Notes under the pieces: generated by a model
Told to the model about the DNA's origin: nothing
Databases searched by the model: none
Seen by the model: only the letters and a program-made list of their open reading frames with translations
NCBI RefSeq assembly: GCF_001270065.2
Contig: NZ_LFYT02000001.1
Span: forward strand, 62,001 to 126,000
Reading direction: 5' to 3'
Length of the DNA: 64,000 nucleotides
From: Limnohabitans planktonicus II-D5
Lineage (GTDB): Bacteria; Pseudomonadota; Gammaproteobacteria; Burkholderiales; Burkholderiaceae_C
Part shown: one piece after another, positions 1-64,000 of the stretch
Numbering within the stretch: the stretch's first letter is position 1
Layout of the letters: each line of letters opens with the position of its first letter
Program-made: the position numbers and the translations under genes

Positions 1-1026
1 AAACACCACATTGGCCTGCAGCGGCCACGCTGCGGACAGGGCCGAGCTGACCAAACCCACCGTGGCCAGCGCCGAAAACAGGCAGCCGCCCACCATCCAC
101 GCCTGCACCGATCCCAGCCGACCCGCCACCCAGCGCGAACCGGCACCGGCCACTGCCAGCATGCCGATCAGCACGCCCATGTGGTGCCAGCCCGACAGCT
201 GCGTGGTTTGCCCCGGCGTGAAGCCGTGCACCGCGCCTGCAAAGGGCTCCAAAATCAAGTCTTGCGCGCTGTAGGCCAGCATGGACATGAACACAAACAC
301 GGTGAAGGTGCGCGCTGCCGTGTCGGCCCACACCTCTTTGAAGGCTTCTTTGAAGTCTTGCTTTTGCAGGCGCTCGGCAGCCTCGCTTCGCAGCGGCACA
401 GTCTGCGTTTGTGCGTCCTTTTCCAGGCCCCACAAACACAGGGCCGTGATCAGCGCCGTCAACACACTCAAACCCGCCGAGACCTGCAACAGCACCTGCG
501 GGCTGTAAGGGTCGATCAGCTTGCCCACCACACCGGCTGTGACGGCAAAGCCCACGATCATCATCAGCCACACCGTGGTGGCCGCTGGGGCGCGGCGCTC
601 CTCGGGCACGCGCTTGGCCATCAGCGTCAGCAGCGATGTGCCGCAAGCGCTCACGCCCAAACCGATCAGGCTGAACGACAACCAGGCCAACAGGGCACCA
701 TAAAAGGGCTCGGCGGCCATCCACACCGTGGCCCACGCGGCCGTGAAGCCGCCCGCACCCAGGACCAGCATGCCACCCATCATCCAGGGGGTGCTGCGGC
801 GGCCTTTGTCAGCACCAAAACCCATGCGCGGGCGCACCATCTGCACCGCGTAATGCCAAGCGACCAAAAAACCAGGCAGCAAGGCGGGCAGCGCCAGCTC
901 AACGACCATGATGCGGTTGAGCGTGGAGGTGGTCACCACCACCACCGCCCCCAGACAGGCCTGAATCAGGCCCAAGCGGATGATCTGAAACCAGCCAAAC
1001 ATCGGCATGTTCAACGCTGTGCTCAT
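1..1026 (-). CDS. PucC/BCH1-family MFS protein (bch2-like), 3' part outside the window
   Basis: The frame runs leftward from an ATG at 1026 and leaves the window still open, so about 342 N-terminal codons are visible. The protein is highly hydrophobic and carries the PucC-family signature TSTLNRIMVVEL near residue 40, the same LNR(V/I)MIVEL motif as lhaA and pucC elsewhere in this window. It starts inside the stop codon of bchG (ATGA overlap), so the two are translationally coupled. In purple bacteria the gene between bchG and bchP is a PucC paralog (bch2, ORF428) thought to handle pigment or assist antenna assembly; its exact role is not established. bchP would be expected just beyond the left edge. 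Confidence 0.85.
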   Translation of the reverse strand, partial: MSTALNMPMFGWFQIIRLGLIQACLGAVVVVTTSTLNRIMVVELALPALLPGFLVAWHYAVQMVRPRMGFGADKGRRSTPWMMGGMLVLGAGGFTAAWATVWMAAEPFYGALLAWLSFSLIGLGVSACGTSLLTLMAKRVPEERRAPAATTVWLMMIVGFAVTAGVVGKLIDPYSPQVLLQVSAGLSVLTALITALCLWGLEKDAQTQTVPLRSEAAERLQKQDFKEAFKEVWADTAARTFTVFVFMSMLAYSAQDLILEPFAGAVHGFTPGQTTQLSGWHHMGVLIGMLAVAGAGSRWVAGRLGSVQAWMVGGCLFSALATVGLVSSALSAAWPLQANVVF

Positions 1027-1994
1027 AAGGCCCCCACGGTGTGTTGCAACTGATTCAACTGGCGCAGGCCCCAGGCGCTGGCCATCATGCCGCTGACAAA
1101 CAGCGGCACACCAAAGGCCGACACATGCAAAGCCCGCTCCACCGGTTGGCGCAAAAATTTGGCCATCAAGGGCCCTTGCAAAAGAGCCAAAGCCAAGACA
1201 GCCGAAGCGTGCCAAGGCAGTTGCCAGCTCAAAAGCAATGCCGACACCACCACCTGCGGCACCAGCATGAACACACAGGCGGTGCGCGCTGCACCGTGCG
1301 CGCCCAGCTGCACCGGCAGCGAGGCCACGCCCATGCGGCGGTCGCCCTCAATCGCCTTGAAATCGTTGAGCGTCATGATGCCGTGCGCCCCCACGCTGTA
1401 GAGCAGCGCCAGCGCCACCGAATGCGGGCCGGGCCAGGCCCCGCCCAGCATGACGGCCGTGCCCGTGAGCCAGGCCAGACCTTCATAACTCAGGGCGCAA
1501 GCCGCGTTGCCCCACCAGCCGTTGTTTTTCAGGCGCACAGGTGGTGCGCTGTAGGCCCAGGACAGCGCAATGGCCAAGGCGCAAGCGGCAAAGCCCCAAG
1601 GCCCCATGAGCGTGGCCCACATCAGCGACAGCGCAGTCCAGGCAATGGCAATGCCCAGCCCCCAGCGCCCGGGCATGCGGCCCGAGGGGATGGGGCGGTT
1701 CGGTTCGTTGATGGCGTCCACATGCCGGTCAAACCAGTCGTTGACCGCCTGGCTACTGGCACACACCAGCGGGCCAGTCAGCACCAGGCCCAAGAGCAGC
1801 AAACCCCAATGCGCGCTCAGGGCTTGACCCGAGGCCACCACCCCGCAGGCAAAGGCCCACATGGGCGGGAACCAGGTGATGGGTTTGAGGAATTCGGCCA
1901 CCGTGCGCAAAGCGGGCCGGGTGAGCACGGCCACGGCAGCATCCGCGTGAGCGACCTGGGGTGAGTGGGCGTGAGCCAGTGGCGGGGTGTCCAT
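1023..1994 (-). CDS. bchG: Bacteriochlorophyll synthase (bacteriochlorophyllide esterifying prenyltransferase)
   Basis: A 323-residue UbiA-family membrane prenyltransferase that attaches geranylgeranyl or phytyl diphosphate to bacteriochlorophyllide a, the last committed step to bacteriochlorophyll. The prenyl-diphosphate/Mg motif NDWFDRHVDAINEPNRPIPS-like block (key residues N, D, D and the NEPNRPIPSG element) sits near residues 85-105, after the KPITWFPPMWAF segment typical of BchG. Several membrane spans follow. The start at 1994 lies only a few bases downstream of a predicted -10 box (2001-2006), so either the message is almost leaderless or translation starts at a later codon. Operators for PpsR lie directly upstream. 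It is the first gene of a minus-strand operon with the PucC-like gene. Confidence 0.95.
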   Translation of the reverse strand: MDTPPLAHAHSPQVAHADAAVAVLTRPALRTVAEFLKPITWFPPMWAFACGVVASGQALSAHWGLLLLGLVLTGPLVCASSQAVNDWFDRHVDAINEPNRPIPSGRMPGRWGLGIAIAWTALSLMWATLMGPWGFAACALAIALSWAYSAPPVRLKNNGWWGNAACALSYEGLAWLTGTAVMLGGAWPGPHSVALALLYSVGAHGIMTLNDFKAIEGDRRMGVASLPVQLGAHGAARTACVFMLVPQVVVSALLLSWQLPWHASAVLALALLQGPLMAKFLRQPVERALHVSAFGVPLFVSGMMASAWGLRQLNQLQHTVGAL

Positions 1995-2022
1995 GCCCCC
2001 ATTGTGAAGAGCGTTTTTAAAA

Positions 2023-2040
2023 TGTCAACTGGGATTGACA
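2023..2040. promoter_or_regulatory. PpsR/CrtJ operator upstream of bchG
   Basis: Perfect inverted repeat TGTCAACTGGGATTGACA, matching the known PpsR/CrtJ consensus TGT-N12-ACA. On the minus strand its end gives a TTGACA -35 hexamer followed 16 bases later by CACAAT (2001-2006), a plausible -10, so bound PpsR would block the bchG promoter. Confidence 0.85.
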
Positions 2041-2045
2041 CTCAT

Positions 2046-2063
2046 CGTCAACTTTAATTGACG
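2046..2063. promoter_or_regulatory. Second, degenerate PpsR-like operator upstream of bchG
   Basis: CGTCAACTTTAATTGACG keeps the CAA-N6-TTG core and 18-base symmetry of the adjacent perfect operator but has C and G at the outer positions. Its centre lies 23 bases from the centre of the first site, about two helical turns, an arrangement suited to the cooperative tetramer binding described for PpsR/CrtJ. Confidence 0.6.
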
Positions 2064-2067
2064 ACTT

Positions 2068-3456
2068 TCAGATGTTTTCTGTTTCAGCCTCGGCCACCAT
2101 GCCAAAGCGACGCAATTTCACATAGAGACTTTGGCGCGACAAACCGAGCATTTCTGCCGCCGATGCGCGGTTGTTGTGGGTCAGCTCCAGGGCCGCTTCA
2201 ATGCACAGGCGCTCAATCGTATCCACCGTCTCGCCCACGATGTCTTTGATGGGGCGTCGCCCCACCAACTGCGACAACTCGGCAAAGGGATTGACTTGGC
2301 TTTGAGCCAAGGAAGCACCCCCTTGCAGGCGTCGGTCCATGTCACGCACAAAAAAGACATACATTGGCTCGGGCCGGGCCAGGTACACGGCCGAAACCTC
2401 CACGGGCAAGGTCATGCCCGATAAAGTGCGCACCTCGGTGGCGAAATTGCGCACCGGCAACTGCTGGCGCAAGCTGGTGTTGAGCACGCCCCAGTCCACC
2501 GCACCGCGCAGCAGCCAGCGATCCAGACTTTGACCCACCACCTGTGACGAAGCCGTCAGGCCCAGCAAGGCCATGCCCTCTTCGTTCACGCTTTTGATCA
2601 CCCCCGAGGTGTCGGTGAGCAACCAACCATCTGGAAAGCGCTCCATCGCTTCGCTCAAAGCGGCCGAAGATCCGGCATCGTGCAGCGGGGCAGATGCCGC
2701 CTCGCGGGTGACCAGGCGCACCAGAAACTGCGCCCCGCCCTCCTGACGAAACACCGTGGCCGACACCGTCCAAGCCGAGGGCAAGCCCGCCACGCGGGCC
2801 GAACACATCTCGATGCGGCCAGTGGCCAGCGCCATGCGCAGCAAAGACTGCACTTCACCCTGGCTGTCGCCTTCAAAACATTCGCGCACATCACGGCCCA
2901 CCAGGCGTTTGCCCGCGTCTTTGAGCAAGGCTTGTGCACCCACATTGGCTTCGAGAACGCGCTGAGTGGCGGCATCCACCATCAAGACGGCCTCAGACGA
3001 GGTGTCAAACAGGACGCGGTAACGCGCCTCAATGTGGCGCAAGCGCAGATAGTCACGCTCCATGGATTGCTGGGTTTCCACCAGGCGGCGCTGCAATTCA
3101 GCCAGACTTTCCAGGTCGCGGCCCATGGCCAGCAGCTTGCCGCCGCCCAGAGGCAACACCACGTATTGAATGGCCACCTCGCTGCCCAAGGCAGACAGGT
3201 GGTTCACATGCCGCCAGCGCATGACGTCGGGCACGCCTTGGGACTTGAGCATTTCCTGGATCTTGATGCGGCTTTCACTGGTGACGGTGTCGATCCAGCG
3301 GCGTCCCACCCAAGCTTGGCAGCCCAAAGCGGCCAAGGTGTCGCGCCCGGTTGACACATCCTCAATCACACCCTGCGGGTCCATGACCAAGGTGAGGTCT
3401 GACACCACTCCCAGCAATTGGGAGAAGGTGGACGGGTCCAGAGAAGGGAGCTTCAT
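2068..3456 (-). CDS. ppsR: PpsR/CrtJ-type photosynthesis repressor
   Basis: A 462-residue cytoplasmic regulator with an N-terminal PAS-like region (about residues 10-120), two further PAS domains (about 145-260 and 270-385) and a C-terminal Fis-type helix-turn-helix (NNRASAAEMLGLSRQSLYVK, about 429-448). This order and length match PpsR/CrtJ, which represses bch, crt, puf and puc genes under oxygen or light. A cysteine directly before the helix-turn-helix (RLCIEAALEL, about residue 418) sits where family members carry a redox-sensitive cysteine. The gene is next to its likely partner ppaA and to bchF, as in other PGCs. An inverted half-site palindrome at 3491-3508 lies just ahead of its start and may serve autoregulation. 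Confidence 0.95.
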   Translation of the reverse strand: MKLPSLDPSTFSQLLGVVSDLTLVMDPQGVIEDVSTGRDTLAALGCQAWVGRRWIDTVTSESRIKIQEMLKSQGVPDVMRWRHVNHLSALGSEVAIQYVVLPLGGGKLLAMGRDLESLAELQRRLVETQQSMERDYLRLRHIEARYRVLFDTSSEAVLMVDAATQRVLEANVGAQALLKDAGKRLVGRDVRECFEGDSQGEVQSLLRMALATGRIEMCSARVAGLPSAWTVSATVFRQEGGAQFLVRLVTREAASAPLHDAGSSAALSEAMERFPDGWLLTDTSGVIKSVNEEGMALLGLTASSQVVGQSLDRWLLRGAVDWGVLNTSLRQQLPVRNFATEVRTLSGMTLPVEVSAVYLARPEPMYVFFVRDMDRRLQGGASLAQSQVNPFAELSQLVGRRPIKDIVGETVDTIERLCIEAALELTHNNRASAAEMLGLSRQSLYVKLRRFGMVAEAETENI

Positions 3457-3490
3457 GTTTTAAAACTAACGGGTTTGAGCATCAGGAAGT

Positions 3491-3508
3491 TGACACTTGA
3501 ATTTGTCA
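3491..3508. promoter_or_regulatory. Outward-facing half-site palindrome TGACA-N8-TGTCA before ppsR
   Basis: TGACACTTGAATTTGTCA is 18 bases long like a PpsR operator but has the two half-sites swapped. It lies 35 bases upstream of the ppsR start. The same 5-8-5 arrangement recurs before crtE (43449-43466). Binding by PpsR or another factor is not shown; the claim is only the pattern and position. Confidence 0.4.
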
Positions 3509-3605
3509 GATAAGTATAGGGTGATGCCAGTCTGACAGCCCCAAAGCCCTGGGAATTAAATGTAATAAAAGTATCTGAATTGTCATTTAAGGTCACGCTT
3601 GTGGA

Positions 3606-4394
3606 TCACAAAACCAGCATTTGTGTGACGCAGGCCACCGTTTTGGGGGCATCCTCGGCCACGAGTTTGGCGGCCAAGCCCTTGAGCGAATCAGGGGCCA
3701 TGAATGCCATGGGGCCGCCCACGAACACCTGCAAATTCAGGTTGTCCGACGCCTCACGCAGTGGCGGCAACAGATGGGTCAGTGTCTGCAAGTGCCTGTC
3801 GGTGGAGACAGAAATACCGGCGGCATCGAACCAGTCCGACAAAAACAGATGTTTGAATTCGGCCACATCCTGAGGGACACCCACCGTCACGGTCCAACCG
3901 GCACGTTTGAAAAACTCGCTGAGCATGAACAGTCCCATGCTGTGCTGAGCGCCGGGCTCAGTCAATAAAAGCAGGCTCAGACCATTGCGCTGCTGGGGCG
4001 ATTCCAGCAGAAATTCAGCACTGAAATCGTGCAACAACTGCTGGAGATGGGACGACGCGATGGTCGTCATGGCGAAGTCCAGCCGATCCGAACACCACCA
4101 TTGGCCCAGCAAACGTGCACACGGGGTGATGCCCTGCAGATAGATGTCTTCGAGCGATTGCCCCTGGCGCTGCCAGCCAAACACCACGCGTCTGGCGGCG
4201 TCCAGTCCTTGCAAACAGGCCTGTGCCAAGTGCTGCACCTGGGCCAGGTCAAGCGCAGACTTACCTGCGAAAGAAGTTCCGCCGACCAAACGAGGTCCAA
4301 CAGGCACGCCCTGCCTCAAGGCCTCGGGCAACTGCGTCGCCAATCCGGCCATTTGTGGCGGGAACTGGGAGTCTTCGACATTGAATTGCGCCAT
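3606..4394 (-). CDS. ppaA: PpaA/AerR-type B12-domain regulator (SCHIC domain)
   Basis: A 262-residue protein whose C-terminal half is a cobalamin-binding-type domain with the histidine motif GAQHSMG at about residues 150-156, matching the SCHIC domain of AppA, PpaA and AerR. Those proteins bind B12 or heme and modulate PpsR/CrtJ. The N-terminal helical part (QGLDAARRVVFGW, QGITPCARLLGQWW) resembles the B12-binding modular cap. It lies between ppsR and bchF, the standard place for this gene. The ATG at 4394 is chosen; a GTG at 4403 is possible and neither has a strong ribosome site. It may share the regulatory region at 4568-4585 with bchF. Confidence 0.85.
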   Translation of the reverse strand: MAQFNVEDSQFPPQMAGLATQLPEALRQGVPVGPRLVGGTSFAGKSALDLAQVQHLAQACLQGLDAARRVVFGWQRQGQSLEDIYLQGITPCARLLGQWWCSDRLDFAMTTIASSHLQQLLHDFSAEFLLESPQQRNGLSLLLLTEPGAQHSMGLFMLSEFFKRAGWTVTVGVPQDVAEFKHLFLSDWFDAAGISVSTDRHLQTLTHLLPPLREASDNLNLQVFVGGPMAFMAPDSLKGLAAKLVAEDAPKTVACVTQMLVL

Positions 4395-4567
4395 GACAAG
4401 CACCGATCATCTATGGGATACACCAGCGGCAGGCTCCAACAGCTCGGAGTGTTCGTCGCAAGAGTTGTATTGAGCAGGTCATCGCCATGCGCCTGCAAAA
4501 CACGAACTTGAGTGTGCAGGGAATTCAACAGCTTGCCTTCAGTGTAAACCCTTGAATCAATAAAATA

Positions 4568-4585
4568 TGTCAATTTATGTTGACA
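4568..4585. promoter_or_regulatory. PpsR operator between ppaA and bchF
   Basis: Perfect TGTCAA-N6-TTGACA inverted repeat (TGT-N12-ACA). It lies 56 bases upstream of the bchF start and 173 bases from the ppaA start, so it could control both divergent genes. Confidence 0.9.
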
Positions 4586-4608
4586 CACTATGGGGCACCC
4601 ACTTACAT
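4580..4608 (+). promoter_or_regulatory. Predicted sigma70 promoter of the bchFNBHLM-puh operon
   Basis: TTGACA (4580-4585), which is the right arm of the PpsR operator, is followed after exactly 17 bases by TTACAT (4603-4608). The overlap of operator and -35 box is the usual PpsR repression geometry. Start of transcription would fall near 4615, ahead of the bchF ATG at 4642. Confidence 0.65.
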
Positions 4609-4641
4609 TCATTCCAAGACGTTCACAGCACAAGGTTCCTC

Positions 4642-6428
<1,787 letters not shown>

Positions 6429-6444
6429 AGCGCAGGAACACCCC

Positions 6445-8071
6445 ATGCAACTGACGCTCTGGACTTACGAAGGACCGCCCCATGTGGGCGCGATGCGCGT
6501 GGCCACCGCCATGACGGACGTGCACTACGTGTTGCACGCCCCCCAAGGCGACACCTACGCCGACCTGCTGTTCACCATGATCGAGCGCCTGCCGCGCCGC
6601 CCGCCCGTCACCTACACCACCTTCCAGGCGCGTGATCTGGGCGGCGACACAGCAGAGCTCTTCAAAGACGCTGCACGCCAGGCCATGGCGCGCTTCAATC
6701 CTGCGGCCATGTTGGTGGGCTCGTCCTGCACGGCCGAGCTGATTCAGGACGACCCGGGCGGTTTGGCCCAAGCCCTCCAACTGACCATCCCCGTCGTGGC
6801 GCTGGAGCTGCCGTCCTACCAACGCAAGGAAAACTGGGGCGCGAGCGAGACCTTTTACCAACTGTGCCGCCACTTGGTGCACAAGCCCGCCGCTGAAAAG
6901 CCCGAGAAGCTGAAAAAGGCCCGCCCCACTTGCAACATCTTGGGCCCCAGCGCCCTGGGTTTTCGCCACCGCGACGACGTCAAGGAAATCACCCAACTGC
7001 TGAACCAACTCGGTGTCGATGTCGCCGTGGTCGCCCCTTTGAGCGCCAGCGTGGCTGACGTGCAAAAACTGGCCGAAGCCGACTTCAACGTGGTGCTCTA
7101 CCCCGAAATTGGCCTGGCCGCCGCGCAGTGGTTGCAGCGCCAGTTTGACCAGCCTTACACCAAGACCGTGCCACTCGGTAGCCACGCCACGCGCGACTTC
7201 ATCGCCGAAGTCTGCACGCTGACCGGCCTGCCCCAACCCGCACAAGACCCGACCAACGCCCACGCCCACTGGTACGCCAAGTCGGTCGACTCGACCTACC
7301 TGACCGGCAAGCGCGTCTACATTTTTGGCGACGCCACGCATGTGGTGGCCGCTGCCCGCATCGCCAGCCAGGAGATGGGCTTTGAGGTGGTGGGCCTGGG
7401 CAGCTACAGCCGCGAATTTGCCCGCGAAGTGCGCGATTGCGGCAAGCGCTACGGCGTCGAGGCGCTGATCACAGACGACTACCTGGAAGTCGAAACCCAG
7501 ATCAACGCGCTGCAGCCCGAGCTGATCTTGGGCACACAAATGGAGCGCCACATTGCCAAGCGCCAGGGCATTCCCTGTGCGGTGATTTCGGCCCCGGTGC
7601 ATGTGCAGGACTTCCCCGCCCGCTACGCGCCGCAAATGGGTTTTGAAGGTGCCAACGTGCTGTTCGACACCTGGGTGCACCCGCTGATGATGGGCCTGGA
7701 GGAACACCTGATCGGCATGTTCCGCGAAGACTTCGAGTTCCACGCCGGTGCTGCGCCCTCGCACTTGGGCAGCACACGGCCTGCGGCTGAAAACGTGGCT
7801 GCGGTCGTCACTGCCCCTGTGCCCTCACCCGTTGCCACAACGACGCCCATGCCTGTGTCTGCACCCGCCCGCACCGACACCCTGACCACAGACAGCGTTC
7901 AAAAGGTCGCCGCCCCCGCCCAAGCCGCTTCGAACCAGGCCACTTGGAGCCCCGAGGCTGAAAAGGAGCTGGGCAAGATCCCGTTCTTTGTGCGGGGCAA
8001 AGCGCGCCGCAACACCGAGCGATTTGCCCAAGACCTGGGCGTGGCGACCATCACCGTGGAGACGCTCTACG

Positions 8072-8097
<26 letters not shown>
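6445..8097 (+). CDS. bchB: Dark-operative protochlorophyllide reductase subunit B
   Basis: A 550-residue NifK-like subunit. Asp36 (APQGDTYAD) is the unusual aspartate that completes the [4Fe-4S] cluster with the three BchN cysteines. The catalytic core runs to about residue 425, followed by a Pro/Ala/Thr-rich linker (about 435-500) and a C-terminal PCP-red helical domain ([20 protein letters not shown]). The linker makes the protein a little longer than the roughly 530 residues usual in Rhodobacter. A GGAGA sequence at the 3' end serves as ribosome site for bchH, which starts inside this gene. Confidence 0.97.
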
Positions 8098-12810
<4,713 letters not shown>

Positions 12811-12831
12811 TCACCCTCCAGAAAGCACACC

Positions 12832-13539
12832 ATGAACACCACCGCCTACGAACAACGCCGCAGCCAGATCGAGCACTACTTTGACCGCACGGCGGCCGAT
12901 GCCTGGGCGCGATTGACCTCGAACGAGCCGGTGGGCCGCATCCGCGCCACCGTGCGCGCCGGTCGCGACACCATGCGCGAAACCCTGCTGTCTTGGTTGC
13001 CACAAGACCTGCGCGGCCTGCGCGTGCTGGACGCCGGTTGCGGCACCGGCGCGCTGGCCCTGCAAGCGGCCCTGCGCGGGGCTGAAGTGGTGGCGATTGA
13101 TTTGTCACCCACTCTGGTCAAGCTCGCTGCCGAACGCATGGCCGCCGAACACCCGACGATGCCAGGCTCGGTGGAATTTTTGTCGGGCGACATGCTCAGC
13201 CCCGACTTGGGTCACTTTGACCATGTGGTCTGCATGGACTCGCTGATCCACTACGACAGCGACCAAATCGCCGAAGCACTGGCAGGTTTGGCCCAGCGCA
13301 CGCGCAGCTCCATGGCCTTTACGTTTGCGCCGCGCACGCCGCTCTTGGCCTTGATGCACAGCGCGGGCCGCTTGTTTCCGCGCAGCGACCGCTCGCCTTC
13401 TTTGTCACCAGTGGCGCACGCCGACTTGCTGCAGCGCATGCAAAACCATGTGGATTTGCAGGGCTGGCAAGGCGCGCGCATGCAGCGCGTGGCCAGCGGC
13501 TTTTACACCTCTCAAGCCTGGGAATGGACACGCTCATGA
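12832..13539 (+). CDS. bchM: Mg-protoporphyrin IX O-methyltransferase
   Basis: A 235-residue class I SAM methyltransferase that methylates Mg-protoporphyrin IX, making the substrate for AcsF. The SAM-binding motif VLDAGCGTGALALQA lies at about residues 64-78 and the acidic motif VVAIDLSP follows. The N-terminal EQRRSQIEHYFDRTAADAW region is typical of BchM. Its stop overlaps the lhaA start. Confidence 0.96.
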   Translation: MNTTAYEQRRSQIEHYFDRTAADAWARLTSNEPVGRIRATVRAGRDTMRETLLSWLPQDLRGLRVLDAGCGTGALALQAALRGAEVVAIDLSPTLVKLAAERMAAEHPTMPGSVEFLSGDMLSPDLGHFDHVVCMDSLIHYDSDQIAEALAGLAQRTRSSMAFTFAPRTPLLALMHSAGRLFPRSDRSPSLSPVAHADLLQRMQNHVDLQGWQGARMQRVASGFYTSQAWEWTRS

Positions 13540-14993
13540 AACTGCGCGTCCCCATGCCCCGCTGGTTCACGGCCTACGGCACGCGCTTCATGCCGTTTGC
13601 CGATGCGGCTTCGCCTGAGCTGCCGATGGCGCGCCTCTTGCGCCTGTCGCTGTTCCAGGTGGTGATCGGCATGGTGACGGCACTGCTGGTGGGCACACTC
13701 AACCGGGTCATGATCGTGGAGCTGCAAGTGCCCGCCTGGTGGGTGGCCTTGGCGGTCGCCATTCCCATGGTGTTCGCACCGCTGCGCACCCTGATCGGCT
13801 ACCGCAGCGACACGCACCCATCGGCTTTGGGCCTGCGCCGTATTCCATATTTGTGGACCGGCACCTTGCTGCTGTTTGGCGGCCTGTCCATCATGCCTTT
13901 TGCCTTGTTGCTGCTGTCCGAGCCCGAGGCTGCCAACCTGTGGGTGGGCCAACTGGGCGCATGCCTGGCCTTTGTGCTGGTGGGCGCGGGCATCCAGGTC
14001 ACGCAAACCGCTGGCATGGCGCTGGCGCACGACTTGGCCACAGACGACAAACGCCCCCGCGTGGTGGCCTTGCTCTACAGCATGCTGCTGGTGGGCATGA
14101 TCGCCAGCAGCGCGGTGTTCGGCCTGGTGCTCAGTGACTTCAGCCCGCAAAAACTCATCCAGTTGGTGCAGGGCTGCGCCGTCATGGTGGCGGTGATGAA
14201 CCTGGCCTCGTTGTGGAAACAAGAGGCTCGGGGTGCCAAGCGCGGCCGCCGCGAAGCCGGTGGCTTTGCCAGCAGCTGGAAGGACCTGATCGCCCAGCCG
14301 CAAATGCGGCGCTTTTTGTGGACGCTGGCTCTGGGCACCTTTGCCTTCAACATGCAAGACATCGTGCTGGAGCCGTATGCGGCCGAGATCCTGAAGCTTG
14401 ACGTGGGCGCGACCAGCGCCCTCACGGCCTTGAGTGCCGGTGGTGCTTTGCTGGCTTTCCTCGTGTCAGCCCGCTGGCTGTCGGGTGGCATGCACGCTTG
14501 CCGCTTGGCCAGCCTGGGTGTGCTGCTGGGCCTGCCCGCGTTTGCCATGGTGATTTTTTCGGGTCCGCTCGAAGCGGCCTGGATGTTTCGCATCGGCGTG
14601 GGCCTGATCGGTTTCAGTGGCGGTTTGTTTTCAGTGGGCATGCTGGTCACGGCCATGGGCATGGCGGCAGACGGCAGCCCCCTGGGCCACTTGGGCGGTT
14701 TGGTCATCGGCACCTGGGGCGCGGTGCAAGCCACCAGCGCAGGTGCGGCCATGGCGCTGGGTGGGGCTTTGCGCGACGGCGTGTCGGTGCTGGCCATGTC
14801 GGGCGCTTTGGGCGAGGTGCTGGTCACCCCCATCACTGCCTACAGCTTCGTCTACCACCTGGAAATGTATTTGTTGTTTGTTGTGCTGGTGGCTTTGGGC
14901 CCGATGTTGCGCGCGAGCCGTTTGGCGGCGCGGGCAGCGGCCCCCAAAACCGGCACCCCCCAACCCTTTGGCCTGGCGCAACTGCCGGGCTGA
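13536..14993 (+). CDS. lhaA: LhaA, light-harvesting 1 assembly protein of the PucC family
   Basis: A 485-residue, 12-span MFS-type membrane protein needed in purple bacteria for efficient LH1 assembly and probably for pigment delivery. It shows the family blocks RLSLFQVVIGM, GTLNRVMIVELQVPAWWVAL and the GYRSD loop. The start is the ATG overlapping the bchM stop; an ATG at 13524 four codons earlier is less likely. It lies directly ahead of puhA, the classic bchM-lhaA-puhA order. It is one of three PucC-family paralogs in the window. Confidence 0.94.
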   Translation: MKLRVPMPRWFTAYGTRFMPFADAASPELPMARLLRLSLFQVVIGMVTALLVGTLNRVMIVELQVPAWWVALAVAIPMVFAPLRTLIGYRSDTHPSALGLRRIPYLWTGTLLLFGGLSIMPFALLLLSEPEAANLWVGQLGACLAFVLVGAGIQVTQTAGMALAHDLATDDKRPRVVALLYSMLLVGMIASSAVFGLVLSDFSPQKLIQLVQGCAVMVAVMNLASLWKQEARGAKRGRREAGGFASSWKDLIAQPQMRRFLWTLALGTFAFNMQDIVLEPYAAEILKLDVGATSALTALSAGGALLAFLVSARWLSGGMHACRLASLGVLLGLPAFAMVIFSGPLEAAWMFRIGVGLIGFSGGLFSVGMLVTAMGMAADGSPLGHLGGLVIGTWGAVQATSAGAAMALGGALRDGVSVLAMSGALGEVLVTPITAYSFVYHLEMYLLFVVLVALGPMLRASRLAARAAAPKTGTPQPFGLAQLPG

Positions 14994-15020
14994 TGCACCG
15001 ATTTTTTGAAGGAGACAGCC

Positions 15021-15785
15021 ATGGAAACAGGCGCAATCACACAGTACATCGATGTGGCCCAAATCGTGTTGTACATGTTCTGGGCATTCTTTGCGGGGCT
15101 GATTTATTACCTCTTGCGTGAAAACCACCGCGAGGGCTACCCCATGGATTCGGGCCGCGAAAACGGCCCCAAGATCGAAGGCTGGCCACCCGTGCCCGAG
15201 CCCAAGACTTTCAAGACGCAAGACGGCCACACCTACTTGTCGCCCGATTTGGCCCGCCCTGACGGCACCTACAGCGGCCAACCCACCCACGGCTGGAACG
15301 GCGCACCACTGGAGCCCGTGGGCGATCCGCTGCTGGCAGGCGTTGGCCCAGGTGCCTGGGCCATGCGCGCCGACATCCCCGATGCGGACCCGCACGGTCA
15401 CCCCAAAATCGTGCCCCTGCGCGTAGCGGCTGACCATTCGGTGGCCCAACAAGACGTGGACCCGCGTGGCTTGCCCGTTTGGGGCGCTGACAAGGTCGTG
15501 GCCGGCACCGTGGTGGACCTGTGGGTCGACCGCATGGAGATGATGTTCCGTTACGCCGAAGTGCAACTGGCAGGCTCCGACAAGCGCGTGCTGCTGCCCA
15601 TGACCTTTGCGCGCATCAAGAAAGACGGCACCCATGTGCAGGCCATTTTGGGCCACCAATTTGTGAACGTGCCGCAAACCAAATCGAACGAGCAGATCAC
15701 CTTGCTCGAAGAAGAAAAAATCACCGCCTACTACGGCGCGGGCACCTTGTACGCCACCCCTGAGCGTCAGGAACCCATCATATGA
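15021..15785 (+). CDS. puhA: Photosynthetic reaction centre H subunit
   Basis: A 254-residue protein with one N-terminal membrane helix (about residues 12-32), the LLRENHREGYP segment on the cytoplasmic side, and a soluble PRC-barrel domain (about 125-254) that caps the L/M quinone sites. The start at 15021 follows a perfect AAGGAGA ribosome site at 15009-15015; an upstream in-frame TTG is ignored. The stop overlaps puhB (ATGA). Confidence 0.97.
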   Translation: METGAITQYIDVAQIVLYMFWAFFAGLIYYLLRENHREGYPMDSGRENGPKIEGWPPVPEPKTFKTQDGHTYLSPDLARPDGTYSGQPTHGWNGAPLEPVGDPLLAGVGPGAWAMRADIPDADPHGHPKIVPLRVAADHSVAQQDVDPRGLPVWGADKVVAGTVVDLWVDRMEMMFRYAEVQLAGSDKRVLLPMTFARIKKDGTHVQAILGHQFVNVPQTKSNEQITLLEEEKITAYYGAGTLYATPERQEPII

Positions 15786-16447
15786 AAGCCACCCACGAAC
15801 ACGAGTGGGAAGCCGCACCCGGCCTGCCCAGCGCCCTGCCCAAGGGCGAGCGCGTGGTCTGGCAGGGCGCGCCCGACTGGAAACGTCTGGCCATCCACGC
15901 GTTTCATGTGCGCAAGGTCGCGCTTTACTTCGCGCTCATGCTCGCGGTGCAGGCCATCAACCTCACCGCGCCCGAGGGACGGGTGGATTGGAAGCCTCTG
16001 GTCGTGGCCACCAGCCTCTACGCCCTGGCCTTGACGCTGCTCTTGGGCACCGCCTGGATGTCAGCGCGCAGCACGCTCTACACCCTCACCAACAAGCGCG
16101 TGGTCATGAGGATTGGCATCGTGCTCACGCTGACCTTCAACCTGCCCTTCAAACGCATCGCGGGTGCGTCACTCAAGACACAAGGTGCAGGCACCGGCGA
16201 CATCGCGCTGGCCTTGCACCCTGAAGACCGCATCGGCTGGGCCCACCTGTGGCCACACCAGCGTGCTTGGCATGTGACACAACCCCAACCCACTTTGCGC
16301 TGCGTGCCAGACAGCCAACAAGTGGGTGAGCAACTGCTGAACCTGTGGCGTGCCGAACGTGCGGGCCAAAGCCTGCAGTTGGGGGATTCGCCAGCAACTG
16401 CGCCGGTCAATCAGCCCCACACACCCAACCACGGCATGCTGGCATGA
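15782..16447 (+). CDS. puhB: Photosynthetic complex assembly protein PuhB
   Basis: A 221-residue membrane protein with the LPKGERVVWQGAPDW opening and a bacterial PH-like domain after two or three hydrophobic spans (about residues 45-95). In Rhodobacter PuhB assists reaction-centre assembly. It is coupled to puhA and to puhC by ATGA overlaps on both sides. Confidence 0.93.
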   Translation: MKATHEHEWEAAPGLPSALPKGERVVWQGAPDWKRLAIHAFHVRKVALYFALMLAVQAINLTAPEGRVDWKPLVVATSLYALALTLLLGTAWMSARSTLYTLTNKRVVMRIGIVLTLTFNLPFKRIAGASLKTQGAGTGDIALALHPEDRIGWAHLWPHQRAWHVTQPQPTLRCVPDSQQVGEQLLNLWRAERAGQSLQLGDSPATAPVNQPHTPNHGMLA

Positions 16448-16926
16448 ACACCCTGCCCCAACACGACTGGCAGCCCAGCCGCCCAACGCCGCAGACCCAG
16501 GGCCTGAACCGGCCCATGGCCTGGATCGGCGTGATGCTGCTGGCCATGCTGGTGGCTGTGGGCCTGGCCCGCTGGTCGGGCCTGGACCCACGTACGCCCG
16601 ACGCAGCCGTGCAGTGGCAGCGCGACCTGCAGTTTCGCGACCTGCCCAGTGGCGACATCGCCGTGGTGGACCACCGCTCCGGCCAACAAGTGGCTGTATT
16701 TTCTGGCGAGCAAGGTTTTTTGCGCAGCACCTTACGCGCATTGGCCCGTGAACGCCAGCGCGAAAGCCTGGGCAAAGAAGCCCCCTTTTTATTGATCGGC
16801 CGCACCGACGGCCGCCTGACTTTGCAAGACCCCAGCACCGGCCAGCGAATTGACCTGGAGTCGTTTGGCCCCAGCAACGCGGCGGTGTTTGCCAGTCTGA
16901 GACTGGCCGGCCCAACAGCCCCCTGA
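16444..16926 (+). CDS. puhC: Photosynthetic complex assembly protein PuhC
   Basis: A 160-residue protein with one N-terminal membrane span (about residues 26-43, [16 protein letters not shown]) and a periplasmic domain containing [18 protein letters not shown] and the [15 protein letters not shown] ending typical of PuhC. PuhC supports LH1 and reaction-centre organisation. The start is set by the ATGA overlap with puhB. A longer in-frame extension upstream would run deep into puhB and is rejected. Confidence 0.9.
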
Positions 16927-16955
16927 CCTTGAATTTTTCTGCACCGGAGAACCCC

Positions 16956-18038
16956 ATGACCGCCACCGTTGTCCACACCATCGAAACCGCTGAAGATGCC
17001 AACAAAAAGGCCGTGCACGACGACATGATCAGCCCGCGTTTCTACACCACCGACTTCGCCGCCATGGACCGCATCAGCGTCGAACCCGTGCGCGCCGAAT
17101 GGGACAGGATGATGGCCGAGTACGAGGGCGACAACAACCACGACCACTTCCAGCGCGACGAAGCGTTTGCGGGCGAAGTGGCCGCGGGCATGGCCAGCCT
17201 GTCGCCCGAGATGCGCCAGGAGTTCATGGACTTTCTGGTCAGCTCACTCACGTCAGAGTTTTCGGGTTGCGTGCTCTACAACGAGATTCGCAAGAACGTC
17301 ACCAACCCCGACATCAAGCAGCTCATGACCTACTTGGCGCGCGACGAATCGCGCCACGCGGGCTTCATCAACCTGTCGCTGCGCGACTTCAACTTAGGCA
17401 TTGACCTGGGCAATTTGAAGCGCACCAAGAAGTACACCTTCTTCAAGCCCAAATACATTTACTACGCGACCTACCTGTCGGAAAAGATTGGTTACGCCCG
17501 CTACATCACCATCTTCCGCCAGCTCGAAAAGCACCCCGAAAAACGCTTTCACCCCATCTTTCGCTGGTTCGAGCTGTGGTGCAACGACGAGTTCCGCCAC
17601 GGCGAATCGTTTGCGCTGATCATGCGCGCCAACCCCAAATTGCTCAGCGGCGGCAACAAGCTCTGGATTCGCTTTTTCTTGCTGGCCGTGTACGCCACCA
17701 TGTACGTGCGCGACCACACCCGCCCCATGCTGCACGAAGCCATGGGCCTGGATTCGAGTGAATACGACTACCAGGTCTTTCGCATCACCACCGAGATCAC
17801 CAAGCAGGTCTTCCCGCTGGCGCTTGACACCGACCACCCCGACTTCCGCCGAGGCCTGGAGCGCCTGTTTGCCCTGTCGCAAGCCATGGCCAAAGCCAAG
17901 GCCCGAGGCGGCGTGGTGGGTAAATTGCAGCAAGGCGTCTGCGCCGTGAAAGCCGCCGCCACCTTTGCGCGCCTGTACTTAATGCCCGTCATTCAACAAG
18001 ACCTGTCGCCCCAAGTGCGCATGGAACCGGCATGGTGA
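16956..18038 (+). CDS. acsF: Oxygen-dependent Mg-protoporphyrin IX monomethyl ester cyclase
   Basis: A 360-residue diiron enzyme that forms the isocyclic ring of the pigment using O2. Two carboxylate/histidine iron motifs are visible, [10 protein letters not shown] (about residue 140) and [11 protein letters not shown] (about 213). The ATG at 16956 follows a CGGAGA ribosome site. No oxygen-independent bchE is in the window, which points to aerobic pigment synthesis. The end overlaps puhE by 7 bases. Confidence 0.96.
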
Positions 18039-18817
18039 ATGAAGTGGTCTGGGCCTGCGTGTTCACGGCCCTGTGCTGGTGGCTCGGCACGGGCGTGATC
18101 CTGTGGCTCGACCGGCTGCCTGCGCGCAGCTTTCGTTTCAGCCTGGCGGGTTGGACGGTGCTTTTGGCTTTGAGTTTTTGGGGCGTGGCCCACAGCATGC
18201 AAGAGGTCAGCGTGTTCAACGCCTACCTCGCTTTTGGCAGCGTGATCCTGATGTGGGGCTGGCACGAGCTGGCTTTTTTGACCGGCTGGATCACCGGTCC
18301 GCGCAAAACCCCATTGGACCCCGGCACCACAGGGTGGCCGCGTTTTGTGCAATCGGTGCAGGTCATGCTCTACCACGAGCTGGCCTTGCTGGCCAATTTC
18401 GCCGTGCTGTGGTGGATGCAAGAGCGTCAGCCCAGCCATGTGGCCATTTGCACCTTTGCGCTGCTGTGGTGCATGCGCCTGTCGGCCAAGCTGAATTTGT
18501 TTTTTGGCGTGCCCCAAAACGGCGCGCAATACCTGCCCGCGCACTTGGTCTACCTGGCCAGTTATTTCCGTACCACCAGCGGCATGTCGCTGTGGTTCGT
18601 GCTCTCGATGGGCGTGGCCATGGGCACCTGGTTCTGGCTGGTCTGGCTCGCCCAGCAAGGCGCTGTGGCCATCACCACCGGCTGGGTCATGCTGGCCACT
18701 TTGCTGGGCCTCGCGATCGTTGAACACGTCATCATGATTTTTCCTTGGCCACTGGAGCGGCTGTGGGGTTGGGCCATGGGCCAGACCCGCAAACCGGCTT
18801 TGACCACACCCCCTTGA
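18032..18817 (+). CDS. puhE: Photosynthetic complex assembly protein PuhE (DUF3623)
   Basis: A 261-residue multi-span membrane protein. The segments [38 protein letters not shown] and [18 protein letters not shown] are characteristic of PuhE, which lies after acsF or puhC in many PGCs and influences pigment production and core assembly. Its biochemical role is not known. The start overlaps the acsF stop. Confidence 0.92.
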
Positions 18818-18825
18818 AGGCCAAC

Positions 18826-20403
18826 ATGAACACCTTGACCCTCACCCCCGCCCTGCGTGCCGATGGCTTTGGCACACCCAGCACCCCTCAACGCCCCCAT
18901 GCAGGCGAGATGGATAGCACCCGTCAGCGCCCAGTGGCGGTGGTCATTGGCAGCGGTTTTGGCGGCCTGGCCGCAGCGATTCGCCTGAGCGTCAAGGGCT
19001 ACGAGGTCAAGGTGTTTGAAAAACTCGACGCCCCCGGAGGCCGTGCCTATGTGCACCACCAGGACGGCTTCACGTTTGATGCGGGCCCCACGATCATCAC
19101 CGCGCCCTTTTTGCTCGAAGAGCTGTGGGCGCTGTGCGGCAAAAGCTTTGCGGACGACGTGAAGCTGGTCGCCATGGACCCGTTTTACCGCGTGCGATTT
19201 TCAGACGGCACCTGGTTTGACTACAACGGCGACCCCGAGCACATGCGCGCCGAAGTCGCCCGCTTTGAACCGGCTGACCTGCCCGGCTACGAACGCTTTT
19301 TGGAAGAAGCCGAGCGCTGCAAAACCCTGGGTTTTGAAGGCATGGGCGACATGGCCTTTGACAAGGTCAGCGACCTGATGGCCGCCATCCCCGACTTTTT
19401 GCGCATGGGCGCTTGGCGCAGCCTGTACAGCCTGGTGGCCAAACACATGCGCAACGACAAGCTGCGCACCGTGATGAGCTTTCACCCGCTTTTGATCGGT
19501 GGCAACCCCTTTGCCGTGACCTGCGCTTATGCGCTGATCAACTCGCTGGAGCGCACCTGGGGTGTGCACTCGGCCATGGGCGGCACCGGGGCGATTGTCA
19601 AAGGATTGGTCGGCTTGCTGCAGGAGCGCGGCGTCCCCCTGCGTTGCAACGCGCCCGTCACACAAATCCGCATCGAAAACGGCCGTGCCTGTGGCATCGA
19701 ATTACAAAGCGGTGAGTTCGTGCCCGCCGACATCGTGGTCAGCAACGGCGACACCGCCTGGACCTACAAAAACCTGGTCGCGCCTGAGCACCGCCGCGTT
19801 TGGACCGACCGCAAGATCGCCAACGGCAAATACTCCATGGGCCTGTTCGTTTGGTACTTCGGCACCTCCAAACAGTACAAAGACGTGCCACACCACATGA
19901 TGGTGCTGGGCCCGCGCTACAAAGGCCTGCTGCAAGACATCTTCAACAAGCACAAACTGGCCGAAGACTTCAGCCTGTATTTGCACCGCCCCACCGCCAC
20001 CGACCCTTCGTTGGCGCCCGAAGGCTGCGACACCTTTTATGTGCTCTCGCCCGTGCCCCACCTGGACAGTGGCACCGACTGGCCCGCCTTTGCCGAGACC
20101 TACCGCGCAGCCATTGCCGAGAGCCTGGAAGCCAGCGTGTTGCCCGGTCTGCAGGGCAGCATCGTGACCAGCAAGGTCAGCACACCGCAAGATTTTCAGG
20201 ACAACTTGTGGTCTTACAAAGGCGCGGGCTTTGGCCTGGAGCCCCTGCTGCTGCAAAGCGCGTGGTTCCGCCCCCACAACCGCAGCGAGGATGTGCCGGG
20301 CCTGTTTGTGGTGGGTGCCAGCACCCACCCGGGCGCGGGCGTGCCGGGTGTGCTCATGTCGGCCAAAGCTTTGGAATCGGTGGTCCCCCATGTCAAGGTC
20401 TGA
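18826..20403 (+). CDS. crtI: Phytoene desaturase CrtI
   Basis: A 525-residue FAD-dependent desaturase that turns phytoene into neurosporene or lycopene. The dinucleotide motif VVIGSGFGGLAAAIRLS is at about residues 40-56 and the C-terminal FVVGASTHPGAGVPGVLMSAK motif is intact. The start at 18826 follows GAAGG; about 35 residues precede the FAD motif, slightly more than usual. The 3' end overlaps crtB by 14 bases. Given the crtA, crtC and crtD genes, a neurosporene product feeding the spheroidene branch is likely. Confidence 0.96.
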   Translation: MNTLTLTPALRADGFGTPSTPQRPHAGEMDSTRQRPVAVVIGSGFGGLAAAIRLSVKGYEVKVFEKLDAPGGRAYVHHQDGFTFDAGPTIITAPFLLEELWALCGKSFADDVKLVAMDPFYRVRFSDGTWFDYNGDPEHMRAEVARFEPADLPGYERFLEEAERCKTLGFEGMGDMAFDKVSDLMAAIPDFLRMGAWRSLYSLVAKHMRNDKLRTVMSFHPLLIGGNPFAVTCAYALINSLERTWGVHSAMGGTGAIVKGLVGLLQERGVPLRCNAPVTQIRIENGRACGIELQSGEFVPADIVVSNGDTAWTYKNLVAPEHRRVWTDRKIANGKYSMGLFVWYFGTSKQYKDVPHHMMVLGPRYKGLLQDIFNKHKLAEDFSLYLHRPTATDPSLAPEGCDTFYVLSPVPHLDSGTDWPAFAETYRAAIAESLEASVLPGLQGSIVTSKVSTPQDFQDNLWSYKGAGFGLEPLLLQSAWFRPHNRSEDVPGLFVVGASTHPGAGVPGVLMSAKALESVVPHVKV

Positions 20404-21484
20404 ACGCACCCCCAACGCCGTCAGTTTGCAAGAACTCGACTTCGACTCGCAAGACCTGCAGGCCTGCGTGGCCATGATGCAGGGCGGCTCCAAAACCTTT
20501 TTTGCCGCCAGCCGCCTGCTGCCGCCGCGTGTGCGCACGGCGGCCATCGCGCTCTACGCCTTTTGCCGCGTGGCCGATGACCTGGTGGACGAAGCCGCTG
20601 CGGGCGACACCCCGCTCGATGTGCTGCAAAAGCGCCTGGACGCCATCTATGCCGGTACCCCGCACGACCATGTGGAAGACCATGCGCTGAGCCTGGTGGT
20701 GCAGCAGTACAAACTGCCGCGCCATTTGCTGGACGCGCTCATCGAAGGCTTTGCCTGGGATGCCGGGGGCCGCACTTACGACAGCATCGAAGACCTGCAC
20801 GCCTATGGCGCCCGCGTGGCGGGCAGCGTGGGCGCGATGATGAGCTGGATCATGGGCCCGCAAAGCATGGACACCCTGGCCCGCGCCTGCGAACTGGGCG
20901 TGGCCATGCAGCTCACCAACATCGCCCGCGACGTGGGACACGACGCCAGCATCGGCCGCCTGTACCTGCCGCGCCGCTGGCTGGTGGAAGCCGGTGTTCA
21001 GCCCGAAGCCTGGATGGCCCAACCCACCTTCACCCCCGCCATCGCGCTGGTGGTGACGCGTTTGCTCGACGAGGCCGACCGCCTGTACAAGCAAGCGCAT
21101 TCGGGCATTGCCGCCTTGCCGCCCGACTGCCGCGCCGCCATTTGCGCGGCCAGCATGATCTACGCCGAGATTGGCCACCAGCTGCGCCGCGAGGGCCTGG
21201 ACTCGGTGAACAAACGCACGGTGGTCAGCACCACGCGCAAGCTCATGCTGCTGGCCAGCGCCTGGACCCAGGTGCACTGGATACGGGTGGCCGACCACAA
21301 CCCAGAGCCGCTGGCCGCCATCGTGGGCCTGGTGCAAGGCTGCCGCGACGCCGCCCAGCAAACGGGCAACAAAGCGTATTTCCCAAACCGGGCCATGCCC
21401 CAGCGCGTGGCCTGGATGCTGAACTTGTTCGAACGCCGTGAGACCGAGCGCCTGGACCGCAACGCACTGCGTCAAAATTCATGA
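20390..21484 (+). CDS. crtB: Phytoene synthase CrtB
   Basis: A 364-residue squalene/phytoene synthase that joins two geranylgeranyl diphosphates (made by CrtE). The first aspartate-rich motif ADDLVDE (about residue 63) and second motif NIARDVGHD (about 182) are intact. The start lies within the last codons of crtI, giving coupled translation. Longer upstream frames overlap crtI and are discounted. A BLUF gene follows 24 bases downstream. Confidence 0.95.
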   Translation: MSRSERTPNAVSLQELDFDSQDLQACVAMMQGGSKTFFAASRLLPPRVRTAAIALYAFCRVADDLVDEAAAGDTPLDVLQKRLDAIYAGTPHDHVEDHALSLVVQQYKLPRHLLDALIEGFAWDAGGRTYDSIEDLHAYGARVAGSVGAMMSWIMGPQSMDTLARACELGVAMQLTNIARDVGHDASIGRLYLPRRWLVEAGVQPEAWMAQPTFTPAIALVVTRLLDEADRLYKQAHSGIAALPPDCRAAICAASMIYAEIGHQLRREGLDSVNKRTVVSTTRKLMLLASAWTQVHWIRVADHNPEPLAAIVGLVQGCRDAAQQTGNKAYFPNRAMPQRVAWMLNLFERRETERLDRNALRQNS

Positions 21485-21508
21485 GCCCAGCACCATGAGC
21501 ACAAGACC

Positions 21509-21952
21509 ATGAGGGTGCCCAGCCACAGCATCAACGTGCGCCTGCTGTACGTGAGCCGCGCCGTCGGCCCGCAAACCACAACCATGACCACGAGCATCCT
21601 GGCGCAAGCCCAAGCCCACAACGCCGTGCAAGGCATCACCGGCGTGCTGTGCCAAGGCCAAGGCTTTTTCTTTCAGGTCATTGAGGGCGAACGCAGCCGC
21701 GTGAACGCCCTGTACCGCCGCATCAGCGCCGACAACCGCCACCAGGACGTGGAAATCCTGCACTACGAAGAAATCCACGAACGCCGCTTTGGCCAATGGT
21801 CCATGGCACTGGTGCACCTGTCGGTGGACGACCCCATGGTCAAACTGCAGCACCCCGACTTCGACCCCTACTCCGCATCAGGCCCACAGGTCATGCAGCA
21901 GGTGCTGGACCTGCTGGAATCGGGACAACCGATTCGGATGCCTGCGGCTTGA
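21509..21952 (+). CDS. Stand-alone BLUF blue-light receptor protein at the end of the bch-puh-crtIB operon
   Basis: A 147-residue protein made almost entirely of one BLUF domain, a flavin (FAD) blue-light sensor. Key residues align with AppA at a constant offset of seven: Tyr14 (AppA Y21, LLYVSRA), Asn38 (N45), Gln56 (Q63, FFQVIEG), Trp97 (W104) and Met99 (M106, QWSMA), so a working photocycle is expected. There is no output domain; about 35 C-terminal residues follow. It is co-directional with crtB after 24 bases and converges on the flavin reductase gene. AppA combines a BLUF with a SCHIC domain to antagonise PpsR; here the SCHIC part is separate (ppaA). A role as light input to PpaA/PpsR is inference. 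Confidence 0.92.
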   Translation: MRVPSHSINVRLLYVSRAVGPQTTTMTTSILAQAQAHNAVQGITGVLCQGQGFFFQVIEGERSRVNALYRRISADNRHQDVEILHYEEIHERRFGQWSMALVHLSVDDPMVKLQHPDFDPYSASGPQVMQQVLDLLESGQPIRMPAA

Positions 21953-21965
21953 CACGCCGGCCACT

Positions 21966-22607
21966 TCACATCTGATCAATCGCTGTGTTGACCGACGGCG
22001 CTTCGCCCGGCTTGTCCGACAGTGAAAACCGGTCATCGGTTCGGGTGTAAAAACTCGCGCCGAAGCGGGCCACTGGCTTGTAGTCGCGCAGGTTGACGCG
22101 CCAGGCTTCGGTGTCGATCAAGCCCTCTCGGGCGGCCAGCCACTGGATGCGGCCGATGAAGACGTAGCGGCTGGGGGTTTCGAGTTTTTCGTGCAGCACG
22201 CACTCAAAAGCAATGGGCGCCTCCTGGATGCGCGGTGGTGTCACCGTGCGGGAGGGCACAGGCGTCAGGCCCACGGTGGTCAGCTCACTCACATCAGAAG
22301 GCATGGACTCGCCACAGTGGTGCATTTTTTGCGCCATGGGCTCGTCGGACATGTGCACCACAAACTGGCCGTTGTGCAAGATGTTGGCAGCGGTGTCTTT
22401 GAGGCGGCCGTCTTGCAGGCGGTTGATGCTGATCATCAGGATGGGCGGGTCTTCACCAATCATGTTGAACATGGAAAACGGCGCGGCATTGATCACCCCG
22501 TTGGCCCCGAGGGTGGTCACCAGGGCGATGGGACGGGGCACGATCAGGCTGGCCATGAGCTTGTAGCGCTGGTAGCTGCTGATCTGGTCAAAGTCGACTT
22601 CGGTCAT
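21966..22607 (-). CDS. Flavin reductase family protein (FMN-binding split barrel)
   Basis: A 213-residue protein of the flavin reductase-like/DIM6-NTAB type, with the opening LMASLIVPRPIALVTT and the FMN-binding NAAPFSMFNMIGEDPP segment (about residues 40-55). Such proteins reduce or bind FMN as partners of oxygenases or other enzymes; the substrate partner is not evident here. The ATG at 22607 is used; an upstream TTG is less likely. It converges with the BLUF gene 13 bases away. No link to photosynthesis is shown. Confidence 0.85.
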   Translation of the reverse strand: MTEVDFDQISSYQRYKLMASLIVPRPIALVTTLGANGVINAAPFSMFNMIGEDPPILMISINRLQDGRLKDTAANILHNGQFVVHMSDEPMAQKMHHCGESMPSDVSELTTVGLTPVPSRTVTPPRIQEAPIAFECVLHEKLETPSRYVFIGRIQWLAAREGLIDTEAWRVNLRDYKPVARFGASFYTRTDDRFSLSDKPGEAPSVNTAIDQM

Positions 22608-22643
22608 GGGGGTTCCACAAGGTGCGGGTGAAGGATGGGGCAA

Positions 22644-22688
22644 GAAAAAAACGGCAGCACCCAGTCTAGTCCTCGCTGGATGCTGCCG
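22644..22688 (-). terminator. Rho-independent terminator of the Bug-protein gene
   Basis: The arms CGGCAGCA (22652-22659) and TGCTGCCG (22681-22688), extended by a CCAG/CTGG pair, form a hairpin followed on the minus strand by a run of seven T (22645-22651). It lies 33 bases beyond the stop of the minus-strand gene at 22721. Confidence 0.85.
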
Positions 22689-22720
22689 CCGGGTGGTGGC
22701 GTGAAAGCCTTGGCTGGCGC

Positions 22721-23701
22721 TCAGGCGATCACTTCGACCTTGGCACGTTTGGCCACTGCGCTCCAGCTGGAGATTTGCGTCTGGATGAGCTTGACGAAAT
22801 CATCCCCCACCACCGGTGTTTTGCGCGGCAGGGTTTGAACCTCTTCCAGTCGCGCCATCACGTCGGGCTTGGCCAGGATTTCAGGGATGAGTGAGGTCAG
22901 GCGCTGCGCAATGGGTGGGGGCAAATTTTTGGGCGCAGACAGGCCTAGCCACTGAGAGCCGGTGAGCGAGCCATAGCCCAACTCGGCAAAGGTGGGGATG
23001 TTGGGAAATGCCGCCATGCGGTTGGGCGTGGACACCGCCAAGGCGCGCAGCGAGCCGGCCTTGAGCTGGTTGACGTTGGTGGTGACGGGGTCAAACACGC
23101 TGTCGATCTGGCCGCCCAGCAGGTCTTGCATGGCCGGGGCGCTGCCTTGGTAAGGCACATGGTCGTGCTCACTGGCCTGGCCTTCGATTTTGAGCAGCTC
23201 GCCATACAGGTGGTTGGCCGAGCCGATGCCCGAGGTGCCAAATCGCACGGGTTTGGACTTGGCTGCGTTCACATACTGCGCCAGCGTTTGGTAAGGCGAC
23301 TGGGCCCGCACCAGCAGCAGCATGGGCGCTTCGACCAGCATGCCCATGTGGGTGAAATCGTTGACCGGATCGAAAGGCATGGTGCGGCGCGTGGCGGTGG
23401 CATAGATGTGAACCGAGGCATGACTGACGAGCAAACTGTAGCCGTCGGCAGCTTGGCGTGCAGCGAATTCGGTACCGATCAAACCACCCGCGCCCGCACG
23501 GTTGTCCACCACTACGGTTTGCGACAAAGCGCTCGAGAGGTGCGGCGCCATCATCCGCGCCACAGTGTCCACCAAGCCGCCCGGTGGGTATTGGCAGATC
23601 AAGCGGATCGGGCCTTTGCTGGGCCAGGCAGAGGACTGGGCGTGGACCCACGGGGCGGCCAATGTGGCAGCACCGGCGGCCAGTAATTCACGACGTTTCA
23701 T
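22721..23701 (-). CDS. Bug-family (TctC-like) extracytoplasmic solute-binding protein
   Basis: A 326-residue periplasmic binding protein with a Tat-like signal (MKRRELLAAGAATLAAPWVHA, cleavage after AHA-like site near residue 22) and the Bug-family blocks ICQYPPGGLVDTVARM and VVVDNRAGAGGLIGTEFAA. Bug proteins bind carboxylates and are extremely numerous in Burkholderiales, often without adjacent permeases; none is seen here. The ATG at 23701 follows AAGGAG. It diverges from a racemase-family gene across a region with repeated operator-like elements. Ligand unknown. Confidence 0.9.
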   Translation of the reverse strand: MKRRELLAAGAATLAAPWVHAQSSAWPSKGPIRLICQYPPGGLVDTVARMMAPHLSSALSQTVVVDNRAGAGGLIGTEFAARQAADGYSLLVSHASVHIYATATRRTMPFDPVNDFTHMGMLVEAPMLLLVRAQSPYQTLAQYVNAAKSKPVRFGTSGIGSANHLYGELLKIEGQASEHDHVPYQGSAPAMQDLLGGQIDSVFDPVTTNVNQLKAGSLRALAVSTPNRMAAFPNIPTFAELGYGSLTGSQWLGLSAPKNLPPPIAQRLTSLIPEILAKPDVMARLEEVQTLPRKTPVVGDDFVKLIQTQISSWSAVAKRAKVEVIA

Positions 23702-23865
23702 GGAGACTCCTTGAGCAAGCAGGGTTGAAAACAAGGGAATGGGCCATCACCCATCCTGATCCCCTCCATGCACAAGGTGTGCCAACCCGGCCCGATTGAT
23801 GCTTTGCAGAGGTCTCCACCATCCACAGCACAAAGGAGCACCCCGATCAAGCCCGACATTCACCA

Positions 23866-23930
23866 CCCCAAAACAGGGACAGCATCACAGGCCGCCCTGT
23901 TTTGAAACAACTCTTTGCCCTGTTTTGGGG
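23866..23930. promoter_or_regulatory. Operator-like triple repeat of CCCTGTTTTG between divergent genes
   Basis: CCCCAAAACAGGG at 23866-23878 is the exact reverse complement of CCCTGTTTTGGGG at 23918-23930, and a third copy CCCTGTTTTG lies at 23895-23904, 23 bases before the last copy. The cluster sits in the 263-base divergent region between the Bug-protein and racemase genes and probably binds a regulator of both. The regulator is not identified. Confidence 0.55.
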
Positions 23931-23964
23931 CACCGGCCCAACCATTGAAAGAGGAACACCCGAC

Positions 23965-24717
23965 ATGGACTTGCCAAGACCTCGCCGTTATTTGCTGATC
24001 AACCCCAACACCAACCACTTGACCACCCAGCGCCTGCAAGATGTTTTGCTCCCCTTATTGCCGCAAGGCTTGCAGCTGGATGTGCGCACCGCTCGCTTTG
24101 GCGCGCAGTACATCGCCTGCGAAGCCAGCCACGCGGTAGCCGCACATGCTTGCCTGGATGCCTGGGCGGCACAGCGCAGCGCCTCATCCGATGCGCTGGA
24201 TGGCGTGTTGATTGGGTGTTTTGGCGACCCGGGTCTGTTCGCCCTGCGGGAAGCCAGTGCTTGCCCGGTGACTGGGCTGGCCGAGGCCTCTTTCATTCAA
24301 GCCGCATCGCACGGCCCCTTTGCCATCGTGACTGGTGGCGAACGCTGGAAGCCCATGCTGCACCGTTTGGCGGGCAGCCTGGGCTTTGGGCCACAACTGC
24401 GGCACATCGAAACCGTGGCCCCCACCGGGGCGGCACTCCAGGCCGACCCCGACATGGCCCTTGCTTGCCTCAGACAAGCTTGCCAAAGCGCAGCCCAAAG
24501 CGGCGTCTCCAGCATCATTTTGGGAGGCGCCGGACTGGCCGGTTACGCCCGGTTGTTGCAAGCCCACTGCGACCTGCCCTTGATCGATAGCGCGCAGGCC
24601 GGCTGGGATGTGTTGCATGGACAACTGGCTCCGAAAGCTCCCACAGAACGTGACGGTTTTTATGCACCATGGGTGGGACTGCCCCAAGCATTTATCAGCA
24701 TGTCGACTTGGATGTGA
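23965..24717 (+). CDS. Aspartate/glutamate/hydantoin racemase family protein
   Basis: A 250-residue protein with the family opening YLLINPNTNHLTTQRL and the two catalytic-type cysteine regions DGVLIGCFGDPG (about residue 88) and SIILGGAGLAGYA (where many members have Cys, here Ala/Gly). The missing second cysteine suggests either a non-racemase activity such as a decarboxylase-like or lyase-like member, or an altered mechanism. The ATG at 23965 follows GAGGA. It diverges from the Bug protein gene and the two probably handle one substrate. Confidence 0.8.
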   Translation: MDLPRPRRYLLINPNTNHLTTQRLQDVLLPLLPQGLQLDVRTARFGAQYIACEASHAVAAHACLDAWAAQRSASSDALDGVLIGCFGDPGLFALREASACPVTGLAEASFIQAASHGPFAIVTGGERWKPMLHRLAGSLGFGPQLRHIETVAPTGAALQADPDMALACLRQACQSAAQSGVSSIILGGAGLAGYARLLQAHCDLPLIDSAQAGWDVLHGQLAPKAPTERDGFYAPWVGLPQAFISMSTWM

Positions 24718-24731
24718 ACAAGACCCGTCCT

Positions 24732-25625
24732 TCAAACCATCAAACTCCCCCGAGCCGCCTGCACCACCGCTCGGCTCAAGCCATCGAGCAAGGCCGATGC
24801 GGCGCGGGTTTCTTGCCAGTACAGCGGCACATCGAGTGGGGTTTGGGGCACCAGCTCAAGCAAGTCGCCGCGTTGCAGGTGCGGCGCAATCAAGGTCTCG
24901 GGGTGCAGGCCCCAGCCCATGCCGGCCAATCCGGCAGTGATGAAGGCCTGTGTAGAGGGTAAGCTGTGCCTTGGCAGCTCGACGTGCCGATGGCACAGCC
25001 GCCTGACCCAGCGCGCCTGCAAGTCGTCTTGCGGGTTGAACACCAGGCTGGGGGCCTCGGCCAAGCGTCCGGCGGTCACGCCATCGGAAAAATAACGCGC
25101 CACAAACGCCGGGCTAGCGGCGGCCAGGTAGCGCATGGCACCCAGCGGGCGGCTGTTGCAGCCGGTGGCGGGCCGGGCCGTGGCGGTCACGGCAGCCAGC
25201 ACGGCCCCGCTGCGCAACCAGCCCGCGGTGTGGTCCTCGTTGTCCACAGCCACATCCATCAGCACAGGGACCTCGGCAGCAAAGGCCGAAATGGCCGGGG
25301 CCAGCCAGGTGGCCAGGCTGTCGGCATTGACCGCAATGGGCAGCGCAACGCGCGTCACGCCCTCGGGGGCCAGGGCGGGCAAGCTGCCTTGCAGTTCTTG
25401 CTCCAGCAAGCGCACCCGGTCCATGTGCTGGCAAAGCCGTCGCCCGGTGTCGGTGGCTTGGCAGGGCTGGCCGCGCACCACCAAGGCACAGCCCACGCGC
25501 TCTTCGAGCTGCCGAATCCGTTGCGACACCGCCGAGGGCGTGACGTGCAGTGCGCGTGCAGCGCGCTCAAAGCTGCCCTCACGTACCACGGCTGCCAAGG
25601 CAGACAAAGACAAATAGTCGAGCAT
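24732..25625 (-). CDS. argP: LysR-type regulator ArgP (lysine/arginine responsive)
   Basis: A 297-residue LysR regulator with the N-terminal winged helix (SFERAARALHVTPSAVSQRI, about residues 17-36) and the ArgP-typical LVVRGQPCQATDTGRRL loop. ArgP activates the basic amino-acid exporter gene argO when lysine or arginine is high. It is divergent from argO with a 75-base AT-rich gap, as in Escherichia coli-like arrangements. Long in-frame extension upstream would run through argO and is discounted. Confidence 0.93.
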   Translation of the reverse strand: MLDYLSLSALAAVVREGSFERAARALHVTPSAVSQRIRQLEERVGCALVVRGQPCQATDTGRRLCQHMDRVRLLEQELQGSLPALAPEGVTRVALPIAVNADSLATWLAPAISAFAAEVPVLMDVAVDNEDHTAGWLRSGAVLAAVTATARPATGCNSRPLGAMRYLAAASPAFVARYFSDGVTAGRLAEAPSLVFNPQDDLQARWVRRLCHRHVELPRHSLPSTQAFITAGLAGMGWGLHPETLIAPHLQRGDLLELVPQTPLDVPLYWQETRAASALLDGLSRAVVQAARGSLMV

Positions 25626-25700
25626 GGAATTAGATTTTCTAAAGTTGATTAATGAATGACAGTTTGTCTTAACCAGCAAAGACTGACAAGCTCTCACCCC

Positions 25701-26339
25701 ATGAACTTGAACGACACCATTTCCGGCGTGGGCCCCGTCTTTGCCCAAGGCCTGTTTTTGAGCCTGGGCCTGATCGTGGCCATTGGCGCGCAAAACGCGT
25801 TTGTTTTGCGCCAGGGCTTGCGGCGTGAGCATGTGGGCAGCGTGGTGGCCTTTTGCGCGGTGGCCGATGCGGTGCTGATCACGGCGGGCGTGCTGGGCAT
25901 GGCACAAGCCCTGGGCGACAGGCCCATGCTGGCCCGTGGCCTGGCTTTGGGCGGGGCGGCGTTTTTGGCCGTGTATGGCTGGCGAGCGCTGCGGCGAGCG
26001 CGCCAGGCCAGCGCGCTGGATGTGACAAGCATGGGCCAAGGTCTGAGCCTTGGGGCGGCGCTGGCCCAAGCGGCGGCGTTCACCTTGCTCAACCCGCATG
26101 TGTATCTGGACACGGTGCTGTTGGTGGGCAGCATTGGCGCACAGCAGCCCGTCCCCTTGCAGGGCTGGTTTGCGGCTGGGGCCAGTGTGGCCAGTTTGCT
26201 GTGGTTCAGCGCCGTGGGCTTTGGGGCGCGCTGGCTGGCGCCCTGGTTTGCACGTCCCCGCGCCTGGCAAGTGCTCGATGCCCTGATCGGTGTGACCATG
26301 TGGGTGCTGTCGGCCTTGTTGCTGCGCCATGCTTTATAG
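25701..26339 (+). CDS. argO: ArgO/LysE-family basic amino-acid exporter
   Basis: A 212-residue LysE-superfamily membrane exporter with the GLIVAIGAQNAFVLRQGL motif (about residues 22-39) and five or six spans. It exports arginine or lysine and is expected to be controlled by the adjacent divergent argP. The ATG at 25701 is used. A tandem palindromic repeat begins 112 bases after the stop. Confidence 0.93.
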   Translation: MNLNDTISGVGPVFAQGLFLSLGLIVAIGAQNAFVLRQGLRREHVGSVVAFCAVADAVLITAGVLGMAQALGDRPMLARGLALGGAAFLAVYGWRALRRARQASALDVTSMGQGLSLGAALAQAAAFTLLNPHVYLDTVLLVGSIGAQQPVPLQGWFAAGASVASLLWFSAVGFGARWLAPWFARPRAWQVLDALIGVTMWVLSALLLRHAL

Positions 26340-26450
26340 GCACACAAGGTTTTGGCGATGGTGGCGGTATGCGAGGCTCTGTTGCGGCGAGGGCACCGCT
26401 CCTATGGATTTGGCACGCTGAAGATAGAAATGCGTGAGAAAGGTCATCTC

Positions 26451-26799
26451 GTAGGTCGGCACTCGCAGAGTCCGACGTTTCTGAGGTTAGCGCCGATGTG
26501 GGTTATGGGCCTGGGTGCAATGCCCACAAACGTCGGGGTCTTCGACCACCGACCTACAAACGCATGGCCATGTAGGTCGGCACTCGCAGAGTCCGACGTT
26601 TCTGAGGTGAGCGCTGATGTGGGTCATGGGCCTGGGTGTACGGCACACAAACGTCGGGGTCTTCAACCGCCGACCTACAAACGCATGGCCATGTAGGTCG
26701 GCACTCGCAGAGTCCGACGTTTCTGAGGTGAGCGCTCAAGTGGGTCATGCGTCTTGGTGCACGGCCCACAAACGTCGGGGTCTTCGACCGCCGACCTAC
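26451..26799. repeat. Three tandem copies of a 107-bp palindromic repeat (family A core)
   Basis: Copies at about 26451-26557, 26572-26678 and 26693-26799 are separated by identical 14-base spacers (aaacgcatggccat), a 121-base period. Each starts GTAGGTCGGCACTCGCAGAG, then TCCGACGTTT, and ends AAACGTCGGGGTCTTCGACC-ACCGACCTAC, so the outer arms can fold back on each other. The same ends, with a different core, occur at 47246-47818. The rest of 26340-26450 and 26800-26870 shows no gene. Confidence 0.9.
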
Positions 26800-26870
26800 G
26801 GGGTGACGGGAATAATTGGGATCTGACCCCAATGAAAGAGGCAGGTTGCTGACGGCATGAATCGGCTACA

Positions 26871-26898
26871 AAAAAACCGCTTCGCAGCGGTTTTTTTT
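26871..26898. terminator. Bidirectional rho-independent terminator ending the puc run
   Basis: AACCGCT-TCGC-AGCGGTT hairpin flanked by an A-run on the left and eight T on the right, so it works in both directions. It lies 19 bases beyond the stop of the 31-aa gene and marks the end of the 16.5-kb minus-strand photosynthesis run. Confidence 0.9.
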
Positions 26899-26916
26899 GA
26901 AGTCAGGTTTGAGGCA

Positions 26917-27012
26917 TCACTTGCGTGGGCCTTTGGGTCGGTTGAACCAGTTGGCCAGCATGAACAGGCAAAAAACCACGAACATGATGATGAGGATGTG
27001 TTTGATTTCCAT
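26917..27012 (-). CDS. 31-aa single-span membrane protein after pucC
   Basis: MEIKHILIIMFVVFCLFMLA, then NWFNRPKGPRK. It is one hydrophobic helix (about residues 5-21) with a basic C-terminal tail, which would place the tail in the cytoplasm. A good TAAGGA ribosome site lies 7 bases ahead of the ATG, the gene is 48 bases after pucC in the same direction, and a terminator follows directly. I do not recognise a family. Position suggests a small accessory subunit or assembly factor for LH2, but that is inference. Confidence 0.65.
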   Translation of the reverse strand: MEIKHILIIMFVVFCLFMLANWFNRPKGPRK

Positions 27013-27060
27013 GGCTTTTCCTTAGGTTGAGGGTGAAGGGGTTCACGCGGGGTGGCAGCA

Positions 27061-28458
27061 TTATGCAGATTTGAGCGGAGGGCGTACAGCGCCACGCGCT
27101 GGCCGCAGCAAGGGGGCCATGGCCCACAGCGTCAGGGCCAGCAACAGGATTTCAAAGCCATAAACCACCGAGTAGCCCATGACCGAACTGCTGCCCAGTG
27201 CCACGCCGTCGCGCACCAGACCGCCCAGTGCCATGCCCACGCCCGCAGCCGTGGCCTGCACCGCACCCCAGGCACCCATGGCCAGGCCGGTTTGCTCTGG
27301 CGGGGCCATTTGCATGGTGGCGGTCAGGGTGCCGTGGGCAAACATACCACCGCCCAAACCGATCAGGAAAATGCCGAACGCAAACAAGGGTGCCCAGGCC
27401 AAAGGGCCAGAGGCGATGACAGCCGCAAAAGCAGGCACGCCCACCCAAGCCCCCCAGCTGGCCATGCGGTAGGCATCGCCCCCTCGGCCCAGCACACGTG
27501 AAGCCCAGGCAAAACCGATCAAGCCGCCCAAGGCCAGGTTGGCTGTGAGCAAGGTGGTGGTGGACACGCTCAAGCCCAGGATCTCGCCGCCATAGGGCTC
27601 CAGCAAAACGTCTTCCATGGTGAAGGCCATGGTGCCCAGTCCCACGGCAAGCAAACGCCGCACGGTGTTGGGGCCTTGGCAAAACAGCTGCCAAGCCTGC
27701 GAAAAGGTGTGCTCAATGGGCGTGCCGGGCTTGCGCATGCGACTGCGCGGCTCTTGTTTCCACAGGGCGACCACGTTGAGCACCAGGGTCATCACGGCCA
27801 CGGCTTGCACCACACGAATGAGCTGACCCGGGCTGTAGTCGCGCAGCAAATGGCCGAGCATCAAGGCGCTGCCAATCATGCCGACCAGTTGCATCACATA
27901 CATGAGGCCCACCACTTTGGGTTGACTCTCGGGCGGGGCCAGGTCAGTGGCCAGTGCCAAACCTGCGGTTTGCACGGTGTGCATGCCAATGCCCACCAGC
28001 ACGAAGGCACCCGCAGCGCCCACCAGCCCCACCCACGCCGGTGCCTGACTGGACTGTCCGGCACCGGCCAGGACCAGCAGTGCAAAAGGCATGATGGAAA
28101 AACCACCGAATTGCAGCAAGCTGCCCATCCAGATATAGGGCACACGCCGCCAGCCCAGTTGCGAGCGGTGGTTGTCCGAGCGAAAACCAATCAGGGCGCG
28201 AAAAGGAGCGACAAGCAAAGGCAGGGCCACCATCAAAGACACCAGCGTGGCGGGCACTTGCAGCTCCACAATCATCACACGGTTGAGGGTGCCCACCAGC
28301 ATGACCATGGCCATGCCGACAGAAATTTGAAACAGCGACAAGCGCAGCAGACGAGACAGCGGCAGATCATCGCTGGCGGCGTCGGCGAATGGCAAAAATC
28401 GCGGACCCAAGCTGGCCAGCGAGTTCGCCCAAGAAGACCGTGTTTTTGTTTTGTTCAT
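27061..28458 (-). CDS. pucC: PucC, LH2 assembly protein (BCH1/PucC MFS family)
   Basis: A 465-residue 12-span MFS-type protein that follows pucBA and is needed in purple bacteria for LH2 formation. It shares RLLRLSLFQISVGM, LVGTLNRVMIVELQVPATLV and the GFRSD loop with LhaA, and its start aligns with LhaA at the ATG at 28458. A GTG at 28506, just after pucA, would add 16 residues. A GAAA-loop hairpin lies between pucA and this start. Assignment to pucC rather than another paralog rests on position. Confidence 0.92.
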   Translation of the reverse strand: MNKTKTRSSWANSLASLGPRFLPFADAASDDLPLSRLLRLSLFQISVGMAMVMLVGTLNRVMIVELQVPATLVSLMVALPLLVAPFRALIGFRSDNHRSQLGWRRVPYIWMGSLLQFGGFSIMPFALLVLAGAGQSSQAPAWVGLVGAAGAFVLVGIGMHTVQTAGLALATDLAPPESQPKVVGLMYVMQLVGMIGSALMLGHLLRDYSPGQLIRVVQAVAVMTLVLNVVALWKQEPRSRMRKPGTPIEHTFSQAWQLFCQGPNTVRRLLAVGLGTMAFTMEDVLLEPYGGEILGLSVSTTTLLTANLALGGLIGFAWASRVLGRGGDAYRMASWGAWVGVPAFAAVIASGPLAWAPLFAFGIFLIGLGGGMFAHGTLTATMQMAPPEQTGLAMGAWGAVQATAAGVGMALGGLVRDGVALGSSSVMGYSVVYGFEILLLALTLWAMAPLLRPARGAVRPPLKSA

Positions 28459-28468
28459 AAGGGAAAGA

Positions 28469-28488
28469 CCAAGCGCTTTCGCGCTTGG
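28469..28488 (-). other. pucA-pucC intercistronic hairpin
   Basis: On the minus strand CCAAGCGC-GAAA-GCGCTTGG forms an 8-bp stem capped by a GNRA tetraloop, with no U-run. Such a structure would protect the upstream pucBA message from 3' decay or attenuate read-through into pucC, giving excess antenna peptide over assembly protein. Confidence 0.7.
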
Positions 28489-28509
28489 CCGTTCGGCGGG
28501 TTGCACCCG

Positions 28510-28701
28510 TTACTTCTTCACCGTCGCGTCAGCAGGTGCCGCAGCAACCACTTTGGCGCCGCCATTGAGGAAGCCCTTCACCCACGTGGTGTTCAAGGTC
28601 AAAGCCAGGTGCACGCTGAAGGACGCGACAGCCACAGCAGCAATGAACACGGGAATGCCCACAGAAGGTTTCACCACCAACCACATTTTCGAATAGATCA
28701 T
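28510..28701 (-). CDS. pucA: LH2 alpha polypeptide (PucA), B800-820-like residues
   Basis: A 63-residue antenna peptide that aligns without gaps to the Rhodoblastus acidophilus LH2 alpha chain: KMWLVVKPSVGIP, His31 as the B850 Mg ligand (SVHLAL) and Thr38-Thr39-Trp40. Positions 44 and 45, whose side chains hydrogen-bond the C3-acetyl groups of B850, are Phe-Leu instead of Tyr-Trp or Tyr-Tyr. That pair is found in LH3 (B800-820). An Ala/Lys-rich tail follows. It is next to pucB and ahead of pucC. Confidence 0.94.
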   Translation of the reverse strand: MIYSKMWLVVKPSVGIPVFIAAVAVASFSVHLALTLNTTWVKGFLNGGAKVVAAAPADATVKK

Positions 28702-28713
28702 GAGGTGTCCCCT

Positions 28714-28866
28714 TTACTTGAGCCAGGGTGAATAGATGTAGGCCAGCAGATGGGCAAATGCGGCAATCATGCCGAAAATCTGCGTACCCTGAATGAGATT
28801 GCGGTGAATCTCTTCCGATTCGGCCTGGGTCAGTCCCGTTGGCCAGACTTTGTCTGAGTCAGACAT
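28714..28866 (-). CDS. pucB: LH2 beta polypeptide (PucB)
   Basis: A 50-residue antenna peptide too small for routine calling. It has the beta-type opening WPTGLTQAESEEIHRNLIQG, whose first His binds or neighbours B800, then IFGMIAAFAHLLAYIYSPWL with the B850 His ligand. A clear AAGGAG ribosome site precedes the ATG at 28866. No PpsR operator was found between crtC and this gene, so it may depend on read-through from the superoperon or on an unrecognised promoter in the 138-base gap. Confidence 0.94.
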   Translation of the reverse strand: MSDSDKVWPTGLTQAESEEIHRNLIQGTQIFGMIAAFAHLLAYIYSPWLK

Positions 28867-29004
28867 AGTTATTCTCCTTGCAGAAGACGTGCACGGCCCG
28901 CACGAGGGCTATTCTTGACCACCATGGCCAGGAATGGGGTTGCCTTGAAAGTGCACGCACGGCGGCCCATTCGGCCGGTTTGCACAAGTTCAAGGTTGTT
29001 CATC

Positions 29005-29868
29005 TCAAGCCCGCCTTGGCATGCGCCAGGGCAGCATGGCTTGAACCACCGGTGACACCAAACGCGGCACCGACAGGGTTTCATGGAAGGCCAGCAAATG
29101 CTGGCCCGCGAAATTAAATTGCAACAAGGCACGTTGGTAAAAGGGCGTGTCTTCGAGTTGTTCTTGCACCCTCACCGCGTTTGCACTGCGCATTCGGCGG
29201 TTGATGCGCCATCCGGTTTTGGGCAGGGCCTGCACTGGCGGCGCAGCAATGGGTTCGACCGCGCCTTGGGGTGTGAAAAGCAGCGACAACACACGGTCTT
29301 CGGCTCCAGGCGCTTGCATGTCGTAGAAGACCACGGTGCTGCCATCGCGCATGCGGGCGCGGGACCAGTCCCAGGTGTGAAATCCCCGTTCTACGGGCTC
29401 ATCGCCCTCATTCGAATCGAGGTAGGCATGGCCTTGCCACTTCAGATCGGGCGCGTCCAGCGCGACCTCGATGCGCGAGGCCGGTGCCAGTGGCCCCCAG
29501 CGGTGACGACCGGCTTCGTCCAAAGGCGTGGCGTAGCCAAACAGTTGCTGCGGCCAGAGCTTGATGTGGCCGCGCACACGGCGCGGGATGGGCACACACA
29601 CCTCGTCTATGTCGATGTGAAGGCAATCGCCGTCCCAGCTCAGTTGGCTCGGTCCAATGGTGAACTGGCGGGCGCTGCGGACACAGTGGCGCTGGCCGCG
29701 CTCGGTCATGGCCCAGCGGCCTTGGCCTTTGCTGTAGATGGCCACATTCAGGGCGCAGTGGTGGTCGGGGTTGGCCGCACCGCGTTTGCGTGCCCAGGCG
29801 TAATAAGGCGAGAACACACTGCCGACAAAGGCAATGAGGGTGATGCCGTGTTGGCCGCAATCACTCAT
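29005..29868 (-). CDS. crtC: Carotenoid 1,2-hydratase CrtC, 5' end uncertain
   Basis: A CrtC-family lipocalin-fold protein that hydrates the 1,2 double bond of neurosporene or lycopene. The first ATG (29868, ATGA overlap with crtD) gives 287 residues starting MSDCGQHGITLIAFVGSVFS. However the same frame upstream, back to about 29928, reads EPRFDQHVPDGGYLWWYVDA, which looks like the conserved first strand of the family. No ATG, GTG or TTG lies in frame near it. Either the protein starts at 29868 without this strand, or a non-standard start, slippage from crtD or a sequence error is involved. Confidence 0.85.
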   Translation of the reverse strand: MSDCGQHGITLIAFVGSVFSPYYAWARKRGAANPDHHCALNVAIYSKGQGRWAMTERGQRHCVRSARQFTIGPSQLSWDGDCLHIDIDEVCVPIPRRVRGHIKLWPQQLFGYATPLDEAGRHRWGPLAPASRIEVALDAPDLKWQGHAYLDSNEGDEPVERGFHTWDWSRARMRDGSTVVFYDMQAPGAEDRVLSLLFTPQGAVEPIAAPPVQALPKTGWRINRRMRSANAVRVQEQLEDTPFYQRALLQFNFAGQHLLAFHETLSVPRLVSPVVQAMLPWRMPRRA

Positions 29869-31397
29869 GGCGTCGACATACCACCAAAGGTAGCCCCCAT
29901 CTGGAACGTGCTGGTCGAAGCGAGGCTCGCCATCACGGCCTCGGCCGCCCGCTGCCCGGACAAAGCCGCCATCGGCACACCCGGCCCCGGGTGCACGCTG
30001 CCCCCCGCCAGATACAGGCCCGTCAGCGCGCTGCTCGCGCCCGGCCGCTTGAAGATGCTGGTCCAGCCGTGCGTCGCCTGCCCATACAGCGCTCCCCCGC
30101 TGGCCGGAAAGCGCCGATGAAAGTCCTGCGGTGTCGTGCGCAGGCTGTTGGCTGCTGTGGCTTGCAGTTGCAGACCCAGTTGGCGCAGGTGCTGAAAAGT
30201 GTGCGTTTGGCATTGTTCTATAGCCTCCTCGGTGATCGCGTTGCCATCACCGCAGGCAGGGGCGTTGACCAAACAAAACAGGCGCTCGGCTTGGCCGGAT
30301 GCCAGCTGTGCTGGGCGGTCTTGTGCGCAGACATAAACTGTGGGTTGCAGTGGCAGGCGCTGGCGCTCGAAGATGTCTTCGAACTCGCTGGCGTAGGTGT
30401 TTTGAAAAAACACGTTGTGCCGGTCCAGAGCCACACCATCGGCGGGGGCGTGCATGGACCAGGTCAATGCCGACAAGGAGCGCGGCGGCGCAGTCTGGGG
30501 CACGGCTTGGCGCACCTCGTCGCCCAGCAGGCCCTGGCGCAAAGCGGCCGAGTCGCCATTGAAGATGACGCGGTCGGCCGGTAAAAACTCACCCGACTGC
30601 AGGTGAACACCACACACCCGGCCCTGGCGCTTTTCGATGCGCTGGCAGGTGCTGTGGTAGCGGAACACGGCCCCGCCTCGGCGGGCCACACGGGCCAAGG
30701 CCTGGGCCATACCGACCATGCCGCCTTCAACCGACCAGACGCCGTCCATCTCGACTTGCGCAATCAGCATGAGGGTGGCAGGCGACTGCCAGGGTGATGA
30801 ACCGCAGTAGGTGGCGTAACGGGCAAAGAGTTGACGCAATCGCGGGTCAGTGAATTGGTGACCCAGTTGCTGCCACAGGCTGCGCATGGGTCCCAGCTGG
30901 GCCAAAACGCCCAAACCTTTGAACCCGAGATCGCCCATGAAACGCCCCATGCTGGGGCGCTGGGCGCGGATCATCGGGCCTTCGAGCGTGGCATAAAGCT
31001 GGCGTGTGGTGTTGCAAAAAGCACGGAAGCGCCGGGCTTCGTCACCGCCAGACCATGCGGCAATGGCCGCTTCACTCTCTTGCGCATTGGCCGACAGATC
31101 GAGCTGGCTGCCATCGGGCCAAAAATGCCGCGCCAGCACTTGCAGGGGTGTGATGCGCATCTCGGCCTCGACACTGGTGCCCACGCTGCGCAGCAAGGCG
31201 TCAAACACCCAGCGCATGGTGAACACGGTGGGGCCGCTGTCGATGTGGGCGCCGTTCACCTCGCGGCTGTGCACCTTGCCACCGGGTGCACCAGAGGTCT
31301 CGACCACAGTGACATCCAAGCCTTGGTGAGCCAGCACGATGGCGCTGCACAATCCGCCCATACCCGCACCCACGATGACCACCTTGTGCTCAGACAT
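29865..31397 (-). CDS. crtD: 1-Hydroxycarotenoid 3,4-desaturase CrtD (methoxyneurosporene dehydrogenase)
   Basis: A 510-residue CrtI-like FAD enzyme with the dinucleotide motif VVIVGAGMGGLCSAIVLA at residues 6-23 and the C-terminal GLYLAGGSVHPGPGVPMAAL motif. It acts after CrtC in spheroidene synthesis. The last about 20 codons are also read, in another frame, as what looks like the N-terminus of CrtC. The start overlaps the end of crtA by 8 bases. Confidence 0.93.
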   Translation of the reverse strand: MSEHKVVIVGAGMGGLCSAIVLAHQGLDVTVVETSGAPGGKVHSREVNGAHIDSGPTVFTMRWVFDALLRSVGTSVEAEMRITPLQVLARHFWPDGSQLDLSANAQESEAAIAAWSGGDEARRFRAFCNTTRQLYATLEGPMIRAQRPSMGRFMGDLGFKGLGVLAQLGPMRSLWQQLGHQFTDPRLRQLFARYATYCGSSPWQSPATLMLIAQVEMDGVWSVEGGMVGMAQALARVARRGGAVFRYHSTCQRIEKRQGRVCGVHLQSGEFLPADRVIFNGDSAALRQGLLGDEVRQAVPQTAPPRSLSALTWSMHAPADGVALDRHNVFFQNTYASEFEDIFERQRLPLQPTVYVCAQDRPAQLASGQAERLFCLVNAPACGDGNAITEEAIEQCQTHTFQHLRQLGLQLQATAANSLRTTPQDFHRRFPASGGALYGQATHGWTSIFKRPGASSALTGLYLAGGSVHPGPGVPMAALSGQRAAEAVMASLASTSTFQMGATFGGMSTP

Positions 31398-32256
31398 GGC
31401 TCACCCCCGGGGTAAGTGCATGGTGCTGAGATGCATCGTGATCGGTCGTGCCTTGCCCGGCCAATGTGTTGCTCAGGCTGTGTTGACTTTGAAACCGGTA
31501 GGGCTGGCCATTCCAGACCCCGGCCATCTGCAACACCTGCATGCGCACGAACAAGGATTCGGAAAAAAACTGGTGTTTGTACGCGGCGGTACTGGCCACC
31601 TGGTGCGCGCCCTGATGGGCGTAGTGCAACATGGCCTCAGTGTCTTTCCACAAGCTGAAGGTGCATTGACGCACCAAGGGTGCTTCGCCCAAGCCCATGG
31701 CCAGCAGACAACCGGGGGCTTGGGCCAAATCGGCTTGTGCTGCTGGGGCATAGCGCCAAAACGCCATGGCCTTGGTGGGCACAATGCTGGCGCGGGTCAG
31801 CACGGCAAACGGTCCTTTGTTTTGCGCAGACTGCAGCCCACCTTCATGGTCATGCGCGTCCCACGGCTCGCCCAAGGCTTCGGCCGTGCTGGCTTGCCAG
31901 GTTTGCTTGTCCCACTGCCCCCGTGCGGATTGGACCGAGAGCACACCTGTCCAGCACTCGCGGGCACGGCTGCGGTAGGCCTGCACAGCGGCGCTGTCCA
32001 AAAATTGCAGTGCCCAATCCAAGTGACTGAAGGTGCAAATCAGGCCCTGGTGTGAGGCGCTGGGGCGCAAGCTGAAACCACCGCCATGACCACTGCCCAT
32101 GACCTTGGCAGTGGTCAAGCCAGGCACATCCTTGTAGGGCGTGGCCCCGGCCATCAACCTGAGCCAGCCCCAGCCCTGGTGCTGGCGCAGAAAATCGGCC
32201 AGCAACACCACCACCACGCCGGTCAACGGGTCATGCGGTGTGCGAAGGCTTGGCAT
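31390..32256 (-). CDS. crtA: Spheroidene monooxygenase CrtA
   Basis: A 288-residue protein of the CrtA family, with the conserved blocks TRASIVPTKAMAFWRY and APLVRQCTFSLWKDTEAM. CrtA adds the C2 keto group that turns spheroidene into spheroidenone in the presence of oxygen, so aerobic cells are expected to make ketocarotenoids. The ATG at 32256 is used. It lies 69 bases after pufC in the same direction with no terminator seen. Confidence 0.92.
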   Translation of the reverse strand: MPSLRTPHDPLTGVVVVLLADFLRQHQGWGWLRLMAGATPYKDVPGLTTAKVMGSGHGGGFSLRPSASHQGLICTFSHLDWALQFLDSAAVQAYRSRARECWTGVLSVQSARGQWDKQTWQASTAEALGEPWDAHDHEGGLQSAQNKGPFAVLTRASIVPTKAMAFWRYAPAAQADLAQAPGCLLAMGLGEAPLVRQCTFSLWKDTEAMLHYAHQGAHQVASTAAYKHQFFSESLFVRMQVLQMAGVWNGQPYRFQSQHSLSNTLAGQGTTDHDASQHHALTPGVSHV

Positions 32257-32325
32257 GAGGGTGTGTCCGGCAAGTTGTGGCAAGCGTGCTTGGGCTAACG
32301 GCTTGACAGACTTTTTTCAATCCGA

Positions 32326-33387
32326 CTACTTGGCCGCAACTTTGGCAGCGGCCAAAGCGGGTTTGAGCAATTCAGGAAAGTCTTTGGCCATGGGCGCACC
32401 ATTCAAAGGCTTGTAAGCACCCTGGTGGCAAGTGGCGCAGTTGAGCTTGGCCACGTCACCCAGAGGACCCTTGCGGTTCGCCGGGAAGACTTCGGTCAAG
32501 GACTCCATATAGGTCAGGTTCAGGTCACGCGCCATGCGGATGCCGTGCCAGGCCGTCACACGCTGAGGCGGGCTGTTTTCCCAGTTCTGGAAGGACTGCG
32601 TGTTGTGGCAATAAGTGCAGTTCACGCCCAGCGAAGTCGACATGTGCGTCATCAGCCCATAGGTCCACTCGGCTTGCTTGATCGACTGGCGGTTGCCCGA
32701 GGGCAGCGCGGTGGGGCCGTTCACGCGGATGTTCTGCTTGTCCAGCAAGAACGGGGTGAACGGGTCGTTGGGCAAAGAGGACAAATTGACCACGGGTGAA
32801 GGGGTGTTTTGTCCAGCCTTGTCACCGATGAAGTTCGAGCCTTGCGGTTGAGGATCAGACTTGAACCAGATGGCGCTGGGCACGGGCTCGCCACGGTGGC
32901 AGGTGTAGCAGGTCACGCCGGTCTGCGCGACGTGGGGTTGCCAGTCGGCGTTGATGTGCTGCGTCATCTCGACCATGCGCCGCGCCACCACCTTGGTGTA
33001 TTTGCTGTCGTCTTCAAAATTGGGCAAGGCGTGGCAATACGCACAGCCTTCGTTGGGTGCCACCCAGCTGGTCATGGAGACCATCAGGCGGTTGAAATCG
33101 CCCACGCTCAGGTCACCCAGGACCTTGACGTTCTTGTAGACCTTGGAGGCTTTGGGACCGTCAGACCCCGCCGAAGGAATGACCACAGGCGGTTGGTTCT
33201 TTTCGGTTTTGACTTCGAGCAGGCGTGCGTTGTAAACCTGCGCCATGCCGGTGCCCCGGTAGCCGCTTTGCACCGTCTCGGGAATGGGACGTTCGCAACC
33301 GGCCAGCACGATGCCGACCAGTGCCAGGCCCAAGCCTTTGGCCATGCGGCCCAGCCAACGGGGTGGGTGTGTGGTGTTCGGGTTCAT
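32326..33387 (-). CDS. pufC: Reaction-centre tetraheme cytochrome c subunit PufC
   Basis: A 353-residue lipoprotein with the lipobox LAGC (Cys31) and four heme-binding sites CAYCH, CYTCH, CTYCH and CATCH. It sits on the periplasmic face of the reaction centre and re-reduces the special pair. The ATGA overlap with pufM couples their synthesis. Presence of PufC rather than PufX fits the betaproteobacterial assignment. Confidence 0.97.
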
Positions 33388-34361
33388 GGCTTGACTCCTG
33401 TGCTCAGCGCGGGGTCAACCATCGCTGGAAAAATTTCGGGGTACGGTGGTGCCACGCCATGCTTGATGGCCCAGAGGTACCAGTTGTCCACCACAGTGCC
33501 GGTCAGCAAGATGCCGATGCCGCCCGTGATGGGGCACAGGACTGCGAACCACCAGGCCCAACGGTGAATCGATTCCATGGTGGCGTTGAATCCCATGGTC
33601 CAGCGCCAGAACAAGGCCGCACGCTCAGAGGCCGTGCCCCGGTCGGTGATCTGTTCGATCTCGCGTTCACCACCAAAGCGGGTCACCGCCAAAATGGTCG
33701 CACCGTGCATGGCAAACAGCAGGGCCGAGCCATAGAGGAACACGATCGACAGCGCGTGGAAGGGGTTGTAGAACAGGTTGCCGTAGCGCAGCGAGAAAGC
33801 CGCCGTCCAGTCCAGGTGGGAGAAGATGCCGTAGGGCACAGCCTCACCCCATGAACCCATCAAGATGGGGCGGAACAAGCCCAGCACCAGGAACAACCAG
33901 ATGGCTGCCGCAAAGGCCCAGGCGATGTGTGTGCCCATGCCCAGCTCGACCGCACGGCGGTAAGTGCGGGCCCACCAGAACATGACCGATGCGGTGAGGA
34001 ACAGGCCAACGATGAGGAACCAGCCGCCCTGGTTGAGCGGTGGCATGCTCAGGCCGTAGCTCGGTGGCGGTGGCTCCAGCGAGAGCCAGAACAACTGACG
34101 CACAAACTGGATCGGGTCGTAGTTGACCGAGGCCAGCATGTTCATGCCGATCAGGGTGAAGGCGATCATGCCAAACACGAGCGAGGCCAGACCCAGGCCA
34201 CCCAAATAAATGGGGCCGAGCTGGGCATTGCCCAGTTTGCCGATCCAGTAGTTGATCAGGGGTTGCCCGGTGCGCGGGCTGTTGCCGTGTCCGAGTTCCA
34301 CCCCGTGGTGGACTGGACCCACGGCTTGCACCGTGGTGAACAGGTTTTGATAGTCGGCCAT
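33384..34361 (-). CDS. pufM: Photosynthetic reaction centre M subunit
   Basis: A 325-residue five-helix membrane protein with the [26 protein letters not shown] region carrying the special-pair His and the C-terminal [29 protein letters not shown] region with the quinone and iron ligands. GAGGAG precedes the ATG. Overlaps pufC by ATGA. Confidence 0.98.
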
Positions 34362-34408
34362 TTGCGGTACTCCTCAATTCTTGGGGTTCGGGCTGCGTGC
34401 AGTCCGAA

Positions 34409-35245
34409 TCAGACCGGCCACTGGGACCAGATCGGCATGTTCAGCCACCAGCTCCACCACTCGGGCCAGCCACGGCTCCAGAAGGGGCCGCTGAGCACAA
34501 TGCACAGGGCGCTGAACAACACGGCCGCCAGCGCCAGGAACAGACCCAGGCGGTGGATGCCCAAGGTGCCGATCGAGTAGCCGATGATGTCGCGGAAGAA
34601 CGTGTCTTCGTGCTCGGGTGTCTTGACCACGGTGCCCGGTGCGGGGTTGGTGGAAGACAGGATCAGACCGCCGTGCAGCGACAAGGCAAACACGCTGGCG
34701 AAGAAGAAACTCACGGCGATCATGTGCGCCGGGTTGTAGTGAAAGTGCAGGTACTGGTAGCCCACGTTGGAGACCCAGTCCAGGTGGCTGTAGATGCCAT
34801 ACGGAAAGCCGTGGCCCCAAGCCCCCATGAGCACAGGGCGAATCACCACCAAGGTGACATAGGCCGAGATGGCCACACCGAAGGCCACGGGCACATGAAA
34901 GCCCATGCCCAGCTTGCGGCAAATTTCGACCTCGCGCATCATCCACGAGCCAAATGCGCCGATGGCACACACCGTGATGAGCTGCCACAGGCCGCCTTCC
35001 ATCAGGGGCGCAAAGCGCAAGCCGTAAGACAAATCAGGCGGTGCGATGCTGATTTGCCAAATGTTCCAGGTCGGGCCTTGTGAGGCACCCCACAAGATGA
35101 GGGCTGTACCCAGGAACGCAAAGAACAGGGTTGTCACGCCGAAGAAGCCGACGTAAAACGGTCCGACCCAAAAGTCGAACAAATCACCACCCAGCAGGGT
35201 ACCACCGCGAACACGGTACTTTTTTTCAAAACTCAGCATGGCCAT
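34409..35245 (-). CDS. pufL: Photosynthetic reaction centre L subunit
   Basis: A 278-residue five-helix protein with the canonical opening [17 protein letters not shown] and the special-pair region [24 protein letters not shown]. The first ATG (35245) after CAGGAGGA is used; an ATG two codons later exists. It is separated from pufA by the intercistronic hairpins. Confidence 0.98.
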
Positions 35246-35278
35246 GGTTGGGTCCTCCTGCTTCAGTGGATCAACAGA

Positions 35279-35308
35279 TGCCGCATTGACACGAGGTCAA
35301 TGGCGGCA
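35279..35308 (-). other. pufA-pufL intercistronic stem-loop
   Basis: TGCCGCATTGAC and GTCAATGGCGGCA pair into a 12-bp stem with one bulged G and a 5-base loop. A second small palindrome GTCCTGGATCAGGAC (35321-35335) spans the pufA stop. Such hairpins stabilise pufBA mRNA against 3' decay in purple bacteria and set the antenna to reaction-centre ratio. Confidence 0.8.
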
Positions 35309-35328
35309 ACTGAACGGCAAGTCCTGGA

Positions 35329-35538
35329 TCAGGACTTGGGCGCGGCGAGCGAAGCCACCGCAGTCGGCAGCGGCGAGTTTTGCGCCGATGCTGCTACGGG
35401 TTTTTTCGCGCCGTCGAGCCAGTTGAATTTGTTGGTGCTGAGCAAGATGAGGTGAATCATCGCGGCCAGGCCAAACAAGAAAATGCCCTGCAGTACCATG
35501 GCACGCAAAGGGTCGTAAAGTCGCCAAATTCTCCACAT
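35329..35538 (-). CDS. pufA: LH1 alpha polypeptide (PufA)
   Basis: A 69-residue antenna peptide opening [20 protein letters not shown], with the bacteriochlorophyll His in [15 protein letters not shown] and the hydrogen-bonding Trp eleven residues after it, as in normal B870-type LH1. A 25-residue Ala/Pro-rich tail follows. Its ribosome site TAGGAG overlaps the stop codon of the 74-aa gene upstream. Confidence 0.96.
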
Positions 35539-35548
35539 GGTGAATCTC

Positions 35549-35773
35549 CTAAATGATGTGGGACATGAAGGTGTACACCGCAGCTTTCACACCCTGACTC
35601 ATGCTCTTGGCATCTTCTGCACCAGGCAGCAGATCCCGCCAGTGAACGCCGACCAGTTTGGCCAGTACGACGACCACAAACAGGCATCCGAATCCGATGA
35701 GGAAAATGGACCAGTAAGCGGGAGACTCATCCGCACGCGAATGGGCCTCATTGAGGTGGCTTGTGTTGGGCAT
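35549..35773 (-). CDS. 74-aa single-span membrane protein between pufB and pufA
   Basis: One hydrophobic helix ([19 protein letters not shown], about residues 23-41) is preceded by a polar N-terminus and followed by [20 protein letters not shown] and [15 protein letters not shown] lies 8 bases before the ATG and its TAG stop forms part of the pufA ribosome site, so it is translationally linked to the antenna genes. It lacks the beta-type His/Trp pattern and does not look like PufQ or PufX. In well-known puf operons pufB and pufA are adjacent. I do not recognise the family; a minor subunit or assembly factor of RC-LH1 is inference. Confidence 0.82.
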
Positions 35774-35817
35774 GACAGTGACTCCGTCAATCTATGGATG
35801 AAAAAACAGGCTCTGAA

Positions 35818-35961
35818 TCAGAACCAGGGACGCCACGCCCAGACCAGGATGTGGGCCAGCACAGCAACTGCTGTAAAGCCCACGGTGCCCTGCATCCAGT
35901 AGTGGTGGAACTCCTGGGCTTCCTCATCGGTGAGTCCGGAAATTGATGTCTTGGTGGACAT
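35818..35961 (-). CDS. pufB: LH1 beta polypeptide (PufB)
   Basis: A 47-residue antenna peptide, [20 protein letters not shown] then [17 protein letters not shown] and [10 protein letters not shown]. It has the bacteriochlorophyll-binding His in VLAHIL and the Trp nine residues later. AAAAGGAG precedes the ATG at 35961. It is the first puf gene after bchZ and is separated from pufA by the 74-aa gene. Confidence 0.96.
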
Positions 35962-35973
35962 GTTTTGCTCCTT

Positions 35974-36105
35974 TTAAAGAGGCCTTGCGACCCGGGTTGC
36001 GCACAGCCCGCGCAGATGGGCATCCGCAGCCAAAGGCCACGACATCCGGTCAGCGGCACCGCACGCGGCAGCACCTGCTGTTGTGTTGATCAAGGTGTGG
36101 CTCAT
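35974..36105 (-). CDS. Possible 43-aa peptide between bchZ and pufB
   Basis: The frame starts in an ATGA overlap with the bchZ stop and ends 12 bases before pufB. The product ([20 protein letters not shown] and 23 more) is Ala/Arg-rich with no clear membrane span and does not resemble PufQ, which lies at this place in Rhodobacter. It may be an uninformative frame in a GC-rich leader; the ATGA coupling is the only support. Confidence 0.25.
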
Positions 36106-37628
36106 GCCGCCACCCCCAGGCCCAGTTCGCGGCTGGCCGCGTTCACATGGGCTTCGGTCACTTCGCTTTGGCCCTGGGCCTGCGAGAGTTGTTCGGCCTG
36201 GTCGCGCAAGCGCTTGGCCGCAGAAATTTGCACCAGCACCGGCTGGCTTTGCACCACATCGCGCAGGCGCTGCTGGGCCTGGTCTTGCCAGCTGGCATTG
36301 GGTGCCACCACCCCACGCGCATGTGTGGCGGGGGCCTTGTCCATGTCGGTGGCCAGCGGCAGGATGTGGAACAGCGCGTCAAACAAGGCGTTGCACACCT
36401 CTTGAATCACATAGCTCGCACCGCTGTAGCCCATGAAGGGTGTGCCGGTGTGGCGGCGGATGATGGCGCCGGGAAAGGATGCCGGAATGAAGGCCGCACG
36501 CATCGGGCTGCCACCTGAAATCTCACTCAGGTACATGCGCTCGTTGTAGCTGCCAAACATGATGAGTGGCGTTTGCGTTTTGACCAGCTCGCGCACAGCG
36601 ACGTTGTCAGTCTTGGTGCCCGCAGTGCGTGAGATGCTGAAGCGGCAGGGCAGCCCCATCTCGTTTTCGAGGAAGTTTTTCAAGCCCCGTGAATAAGTCT
36701 CGCCCGCCACCACGGCAAAGCTGGCGGTGGCAAAAAAGTCTTGCGTCACCGAGCGCCACAGGTCCCACATGGGCTTCAAAGTGGTGTGCTTTTCGCGCTC
36801 AATGAAGGGCTCGGGGTCCAGGTGCAGCAACTGGCCGAGTTTGCGCAGGAAATTGGTGGTGCTGTGCAGCCCGATGGGGGCTTGCAAATAAGGGCGCTCC
36901 AGCGCCTCGCACAGCATGCGGCCAAACTCGCGGTACATGCAGATGTTCACATCGGCTTCAACCAGACGCGACACATCGGCCAGGTGACTGCCCAGCGGGA
37001 AGACCATGTTGACCTCAGCGCCAATGCCTTGCACCAAGCGGCGGATCTCAGCCAGGTCACTGGCGCTGTTGAAGGTGCCGTAGCAGGGGCCAATGATGTT
37101 GACGCGGGGCTTTTCACCCACAGGACGGTCTTCAAAAGGCTTGCGGGCAGGCACTTTGCGCAGTCCGTACTCGCTCCAGAGCCAATACATGGCGCGGTTG
37201 GCACATTGCCACTGGTCTTCGTCGATGGTGCGCGGCAAAAAGCGCGCGATGTTGGTGCCTTCGGGCGTGACACCACCACCGATCATCTCGGCAATCGAGC
37301 CGGTCACCACCACAGCGGGCAGTTCGGGGTCGAGCGTGGCTTGGGCGCGTTTCATCGCGCCTTCAGTGCCTTCGCGGCCCAGTTGCTCTTCGGCCAGGCC
37401 CGTCACCACAATCGGCAACTCATGCGGGGGCAAAGCGTCGGTGTAATGCAGCACCGAAGTCACCGGCAGGTTTTCGCAGCCCACCGGGCCGTCGATCACC
37501 ACCTGTAAACCCTTGATGGCGGTGAACACGTACACCGCGCCCCAGTAACCGCCAGCGCGATCGTGGTCGAGGATGAGTGGCGACTTGGGTTTGGCCACTG
37601 TGCTGGCTGGAGAAGTGATCTGGTTCAT
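36102..37628 (-). CDS. bchZ: Chlorophyllide a reductase subunit Z
   Basis: A 508-residue NifK-like subunit of chlorophyllide a reductase, which reduces ring B to give the bacteriochlorin. The opening [20 protein letters not shown] and the [20 protein letters not shown] block with a cluster cysteine are typical. It starts in the bchY stop (ATGA). Part of the minus-strand bchCXYZ block ahead of puf. Confidence 0.97.
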
Positions 37629-39178
37629 GAACCCATCTCCTCGGCTTTGCGCTTTTTCAAGAGCTTTTCAATCTGGCGGCGGGTTTCAGCTTTGAACTCG
37701 GGCCGGTCTTTGGGCACCGACTCCCACACGCCTGCGGCGTGGCCTGCGCCCACATCGCCAAAGAAGGACTTCATGGCGTCAAAGCGGGCCTGGTTGCCCA
37801 TGGCTGCTTGCACCACCTGCACGAGTGATCCGGCTCCTGCCACCCCCATCAAGGGACGGGCCGAAATCAGGTTGGTGAAGTACAGCGATGGCACGCTGTT
37901 TTGCTTGGCGATCTGCACCACCGGCGTGGTGCCAATGGCCAGCTGCGGCCGGTATTCGTACATGGCATTGAGGTCTTGCTCGAGCGAGGCACGCATTTGC
38001 ACCTGCACGCCCTTGGCTTGCAGCCAGGCGATGTCTTGCGCATTCCAGTCGGTGGCCGGGCAGGCTGAGCCCACATAACGCAAATCGGCACCACACTCCA
38101 CCAGCAAGCGGCCCACCAGCAATTCGGAGCCTTCGTAGCCGCTCAAGGTGATGCGGCCAGAAATCGGTTTTTGCATCAAGAGGCCGCGCATTTGCGTGAG
38201 CGCCTGGTTGCGGGCCACGTCGATCTGCGCCTGTGCAATGCCAGCGGCCTGGCCGATGTTTTGCAACCAGTCTTGTGTGCCCTCCAAGCCCACCGGGGCC
38301 GAGCCCACCACGGGGCGACCAGCCGCTTTGAATTCGCGCACGCTGGCGGTGTAGAAAGGGTGGATGGCGGCAGCCACCGAGCAGTCGAGCGCGGCGTACA
38401 ACTCGCGCCATTCGCGGGTGGGCACCACCGGGCCAGCCGCCAGGCCCATGGGCGCAAGCATCTGGCCAATGATGACCGGGTCGGCCGGGAACATCTCGCC
38501 CAGCAAGGCCACTGTGGGCAAGGCACCGCGACCGGCACGGGGCGCGGCCACCGGACCGCTCATGATTTCCTCGCGAGCGTATTTCAGCATCGCCCCAGCG
38601 AGCACGTCTTTGGCCTCGGCATGCGTGGGCACACCAAAACCGGGCACGTCGATGCCGATGATGCGCACGCCGTTGATCTCTTTGGGCAGGAGCTGCAGCG
38701 GCACGCCACTGGCGGTGGGCACGCACAGGTTGATGATGATGACGGTGTCCACCTTGTCCGGGTCGGCCTCGGCATGCACGGCTTCGCGGATGTCTTCAAA
38801 CAACTTGCCCGTGACCAGCGACTCGGAGTTGAAGGGCACGTAACCCACACTGCGGCGTGCGCCATAAAAATGCGAGGTGAACGTCAGGCCGTACACGCAG
38901 CAAGCCGAACCCGAGAGGATGGTGGCAGTGCGCTTCATGCGCAAACCCACACGCAGCGAACCGAAGGCCGGGCACATGCTTTGCGGCTGGTCGTGTGGAC
39001 CGGCATCGGGTTGGCGCGGGTAGTCACGGGCGTATTGGTCCAGCACCTCGGACTTGCCCGCTTCTTTGGCGGCAGCCACCATGGCTTCGGTGCCGGCGTG
39101 GCAACCCATGCCGTCGCCCTGCAAACCTGCGGGGTTGGGGGCGTCGGTGCTCGGGTGAATCGGGATGGTGCGTGTCAT
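37625..39178 (-). CDS. bchY: Chlorophyllide a reductase subunit Y
   Basis: A 517-residue NifD-like partner of BchZ. It contains the conserved cysteine segments [18 protein letters not shown] and [20 protein letters not shown] and the [19 protein letters not shown] block. It lies 32 bases after bchX. Confidence 0.97.
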
Positions 39179-39210
39179 GGCCTGTTCCTGTGGTTGTTGT
39201 CTGCAGCGGT

Positions 39211-40227
39211 TCAGGCCGCGTCGTAGACGACTTCCAGCGAGGGCTTGATGTCTTCGTCCTTGCCGACCATGTCGAACACGGTGGCGGGTTCGAGCACCAC
39301 GTTGCGGCCCACCACATCAGCGCTGAACAAGCCCAGCAATTGGTCCTGGGTCTGGGGCTTCGGACGCATGGGCGGGGCTTCGGCCACGTTCTTGGCCAAT
39401 TCGGCAAACAGTGGGCCCCACTCGCCGTCAGGCCGACCGATGATTTCGTAGCTGGCGCTTTTGCGGCGGATGTCTTCGTTGGCCGGAATGGCCGCCAACA
39501 CTGGGATGCCCGCATTGGCCGCAAAGCTCTGGGCTTCGCCCGTGCCGTCGTCTTTGTTGATGACCATGCCGGCCACGCCCACGTTGCCGCCGAGCTTGCG
39601 GAAATACTCCACCGCACTGCACACGTTGTTGGCCACGTACAGCGACTGCAAATCGTTGCTGGCCACCACGATGACTTTTTGGCACATGTCGCGGGCAATA
39701 GGCAGACCAAAGCCGCCGCACACCACATCGCCCAAAAAGTCGAGCAGCACGTAGTCAAAACCCCAGTCGTGGAAGCCCAGTTTTTCGAGCGTTTCAAAGC
39801 CGTGGATGATGCCGCGCCCACCGCAGCCACGCCCAACTTCGGGGCCACCGAGTTCCATGGCAAACACGCCATCGCGCTTGAAGCAGACGTCGCCAATGCT
39901 CACGGCCTGGCCAGAGAGCTTGAGGCGCGATGAGGTTTCGATGATGGTGGGGCAAGCCTTGCCACCAAACAGCAAACTGGTGGTGTCGCTCTTGGGGTCG
40001 CAGCCGATCAACAGCACTTTTTTGCCCTGCTGCGCCATCATGTAAGACAGGTTGGCCAGCGTGAAGCTTTTGCCAATGCCGCCCTTGCCATAGATGGCAA
40101 TGATTTGCGTCTCTTTGGTCACCTCGGAGGTGCTCACGGCGTCGGGTTCGACGTCGGCTTCGCGGCGCAGCACTTCTACAAATTTGATGGGCTGGGTGGT
40201 GGCGTCTGTAGTGGTGGGGGTGTTCAT
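39211..40227 (-). CDS. bchX: Chlorophyllide a reductase iron protein X
   Basis: A 338-residue NifH-like ATPase supplying electrons to BchYZ. The P-loop [10 protein letters not shown] and the cluster cysteines in GRGCGGRG and DVVCGGFG are visible. It is longer than BchL because of an N-terminal extension of about 40 residues, usual for BchX. The start is the ATG overlapping the bchC stop. Confidence 0.97.
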   Translation of the reverse strand: MNTPTTTDATTQPIKFVEVLRREADVEPDAVSTSEVTKETQIIAIYGKGGIGKSFTLANLSYMMAQQGKKVLLIGCDPKSDTTSLLFGGKACPTIIETSSRLKLSGQAVSIGDVCFKRDGVFAMELGGPEVGRGCGGRGIIHGFETLEKLGFHDWGFDYVLLDFLGDVVCGGFGLPIARDMCQKVIVVASNDLQSLYVANNVCSAVEYFRKLGGNVGVAGMVINKDDGTGEAQSFAANAGIPVLAAIPANEDIRRKSASYEIIGRPDGEWGPLFAELAKNVAEAPPMRPKPQTQDQLLGLFSADVVGRNVVLEPATVFDMVGKDEDIKPSLEVVYDAA

Positions 40228-41177
40228 GCGGTGGCACTCCAATCAAGGATCATCTTGAGACAGCTCGCATCTCCGAAGGCGGTCTCGTAGGCAGAACCAG
40301 CTTGCGTCGATGGCTGGGTATGGGTGATCAATCCGTCGAGCGACAAGCGGCCGGTGTGCACCAGCTCATTGACGGCCAACAGGTCCGGGCGCTTCCACTC
40401 GGCGGCGATGCGCATGCGCGCTTCCCGCATGAAAGCCGGGGCATAGGCAAAAGAGAGGTCTTGTTTGTAAAAACCGGCCAGCACCAACTCGCCACCGGGG
40501 CGCAGGCGCTGAATCAGGCTGTTGAGCAGGCTGCCGTCGCCGCTCACGTCGTAAATGGTGCGGTAGTCGCGGCGCGGGTCGTCTTGCGGCTGCAGCACGG
40601 TGTAGCCCTCAGCCCCGGCAAATCGCTCGGCTTGGGTTTCCCACACGGTGGGTGCGGGCAAGCCAGCAGCGACTGTCAGGCGGGCCAGCAGGCGTCCCAT
40701 GACGCCGTGGCCCACGATGAGTTCGGGGGCTTCAAACGGGTCTTGCTGACCACCGCCCGACACCGCGTGGTAAGCCGTGGCGGCCAGCGCCAGCAGCACC
40801 GATTGCGCGCCCAGGTGTTCGGCCACGGGCACGACTTTTTGTTCGGTCACCACCAGGCGCGAAGCCGCGCCGCCAAACAAGCTTTTGACGCCGGTGAAGC
40901 AATTGGCACCCGGCACAAACACGCGCTGACCGGCTTGCACGCCGGTGTCCGAGGCGGCACGGACCACGCGGCCCACCGTCTCGTAACCGGGCACCAGCGG
41001 GTAGCCCATGCCCGGGAAGGGTGGCATGCTGCCGTCCCAGAGCATGCGCTCGGTGCCGGTGCTGATGCCGCTGAACTCTACGGCCACATCCAGCTGACCG
41101 GCTTGCAGTTCAGGCAAGTCCAGAGCTTGCAGTGACAGGTGTCTGGGGCTGTTGAAGACGACGGCTTGGGATCTCAT
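40224..41177 (-). CDS. bchC: 3-Hydroxyethyl bacteriochlorophyllide a dehydrogenase
   Basis: A 317-residue medium-chain dehydrogenase family protein that oxidises the C3 hydroxyethyl group made by BchF to the acetyl group of bacteriochlorophyll a. The opening SQAVVFNSPRHLSL, the FSGISTGTERMLWDG motif and the nucleotide motif VGHGVMGRLLARL are typical. A PpsR operator lies 30 bases upstream, so bchCXYZ-puf can be repressed separately from crtEF. Confidence 0.96.
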   Translation of the reverse strand: MRSQAVVFNSPRHLSLQALDLPELQAGQLDVAVEFSGISTGTERMLWDGSMPPFPGMGYPLVPGYETVGRVVRAASDTGVQAGQRVFVPGANCFTGVKSLFGGAASRLVVTEQKVVPVAEHLGAQSVLLALAATAYHAVSGGGQQDPFEAPELIVGHGVMGRLLARLTVAAGLPAPTVWETQAERFAGAEGYTVLQPQDDPRRDYRTIYDVSGDGSLLNSLIQRLRPGGELVLAGFYKQDLSFAYAPAFMREARMRIAAEWKRPDLLAVNELVHTGRLSLDGLITHTQPSTQAGSAYETAFGDASCLKMILDWSATA

Positions 41178-41206
41178 GGCTGTATTTTTTGCCTTACATC
41201 AAGATA

Positions 41207-41224
41207 TGTCAAAGCTAATTGACA
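41207..41224. promoter_or_regulatory. PpsR operator before bchC, overlapping the 3' end of crtF
   Basis: Perfect TGTCAA-N6-TTGACA repeat. It covers the last codons and stop of crtF (stop 41215-41217). On the minus strand its end supplies TTGACA at -35, with the A-rich AAAAAT about 17 bases on as a weak -10, for an internal bchC promoter. Confidence 0.88.
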
Positions 41225-42432
41225 CTTTTCTTGGAAATCAAGGGTAAACACTGAGATTTACGCCCCACTAGGATGCGTGCGTGGATGGGCATGGCGTTGG
41301 GCACCAACTCCACATGGGTGAAACCGGCCTCTTGCATCATGGCTTTGAGTTCTTGCGGGGTGCGCAGACGCCCTGCGCCCATGGCCAGGAGGTAGAAGTG
41401 AAAGTAGGCATCGACCGATGCACTGGCTTGGCCCGCCTCGTCCTCGGGCTGCGCCATGGGTTCGGCCACCAACAATGCCCCCCCCAAAGGCAAAGCCTCG
41501 AAGGCCTTTTGGAAAATGAGCTTGACCACTGCGTCCGGGTGGTCGTGTGCCACACGCACCAGGGTGATCAAGTCAGCACCTTGCGGCAAAGGGTCATCCA
41601 GAAAGCTGCCGGGGTGCAGGGTCACGCGCGGCGTCAAGCCCTTGGCCTGCAAGCCTTCACGGGCCAGCGCCAGCACCGGGGGCAGGTCGAACATTTTGAA
41701 CTGCAGGTGTGGCGAATGCGCGGCCAGCTCGCTGACAAAACGACCCCGGCCCGCACCCACGTCGAGTACACAGCGGTGCTCGTCAAAGAAGTAGGACGAC
41801 AGGATTTCCTGCACCACAAAGCCCTGCGAAGCCGCCATCAGCTCAGAGTAGCGGGTGAACTTGTCCACCTCGGCTTCAGGCCTGGCGGCAGGCGCTGGCT
41901 GTTCATGGGCGTAGGGCCAGTACTCGGCCATGCCGCCGCTCCAGGCATTGCCCAGAAACTTCACCGGGTCCTGCATGTCCTGGTAGAGCAGATGGTTGTG
42001 CTCGATCATCTGGGCAATGCCCTCGTGCTGCGCCAAAGGCACGCCCAGTGGCCCCAGGCCAAAGCGGCCCTGGCTGCGCTGCTCCAGCAGTCCCAGCGCC
42101 ACGGCCGAGAGCAGCAAACGCTGCAACACCGCCGGTGCCAAACCGGTGCGGCGCGCCAGATCGTTCAGGCTTGCGGGGGCGTGGTGCAAGGCGCGAAACA
42201 GGTCAAGCCGCACGCAGCCCAACAGCACCTGGCTGTGTACAAAACCGGCCATCAAATCGAAAAGTTTGCGCGTGCGGCGACGCGTGAGCCAGCGCGTGAG
42301 CGGGTTGCCCAATGACCAGCGGTACAGGCCAGGATGCGCGTACCAGCGCTCCAGACGCGCCTGCCAGGCGTCCTTGAAGGTGGCAGGGGCGGTGCGGGCC
42401 TCAACAGCGGCCAGATCGAGGGGATGGGACAT
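41215..42432 (-). CDS. crtF: Demethylspheroidene O-methyltransferase CrtF
   Basis: A 405-residue SAM methyltransferase of the O-methyltransferase/dimerisation-domain type that methylates the 1-hydroxyl of carotenoids. The dimerisation winged helix spans about residues 75-150 and the SAM motif VLDVGAGRGRFVSEL lies near 225. AAGGA precedes the ATG at 42432. Its C-terminal codons double as the bchC operator. Confidence 0.95.
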   Translation of the reverse strand: MSHPLDLAAVEARTAPATFKDAWQARLERWYAHPGLYRWSLGNPLTRWLTRRRTRKLFDLMAGFVHSQVLLGCVRLDLFRALHHAPASLNDLARRTGLAPAVLQRLLLSAVALGLLEQRSQGRFGLGPLGVPLAQHEGIAQMIEHNHLLYQDMQDPVKFLGNAWSGGMAEYWPYAHEQPAPAARPEAEVDKFTRYSELMAASQGFVVQEILSSYFFDEHRCVLDVGAGRGRFVSELAAHSPHLQFKMFDLPPVLALAREGLQAKGLTPRVTLHPGSFLDDPLPQGADLITLVRVAHDHPDAVVKLIFQKAFEALPLGGALLVAEPMAQPEDEAGQASASVDAYFHFYLLAMGAGRLRTPQELKAMMQEAGFTHVELVPNAMPIHARILVGRKSQCLPLISKKSVN

Positions 42433-42468
42433 GCGGATTCCTTCGCGTGACAGCTGCGCCAAGCCCGC

Positions 42469-43413
42469 TCAATGCGGGGTGCTGCTGCGGTCCGTGGCCA
42501 GGGCCACAGGGGTGTTGGGGCGCGTGGGGCTGTGCGGGTGGGACTTGAAATACCCCTCACACAAGGCTTTGGGCACCAGGCGCTCGGATTCAAGCTGCAC
42601 CAGATGGCGCAGCATGTCGCGTGAAGAGCAAGCCGGAATCGAGCTGGCGGCTTGTTCGATCAGGTGGTCGAAGTGCGCAATTGCACCATCAAGGCCCAGG
42701 GCCTGGGCCGAGCTGGGCCGGGCGTGCAAAACGTCTTGCCCGACCGGCTTGCCCAAGCTGGCCGCATCGGCGATCACGTCACGAATGTCATCGGCCACCT
42801 GGTAGGCCTCGCCGAGGTAGGCTCCCAATGGCGCCCAAGGCGCGGGTTCCTGGCCGCAACTCAAAGCACCGGCGCAAGTGGCCGACACGAACAGTGCGCC
42901 GGTCTTGGCGCGCTGGTACTCGCCCAGGTCGGCACTGGTTTCACATTCCCAGGCCTGCCCGGCCACGATGCCGTGGGGCAAACCCACGCCCGTGCTCAGG
43001 TTGTCCATCAACGCGATCAAGCGTTCAGGGCGATGCGCCCCAGCCTGCAGCAAAACCTTGTAGGCCATGACAATCAAGCCGTCTCCAGCCAGCAGTGCCA
43101 GCGGTTCACTGAAGGCTTTGTGCACCGTAGGCAACCCTCGCCGGGTGTCTGCATTGTCAAAGGCAGGCATGTCGTCGTGCACCAACGAAGCGCAGTGCAT
43201 CAATTCGAGCGCCACGGCGGCAGCATTGGTCAGCTCGGGCACATCGTCACCACAGGCGGTGGCCACAGCCATGCACAGCTGCGGGCGGATGCGGGCCCCG
43301 CCTGAAAACACCGCATGCCGCATGGCGGCGACCAACCGGGGCGGAGCGCCACTGCCAGCGGCTTGCTCGAAATGTGTACTCAGGGCGAGTTCGGCGCGTT
43401 TCAACAGACTCAT
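42469..43413 (-). CDS. crtE: Geranylgeranyl diphosphate synthase CrtE
   Basis: A 314-residue trans-isoprenyl diphosphate synthase. The first aspartate-rich motif HDDMPAFDNADTRRG (about residue 79) and the second DDIRD (about 213) are intact. It provides GGPP for both carotenoids and the pigment tail. GGAGG precedes the ATG. First gene of the long minus-strand run, with a PpsR-controlled promoter in the divergent region. Confidence 0.96.
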   Translation of the reverse strand: MSLLKRAELALSTHFEQAAGSGAPPRLVAAMRHAVFSGGARIRPQLCMAVATACGDDVPELTNAAAVALELMHCASLVHDDMPAFDNADTRRGLPTVHKAFSEPLALLAGDGLIVMAYKVLLQAGAHRPERLIALMDNLSTGVGLPHGIVAGQAWECETSADLGEYQRAKTGALFVSATCAGALSCGQEPAPWAPLGAYLGEAYQVADDIRDVIADAASLGKPVGQDVLHARPSSAQALGLDGAIAHFDHLIEQAASSIPACSSRDMLRHLVQLESERLVPKALCEGYFKSHPHSPTRPNTPVALATDRSSTPH

Positions 43414-43448
43414 GGGACCTCCGAAGGAGAAGCCCTGTCAACCCAGAC

Positions 43449-43466
43449 TGACAGGTATATGTGTCA
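43449..43466. promoter_or_regulatory. Swapped half-site palindrome TGACA-N8-TGTCA before crtE
   Basis: TGACAGGTATATGTGTCA has the same 5-8-5 spacing and outward-facing half-sites as the element before ppsR (3491-3508). It overlaps the predicted crtE transcription start region. Confidence 0.4.
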
Positions 43467-43493
43467 ATATATCAAGATAATTGACACTGTCAA
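43466..43493 (-). promoter_or_regulatory. Predicted crtE promoter
   Basis: Minus-strand TTGACA (43493-43488), the end of the PpsR operator, is followed after 16 bases by TATATT (43471-43466), a five-of-six match to the -10 consensus. Confidence 0.6.
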
Positions 43494-43505
43494 TCTTTAT
43501 TGACA
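43488..43505. promoter_or_regulatory. PpsR operator in the crtE / 62-aa gene divergent region
   Basis: Perfect TGTCAA-N6-TTGACA repeat, 25 bases upstream of the plus-strand 62-aa gene and 75 bases from crtE. A further TTGACA at 43481-43486 makes an array of half-sites. Confidence 0.88.
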
Positions 43506-43529
43506 CATCAACACATGAAAGGTCAAGCC

Positions 43530-43718
43530 ATGGGAATTTGGTTGGAGCTGGGCATTTTTGGCCTGGTGTTCGTCTTTGCCTTTTGGCAAATGCACGACGT
43601 GCGCAAGGCGCAGGAACTTACCCGTCAGCAACGGGTGCGGGAAAAGGCGGCGCAGGAGACGAAGGATCTGCAGGAGGCCGCCGAACCACCGGAAGGCGAG
43701 ACCCACAAGAAGTCGTGA
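43530..43718 (+). CDS. 62-aa membrane-anchored protein divergent from crtE
   Basis: MGIWLELGIFGLVFVFAFWQ gives one N-terminal membrane helix; the remaining about 40 residues are charged (VRKAQELTRQQRVREKAAQE) and likely form a cytoplasmic helix or coiled coil. The ATG at 43530 follows AAAGG; ATGs at 43500 and 43515 upstream lie in or next to the operator. It shares the PpsR operator region with crtE, which suggests co-regulation with photosynthesis genes. I do not recognise a family. Confidence 0.72.
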   Translation: MGIWLELGIFGLVFVFAFWQMHDVRKAQELTRQQRVREKAAQETKDLQEAAEPPEGETHKKS

Positions 43719-43898
43719 GTCACGCGCCTGTGCATGAGCCTTTTGGGGGCATGTGCCGCGCCCATGGCCCATGGGGGGGATTCAGGGTGTTGCCTGATCA
43801 GTGGCCCTGACTGTTCTGGGCACGCCGCCTTCGGGGCGATTGGCAGGGAGCTGCGTGGTTTTTTGCGCGGCGAGGGTGCCGCGCCTGCAACACCTTCT

Positions 43899-45659
43899 TC
43901 AGACGCCTGATGCCGCGTTGAACTGCAACGCAGCCAAGCTGGCGTAGAGCCCCCCTTTGGCTTGCAGCTCGGCGTGGCTGCCTTGCTCCATCAAGCGGCC
44001 GCGCTCGAGCACCCAGATCACATCGGCGCGTTGCACCGTGGCCAAGCGATGCGCAATCACCAGCGTGGTGCGGCCGACCATGGCTTTGTCGAGCGCGGCT
44101 TGCACCATTTTTTCGCTTTGTGCGTCGAGTGCGCTGGTGGCTTCGTCCAGCAGCAAGAGCGGTGAATTTTTCAAAATAGCCCGTGCGATGGCGATGCGCT
44201 GGCGCTGCCCGCCCGACAAGCGCACACCCCGGTCACCCAAATAGGTGTCAAAGCCCTCGGGCAGTTCGCGGATGAACTCATGCGCATAAGCCGCTTCAGC
44301 GGCAGCGTGCACGTCGTCCAGACTGGCGTCGGGCCTGCCGTAGCGGATGTTCTCGATCACGGTGCCCGAAAAAATCACCGGCTCCTGCGGCACGATGGCC
44401 ATGCGGTGGCGCAGTTCGTGCAGGTCCATCTGGTCAATCGGCACACCATCGAGCACGATGCGGCCCGACTGCGGATCGTGAAAGCGCATGAGCAGATCGA
44501 ACAAGGTGGTTTTGCCCGCGCCGCTCGGGCCCACCACAGCCACGGTCTGTCCGGGGTGGATCTGGCCTGCCAGCTGGTCCAGCGCCCAAGTGTCGGGACG
44601 CGAGGGGTAATGAAAGCGCACCGACTCCAGCTGCAAGGACGAGCCGCCTTGCGGCCAAGGCGCTTGTTGCGGCTGGGCCGCGATCTTCAGATTCGACTCG
44701 GTATGCAGCAACTCCATCAGGCGCTCGGTCGCGCCCGCTGCGCGCAGCAAATCGCCGTACACCTCGCCCAGCACCGCAAAGGCGCTGGCCAGCAAGATGA
44801 CATAAAACACCGTCTCGCCCAGCTGGCCTGCGGTGCTGGTGCCCGCACGCACGGCCAGCGTGCCCATGTACAAGCCCCAGAGCAAGACGGCGCTGGAGGC
44901 CATGATGATGAAGCCCACCAGCATGGCCCGCGCCCGGATGCGGCCCAGCGCCGTGCCCAGGGCGCGTGCGGTGGAGTCGATGAAGCGACGGGTTTCGCGG
45001 CCTTCAGCGGTGTAGCTTTGCACCACACTGATGGCGTTGAGCACCTCGGAAGCGATGGCACTCGAATCGGCCACCCGGTCCTGGTTGGCCCGCGACAGAC
45101 GGCGCACGCGTCGGCCCAGATACACACTCGGAAAAATCACCGCGGCCAGCACGGCCACCACCTGCAGCATGAGCACCGGGTTGGTCCACACCAGCATGAT
45201 CAGCGCCCCCGCGCCCATGACCAGATTGCGCAAGCCCATCGAAAACGATGAGCCCACGACGGTTTGCACCAACGTGGTGTCGTTGGTCAGGCGCGAGAGC
45301 ACCTCGCCCGACTGCGTGGTCTCAAAAAAAGCCGGGCTTTGCTTGAGCACATGGGCGTAGACCGCATTGCGCAAGTCACCCGTGATGCGCTCACCCAGCC
45401 AACTCACGGCGTAGTAACGGCCGGATGAAAACACCGCCAAAGCGGCTGCCACGCCAAACAACTGCAAAAAGTTGCCCGACAACTGCTCGGCACTGGCCCC
45501 GCTGGCCAAGCCTTGATCAATCAACTGACGCAAAACCCACGGAAAAGCCAGTGTGGTGCCCGCCGCCAGCAAAAGGAACAAAGCCGCGACACCCAAAGCC
45601 ACACGGTAAGGCTTCAGAAAAGGAGTCAAACCAGTGAGCGATTGGGCAGAAGCGGCCAT
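43899..45659 (-). CDS. MsbA-like ABC exporter (fused permease and ATPase)
   Basis: A 586-residue half-transporter: six-span ABC transmembrane domain (about residues 15-310), then an ATPase with Walker A GPSGAGKT, signature VRLSGGQRQR and Walker B LLLLDEATSALD. Close to the MsbA/LapB-like lipid or multidrug exporters common in Burkholderiales. The ATG at 45659 is used. It diverges from hemE across 182 bases; no specific substrate can be inferred. Confidence 0.9.
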   Translation of the reverse strand: MAASAQSLTGLTPFLKPYRVALGVAALFLLLAAGTTLAFPWVLRQLIDQGLASGASAEQLSGNFLQLFGVAAALAVFSSGRYYAVSWLGERITGDLRNAVYAHVLKQSPAFFETTQSGEVLSRLTNDTTLVQTVVGSSFSMGLRNLVMGAGALIMLVWTNPVLMLQVVAVLAAVIFPSVYLGRRVRRLSRANQDRVADSSAIASEVLNAISVVQSYTAEGRETRRFIDSTARALGTALGRIRARAMLVGFIIMASSAVLLWGLYMGTLAVRAGTSTAGQLGETVFYVILLASAFAVLGEVYGDLLRAAGATERLMELLHTESNLKIAAQPQQAPWPQGGSSLQLESVRFHYPSRPDTWALDQLAGQIHPGQTVAVVGPSGAGKTTLFDLLMRFHDPQSGRIVLDGVPIDQMDLHELRHRMAIVPQEPVIFSGTVIENIRYGRPDASLDDVHAAAEAAYAHEFIRELPEGFDTYLGDRGVRLSGGQRQRIAIARAILKNSPLLLLDEATSALDAQSEKMVQAALDKAMVGRTTLVIAHRLATVQRADVIWVLERGRLMEQGSHAELQAKGGLYASLAALQFNAASGV

Positions 45660-45841
45660 GAAAAAATTCAGTCTTAAGATGTCGAAGTCTGAGCATAACG
45701 GCAAATGAAAAATGCCAGCCAGAGACATGAACCGCAGTCTTGTGCAGGCAAGCTGTACCGATAATCAACAGATTCACCCCGACGGCACCGCTGACCCAGC
45801 GCTGTGCCTGCCCCTGAAAGATAGACGGAGACAATCACCCC

Positions 45842-47008
45842 ATGAATACAAGTTCCAGCTCGGCTTTGACGGCCACAACGCCTCCAGGCAAGACTGTCAA
45901 CTGGCCTTCTTTGGCCAACGACATTTTTTTGCGCGCCTGCCTGCGCCAAGCCACCGACCACACCCCCGTCTGGCTCATGCGCCAGGCCGGACGCTATTTG
46001 CCCGAGTACTGCGCCACCCGCGCCAAGGCCGGCAGCTTCATGGGCCTGGCCACCAACGTCGACTTCGCCACCGAAGTCACGCTCCAGCCGCTGGAGCGTT
46101 ACCCGCTCGACGCCTCCATCTTGTTCAGCGACATCCTCACCGTGCCCGACGCCATGGGCCTGGGGCTGTCGTTTGCCCAAGGCGAAGGCCCGCGCTTTGC
46201 CAAAAACGTGCGCAACGAAGCCGCCGTGGCCGAATTGGCCGTGCCCGACATGAACAAGCTGCGCTATGTGTTCGATGCGGTGTCATCGATTCGCAAGGCG
46301 CTGAACGGCCGCGTGCCTTTGATCGGCTTTTCCGGCAGCCCCTGGACGCTGGCGTGCTACATGGTTGAAGGCGCGGGGTCTGACGATTACCGCCATGTGA
46401 AGACCCTGATGTACAGCCGCCCAGATTTGATGCACCGCATCCTGGAAATCAACGCCGATGCCGTGGCCCTGTACCTGAACACCCAGATCGAAGCCGGTGC
46501 CCAAGCGGTCATGGTCTTTGACAGCTGGGGCGGCGTGTTGGCCGATGGGGCTTTCCAGCAATTCAGCTTGACCTACACGGCCCGCGTGCTTGCCCAGCTC
46601 AAAACCGAGCACAACGGCCAGCGCATCCCCAGCATCGTCTTCACCAAAGGCGGGGGCCTGTGGCTGCCCGAGATGGCGGGTCTCAACTGCGACGTGCTGG
46701 GCCTGGACTGGACCATGAACCTGGGCCGCGCCCGCGCCCTCGTGGGCGGCCAAGTGGGCGGCCCCGGCAAGGCGCTGCAAGGCAACATCGACCCGAACAT
46801 TTTGTTTGCACCCCCTGCGCAGATCGCGACCGAGGTGCACCGCGTGCTGGACAGCTTTGGCCAGCCTCACACCGACACCACACAAACCGGCCCCACGCAC
46901 ATCTTCAACCTGGGCCACGGCATCAGCCAATACACCCCGCCCGAGCATGTGACGGCGCTGGTGGAGGCGGTGCACAGCCATTCGCGGAAATTGCGCCAGA
47001 GCCGCTGA
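45842..47008 (+). CDS. hemE: Uroporphyrinogen decarboxylase
   Basis: A 388-residue enzyme that decarboxylates uroporphyrinogen III to coproporphyrinogen III, upstream of the heme/bacteriochlorophyll branch. The substrate-binding loop [13 protein letters not shown] (about residues 43-55), [11 protein letters not shown] with the catalytic Asp, and [13 protein letters not shown] are intact. An N-terminal extension of about 20 residues is present. It lies near but outside the PGC and has no PpsR operator upstream. Confidence 0.97.
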
Positions 47009-47245
47009 GGCAGCTGCCTGCCGAGGCCACAGATTCTGCCCATGCGGCGGGCCTGTGGCCCCGGAGGATGTTCAAGGGTTTCCACCCTATTGATCCGGCC
47101 CTGTGGAGTTTGCAGGGTGACTTCAAGCTTGTACATTGTGGGCGCAAGCCCTGCTGGCGATCAGAATCTTGTGGACCACAGGCTTTTCGCTTGCCTGGCA
47201 AGCTCCCACAAAATCCCCCCATCGGGCAACACACTGCTCAGACTC

Positions 47246-47818
47246 GCAGGTCGGCGGTCGAAGACCCCGACGTTTGCGTGATTTGCCCGTACCGCCCTGA
47301 CATGGGCATGTGCTTGTTCGGGCAAATGTCGGACTCTTCGAGTACCGACATACGAGATGGCGGTGATGAGTAGGTCGGTGGTCGAAGACCCCGACGTTTG
47401 CGTGATTTGCCCGTACCGCCCTGACATGGGCATGTGCTTGTTCGGGCACATGTCGGACTCTGCGAGTGCCGACCTACGAGATGACGGTGATTGGCAGGTC
47501 GGTGGTCGAAGACCCCGACGTTTGCGTGATTTGCCCGTACCGCCCTGACATGGGCATGTGCTTGTTCGGGTAAATGTCGGACTCTGCGAGTGCCGACCTA
47601 CGAGATGGCGGTGATGAGTAGGTCGGTGGTCGAAGACCCCGACGTTTGCGTGATTTGCCCGTACCGCCCTGACATGGGCATGTGCTTGTTCGGGCAAATG
47701 TCGGACTCTGCGAGTGCCGACCTACAAGATGGCGGTGATTGGTAGGTCGGTGGTCGAAGACCCCGACAGGGGCTTGTCCCGAAACCCATCATGTGGGACT
47801 CTGCGAGTGCCGACCTAC
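47246..47818. repeat. Five tandem copies of a palindromic repeat (family B core)
   Basis: Four copies have a 124-base period (starts 47246, 47370, 47494, 47618; 108-bp unit plus a 16-base spacer close to gagatggcggtgatga) and a fifth (47742-47818) has a shorter, different core. Each begins AGGTCGGTGGTCGAAGACCC-CGACGTTT and ends GTCGGACTCTGCGAGTGCCG-ACCTAC, the reverse complement of the ends of the array at 26451. The core contains its own TTGCCCG/CGGGCAA arms. The rest of the gene-free stretch 47009-47936 shows no gene. Confidence 0.9.
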
Positions 47819-47936
47819 GGGGGCGTCGTTATGTGGAGGTGCATCGCCCTTGCCGCCTGGCTCCGGCTGGGCCAGCACCTCTGGGCCATGGGGTGGGCTG
47901 GTGCTGACGACTGATGGCCTTGGGGACGGTTCACCC

Positions 47937-48572
47937 CTATGCGTAGGCGGGCATGAGTTGCGTCAGGTCTACACCGTGGCACAGGCTGATGAGATCGGCG
48001 CCTGTGTTGACGTCGAATTTTTGATAAATCGTAGCGCGGTGTTTTTTGGCGGTGCCGGGCTGGATGCCGGTGACTTCACTGATGGCTTTATTGGTCAGGC
48101 CCTGAACAATGAGCATGAAGATTTCTTGCTCACGCTTGGACAGGGTGACAAATGAACGTTTGAGGTTGTCGAGGTTGATGAACTGCAAGTTGCGGTCCCG
48201 GTCGATGTCCAAGGCGCGGTCCAGGGTTTCGCACAGTTTTTCGCGGGTGAAGGGTTTGAGCAAAAAGTCAATCGCACCGCCCCGGAAAGCGGTGATGATT
48301 TCATCTTGGTTGCTTTCGCCACTGATGAAAATGATCGGGGTTTTGCGACCCAGGGTGTGCAGCCTGGCTTGCAACTCCAGCCCGGTGATGCCAGGCATGC
48401 GCACATCCAGCAGGAGCACGGCCGGGGAGATGTCCAAGGATTGACTCAAAAAAGCTCTGGGGTCTTCGTAGGCATCGACGGTGTAGCCCACCATGGTCAG
48501 CAGGTCGCTCAAATAAAAGCGCATGTCATGGTTGTCGTCGACCAGAAAGATGTGACCCAATCTTTTTTTCAT
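47937..48572 (-). CDS. FixJ/NarL-type response regulator, orphan
   Basis: A 211-residue two-domain regulator: receiver (about residues 7-120) with acidic pair Asp12-Asp13, phosphoacceptor Asp56 (LLLDVRMPG) and LLKPF lysine, then a LuxR-type helix-turn-helix (LSKREQEIFMLIVQGLTNKA). Resembles StyR/TodT/FixJ proteins. The recognition helix reads PGTAKKHRATIYQKF. No histidine kinase gene is adjacent, so its input is unknown. Confidence 0.9.
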   Translation of the reverse strand: MKKRLGHIFLVDDNHDMRFYLSDLLTMVGYTVDAYEDPRAFLSQSLDISPAVLLLDVRMPGITGLELQARLHTLGRKTPIIFISGESNQDEIITAFRGGAIDFLLKPFTREKLCETLDRALDIDRDRNLQFINLDNLKRSFVTLSKREQEIFMLIVQGLTNKAISEVTGIQPGTAKKHRATIYQKFDVNTGADLISLCHGVDLTQLMPAYA

Positions 48573-48672
48573 TTCTCTCGCCTTCTCTATTAAATCAAAA
48601 GTCGAGTTTCAATTTAACAAAATCGCCAAGGCCTGTAATTACCCAATTGGTTAATTTCATGGGTATTTTTCC

Positions 48673-50148
48673 CTATTTAGGTAATTCAGATCCTCGATTT
48701 TGGGCAGGATAGGCTCTGCGAACTTGTTTTTCATGCCAAAGCGCAGTGTCTTCTTGGCCCGTGAGCCGGGCACTGGCAATGAGGGTGTGGATGACTTTGG
48801 GTTCTGGCGAGTAGTGCAGCAGGTTTTGACTCAGCGCCAGCAAGTGCGCCGCATTTTGGGGGGTGACCGGGGTGAGTGTGAGTTCTGCAAATTGGGCACT
48901 GGGTGCAAAAAACCAGCTGCTGTGGGCGGCACCCAAAGGATCCTGACGCCACCAGGACCAGCGTTGTGCAGCGGGCATGTAAATTTGACGCACACGGGCG
49001 TAGTCAAAGGCGATGACGCTCAAGACGATGAGGCCCACGGCTGCCACAGCGCGCACGGCCGATGGCCAAACCCATTCACCGGTGGTTCTGCCGCGGGTGA
49101 GCATCAGCAGACTCATCAGGGTGGCGATTTGAAAGGGGCCATACCAAAGGGGGAATTCCAGCAGGCTGTGCAGCCCGATGACGGCCAACACGCCCCAAGC
49201 CATTTGTTGGTGCAGTTGACGACTTTTCCAGGGCCGCATGAGGACCACTGCCACCAGCAGGATCAAGGAGATGAGTGCCGTGATGGGAATACCCAGTGTG
49301 ACGGCCAGGTGCAAGGGCAGGTTGTGCGCATGGCCCAGCATGTCGCAAAAGCGCGACTCTGGACCGCCGGGGTATTGGGCCATGTAGTGGGCATATTTGA
49401 GTTCGCCCCAACCCCAGCCGGTCCAGGGTTTTTGCTCAATGAGGTGCAGCACATTGCCCCACAGCACGCGCCGACTGCCACAGGCTTCGTCGTTTGACAT
49501 GCGCGACCAGGCACTTTCCGACAATTGGCCCGTGCTCAACTGCAGGGCCCAAGGCAGCAGCACACTGGCCAGGCCGAAGATCACCATTGCCCACAAGGCC
49601 AGCGGCCAGGACATGGCTTGTCTGTGATCGGCACGTCTGGACCACCACAGCGTGAGCAGCAGCACCAGGACCATGTGCAGCAGTCCCGTGCGCGAAGCGG
49701 TGGCGGCATTGCATGTAGCTAAAAGGGCCAGCATCCACAGGGCATGCCATGGTTTGAGCCCCTGCGCTTGCCACCAAAGCACGGACACCATTCCGATGGC
49801 CAAAAGCGTGGCCAGCTGGTTGCGCTGGCGTAAGTTGGCGTTGGCTTCAGCCCATGATGCAGGCACATGCAACCAGGGACTGAAGACAGAGGCAGCGCCG
49901 AAATACTGCACCAAACCCATGGCGCTGCTGAGCAGCGCCGCCCAGGCCCAAGCACGCGCCAGGTCCTGTGCGCGGATGCCATTTGAAAAAACCAGCAGCG
50001 TGCACAGGCAGGCCCAGCTGATCAGCAAGGGGACGGTGTTGGGTTGGGGCGCAGGTGCCCAGGGTTGAACCCAGGGCAGAACCAGCAAGGCGCACAGCCA
50101 GAAGCTGTGCAGGCCCGAGGTGTCGCGTGAATGGAGATTCAGACGCAC
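48673..50148 (-). CDS. Pilin O-oligosaccharyltransferase (PglL/TfpO, Wzy-ligase family)
   Basis: A 491-residue protein with 10 to 12 membrane spans, the PglL-type LRQRNQLATLLAIG segment and the large periplasmic loop GWGWGELKYAHY with HAHNLPLHLAVTLGIP, the catalytic-type His region of O-antigen ligases. The C-terminal 130 residues form a soluble Wzy_C_2-like part. It begins with GTG 72 bases after the pilin gene, which points to pilin glycosylation rather than O-antigen ligation. Confidence 0.82.
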   Translation of the reverse strand: MRLNLHSRDTSGLHSFWLCALLVLPWVQPWAPAPQPNTVPLLISWACLCTLLVFSNGIRAQDLARAWAWAALLSSAMGLVQYFGAASVFSPWLHVPASWAEANANLRQRNQLATLLAIGMVSVLWWQAQGLKPWHALWMLALLATCNAATASRTGLLHMVLVLLLTLWWSRRADHRQAMSWPLALWAMVIFGLASVLLPWALQLSTGQLSESAWSRMSNDEACGSRRVLWGNVLHLIEQKPWTGWGWGELKYAHYMAQYPGGPESRFCDMLGHAHNLPLHLAVTLGIPITALISLILLVAVVLMRPWKSRQLHQQMAWGVLAVIGLHSLLEFPLWYGPFQIATLMSLLMLTRGRTTGEWVWPSAVRAVAAVGLIVLSVIAFDYARVRQIYMPAAQRWSWWRQDPLGAAHSSWFFAPSAQFAELTLTPVTPQNAAHLLALSQNLLHYSPEPKVIHTLIASARLTGQEDTALWHEKQVRRAYPAQNRGSELPK

Positions 50149-50220
50149 TGCTGGGATGGCATCAGGGCAGCGGGAGGGTGTGCAGCATCAATGCCCTGAC
50201 TTGCCAAGGGCAGGCCTGCA

Positions 50221-50703
50221 TCAGGATGCCTTGCATGAACCAGGCAGGTATTTGAGTGGCAAGCCATTGTTGGCTGCCGGGCCGCAGCGCCAGCTGGCCA
50301 CAGTTTTGCCGCCGTCGGTGCTGCCATTGATGGCGGTGTCACCGGTTTGCAGGGGTGTCAGGGCAATGGCATTGGCCGAGGCGCTGGTGCTGCCGCGCAG
50401 GGCTTCATGGTTGCCGACCACGGTGATGACACCGTTGGCATCGACACTCACGCTGGCCACGTATTTGCTGGTCTGGCTTTCGCAGACTTTGGGCAAGGTG
50501 GCAGACACATCGGGCTGCGATGAAGAGCCGATGGCTTCGTTGACCGCCGTTTTGCAGCCATTGGCCGCCAACAGCATTTCGGCGGTTTTGGCCCGAATGC
50601 TGTAGTCCTGATAGGCCGGCAGGGCCAGCGCACCCAGAATGCCGATGACCGCAATCACGATCATCAGCTCGATCAAGGTCATGCCACGTTGGTGATGTTT
50701 CAT
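50221..50703 (-). CDS. Type IV pilin (PilA-like)
   Basis: A 160-residue prepilin with leader MKHHQRG cut before [14 protein letters not shown], Glu at mature position 5 and a long N-terminal helix. Four cysteines (NGCKTA, KVCESQ, WRCGPA, GSCKAS) can form two disulfides, the last being the D-loop pair. The protein ends Lys-Ala-Ser; a C-terminal serine is the glycan site in Pseudomonas group I pilins modified by TfpO. The adjacent downstream gene is a TfpO/PglL-like transferase. Confidence 0.93.
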
Positions 50704-50770
50704 ATCAAAGCCCCCTGAAAAAGTTGAACTTTGATGTTAATTGAAAGCACCACCAAACTCCATACATCGG

Positions 50771-51484
50771 TCAGGCTGCTGCGTCGCTGGCAGCTTTTCG
50801 ACGCGAGAGGATGAACTTGCCCAGGCCCAAGACCAGCAAGGCACCGGCGACGCCCAGGCCGTAGCCAAACATCTTGTCTTGCGGAATGTAGGCGACCAAG
50901 GCTGGGTCGGTTTGCACCATGGTGCCGGCAATCCAGCCCAGCAGCATGCCGCCGATGGTGATGATCAAGGGGAAGCGGTCCATCAATTTGAGGACCAGCT
51001 GGCTGCCCCAGACGATGATGGGAATGCTGACCAAGAGGCCGAAGATGACCAGGGGCATCTGGTGATCGGCATTGCCCGAGGTTTGAGCAGCGCCAGCGAT
51101 GGCGATCACGTTGTCAATCGACATCACCAAGTCGGCAATGATGACGGTTTTGACGGCGCCCCACAGCTTGTCACTGCCCTGGATGTTGCCGTGGTCGTCT
51201 TCTTCATCGGGGGTCAGCAATTTCACGCCGATCCAGATGAGCAAGACCGCGCCCACAAACTTCAGAAATGGAATGGCCAGCAGTGTGAGAGCAAAGAAAA
51301 TCAAAATCACACGCAAAATGATGGCACCGGCGGTGCCCCACAAAATGCCTTGGGTCCTTTGCTGTGCTGGCAGTTGGCGGCAAGCCAGCGCAATCACCAC
51401 GGCGTTGTCGCCACCCAAGAGGATGTCGATCATGATGATCTGGCCCACGGCGAACCAGAAATGAGGGGTCAGAAATTCTTCCAC
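50771..51484 (-). CDS. TerC-family integral membrane protein (YjbE-like)
   Basis: A 237-residue multi-span protein with the two TerC signature repeats, IDILLGGDNAVVIALA (about residues 19-34) and VIIADLVMSIDNVIAIAGAA (about 113-132), each with the acidic/Asn residues proposed to bind metal. Family members export manganese or protect against metal stress; the role here is unproven. It starts with GTG after AAAGGAA. Confidence 0.9.
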   Translation of the reverse strand: MEEFLTPHFWFAVGQIIMIDILLGGDNAVVIALACRQLPAQQRTQGILWGTAGAIILRVILIFFALTLLAIPFLKFVGAVLLIWIGVKLLTPDEEDDHGNIQGSDKLWGAVKTVIIADLVMSIDNVIAIAGAAQTSGNADHQMPLVIFGLLVSIPIIVWGSQLVLKLMDRFPLIITIGGMLLGWIAGTMVQTDPALVAYIPQDKMFGYGLGVAGALLVLGLGKFILSRRKAASDAAA

Positions 51485-51540
51485 GGTGTTCCTTTGTTGA
51501 CCGGTACACAGGCCGGTGAATCGTTATGAGAGAAAACAGA

Positions 51541-51571
51541 AAGCCGGATTGTCCCGCAGGACATCCGGCTT
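51541..51571 (-). terminator. Strong hairpin downstream of sucD
   Basis: AAGCCGGAT and ATCCGGCTT pair, extended by GTCC/GGAC around a CGC loop. The minus-strand continuation is T-rich. It lies 108 bases past the sucD stop and before terC, so it probably ends sucCD transcription. Confidence 0.7.
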
Positions 51572-51678
51572 CGATATTGTGGCTAACCGCAGGACTTGAC
51601 CCATTGGGGACAGTGTCCAGACGTTTGAGCCCTATCTGGCGCAGTCTGGGACAGCACAAAATCTGCCCACCAGTGCAT

Positions 51679-52575
51679 TTACTTCAGCTGAGCCTTGAGC
51701 AGTTTGCCCAGTTCAGACGGGTTGCGTGTGACGATGAAGCCGCACTCTTCCATGATGGCCAGCTTGGCGTCGGCCGTGTCGGCACCACCGGAAATCAAAG
51801 CACCGGCGTGGCCCATGCGCTTGCCGGGAGGGGCAGTCACACCGGCGATGAAGCCGACCACGGGCTTTTTCATGTTGGCCTTGCACCACATGGCGGCTTC
51901 GGCTTCGTCTGGACCGCCGATTTCACCGATCATGATGACGGCGTCGGTGTCTGGATCGTCGTTGAAGGCCTTCATCACGTCGATGTGCTTCAAACCGTTG
52001 ATCGGGTCGCCACCGATACCGACGGCGCTGGATTGGCCCAGGCCCACTTCGGTCAGCATGGCCACGGCTTCATAGGTCAAAGTGCCCGAACGGGATACCA
52101 CGCCAATGCGGCCTTTGCGGTGGATGTGACCGGGCATGATGCCGATCTTGATTTCGTCAGGGGTGATCAGACCTGGGCAGTTGGGGCCCAGCAGCAGCGT
52201 GCGCTTGCCGCCAGCGGCTTCCTTGGCCTTCATCTTGTTGCGCACTTCGAGCATGTCACGCACTGGAATGCCTTCGGTGATACAGATGGCCATGTCCAGG
52301 TCGGCTTCGACGGCTTCCCAGATGGCAGCGGCTGCGCCTGCTGGGGGCACGTAGATCACGGACACGGTCGCGCCAGTTTGTGTGGCGGCTTCTTTGACCG
52401 ATGCGTAGATCGGGATGTTGAAGATGGACTCGCCCGCCTTCTTGGGGTTCACACCCGCGACGAAGCAGTTCTTGCCGTTCGCGTATTCCTGACACTTTTC
52501 AGTGTGGAACTGGCCGGTCTTGCCGGTGATGCCTTGGGTGATGACTTTGGTGTCTTTGTTGATGTAGATGGACAT
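51679..52575 (-). CDS. sucD: Succinyl-CoA ligase alpha subunit
   Basis: A 298-residue subunit with the opening INKDTKVITQGITGKTGQFH, the CoA-binding Rossmann domain and the phosphohistidine region GHAGALISGGADTADAK. Works with SucC in the TCA cycle. It lies 78 bases after sucC. Opposite-strand long open frames here are antisense artefacts. Confidence 0.98.
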   Translation of the reverse strand: MSIYINKDTKVITQGITGKTGQFHTEKCQEYANGKNCFVAGVNPKKAGESIFNIPIYASVKEAATQTGATVSVIYVPPAGAAAAIWEAVEADLDMAICITEGIPVRDMLEVRNKMKAKEAAGGKRTLLLGPNCPGLITPDEIKIGIMPGHIHRKGRIGVVSRSGTLTYEAVAMLTEVGLGQSSAVGIGGDPINGLKHIDVMKAFNDDPDTDAVIMIGEIGGPDEAEAAMWCKANMKKPVVGFIAGVTAPPGKRMGHAGALISGGADTADAKLAIMEECGFIVTRNPSELGKLLKAQLK

Positions 52576-52653
52576 GTAGGTTCCTTGGTTGAGCGTTGGG
52601 CGTTCTGCGTTGGGCGTGAAATCACGCTCTGCGCTGAACGCTCAACCTTGAAT

Positions 52654-53814
<1,161 letters not shown>

Positions 53815-53999
53815 GAGGTCTTCTCTCAGAGGGGTGGAAATTCGACCAGTCCGACGGGGTCCCTGAATGGGGTAAGCCAGCCAGCTCGGTCTGCACACTG
53901 CAGCCTTCGACTGTATCATGCTGCAATGCACCATTGCTGATTTTCGCGTTTGACATCGACATGACGCTGGGAGTCATCTTTCACAAGGAAGTAATTCTT

Positions 54000-54923
54000 A
54001 TGGCCAAAATATTCATCGACGGCGAAGCTGGAACGACCGGTTTGCAGATCCGTGAGCGACTGGCTTTGATGCCCGCCATCCAGGTCTTGAGCATCGATCC
54101 GGCACGCCGCAAGGACCCGCAAGCGAAACTGGCATTGATGGCTGAGGCTGACCTGGTGGTGCTGTGCCTGCACGACGATGCCGCCATCGAGTCGGTGGCC
54201 ATGATCGACACCCTGACAGGGCGCAAACCCCGCATCGTGGACGCATCCACCGCCCACCGCTGCCACCCTGAATGGGTCTATGGTTTTCCTGAATTGGCCG
54301 TCGATCAACGCGCCGCCGTGCAGTCTGCCCAGCGCGTGGCCAACCCCGGCTGCTATGCCACAGGCGCGATTGCGCTGTTGCGGCCCTTGGTGGATGCAGG
54401 GCTGGTGCCTGCTGATTTTCCGGTGTGCCTGCCTTCGGTGTCGGGTTATTCCGGCGGTGGCCGCAGCATGATCGAAGACTACGAAGCGGGCAAAGCGCCC
54501 TTGTATGAAGCCTACGCACTGGGCCTCAAGCACAAACACATTCCCGAAATCATGCAGTTCAGCGGCCTGCGCCGCCGTCCCTTGTTTGTGCCTGCTGTGG
54601 GCAACTTCCGCCAGGGCATGCTGGTGCAGCTGCCCCTTCACCTGGATGAGCTGCCCGGCCAGCCCAAAGCCGCCGACCTGCACGATGCCCTGCGCGCCCA
54701 CTATGGTGCCAGCCAGGCAGCAGGCGGCTGGGTCAGCGTGGAGAGCGCCACCGACAACGGCAAGCTCGACGCCCTGGCGCTCAACGACAGCAACAAGCTC
54801 GAAATCCGCGTGTTCGCCAATGAAGACGCCCGCCAGGCGGTGGTGATCGCCCGCTTGGACAACCTGGGCAAAGGGGCCAGCGGCGCGGCGGTGCAAAATA
54901 TCCAGCTGATGTTGGGTCTCTAA
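54000..54923 (+). CDS. argC: N-acetyl-gamma-glutamyl-phosphate reductase, short type
   Basis: A 307-residue member of the shorter AGPR type 2 group. The nucleotide motif [17 protein letters not shown] opens the protein, the catalytic cysteine is in [16 protein letters not shown] (about residue 118), and [14 protein letters not shown] follows. It performs the third step of arginine synthesis. AAGGAAG precedes the ATG at 54000. Confidence 0.95.
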
Positions 54924-54947
54924 GAATCGCCACTGCAAGCCACACTT

Positions 54948-55841
54948 ATGAAAAGACTGCCCCCCCTGAATGCCCTACGCGCTTTCCATGTGGTCGCTCA
55001 GCTGGGCAGTCTGACAAAAGCGGGCGCAGCCTTGCACGTCACGCAAGGGGCCGTGAGCCGCCAGGTCAAGCTGCTCGAAGAGTCTTTGGGTCGGCCTTTG
55101 TTTTTTCGCGTGCACCAAGGCATCCAACTGACCGAAACGGGTCGTCTGCTGTCACAAGGGTTACAAAACACCTTTGGGGGACTGGAGCAGCTGATCGAAC
55201 ACATCACCCAAGATCAACGTCGCCAGCACATCTCGATCAACGTTCCGCCGACTTTTGCCACACGTTGGCTGGCCCCACGCCTTTCCAAGTTTTGCCACAG
55301 CTACCCCTATGTGGATCTGCACATCACCACCGATTGGGTTCAGTCTTTGCGCGAAGGCCAAGGCTATGACTGCTTGGTGGTGTTCGACACCACGGCTTGG
55401 CCGAAAGTGGATTGCGAACACCTGATGAACGAAAAACATGTGATGGTCAGCCATCCCAGTTTGTGGGGGCATGATGTCCCCCCCACTTTGAGTCAGCAAA
55501 CCTTGCTGCACATCCTCAATGGCACCGAACGTTTACCCGTGTGGGAGCGGTGGATCGGACTGCATAAATTGGCGCACATTGACCCCAAACCCGGTTTGAA
55601 TTTCAGCACCTTGGACCAGGTGATCAACGCCACCCTGAGCGGCACAGGCGTGGCCATTGTGGATGAGCACATGATCAGACCTGAATTGGGCTCAGGCGCT
55701 TTGCGCCAGTTCAATGACTTGCACATGGACGGTCCCCATGGCTATTGGTTTGTGGATGTCGCCAAAGACGATGAGCACAAAGCCGTGGTCAGGTTGATTC
55801 GCGATTGGTTGAGGCAGGAAATGGCATCCGACAGCCACTGA
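54948..55841 (+). CDS. LysR-family regulator, GcvA-like
   Basis: A 297-residue LysR regulator with the GcvA-type opening LPPLNALRAFHVVAQLGSLT and helix-turn-helix KAGAALHVTQGAVSRQVKLL, followed by a substrate-binding domain. It begins 24 bases after argC and may be co-transcribed, although no functional link is evident. It converges on the catabolic cluster; control of that cluster is possible but unsupported. Confidence 0.88.
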   Translation: MKRLPPLNALRAFHVVAQLGSLTKAGAALHVTQGAVSRQVKLLEESLGRPLFFRVHQGIQLTETGRLLSQGLQNTFGGLEQLIEHITQDQRRQHISINVPPTFATRWLAPRLSKFCHSYPYVDLHITTDWVQSLREGQGYDCLVVFDTTAWPKVDCEHLMNEKHVMVSHPSLWGHDVPPTLSQQTLLHILNGTERLPVWERWIGLHKLAHIDPKPGLNFSTLDQVINATLSGTGVAIVDEHMIRPELGSGALRQFNDLHMDGPHGYWFVDVAKDDEHKAVVRLIRDWLRQEMASDSH

Positions 55842-55908
55842 TGTCGTGCCAAGGCTTTGGCCCCGCGATTGCTTTCAAACTCCAATCACCCATCGCTTAC
55901 AGGGCGCG

Positions 55909-55932
55909 GCTCCTGCAGGGCCTTGCAGGAGC
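55909..55932. terminator. Hairpin between convergent genes (first)
   Basis: GCTCCTGCA-GGGCCT-TGCAGGAGC, a 9-bp perfect stem in the 202-base convergent gap. No T-run follows, so termination is only probable. Confidence 0.5.
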
Positions 55933-55984
55933 AGCACCCCGAGCGCGGTTTCACGCCAACCACCCATACCCATTGCGCTAGGGC

Positions 55985-56016
55985 TGCGGCGTCAACACCC
56001 AAGTTGACGCCGCAGT
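55985..56016. terminator. Hairpin between convergent genes (second)
   Basis: CTGCGGCGTCAAC-ACCCAA-GTTGACGCCGCAG, a 13-bp perfect stem with a 6-base loop, 28 bases beyond the minus-strand aldehyde dehydrogenase stop. No strong T-run; likely terminator or transcript-end protector for one or both strands. Confidence 0.6.
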
Positions 56017-56043
56017 GCATGCCCCAAGTGCCACGCCAACCCA

Positions 56044-57555
56044 TCAACGCTGCAAATTGAACCAGCTGGATTTGATTTGCATATATGAAGTCAGGCTCGA
56101 TGCGTGTTTGTCGCGCGAGTTGCCGCTGAGCTTGTAGCCGCCAAAAGGCTGCGACATGTCACCATCGCCAAAGCAGTTCACCCAGGTCACCCCAGCCTCC
56201 AATGCCGACACCATGCGGTGCGCGGTGTTCAAATCTGATGTCCACACCGAAGCCGCCAAGCCAAACTGACAGTCATTGGCCAACATCAGCGCCTCTTGCT
56301 CGGTGTCAAATGCCTGCACCGTGGCCACAGGCCCAAACACTTCTTCTTGAACAATCGCCATGCGGTTGTGCGCGCCCACAAACAAGGCAGGCGCGCAAAA
56401 AGCGCCCGGTCCTGTGAATGCGGGTGTAGGCAAGACCTGCGTGGCACCATCGGCCAGTGCTTGATCCATGCGCCGCTGCACATTGCCCAGATGGGCATGG
56501 CTGGCCAAAGGCCCCAGGGTGGTGGCCGGGTCCAGGGGATCTCCCGGTTGGTACAACTCGCGGGTGCGGGTCACGAAGCGGTCGACAAATTGGTCGTGCA
56601 AAGACCGGTGCACCAGCAAACGCGAGCCCGCGTTGCACACCTGGCCCGCATTGTCAAAAATGCCCCCCACAGCGCGGTCCACGGCGGCGTCCAAATCATA
56701 CAAATCGGGCATGAAAATTTGCGGGCTCTTTCCGCCCGTCTCCAAGGCCACCCGTTTCATGTTGGACTGGCCTGAATACCCCATCAACAGCTTGCCCACT
56801 GCGGTGGAGCCGGTGAAGGTGATTTTGGCCACATCATGGTGCAAGGCCAGCGCACGCCCTGCTTCCTGACCGGTCCCGTTGACCACATTGAACACCCCGG
56901 CAGGTCCGCCCGCCTGCACAAACAATTGCGCCAAGCGGGTGCACGACAAAGGCGCTTGTTCAGCGGGTTTGAGCACCACGCAATTGCCGGCCGCCAAAAT
57001 TGGCGCGAGCTTCCAGACCGCCATCAGCAAAGGGTAGTTCCACGGCGTGATGGCACCCACCACACCCAAAGGCTCATGCACGATGGTGTGCAGGGCGTTT
57101 GCGGCGGTGTGGGTCACAGCCCCTTCCAATTTGTCGATGCATTCCGCGAAAAAGCGGATGGTGCGCAGCACATCTGGCAGGTCGATGTTGAGCACGTCCG
57201 TGATCGGCTTGCCCATGTCCAGGCATTCCAACAAGGCCAACTCATCACCATGCTGTTCAACCAAGTTGGCCCAGTTGAACATCACGTCCATGCGTTGGCG
57301 CGGTGCCAGCTTGTGCCAGCGCCCATCGCGCCAGGCCACTTGTGCGTTGGCCACGGCCGCATCCACGTCGCAGGCTTCACCCAGCGCCATCATGGCCAGG
57401 GTCTGGCCCGTGGCAGGGTTCACGCTGGCAAAACTGCCTTGACGTTTGGCCGATTGGTAGTGGCCATCGATGAAAAGACCCGTTTGAATGTTCAGGCCTG
57501 CGGCCATGGCCTGCCAATCACTCAGGCTGCGGTTTGTATTAGCCAGCGTGCTCAT
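56044..57555 (-). CDS. NAD(P)-dependent aldehyde dehydrogenase
   Basis: A 503-residue ALDH with GAITPWNYPLLMAVWKLAPI, the general-base Glu in RVALETGGKSPQIF and the catalytic Cys in DNAGQVCNAGSRLLV. Resembles PuuC/betaine-aldehyde-type enzymes with broad aldehyde range. It is the last gene of a six-gene minus-strand set, 6 bases after the beta-hydroxyacid dehydrogenase. The natural substrate cannot be read from sequence. Confidence 0.93.
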   Translation of the reverse strand: MSTLANTNRSLSDWQAMAAGLNIQTGLFIDGHYQSAKRQGSFASVNPATGQTLAMMALGEACDVDAAVANAQVAWRDGRWHKLAPRQRMDVMFNWANLVEQHGDELALLECLDMGKPITDVLNIDLPDVLRTIRFFAECIDKLEGAVTHTAANALHTIVHEPLGVVGAITPWNYPLLMAVWKLAPILAAGNCVVLKPAEQAPLSCTRLAQLFVQAGGPAGVFNVVNGTGQEAGRALALHHDVAKITFTGSTAVGKLLMGYSGQSNMKRVALETGGKSPQIFMPDLYDLDAAVDRAVGGIFDNAGQVCNAGSRLLVHRSLHDQFVDRFVTRTRELYQPGDPLDPATTLGPLASHAHLGNVQRRMDQALADGATQVLPTPAFTGPGAFCAPALFVGAHNRMAIVQEEVFGPVATVQAFDTEQEALMLANDCQFGLAASVWTSDLNTAHRMVSALEAGVTWVNCFGDGDMSQPFGGYKLSGNSRDKHASSLTSYMQIKSSWFNLQR

Positions 57556-57561
57556 ACGTCC

Positions 57562-58494
57562 TCACTCAGCGACGAGTTCAGTGGGGTAGCCGTCGGCGCG
57601 CAGTTCCAGGCCGCAGGCCTTTTCCAACATGCGCACGACTTCGGGTGACTGGGCTTGGCCACCGTAGAGGCCCTGAGCACGTCGGAAGATTTGCTGTGTC
57701 ATGCTGCCCAACTCCAAAGGCACGCCCAACTTTTCTGCAATCGAATTGACCAGCCCCAGGTCTTTGCAAGCCAGGTCCATGGTGAATTTCACGTTGTAGC
57801 TGCCGCTCAAAATGAGCATGGACTCGGTCTCGTGCACAAAACTGTTGCCCGAGCTGGCGCGAATGGCGCGGTAGGTTGCATCCGGGTCCACGCCATATTT
57901 GGCGGGCAACATCATGGCTTCACCCGCTGCCACCAGGTGGATGAAGGCGAGCATGTTGGTGACCACCTTGACCACCGAGGCGCATCCCATCTTGCCCATG
58001 TAGATGATTTCACCGCCCATCGTTTGCAGCACGGATTCGACGCGCTGAAACACCTCTTGCTCGCCACCCACCAACACGGTGATTTCACCTGAATTGGCCA
58101 GATGCACACCGCCTGTGACGGGGCACTCCAGCACCGAAATACCGCGCTCGGCGGCTTTGGCCGACAGGCGCTTGAGGTCTTCCAAATCGGTGGTGCTCAT
58201 TTCGATCCACACACCGCCATGGCGCAAGTGGGCCAACACGCCGTCAACACCCTCCACCACTTTGCGAGAAATGGCGGGCGATGGCAGCACCGTGATCACC
58301 ACATCCGCGTTGGCACACACGCCTTTGACATCGTCTGACCACACCGCGCCTGCGGCGATCAAGCGGTCGGCGTTGGCGCGTTTGAGGTCGGTCACGGCCA
58401 CGGGGAAACCGGCCTTGACCAAGCTGTTGCACAGGCCTTCGCCCAAGCTGCCAAGGCCAATGAATCCGATAGAGAGTTTGTTGTTGAGGGTCAT
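57562..58494 (-). CDS. Beta-hydroxyacid dehydrogenase (3-hydroxyisobutyrate dehydrogenase family)
   Basis: A 310-residue enzyme with the nucleotide motif IGFIGLGSLGEGLCNSL (residues about 8-24), the substrate motif CPVTGGVHLANSGEIT and the catalytic lysine region SVVKVVTNMLAF. Family members oxidise 3-hydroxyisobutyrate, tartronate semialdehyde or 3-hydroxypropionate. Which one applies here is unknown. Confidence 0.9.
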   Translation of the reverse strand: MTLNNKLSIGFIGLGSLGEGLCNSLVKAGFPVAVTDLKRANADRLIAAGAVWSDDVKGVCANADVVITVLPSPAISRKVVEGVDGVLAHLRHGGVWIEMSTTDLEDLKRLSAKAAERGISVLECPVTGGVHLANSGEITVLVGGEQEVFQRVESVLQTMGGEIIYMGKMGCASVVKVVTNMLAFIHLVAAGEAMMLPAKYGVDPDATYRAIRASSGNSFVHETESMLILSGSYNVKFTMDLACKDLGLVNSIAEKLGVPLELGSMTQQIFRRAQGLYGGQAQSPEVVRMLEKACGLELRADGYPTELVAE

Positions 58495-58547
58495 GATGAA
58501 AGAATCAAAAAATGGAGGGTTAAATCGTTGAGATCAAGGAACTGCGC

Positions 58548-59363
58548 TCAATGCGCGCCATCGCGCCAAGCCAGCGCAGCCTTCATGCCTTGGGTGGTGC
58601 GAATGCGTTCAAACTCCGCGTTTTCAGGGCGGGCATTGGCCTCGATCAAGGTGGCGGTGTCCACCGCTGCCAACAGGGCTTCACGCATGCCTGCGATGTC
58701 CAGGCTGCGGTTGATGGCACGTTTGGTCATTTGCACCGACACCGGGGAATAAGAGGCCATGGCTTGTGCCAACTCAATGGCGCGTGCCACATGGCTGCCG
58801 CCTTGTGTCACTTCATTGACCAGGCCCAATTCGTAAGCACGTTGCGCAGTGATTTGATCGCTGGCTGTCAGCAACAATTCTTTGGCTTGCTTGGGGCCAA
58901 TCAGCCAGGGCAAGACCAGCGCGGCAATGCTGGAGCCGAATTTCATTTCGGGCTCGCCCATGCGGGTGTCCACGTCGGCCACGGTCAGATCGCAAGACAC
59001 CGCCAGCTCCATGCCGCCGCCAATGCAAGGCCCATGAATGGCCGCCACGGTGGGTTTGGGGCAATCCCAAAACTGGATCACGAAGTCAAAGTCCTCACGC
59101 AGCACCTGTGCCCAGCCTTGAGCAGTGGTGATGCCTTGTTCAGCCAATTCCTTGAGGTCAAAACCGGCACTGAAGGCGCGGCCTTCGCCTGCCAAAACGA
59201 TGGCACCAATGGAGTCATCGGCGACGAATGCTTTGAGCGCTTGTGTCACTTCGGTCATGAGTTGACCGTTGATGGCGTTGAGCTTTTTGGGGCGATTGAG
59301 GCGAATCACGCCCACGCGACCCACGGTCTCCAGTTGAATGCATTCGGGGTTCAAAGTCGTCAT
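58548..59363 (-). CDS. Enoyl-CoA hydratase/isomerase family protein
   Basis: A 271-residue crotonase-fold enzyme with the oxyanion-hole segments GRAFSAGFDLKEL and GPCIGGGMELAVSCDL. The second-site catalytic region reads GEPEMKFGSSIAALVLPWLI. Its start overlaps the end of the acyl-CoA ligase gene (ATGA), showing co-translation. It may hydrate an enoyl-CoA produced by that ligase. Confidence 0.9.
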   Translation of the reverse strand: MTTLNPECIQLETVGRVGVIRLNRPKKLNAINGQLMTEVTQALKAFVADDSIGAIVLAGEGRAFSAGFDLKELAEQGITTAQGWAQVLREDFDFVIQFWDCPKPTVAAIHGPCIGGGMELAVSCDLTVADVDTRMGEPEMKFGSSIAALVLPWLIGPKQAKELLLTASDQITAQRAYELGLVNEVTQGGSHVARAIELAQAMASYSPVSVQMTKRAINRSLDIAGMREALLAAVDTATLIEANARPENAEFERIRTTQGMKAALAWRDGAH

Positions 59364-61459
59364 GGTGTTTCTTTCTTGGGAATGACCAGCAGATCGACCG
59401 CGACCATGCGCGCGCCATCCACCAGCAAAGGGTTGATTTCCATTTCTTGCACATGCGTGCTCAAAGCCATGCCCATGGCCATGAATCTTTGGACAACTTG
59501 AACCAGTTGGCTCAAGTCGGTCGCTGCGCGGCCGCGCGCGCCATTGAGCAGGGGATAAGTTTTGAGCTTTTGCAATTGAGCGCCAATGCGTTCGGCGCTG
59601 TCGCTGGGCAGCAAGGTGACAAAGTCTTTGAAAATTTCTACAAAAATGCCGCCAAAACCCACCGTGAACACCGGGCCGAACTGGGCATCTTGCTGCATCC
59701 CCAAAATCAGCTCTGTGCCACGCACTTGTTGCTGCAACAGCACAGGGCCAGGTGCGACGGCTTGCAGGCGTGCATAAGCGAGTTGGAGCCCATCGTCGTT
59801 TTGGATGTTCAAAATCACACCGCCCACGTCCGACTTGTGCGCAATGTCGGGCGACTCGATTTTGGCCACCAAGGGGTAACCAATATCGTGTGCAAATTGG
59901 ATGGCGCTGTCGCTGTCATGAACAATGCGGCTGGTGGCCACAGGCAGGCCAAAATCGGTCAGCATGCCCATGCTTTGCAAGGACTGGCCTTGCCGGGCCG
60001 ATTGCACCAATTGCTGCTGCCAGTGACCCACGCGCTCGGGGTCAAAGCGGTTCAAGGACTCACTTGCCTGCTCTGCCTGAAGTGATGGCGTTTGGTACTG
60101 CGCATAGTGCTTGAGTGCGCGCAGCGCCGTCTCCGTGCCCATCAGCACGGGGATGCCCCAAGACCGGTAGCGCTGGCACTCGGCAGGCGACATGGTGTTG
60201 GCCACGTTGCCCATGAGCACCACGGGCTTGGTGGTGGATTCCCAAACCGTTTGCAAGGCGCGTGTGCACACATTCGTGAAATCTTGCCCATCCGGGATGT
60301 TGGTGGCCATGACCAAGGTGCCCACCTGGGGCTCTTCGGCCAATGCCAGCAAAGCGGGTGCGATCACGTCCTTGCCATCGCCCCAATAGTCCAAAGGGTT
60401 GGTGGCTTCAATGCCTTCGTCCAGCAAGGCTTCCAAGCGGGTCACGGTTTCGGTTGACAAGGGGGCAAAGGGCAGTTGCAGCGGTTCCGACAAATCTGCA
60501 ATCAGCTGGCGCTCGCCGCCTGAATCGCAGCCCAGACCGATCCATCCGTTGTGCGGACGCCTTTCTGCTGCAAACAGCTCAGCCGTGTCCATCAGTTCGT
60601 CGAGCGACCTGACGTTGATGACACCGTTGCGCTCAAAGATGGCGTCGTACACATCGGCACTGCCCGACATGGCACCGCTGTGCGACTGGGCAAAAATTTG
60701 CCCTTGCACACTGCGGCCGAGTTTGAGCGCAATGACCACAATGCCGCGCGCTGTGGCGCGCTGCAGTGCCGCCAAAAACGCCTCGGGCTGGCGCACGGTT
60801 TCCAGCACCAAACAAATCACGCGGGTAGAAGGCTGCGCGACCAGAAAGTCGATGTACTCGGCCACGCCCGTGGCCAGCTCTTGTCCGGCAGAAATGGCGT
60901 AGTTAAAGCGCAGTTGGCGCAAGTTGCCCACGATGCCCGACCAGGTCGAGCCGCTGTGCGAGATCAGGGCCACCTTGCCCGGCTCTTTGAGCGTCGAGAA
61001 CGGAAAACCCGTCATCTGCAGCTTGTCTTCCAAATTGACAAAGCCCATGCAGTTGGCACCGCACAGCTGCATGTCGCCTTCGCGCGCAATGCGTGCCAAG
61101 GCGTTCATCAAGGTTTCACCGCTGTCGGTGTGCCCATGGGCGCGGCCAAAAAGCACGGCAGAGCCTGCCTTGGCTTGCGCAGCCAAAGCCAGTTGCTGGG
61201 GCAGCGAGGCATCAGCCACCGCCATGGCCACACAGTCCACCGGCTGCGGCAAAGCGGCCAAATGGGGATAGGCGGGGCGGCCGTTGATCTCGGTGTACTT
61301 GGGGTTGATGAGGAAAATCTCGCCCTCATAACCCAGGGACTCGATGGAGGTCAGCAACTGCTGCCCAAAGCCATCAGCGCGTGCACTCGCGCCCACAATG
61401 GCGATCGAGCGTGGGCGCAGCAGGGCGTTCAGCTTGTGGTTCATTCGCTGTGAATTCAT
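59360..61459 (-). CDS. Acyl-CoA ligase of the ADP-forming (acetate-CoA ligase/Pat-like) family
   Basis: A 699-residue protein with a CoA-binding Rossmann domain (RPRSIAIVGASARADGFG, about residues 16-33), succinyl-CoA-ligase-like domains in the middle (LISHSGSTWSG near residue 165) and a C-terminal ATP-grasp domain (LVAKIESPDIAHKSDVGGVI). No acetyltransferase domain follows, so it is an enzyme rather than a Pat regulator. The ATG at 61459 is used; 61444 is an alternative. Acid substrate unknown. Confidence 0.88.
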   Translation of the reverse strand: MNSQRMNHKLNALLRPRSIAIVGASARADGFGQQLLTSIESLGYEGEIFLINPKYTEINGRPAYPHLAALPQPVDCVAMAVADASLPQQLALAAQAKAGSAVLFGRAHGHTDSGETLMNALARIAREGDMQLCGANCMGFVNLEDKLQMTGFPFSTLKEPGKVALISHSGSTWSGIVGNLRQLRFNYAISAGQELATGVAEYIDFLVAQPSTRVICLVLETVRQPEAFLAALQRATARGIVVIALKLGRSVQGQIFAQSHSGAMSGSADVYDAIFERNGVINVRSLDELMDTAELFAAERRPHNGWIGLGCDSGGERQLIADLSEPLQLPFAPLSTETVTRLEALLDEGIEATNPLDYWGDGKDVIAPALLALAEEPQVGTLVMATNIPDGQDFTNVCTRALQTVWESTTKPVVLMGNVANTMSPAECQRYRSWGIPVLMGTETALRALKHYAQYQTPSLQAEQASESLNRFDPERVGHWQQQLVQSARQGQSLQSMGMLTDFGLPVATSRIVHDSDSAIQFAHDIGYPLVAKIESPDIAHKSDVGGVILNIQNDDGLQLAYARLQAVAPGPVLLQQQVRGTELILGMQQDAQFGPVFTVGFGGIFVEIFKDFVTLLPSDSAERIGAQLQKLKTYPLLNGARGRAATDLSQLVQVVQRFMAMGMALSTHVQEMEINPLLVDGARMVAVDLLVIPKKETP

Positions 61460-61475
61460 GTTCAACGCTCCCATT

Positions 61476-62465
61476 TCAACGGTTGACATCGACCACCACA
61501 CGGCCATGGGCTTTGCCGGCCATCATCTCGGCGGCCAAGGTGGGCACTTCGCTCAAAGCGATGACACGTTGCATTTCTGCTTGAGAACTGTTGGCGGTGT
61601 GCTGCGCCAGTTGCGCCCAAGCTTGGGTGCGACGCTGCGCCGGGCACATGACCGAGTCCACCCCGAGCAAACGCACGCCACGCAAAATAAAGGGCATCAC
61701 GGTGGTGTGCAGTGCCACGTCACTGGCCAATCCACACGCGGCCACGGCACCGCCGTAATGGGTTTCGCTCAACATGCGGGCCAAGGCGTTGCCCCCCAGC
61801 ACATCGACAGCACCATGCCATTGTTGTTTGGCCAAAGGAGCAGGCGGCTCATTCCACTGCGGGCCACCGACCACGTCTGCGGCGCCCAGCTTGCGCAGAT
61901 AGTCACCCGATGTTTCGGGGCGTTGTGTCAAGGCGGTCACGCGGTAACCCGCCTGCGCCAACAACTGTATGGCCACGCTGCCCACGCCGCCGCTGGCACC
62001 TGAGACCAGCACATCACCCGACGTCACGCCCGCGTCTTGCAAGGCCATGACACACAGCATGGCCGTGAGACCTGCGGTGCCCAAAGTCATGGCGGTCAAG
62101 CTGTCCATGCCTTCGGGCATGGGCGTCAACCACTCGGCTTTGACCCGTTGGCGCTGGCTGTAGCCGCCCCAAAAACGCTCACCCACGCTCCAACCCGTCA
62201 AGATCACACGGTCACCGGCCTGGTACTCAGGGCTGGTCGACTCCAGCACCGTACCGGCCAAATCAATGCCGGGCACCATGGGAAATTGGCGCACGATTTT
62301 GCCCGTGCCGGTGACGGCCATCGCGTCTTTGTAATTGAGGCTGGAGTAATCCACCTGCACCAGCACATCGCCTGCAGGCAAGTCTTGGTTGCCAAGGTGC
62401 TGCACCGAAGCCCTTGTTTGACCCTCTTGCTGCTCCAGAAGCAATGCCTGAAAAGTTGTTGTCAT
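61476..62465 (-). CDS. AcuI/YhdH-family NADPH acryloyl-CoA reductase-like protein
   Basis: A 329-residue medium-chain reductase of the YhdH/AcuI group, with YSSLNYKDAMAVTGTGKI, PGIDLAGTVLES and the NADP motif VSGASGGVGSVAIQLLA (about residue 155). AcuI reduces acryloyl-CoA to propionyl-CoA during DMSP, acrylate or 3-hydroxypropionate metabolism. It lies 16 bases ahead of the CoA ligase gene. Confidence 0.88.
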   Translation of the reverse strand: MTTTFQALLLEQQEGQTRASVQHLGNQDLPAGDVLVQVDYSSLNYKDAMAVTGTGKIVRQFPMVPGIDLAGTVLESTSPEYQAGDRVILTGWSVGERFWGGYSQRQRVKAEWLTPMPEGMDSLTAMTLGTAGLTAMLCVMALQDAGVTSGDVLVSGASGGVGSVAIQLLAQAGYRVTALTQRPETSGDYLRKLGAADVVGGPQWNEPPAPLAKQQWHGAVDVLGGNALARMLSETHYGGAVAACGLASDVALHTTVMPFILRGVRLLGVDSVMCPAQRRTQAWAQLAQHTANSSQAEMQRVIALSEVPTLAAEMMAGKAHGRVVVDVNR

Positions 62466-62627
62466 TGAAGTCGCCTTTCATAAAAATTTCAATGTTTGAT
62501 GCGGCACGCCTTGTGCCATGCCACGGTCTGAATGGGCCCCTCTGGAAACCCGATGCCCGTTTTTTTAAAGCCATGGTCCTCAGCAGGCCCATGACCACTC
62601 ACTCGTTTCAATATGTCCATGTTGCGT

Positions 62628-64000
62628 TCATGCTGCTGATGTGCTCAAGACCAAATCTGCCCCTTTTTCGGCCACCATCATGGTGGGTGCATTGATGTTG
62701 CCGGACGTGATGTTGGGAAACACCGAGGCATCGATCACGCGCAAGCCTTGAACACCATGCACACGCAGCTGCGCATCCACGACGCTGGTTTGCGCATCGC
62801 TGCCCATGGCACAAGTGCCGCACAGGTGGTAGATGGAGCCGCAGTTGTCTTTGTAGTACTGCAGCATTTGCGCGTCACTTTGGATGTCGACACCCGGTGT
62901 GACCTCAGCCTCCATCAAGGCACGCAAAGGAGCCGTGTCCGTGAGTCGGCGAATCAAGCGCACCGCTTGCAAGACCTCTTCTTGGTCACGCGCCGTGCTC
63001 AAATAATTGGGGTCAATGGCGGGGGCTTGACGGGCATCCGACGCATCAATGCGCACTTCGCCCGTGCTGGTAGGTCGGCATGCATTGAAGGCCATCAAGA
63101 AACCCGAATACGGTTCGGGCTTGAGGCTTGCCTTGGGGTTTGGGGGAATCGTGTATGACAAGGGGTTGAAATACAGCTGCAGATTGGCTTGCGCTTCTTG
63201 TGCACTGCCTTTGAAAAAGCCACCCGCTTGGTTGACCGACAGGGACAGCGGCCCCTGACGGGTGAGCAGGTACTGAAGCCCTGCTCGCATCTGTCCCCAC
63301 AAGGAATTGAACTCGTCATTCAAGGTGGGTCGTGTGGCACGGTAATAAAAAGAAGCGCACAAATGGTCTTGCAAATTCTTGCCCACCTGAGGCAAGTGGT
63401 GTTTGACCTGAATGCCCAAACGACGCAATGCTTGTTCTTCACCGATGCCAGAGCATTGCAAGAGCTGAGGTGAACCGACCGCACCAGCGGCCACAATCAC
63501 TTCTTTGCGCGCATGCACATTGAATTCGTGGTCCTTGTGGCAGACCCGCACACCCGTGACCTGAGGGGACGCACCGTCGGCAAACAACAAGCGCAGGGCT
63601 TGCGTGTGCGTCATCACCGTGAGCTTGTCACGCTTTCGGGCGGGTGTTAAATACTCCGCTCCACTGGACGATCGTTGGCCGCGTCGGATGTTGGTTTCAT
63701 AAATCCCTGCACCCTCAAATTGCGCGCCATTGAAATCTGGGGTGTGCGGCAAACCCAGGGCTTCGCAGGCGGCCAGATAGTCATCGCAAATCGGATGTGC
63801 CAAGCCCTTCATGGGCGTGATGCCAATCAGGCCTTGATCGCCGCGCCAGGCGTCTGCGCCGTTGGGGTGTGTCTCCAGCTTGCGAAAGTAGGGCAGCACC
63901 TCGTCAAAGCCCCAGCCTGGGTTGCCTGCGTCACGCCAATCGTCGAAGTCTTGGCGCTGACCGCGCACATAAATCATGGCATTGATGGCCCCAGAGCCGC
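62628..64000 (-). CDS. GMC-family FAD oxidoreductase (choline dehydrogenase-like), 5' end outside the window
   Basis: About 457 residues are visible; the frame stays open to the right edge and reads GSGAINAMIYVRG there, the conserved GMC motif after the FAD domain, so about 80 N-terminal residues are missing. The signature GAVGSPQLLQCSGIG and the C-terminal catalytic block HLCGTCAMGSDAQTSVVD and NITSGNINAPTMMVAEKGAD are present. GMC enzymes oxidise alcohols; the DddA enzyme of 3-hydroxypropionate metabolism belongs to this family. Its adjacency to an AcuI-like gene makes that worth testing. Confidence 0.92.
   Translation of the reverse strand, partial: GSGAINAMIYVRGQRQDFDDWRDAGNPGWGFDEVLPYFRKLETHPNGADAWRGDQGLIGITPMKGLAHPICDDYLAACEALGLPHTPDFNGAQFEGAGIYETNIRRGQRSSSGAEYLTPARKRDKLTVMTHTQALRLLFADGASPQVTGVRVCHKDHEFNVHARKEVIVAAGAVGSPQLLQCSGIGEEQALRRLGIQVKHHLPQVGKNLQDHLCASFYYRATRPTLNDEFNSLWGQMRAGLQYLLTRQGPLSLSVNQAGGFFKGSAQEAQANLQLYFNPLSYTIPPNPKASLKPEPYSGFLMAFNACRPTSTGEVRIDASDARQAPAIDPNYLSTARDQEEVLQAVRLIRRLTDTAPLRALMEAEVTPGVDIQSDAQMLQYYKDNCGSIYHLCGTCAMGSDAQTSVVDAQLRVHGVQGLRVIDASVFPNITSGNINAPTMMVAEKGADLVLSTSAA

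Follow-up and report, generated by a model that had tools for sequence, protein, structure and literature searches.

A pigment-less relative of LH1 beta encoded between pufB and pufA: a candidate structural subunit of RC-LH1 in phototrophic Burkholderiales

The window, by which we mean the whole 64,000-nucleotide stretch of Limnohabitans planktonicus II-D5 DNA that was analysed, carries on its minus strand the genes bchZ, pufB, ORF74, pufA, pufL, pufM and pufC (Pfam and NCBIfam); the name bchZ is based on nitrogenase-type and PCP_red matches plus the place of the gene. The pufB gene (35818..35961; PF00556, NF040862) encodes a short LH1 beta subunit of 47 residues that ends in WRPWF, and pufA (35329..35538; PF00556, NF040861) encodes LH1 alpha. 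Between these two LH1 genes lies ORF74 (35549..35773, stop included), a minus-strand frame of 74 codons plus TAG. The earlier note had placed a 74-residue ORF here, and the list of open reading frames, the homologues, the selection on the frame and its homology to beta lead us to regard the product as a probable pigment-less paralogue of LH1 beta. Farther along the operon are pufL (34409-35245; PF00124), pufM (33384-34361; PF00124) and pufC (32326-33387; PF02276). Just upstream of pufB is a short frame starting with MSW (35974-36045, minus strand); such a frame was found upstream of pufB in 55/105 distinct operons, at −83 to −87 in the examples printed, and may encode a leader peptide. The window also has, on the minus strand, a second antenna pair, alpha-like (28510-28701) and beta-like (28714-28866; both PF00556), with a PucC gene (27061-28506) after it. 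This LH2-type set (27061-28866) lies inside the photosynthesis gene cluster, an arrangement reported for Limnohabitans (PMC12654162).

The ATG of ORF74 is preceded by GACGGAGTCACTGTC, in which GGAG (35782..35785), read from the sequence, is the ribosome site. From the ORF74 stop to the pufA start the sequence is TAGGAG-ATTCACC-ATG, where TAG is the first half of TAGGAG (35546..35551), placing the stop codon inside the pufA ribosome site. A Shine-Dalgarno-like motif at most 18 nt from the ORF74 start and the TAGGAG that joins the ORF74 stop to the pufA site were both kept in 35/35 relatives (L001-L035; start sites chosen by rule). The ribosome site and the shared stop described in the earlier note are thereby confirmed, and by its position and its start and stop signals ORF74 is, as that note held, arranged for translation together with LH1. 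Pairing energies predicted against the 16S tail are −7.9 kcal/mol for pufB, −6.1 for ORF74 and −7.3 for pufA, which makes the ORF74 ribosome site the weakest of the three in the window; in 88/125 loci the pufB site is stronger than the ORF74 site.

The earlier note called the protein unrecognised, and this did not hold, because the ORF has been described as ORF2 of Rubrivivax gelatinosus and, judged by position and name, as ORF74 of Roseateles depolymerans. PMC12817894, citing Nagashima 1994, lists for the puf operon of Rvi. gelatinosus a pair of ORFs with no assigned function: ORF1 precedes pufB, and ORF2 precedes pufA and is the extra ORF between pufB and pufA treated in section 8 of that paper. 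Since Rvi. gelatinosus has the same extra ORF (L062, L064), the adjacency of pufB and pufA, given in the earlier note as the rule for well-studied operons, is not universal. ORF2 occupies the same operon place as ORF74 of the window and its homologous sequence is included in our set; the Roseateles gene is likened by its name and by a locus tag between pufB and pufA (PMC10037100). In section 8 of PMC12817894, ORF2 is aligned with PufA proteins, with 10-15% identity to PufA2 and no His, and an origin of pufA2 from ORF2 is rejected; our profile comparison (hhalign) of ORF74 with alpha likewise gives only 4%. That section contains no comparison of ORF2 with PufB and states no beta ancestry, and a full-text literature search covering few subscription papers returned no statement of a beta origin for ORF2 or ORF74. 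Many ORF74 homologues carry the automatic JGI name “light-harvesting complex 1 beta chain”, indicating that annotation software had already picked up the resemblance.

The earlier note had proposed looking for homologues at the same place in related puf operons, and they are there: the gene order is pufB-ORF74-pufA in 125/125 loci. These are the loci in which all three genes were detected by models, so that other orders would have shown and a missing ORF74 would not. Among 126 loci, 111 distinct pufB/ORF74/pufA protein triples were counted; the locus counts used in this work (97, 98, 125, 126 and 131) contain repeats, as some genomes are present twice. A single ORF74 sequence matched 89 protein clusters and the ORF74 profile 2177, with 120 among the matches listed; some others will be beta chains. 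A relative is encoded by 97 loci in species genomes, of which 80 were kept, including those of Rubrivivax gelatinosus and R. benzoatilyticus, and 41/100 relatives of the window's genome have a match at E<=0.01.

PufM was present in 48/399 genomes drawn from the order, and by hand count 38 of these have ORF74, in one case (G111) only in part, close to where the contig ends. Five carry one long PufB instead (G088, G225, G239, G312, G342), and in three of a single genus, g68 (G128, G248, G279), PufB is short and a different ORF precedes pufB. The remaining two (G206, G359) end at a contig edge beside pufM and have no ORF74 elsewhere in the genome; outside the 48, G333 has ORF74 without a PufM match. 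The five long-beta genomes and the three of g68 show that RC-LH1 as such can do without ORF74. At the level of the class, 8/369 genomes match: ORF74 itself is found in the two of the window's family (G000, G108), and the other matches are beta chains, plus the upstream ORF in G574. None of the 18 stretches of viral contigs that fit a pattern encodes a relative.

One locus of the window's own genus (L110, genome G023) has a second, very different puf antenna set, with GYLLWAAGAFFAHSLVWIWRPWF in beta and IHLIQISGDRY in alpha, and ORF74 is kept there between pufB and pufA. Similar sets are found in other families (L139, L173, L174), which may reflect transfer of the photosynthesis cluster.

ORF74 is a real gene under purifying selection. 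The codon conservation check that the earlier note had suggested gave a median dN/dS of 0.107 for 36 sequences (the window and L001-L035; 630 pairs, those with dS <= 0.05 yielding no ratio), with 0.022 for pufB as a comparison value. The ratio fell from 0.20 (residues 2-19) through 0.10 (residues 20-45) to about 0 (residues 46-74), where mean dN was 0.012 and mean dS 0.409. This C-terminal part, which starts with RDLLPGAE (35552..35638), is the most constrained part of the protein. The tail was intact in 97/98 loci read in the right orientation, a count that leaves out 12 of the 30 loci L081-L110 because of orientation. The exception is a metagenome-assembled genome, L108 (1483-1881, plus strand), in which the tail is deleted and the remaining frame enters pufA, by assembly error or true decay; this sequence was left out of the 97-sequence set. 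Because the hydrophobic moment of the tail was not beyond that of shuffled sequences (p 0.076), an amphipathic tail helix is not claimed.

Expression data exist for the Roseateles gene. In R. depolymerans, pufA, pufB and ORF74 were the three loci most reduced in an SP70 mutant, to 0.71, 1.09 and 2.34% of wild type, respectively, and were co-transcribed on the major 1-kb puf transcript (PMC10037100). A transcript of this length would leave scant space for the reaction-centre genes. In the window, the 83-nt spacer between pufA and pufL (35246..35328, minus strand) is predicted to form an RNA fold with a strong hairpin (−27.2 kcal/mol); this predicted fold would fit a stable pufB-ORF74-pufA segment, and the hairpin could protect that part of the mRNA.

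Profile comparison places ORF74, almost certainly, among the paralogues of LH1 beta, from which it has diverged. When the window ORF74 was searched against PDB chains with phmmer, an LH1 beta chain came first (8z81_B, E 0.0013) and 6/8 matches up to E 10 were antenna chains, the other two being weak. The Rvi. gelatinosus copy also found an LH1 beta chain first (E 2.8e-10), and 25/27 of its matches up to E 1 were antenna chains; the non-antenna matches of both searches (2/8 and 2/27) all had E 0.09 or more. A profile of 24 ORF74 sequences reached E 1.5e-14, and 38/38 of its matches at E<1 were antenna chains. The matching chains were named beta, alpha/beta subunit or light-harvesting protein, and no PDB chain was recognised as ORF74.

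Alignment of profiles with hhalign gave a probability of 99.6% (E 1.5e-24, 74 columns) against six long betas and 96.2% (E 2.1e-9) against 78 short betas. The helix part and the tail each matched the long beta when compared separately (E 7.8e-15 and 7.3e-11). With columns shuffled within segments 100 times, the best scores were 20.0 and 20.8, compared with real scores of 44.7 (short beta) and 118.1 (long beta), and the reversed alignment yielded nothing. Among family models, the NCBIfam pufB model matched 11/24 ORF74 members at E<=1 (best 2e-5) and the Pfam LHC model 0/24 at the same cut-off. One member also matched an unrelated NCBIfam hypothetical model at 3.7e-5 and three matched a Pfam DUF (best 0.0031); as such stray matches of single small membrane proteins occur, we place the weight on the profiles and the shuffles. 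A view of the protein as unlike antenna proteins is not supported, because it is a diverged relative of LH1 beta. A match to a characterised antenna family, which the earlier note had held to speak against its reading, was found in part: the homology to LH1 beta is there, and the His ligand of that family is missing.

ORF74 has a single hydrophobic helix, about residues 22-43 (35645..35710), assigned by reading the sequence and aligned with the membrane helix of LH1 beta. The codon for Lys39 (35657..35659) stands at the site of the His that ligates bacteriochlorophyll (BChl) in LH1 beta, here called position 0. This His is missing in 111/111 distinct ORF74 sequences, replaced by Gln (51), Lys (32), Ser (14), Thr (7), Asn (3) or others (4); Gln or Asn could in principle ligate Mg weakly. 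In the betas, His occupies both position 0 and position −18 in 78/78 short and 6/6 long sequences. At −18 of ORF74 Trp is commonest (57/111), and a His anywhere from −20 to +4 is found in at most 3/111. After the helix, ORF74 keeps the Trp +6 and Arg +7 of the beta family in 110/111 and 109/111 sequences. The earlier note had seen no antenna-type His/Trp pattern; this stands for the His and fails for the Trp-Arg pair. ORF74 thus shares with long LH1 beta a full-length profile alignment, W+6 and R+7, and a tail of the type G-V-K-A-A-V; it differs in lacking His 0, in never having Pro at +8 (111 sequences), in having Gly for Val or Ala at +3, and in the missing Pfam LHC match. Position +3 is Val in 74/78 short betas and Gly in 86/111 ORF74 sequences, and all 86 also have a small residue at −1. 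The conserved helix positions share one face (shuffle p 0.001). This face points about 67 degrees away from the lost His and may serve helix packing where there is no pigment.

The conserved C-terminal part of ORF74 is missing from the short PufB and matches the tail of the long-type PufB. In 131/131 ORF74 loci PufB is short, ending at most four residues past WRPW. An extended PufB was found in 10 loci (8 genomes, one of which, G733, has an extension of another kind), and 0 of these have ORF74. Pigment binding and tail therefore seem to be split over two genes where ORF74 is present, apparently a clear-cut example of two properties of one antenna subunit being shared out between genes. Both plans occur in the genus g30, with ORF74 in G134, G177, G216, G400 and G426 and a long PufB in G088, G312 and G342. 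A short PufB with no ORF74 that passed was seen in 9 loci of 7 genomes (L108, g68 and gammaproteobacteria). Long beta is also found in gammaproteobacteria (L140, L142) and in PDB chains of 65-75 residues. One gammaproteobacterial genome (G481) has a long PufB together with a His-less ORF upstream, so that outside the order the split of the tail is not clean. The window and Rvi. gelatinosus share the same best PDB M chain, 9m8m_M (568 bits), and the beta chain of 9m8m has 67 residues, is of the long type and has the normal His; as a long beta is seen in no ORF74 locus, the 9m8m species is probably one without ORF74.

A His-less, beta-like ORF upstream of pufB was seen in two gammaproteobacterial genomes (L167, 2817-3194, minus strand; L168, 3009-3323) and in three of g68 (L148, 3412-3675; also L149 and L150). 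It aligns with ORF74 over the full length (hhalign 98.2%, E 3.4e-14) and differs from it in lying upstream of pufB and in forming a separate group in the tree (98/91). The ORF74 tail alone gave a non-significant 5.8% against it, and a relation of the tails is accordingly not claimed. None of the three upstream ORFs tested matched a Pfam family over the cut-off, and the 31 related proteins are called hypothetical where named. A PufQ identity, suspected from size and from a weak match of this upstream ORF (gammaproteobacteria and g68), was ruled out by profile comparison.

In the tree, 44/45 ORF74 rows fell into one group (91/92) apart from all betas, the fragmentary row L165 lying outside; the 74 columns are few for 90 rows, and on the same data a single origin was not rejected (p-AU 0.348). 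The distribution is explained most simply if an ancestral long beta, with a BChl-binding His in its helix and a C-terminal tail, was duplicated and the two jobs were then divided: the short PufB would have retained His and BChl binding, and ORF74 would have retained the tail and the one-sided helix-packing face and dropped the His. In some lineages the reverse is possible, namely a beta that acquired the ORF74 tail when the neighbouring genes recombined and fused.

A beta copy that has lost its His and keeps a strictly conserved tail probably serves as a structural component of the photosystem and not as a collector of light, since without the His no normal BChl-binding alpha-beta unit can form. 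Beta ancestry, a transcript at the level of the antenna genes and the loss of the ligand together point to a beta that carries no pigment and sits in or on the LH1 ring, and a structural subunit of RC-LH1 is the likeliest role. We put the probability that ORF74 is a diverged LH1 beta paralogue serving as a pigment-less structural RC-LH1 subunit at roughly 0.55; that it physically associates with RC-LH1 in one way or another is rather probable. As a structural subunit, ORF74 would be made alongside LH1 and inserted with the topology of beta, its tail in the periplasm. It would lie in or against the LH1 ring and take the position of a beta, or one next to it, once or a few times (a single position per ring is a guess); its small-xxx-Gly face would pack on a neighbouring helix where BChl would otherwise be, and on the periplasmic side its tail would touch the subunits next to it. 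Pairing of alpha with a pigment-less beta would interrupt the exciton ring and could give quinone a way through; the likeliest single consequence would be a spacer or a defined interruption of the ring, such as a quinone passage. This gap or spacer role is put forward tentatively, as one possibility among several. It is similarly doubtful that most phototrophic Burkholderiales have split an ancestral bifunctional LH1 beta and use the pigment-less beta as a permanent ring subunit that interrupts the BChl ring at a fixed place and forms the quinone gate.

Several small proteins of photosynthesis clusters function in assembly, and ORF74 might be another, acting transiently while LH1 is built: as a stand-in for beta it would pair with newly made alpha (or with LhaA or PucC), be swapped for the real beta-BChl and stay outside the finished complex. 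The place of the gene between those for beta and alpha, the absence of a pigment ligand and a ribosome site mostly weaker than that of pufB would suit such a factor. We consider it unlikely all the same, because the antenna-level transcript in Roseateles exceeds what a catalytic factor would need (PMC10037100), and because in long-beta species the matching tail belongs to the antenna protein itself, which argues for a structural role.

The same transcript level (PMC10037100), together with the single conserved helix face whose small-xxx-Gly motif suits helix packing, could also point to a gamma-like outer filler, with many copies per ring lying between the betas to make LH1 more stable or to close quinone pores. 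In Rhodopila globiformis, however, the gamma-like peptides (11 copies) are only 22 residues long and oriented opposite to alpha and beta (PMC9640540), whereas the kinship of ORF74 with beta extends along the entire protein, and a filler of this kind appears improbable.

A PufQ-like regulator of tetrapyrrole flow, relocated to the place between pufB and pufA, is very improbable. PufQ resembles ORF74 in plan, with one helix, about 74 residues (five sequences compared), a conserved C-terminus and a gene in the puf operon (PMC5725709). In addition, no true PufQ (PF05398) was found over the cut-off in 32 genomes, and the same model finds PufQ in 5/299 genomes of the phylum. However, pufQ precedes pufB in pufQBALMX (PMC5725709), and against five true PufQ sequences the ORF74 profile gave 6% (tail 0.05%, helix part 17%) as compared with 99.6% for long beta; the earlier judgement that the protein is unlike PufQ was sound. 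Finally, that ORF74 is a non-functional remnant of a pufB duplication, as the lost His and the deleted tail in L108 might hint, is effectively refuted by selection: dN/dS is low and about 0 in the tail, the tail is intact in all loci of the count except one, and the gene is kept beside the very different antenna type in L110.

With ORF74 read as a structural subunit, a puf ORF known since 1994 (as cited in PMC12817894) is given an ancestry, a likely place and a testable prediction, and Rvi. gelatinosus is a genetically tractable species in which to test it. Phototrophic Burkholderiales are common in fresh water. How quinone leaves the LH1 ring, and what extra subunits shape that ring, is a central question of purple-bacterial photosynthesis, and it has been answered by unrelated proteins in different groups.

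PufX, protein W (PufW) and protein U/Y are small accessory membrane proteins that shape the ring, and the role proposed here for ORF74 is comparable; we know of no beta origin for any of them. No PufX-type family, nor one for protein W or protein U/Y, appeared among the Pfam matches of 24 ORF74 members, Pfam presumably including a PufX model, in agreement with the earlier statement that the protein is unlike PufX. Protein W is predicted to have three helices (PMC7806223), and the PufX gene stands at the end of the operon, whereas ORF74 lies between pufB and pufA. On this proposal ORF74 would do a job like that of PufX, protein W or the gamma polypeptides while descending from beta; if this is true, a quinone gate formed by ORF74 would be an independent answer to the closed-ring problem, built from an antenna subunit.
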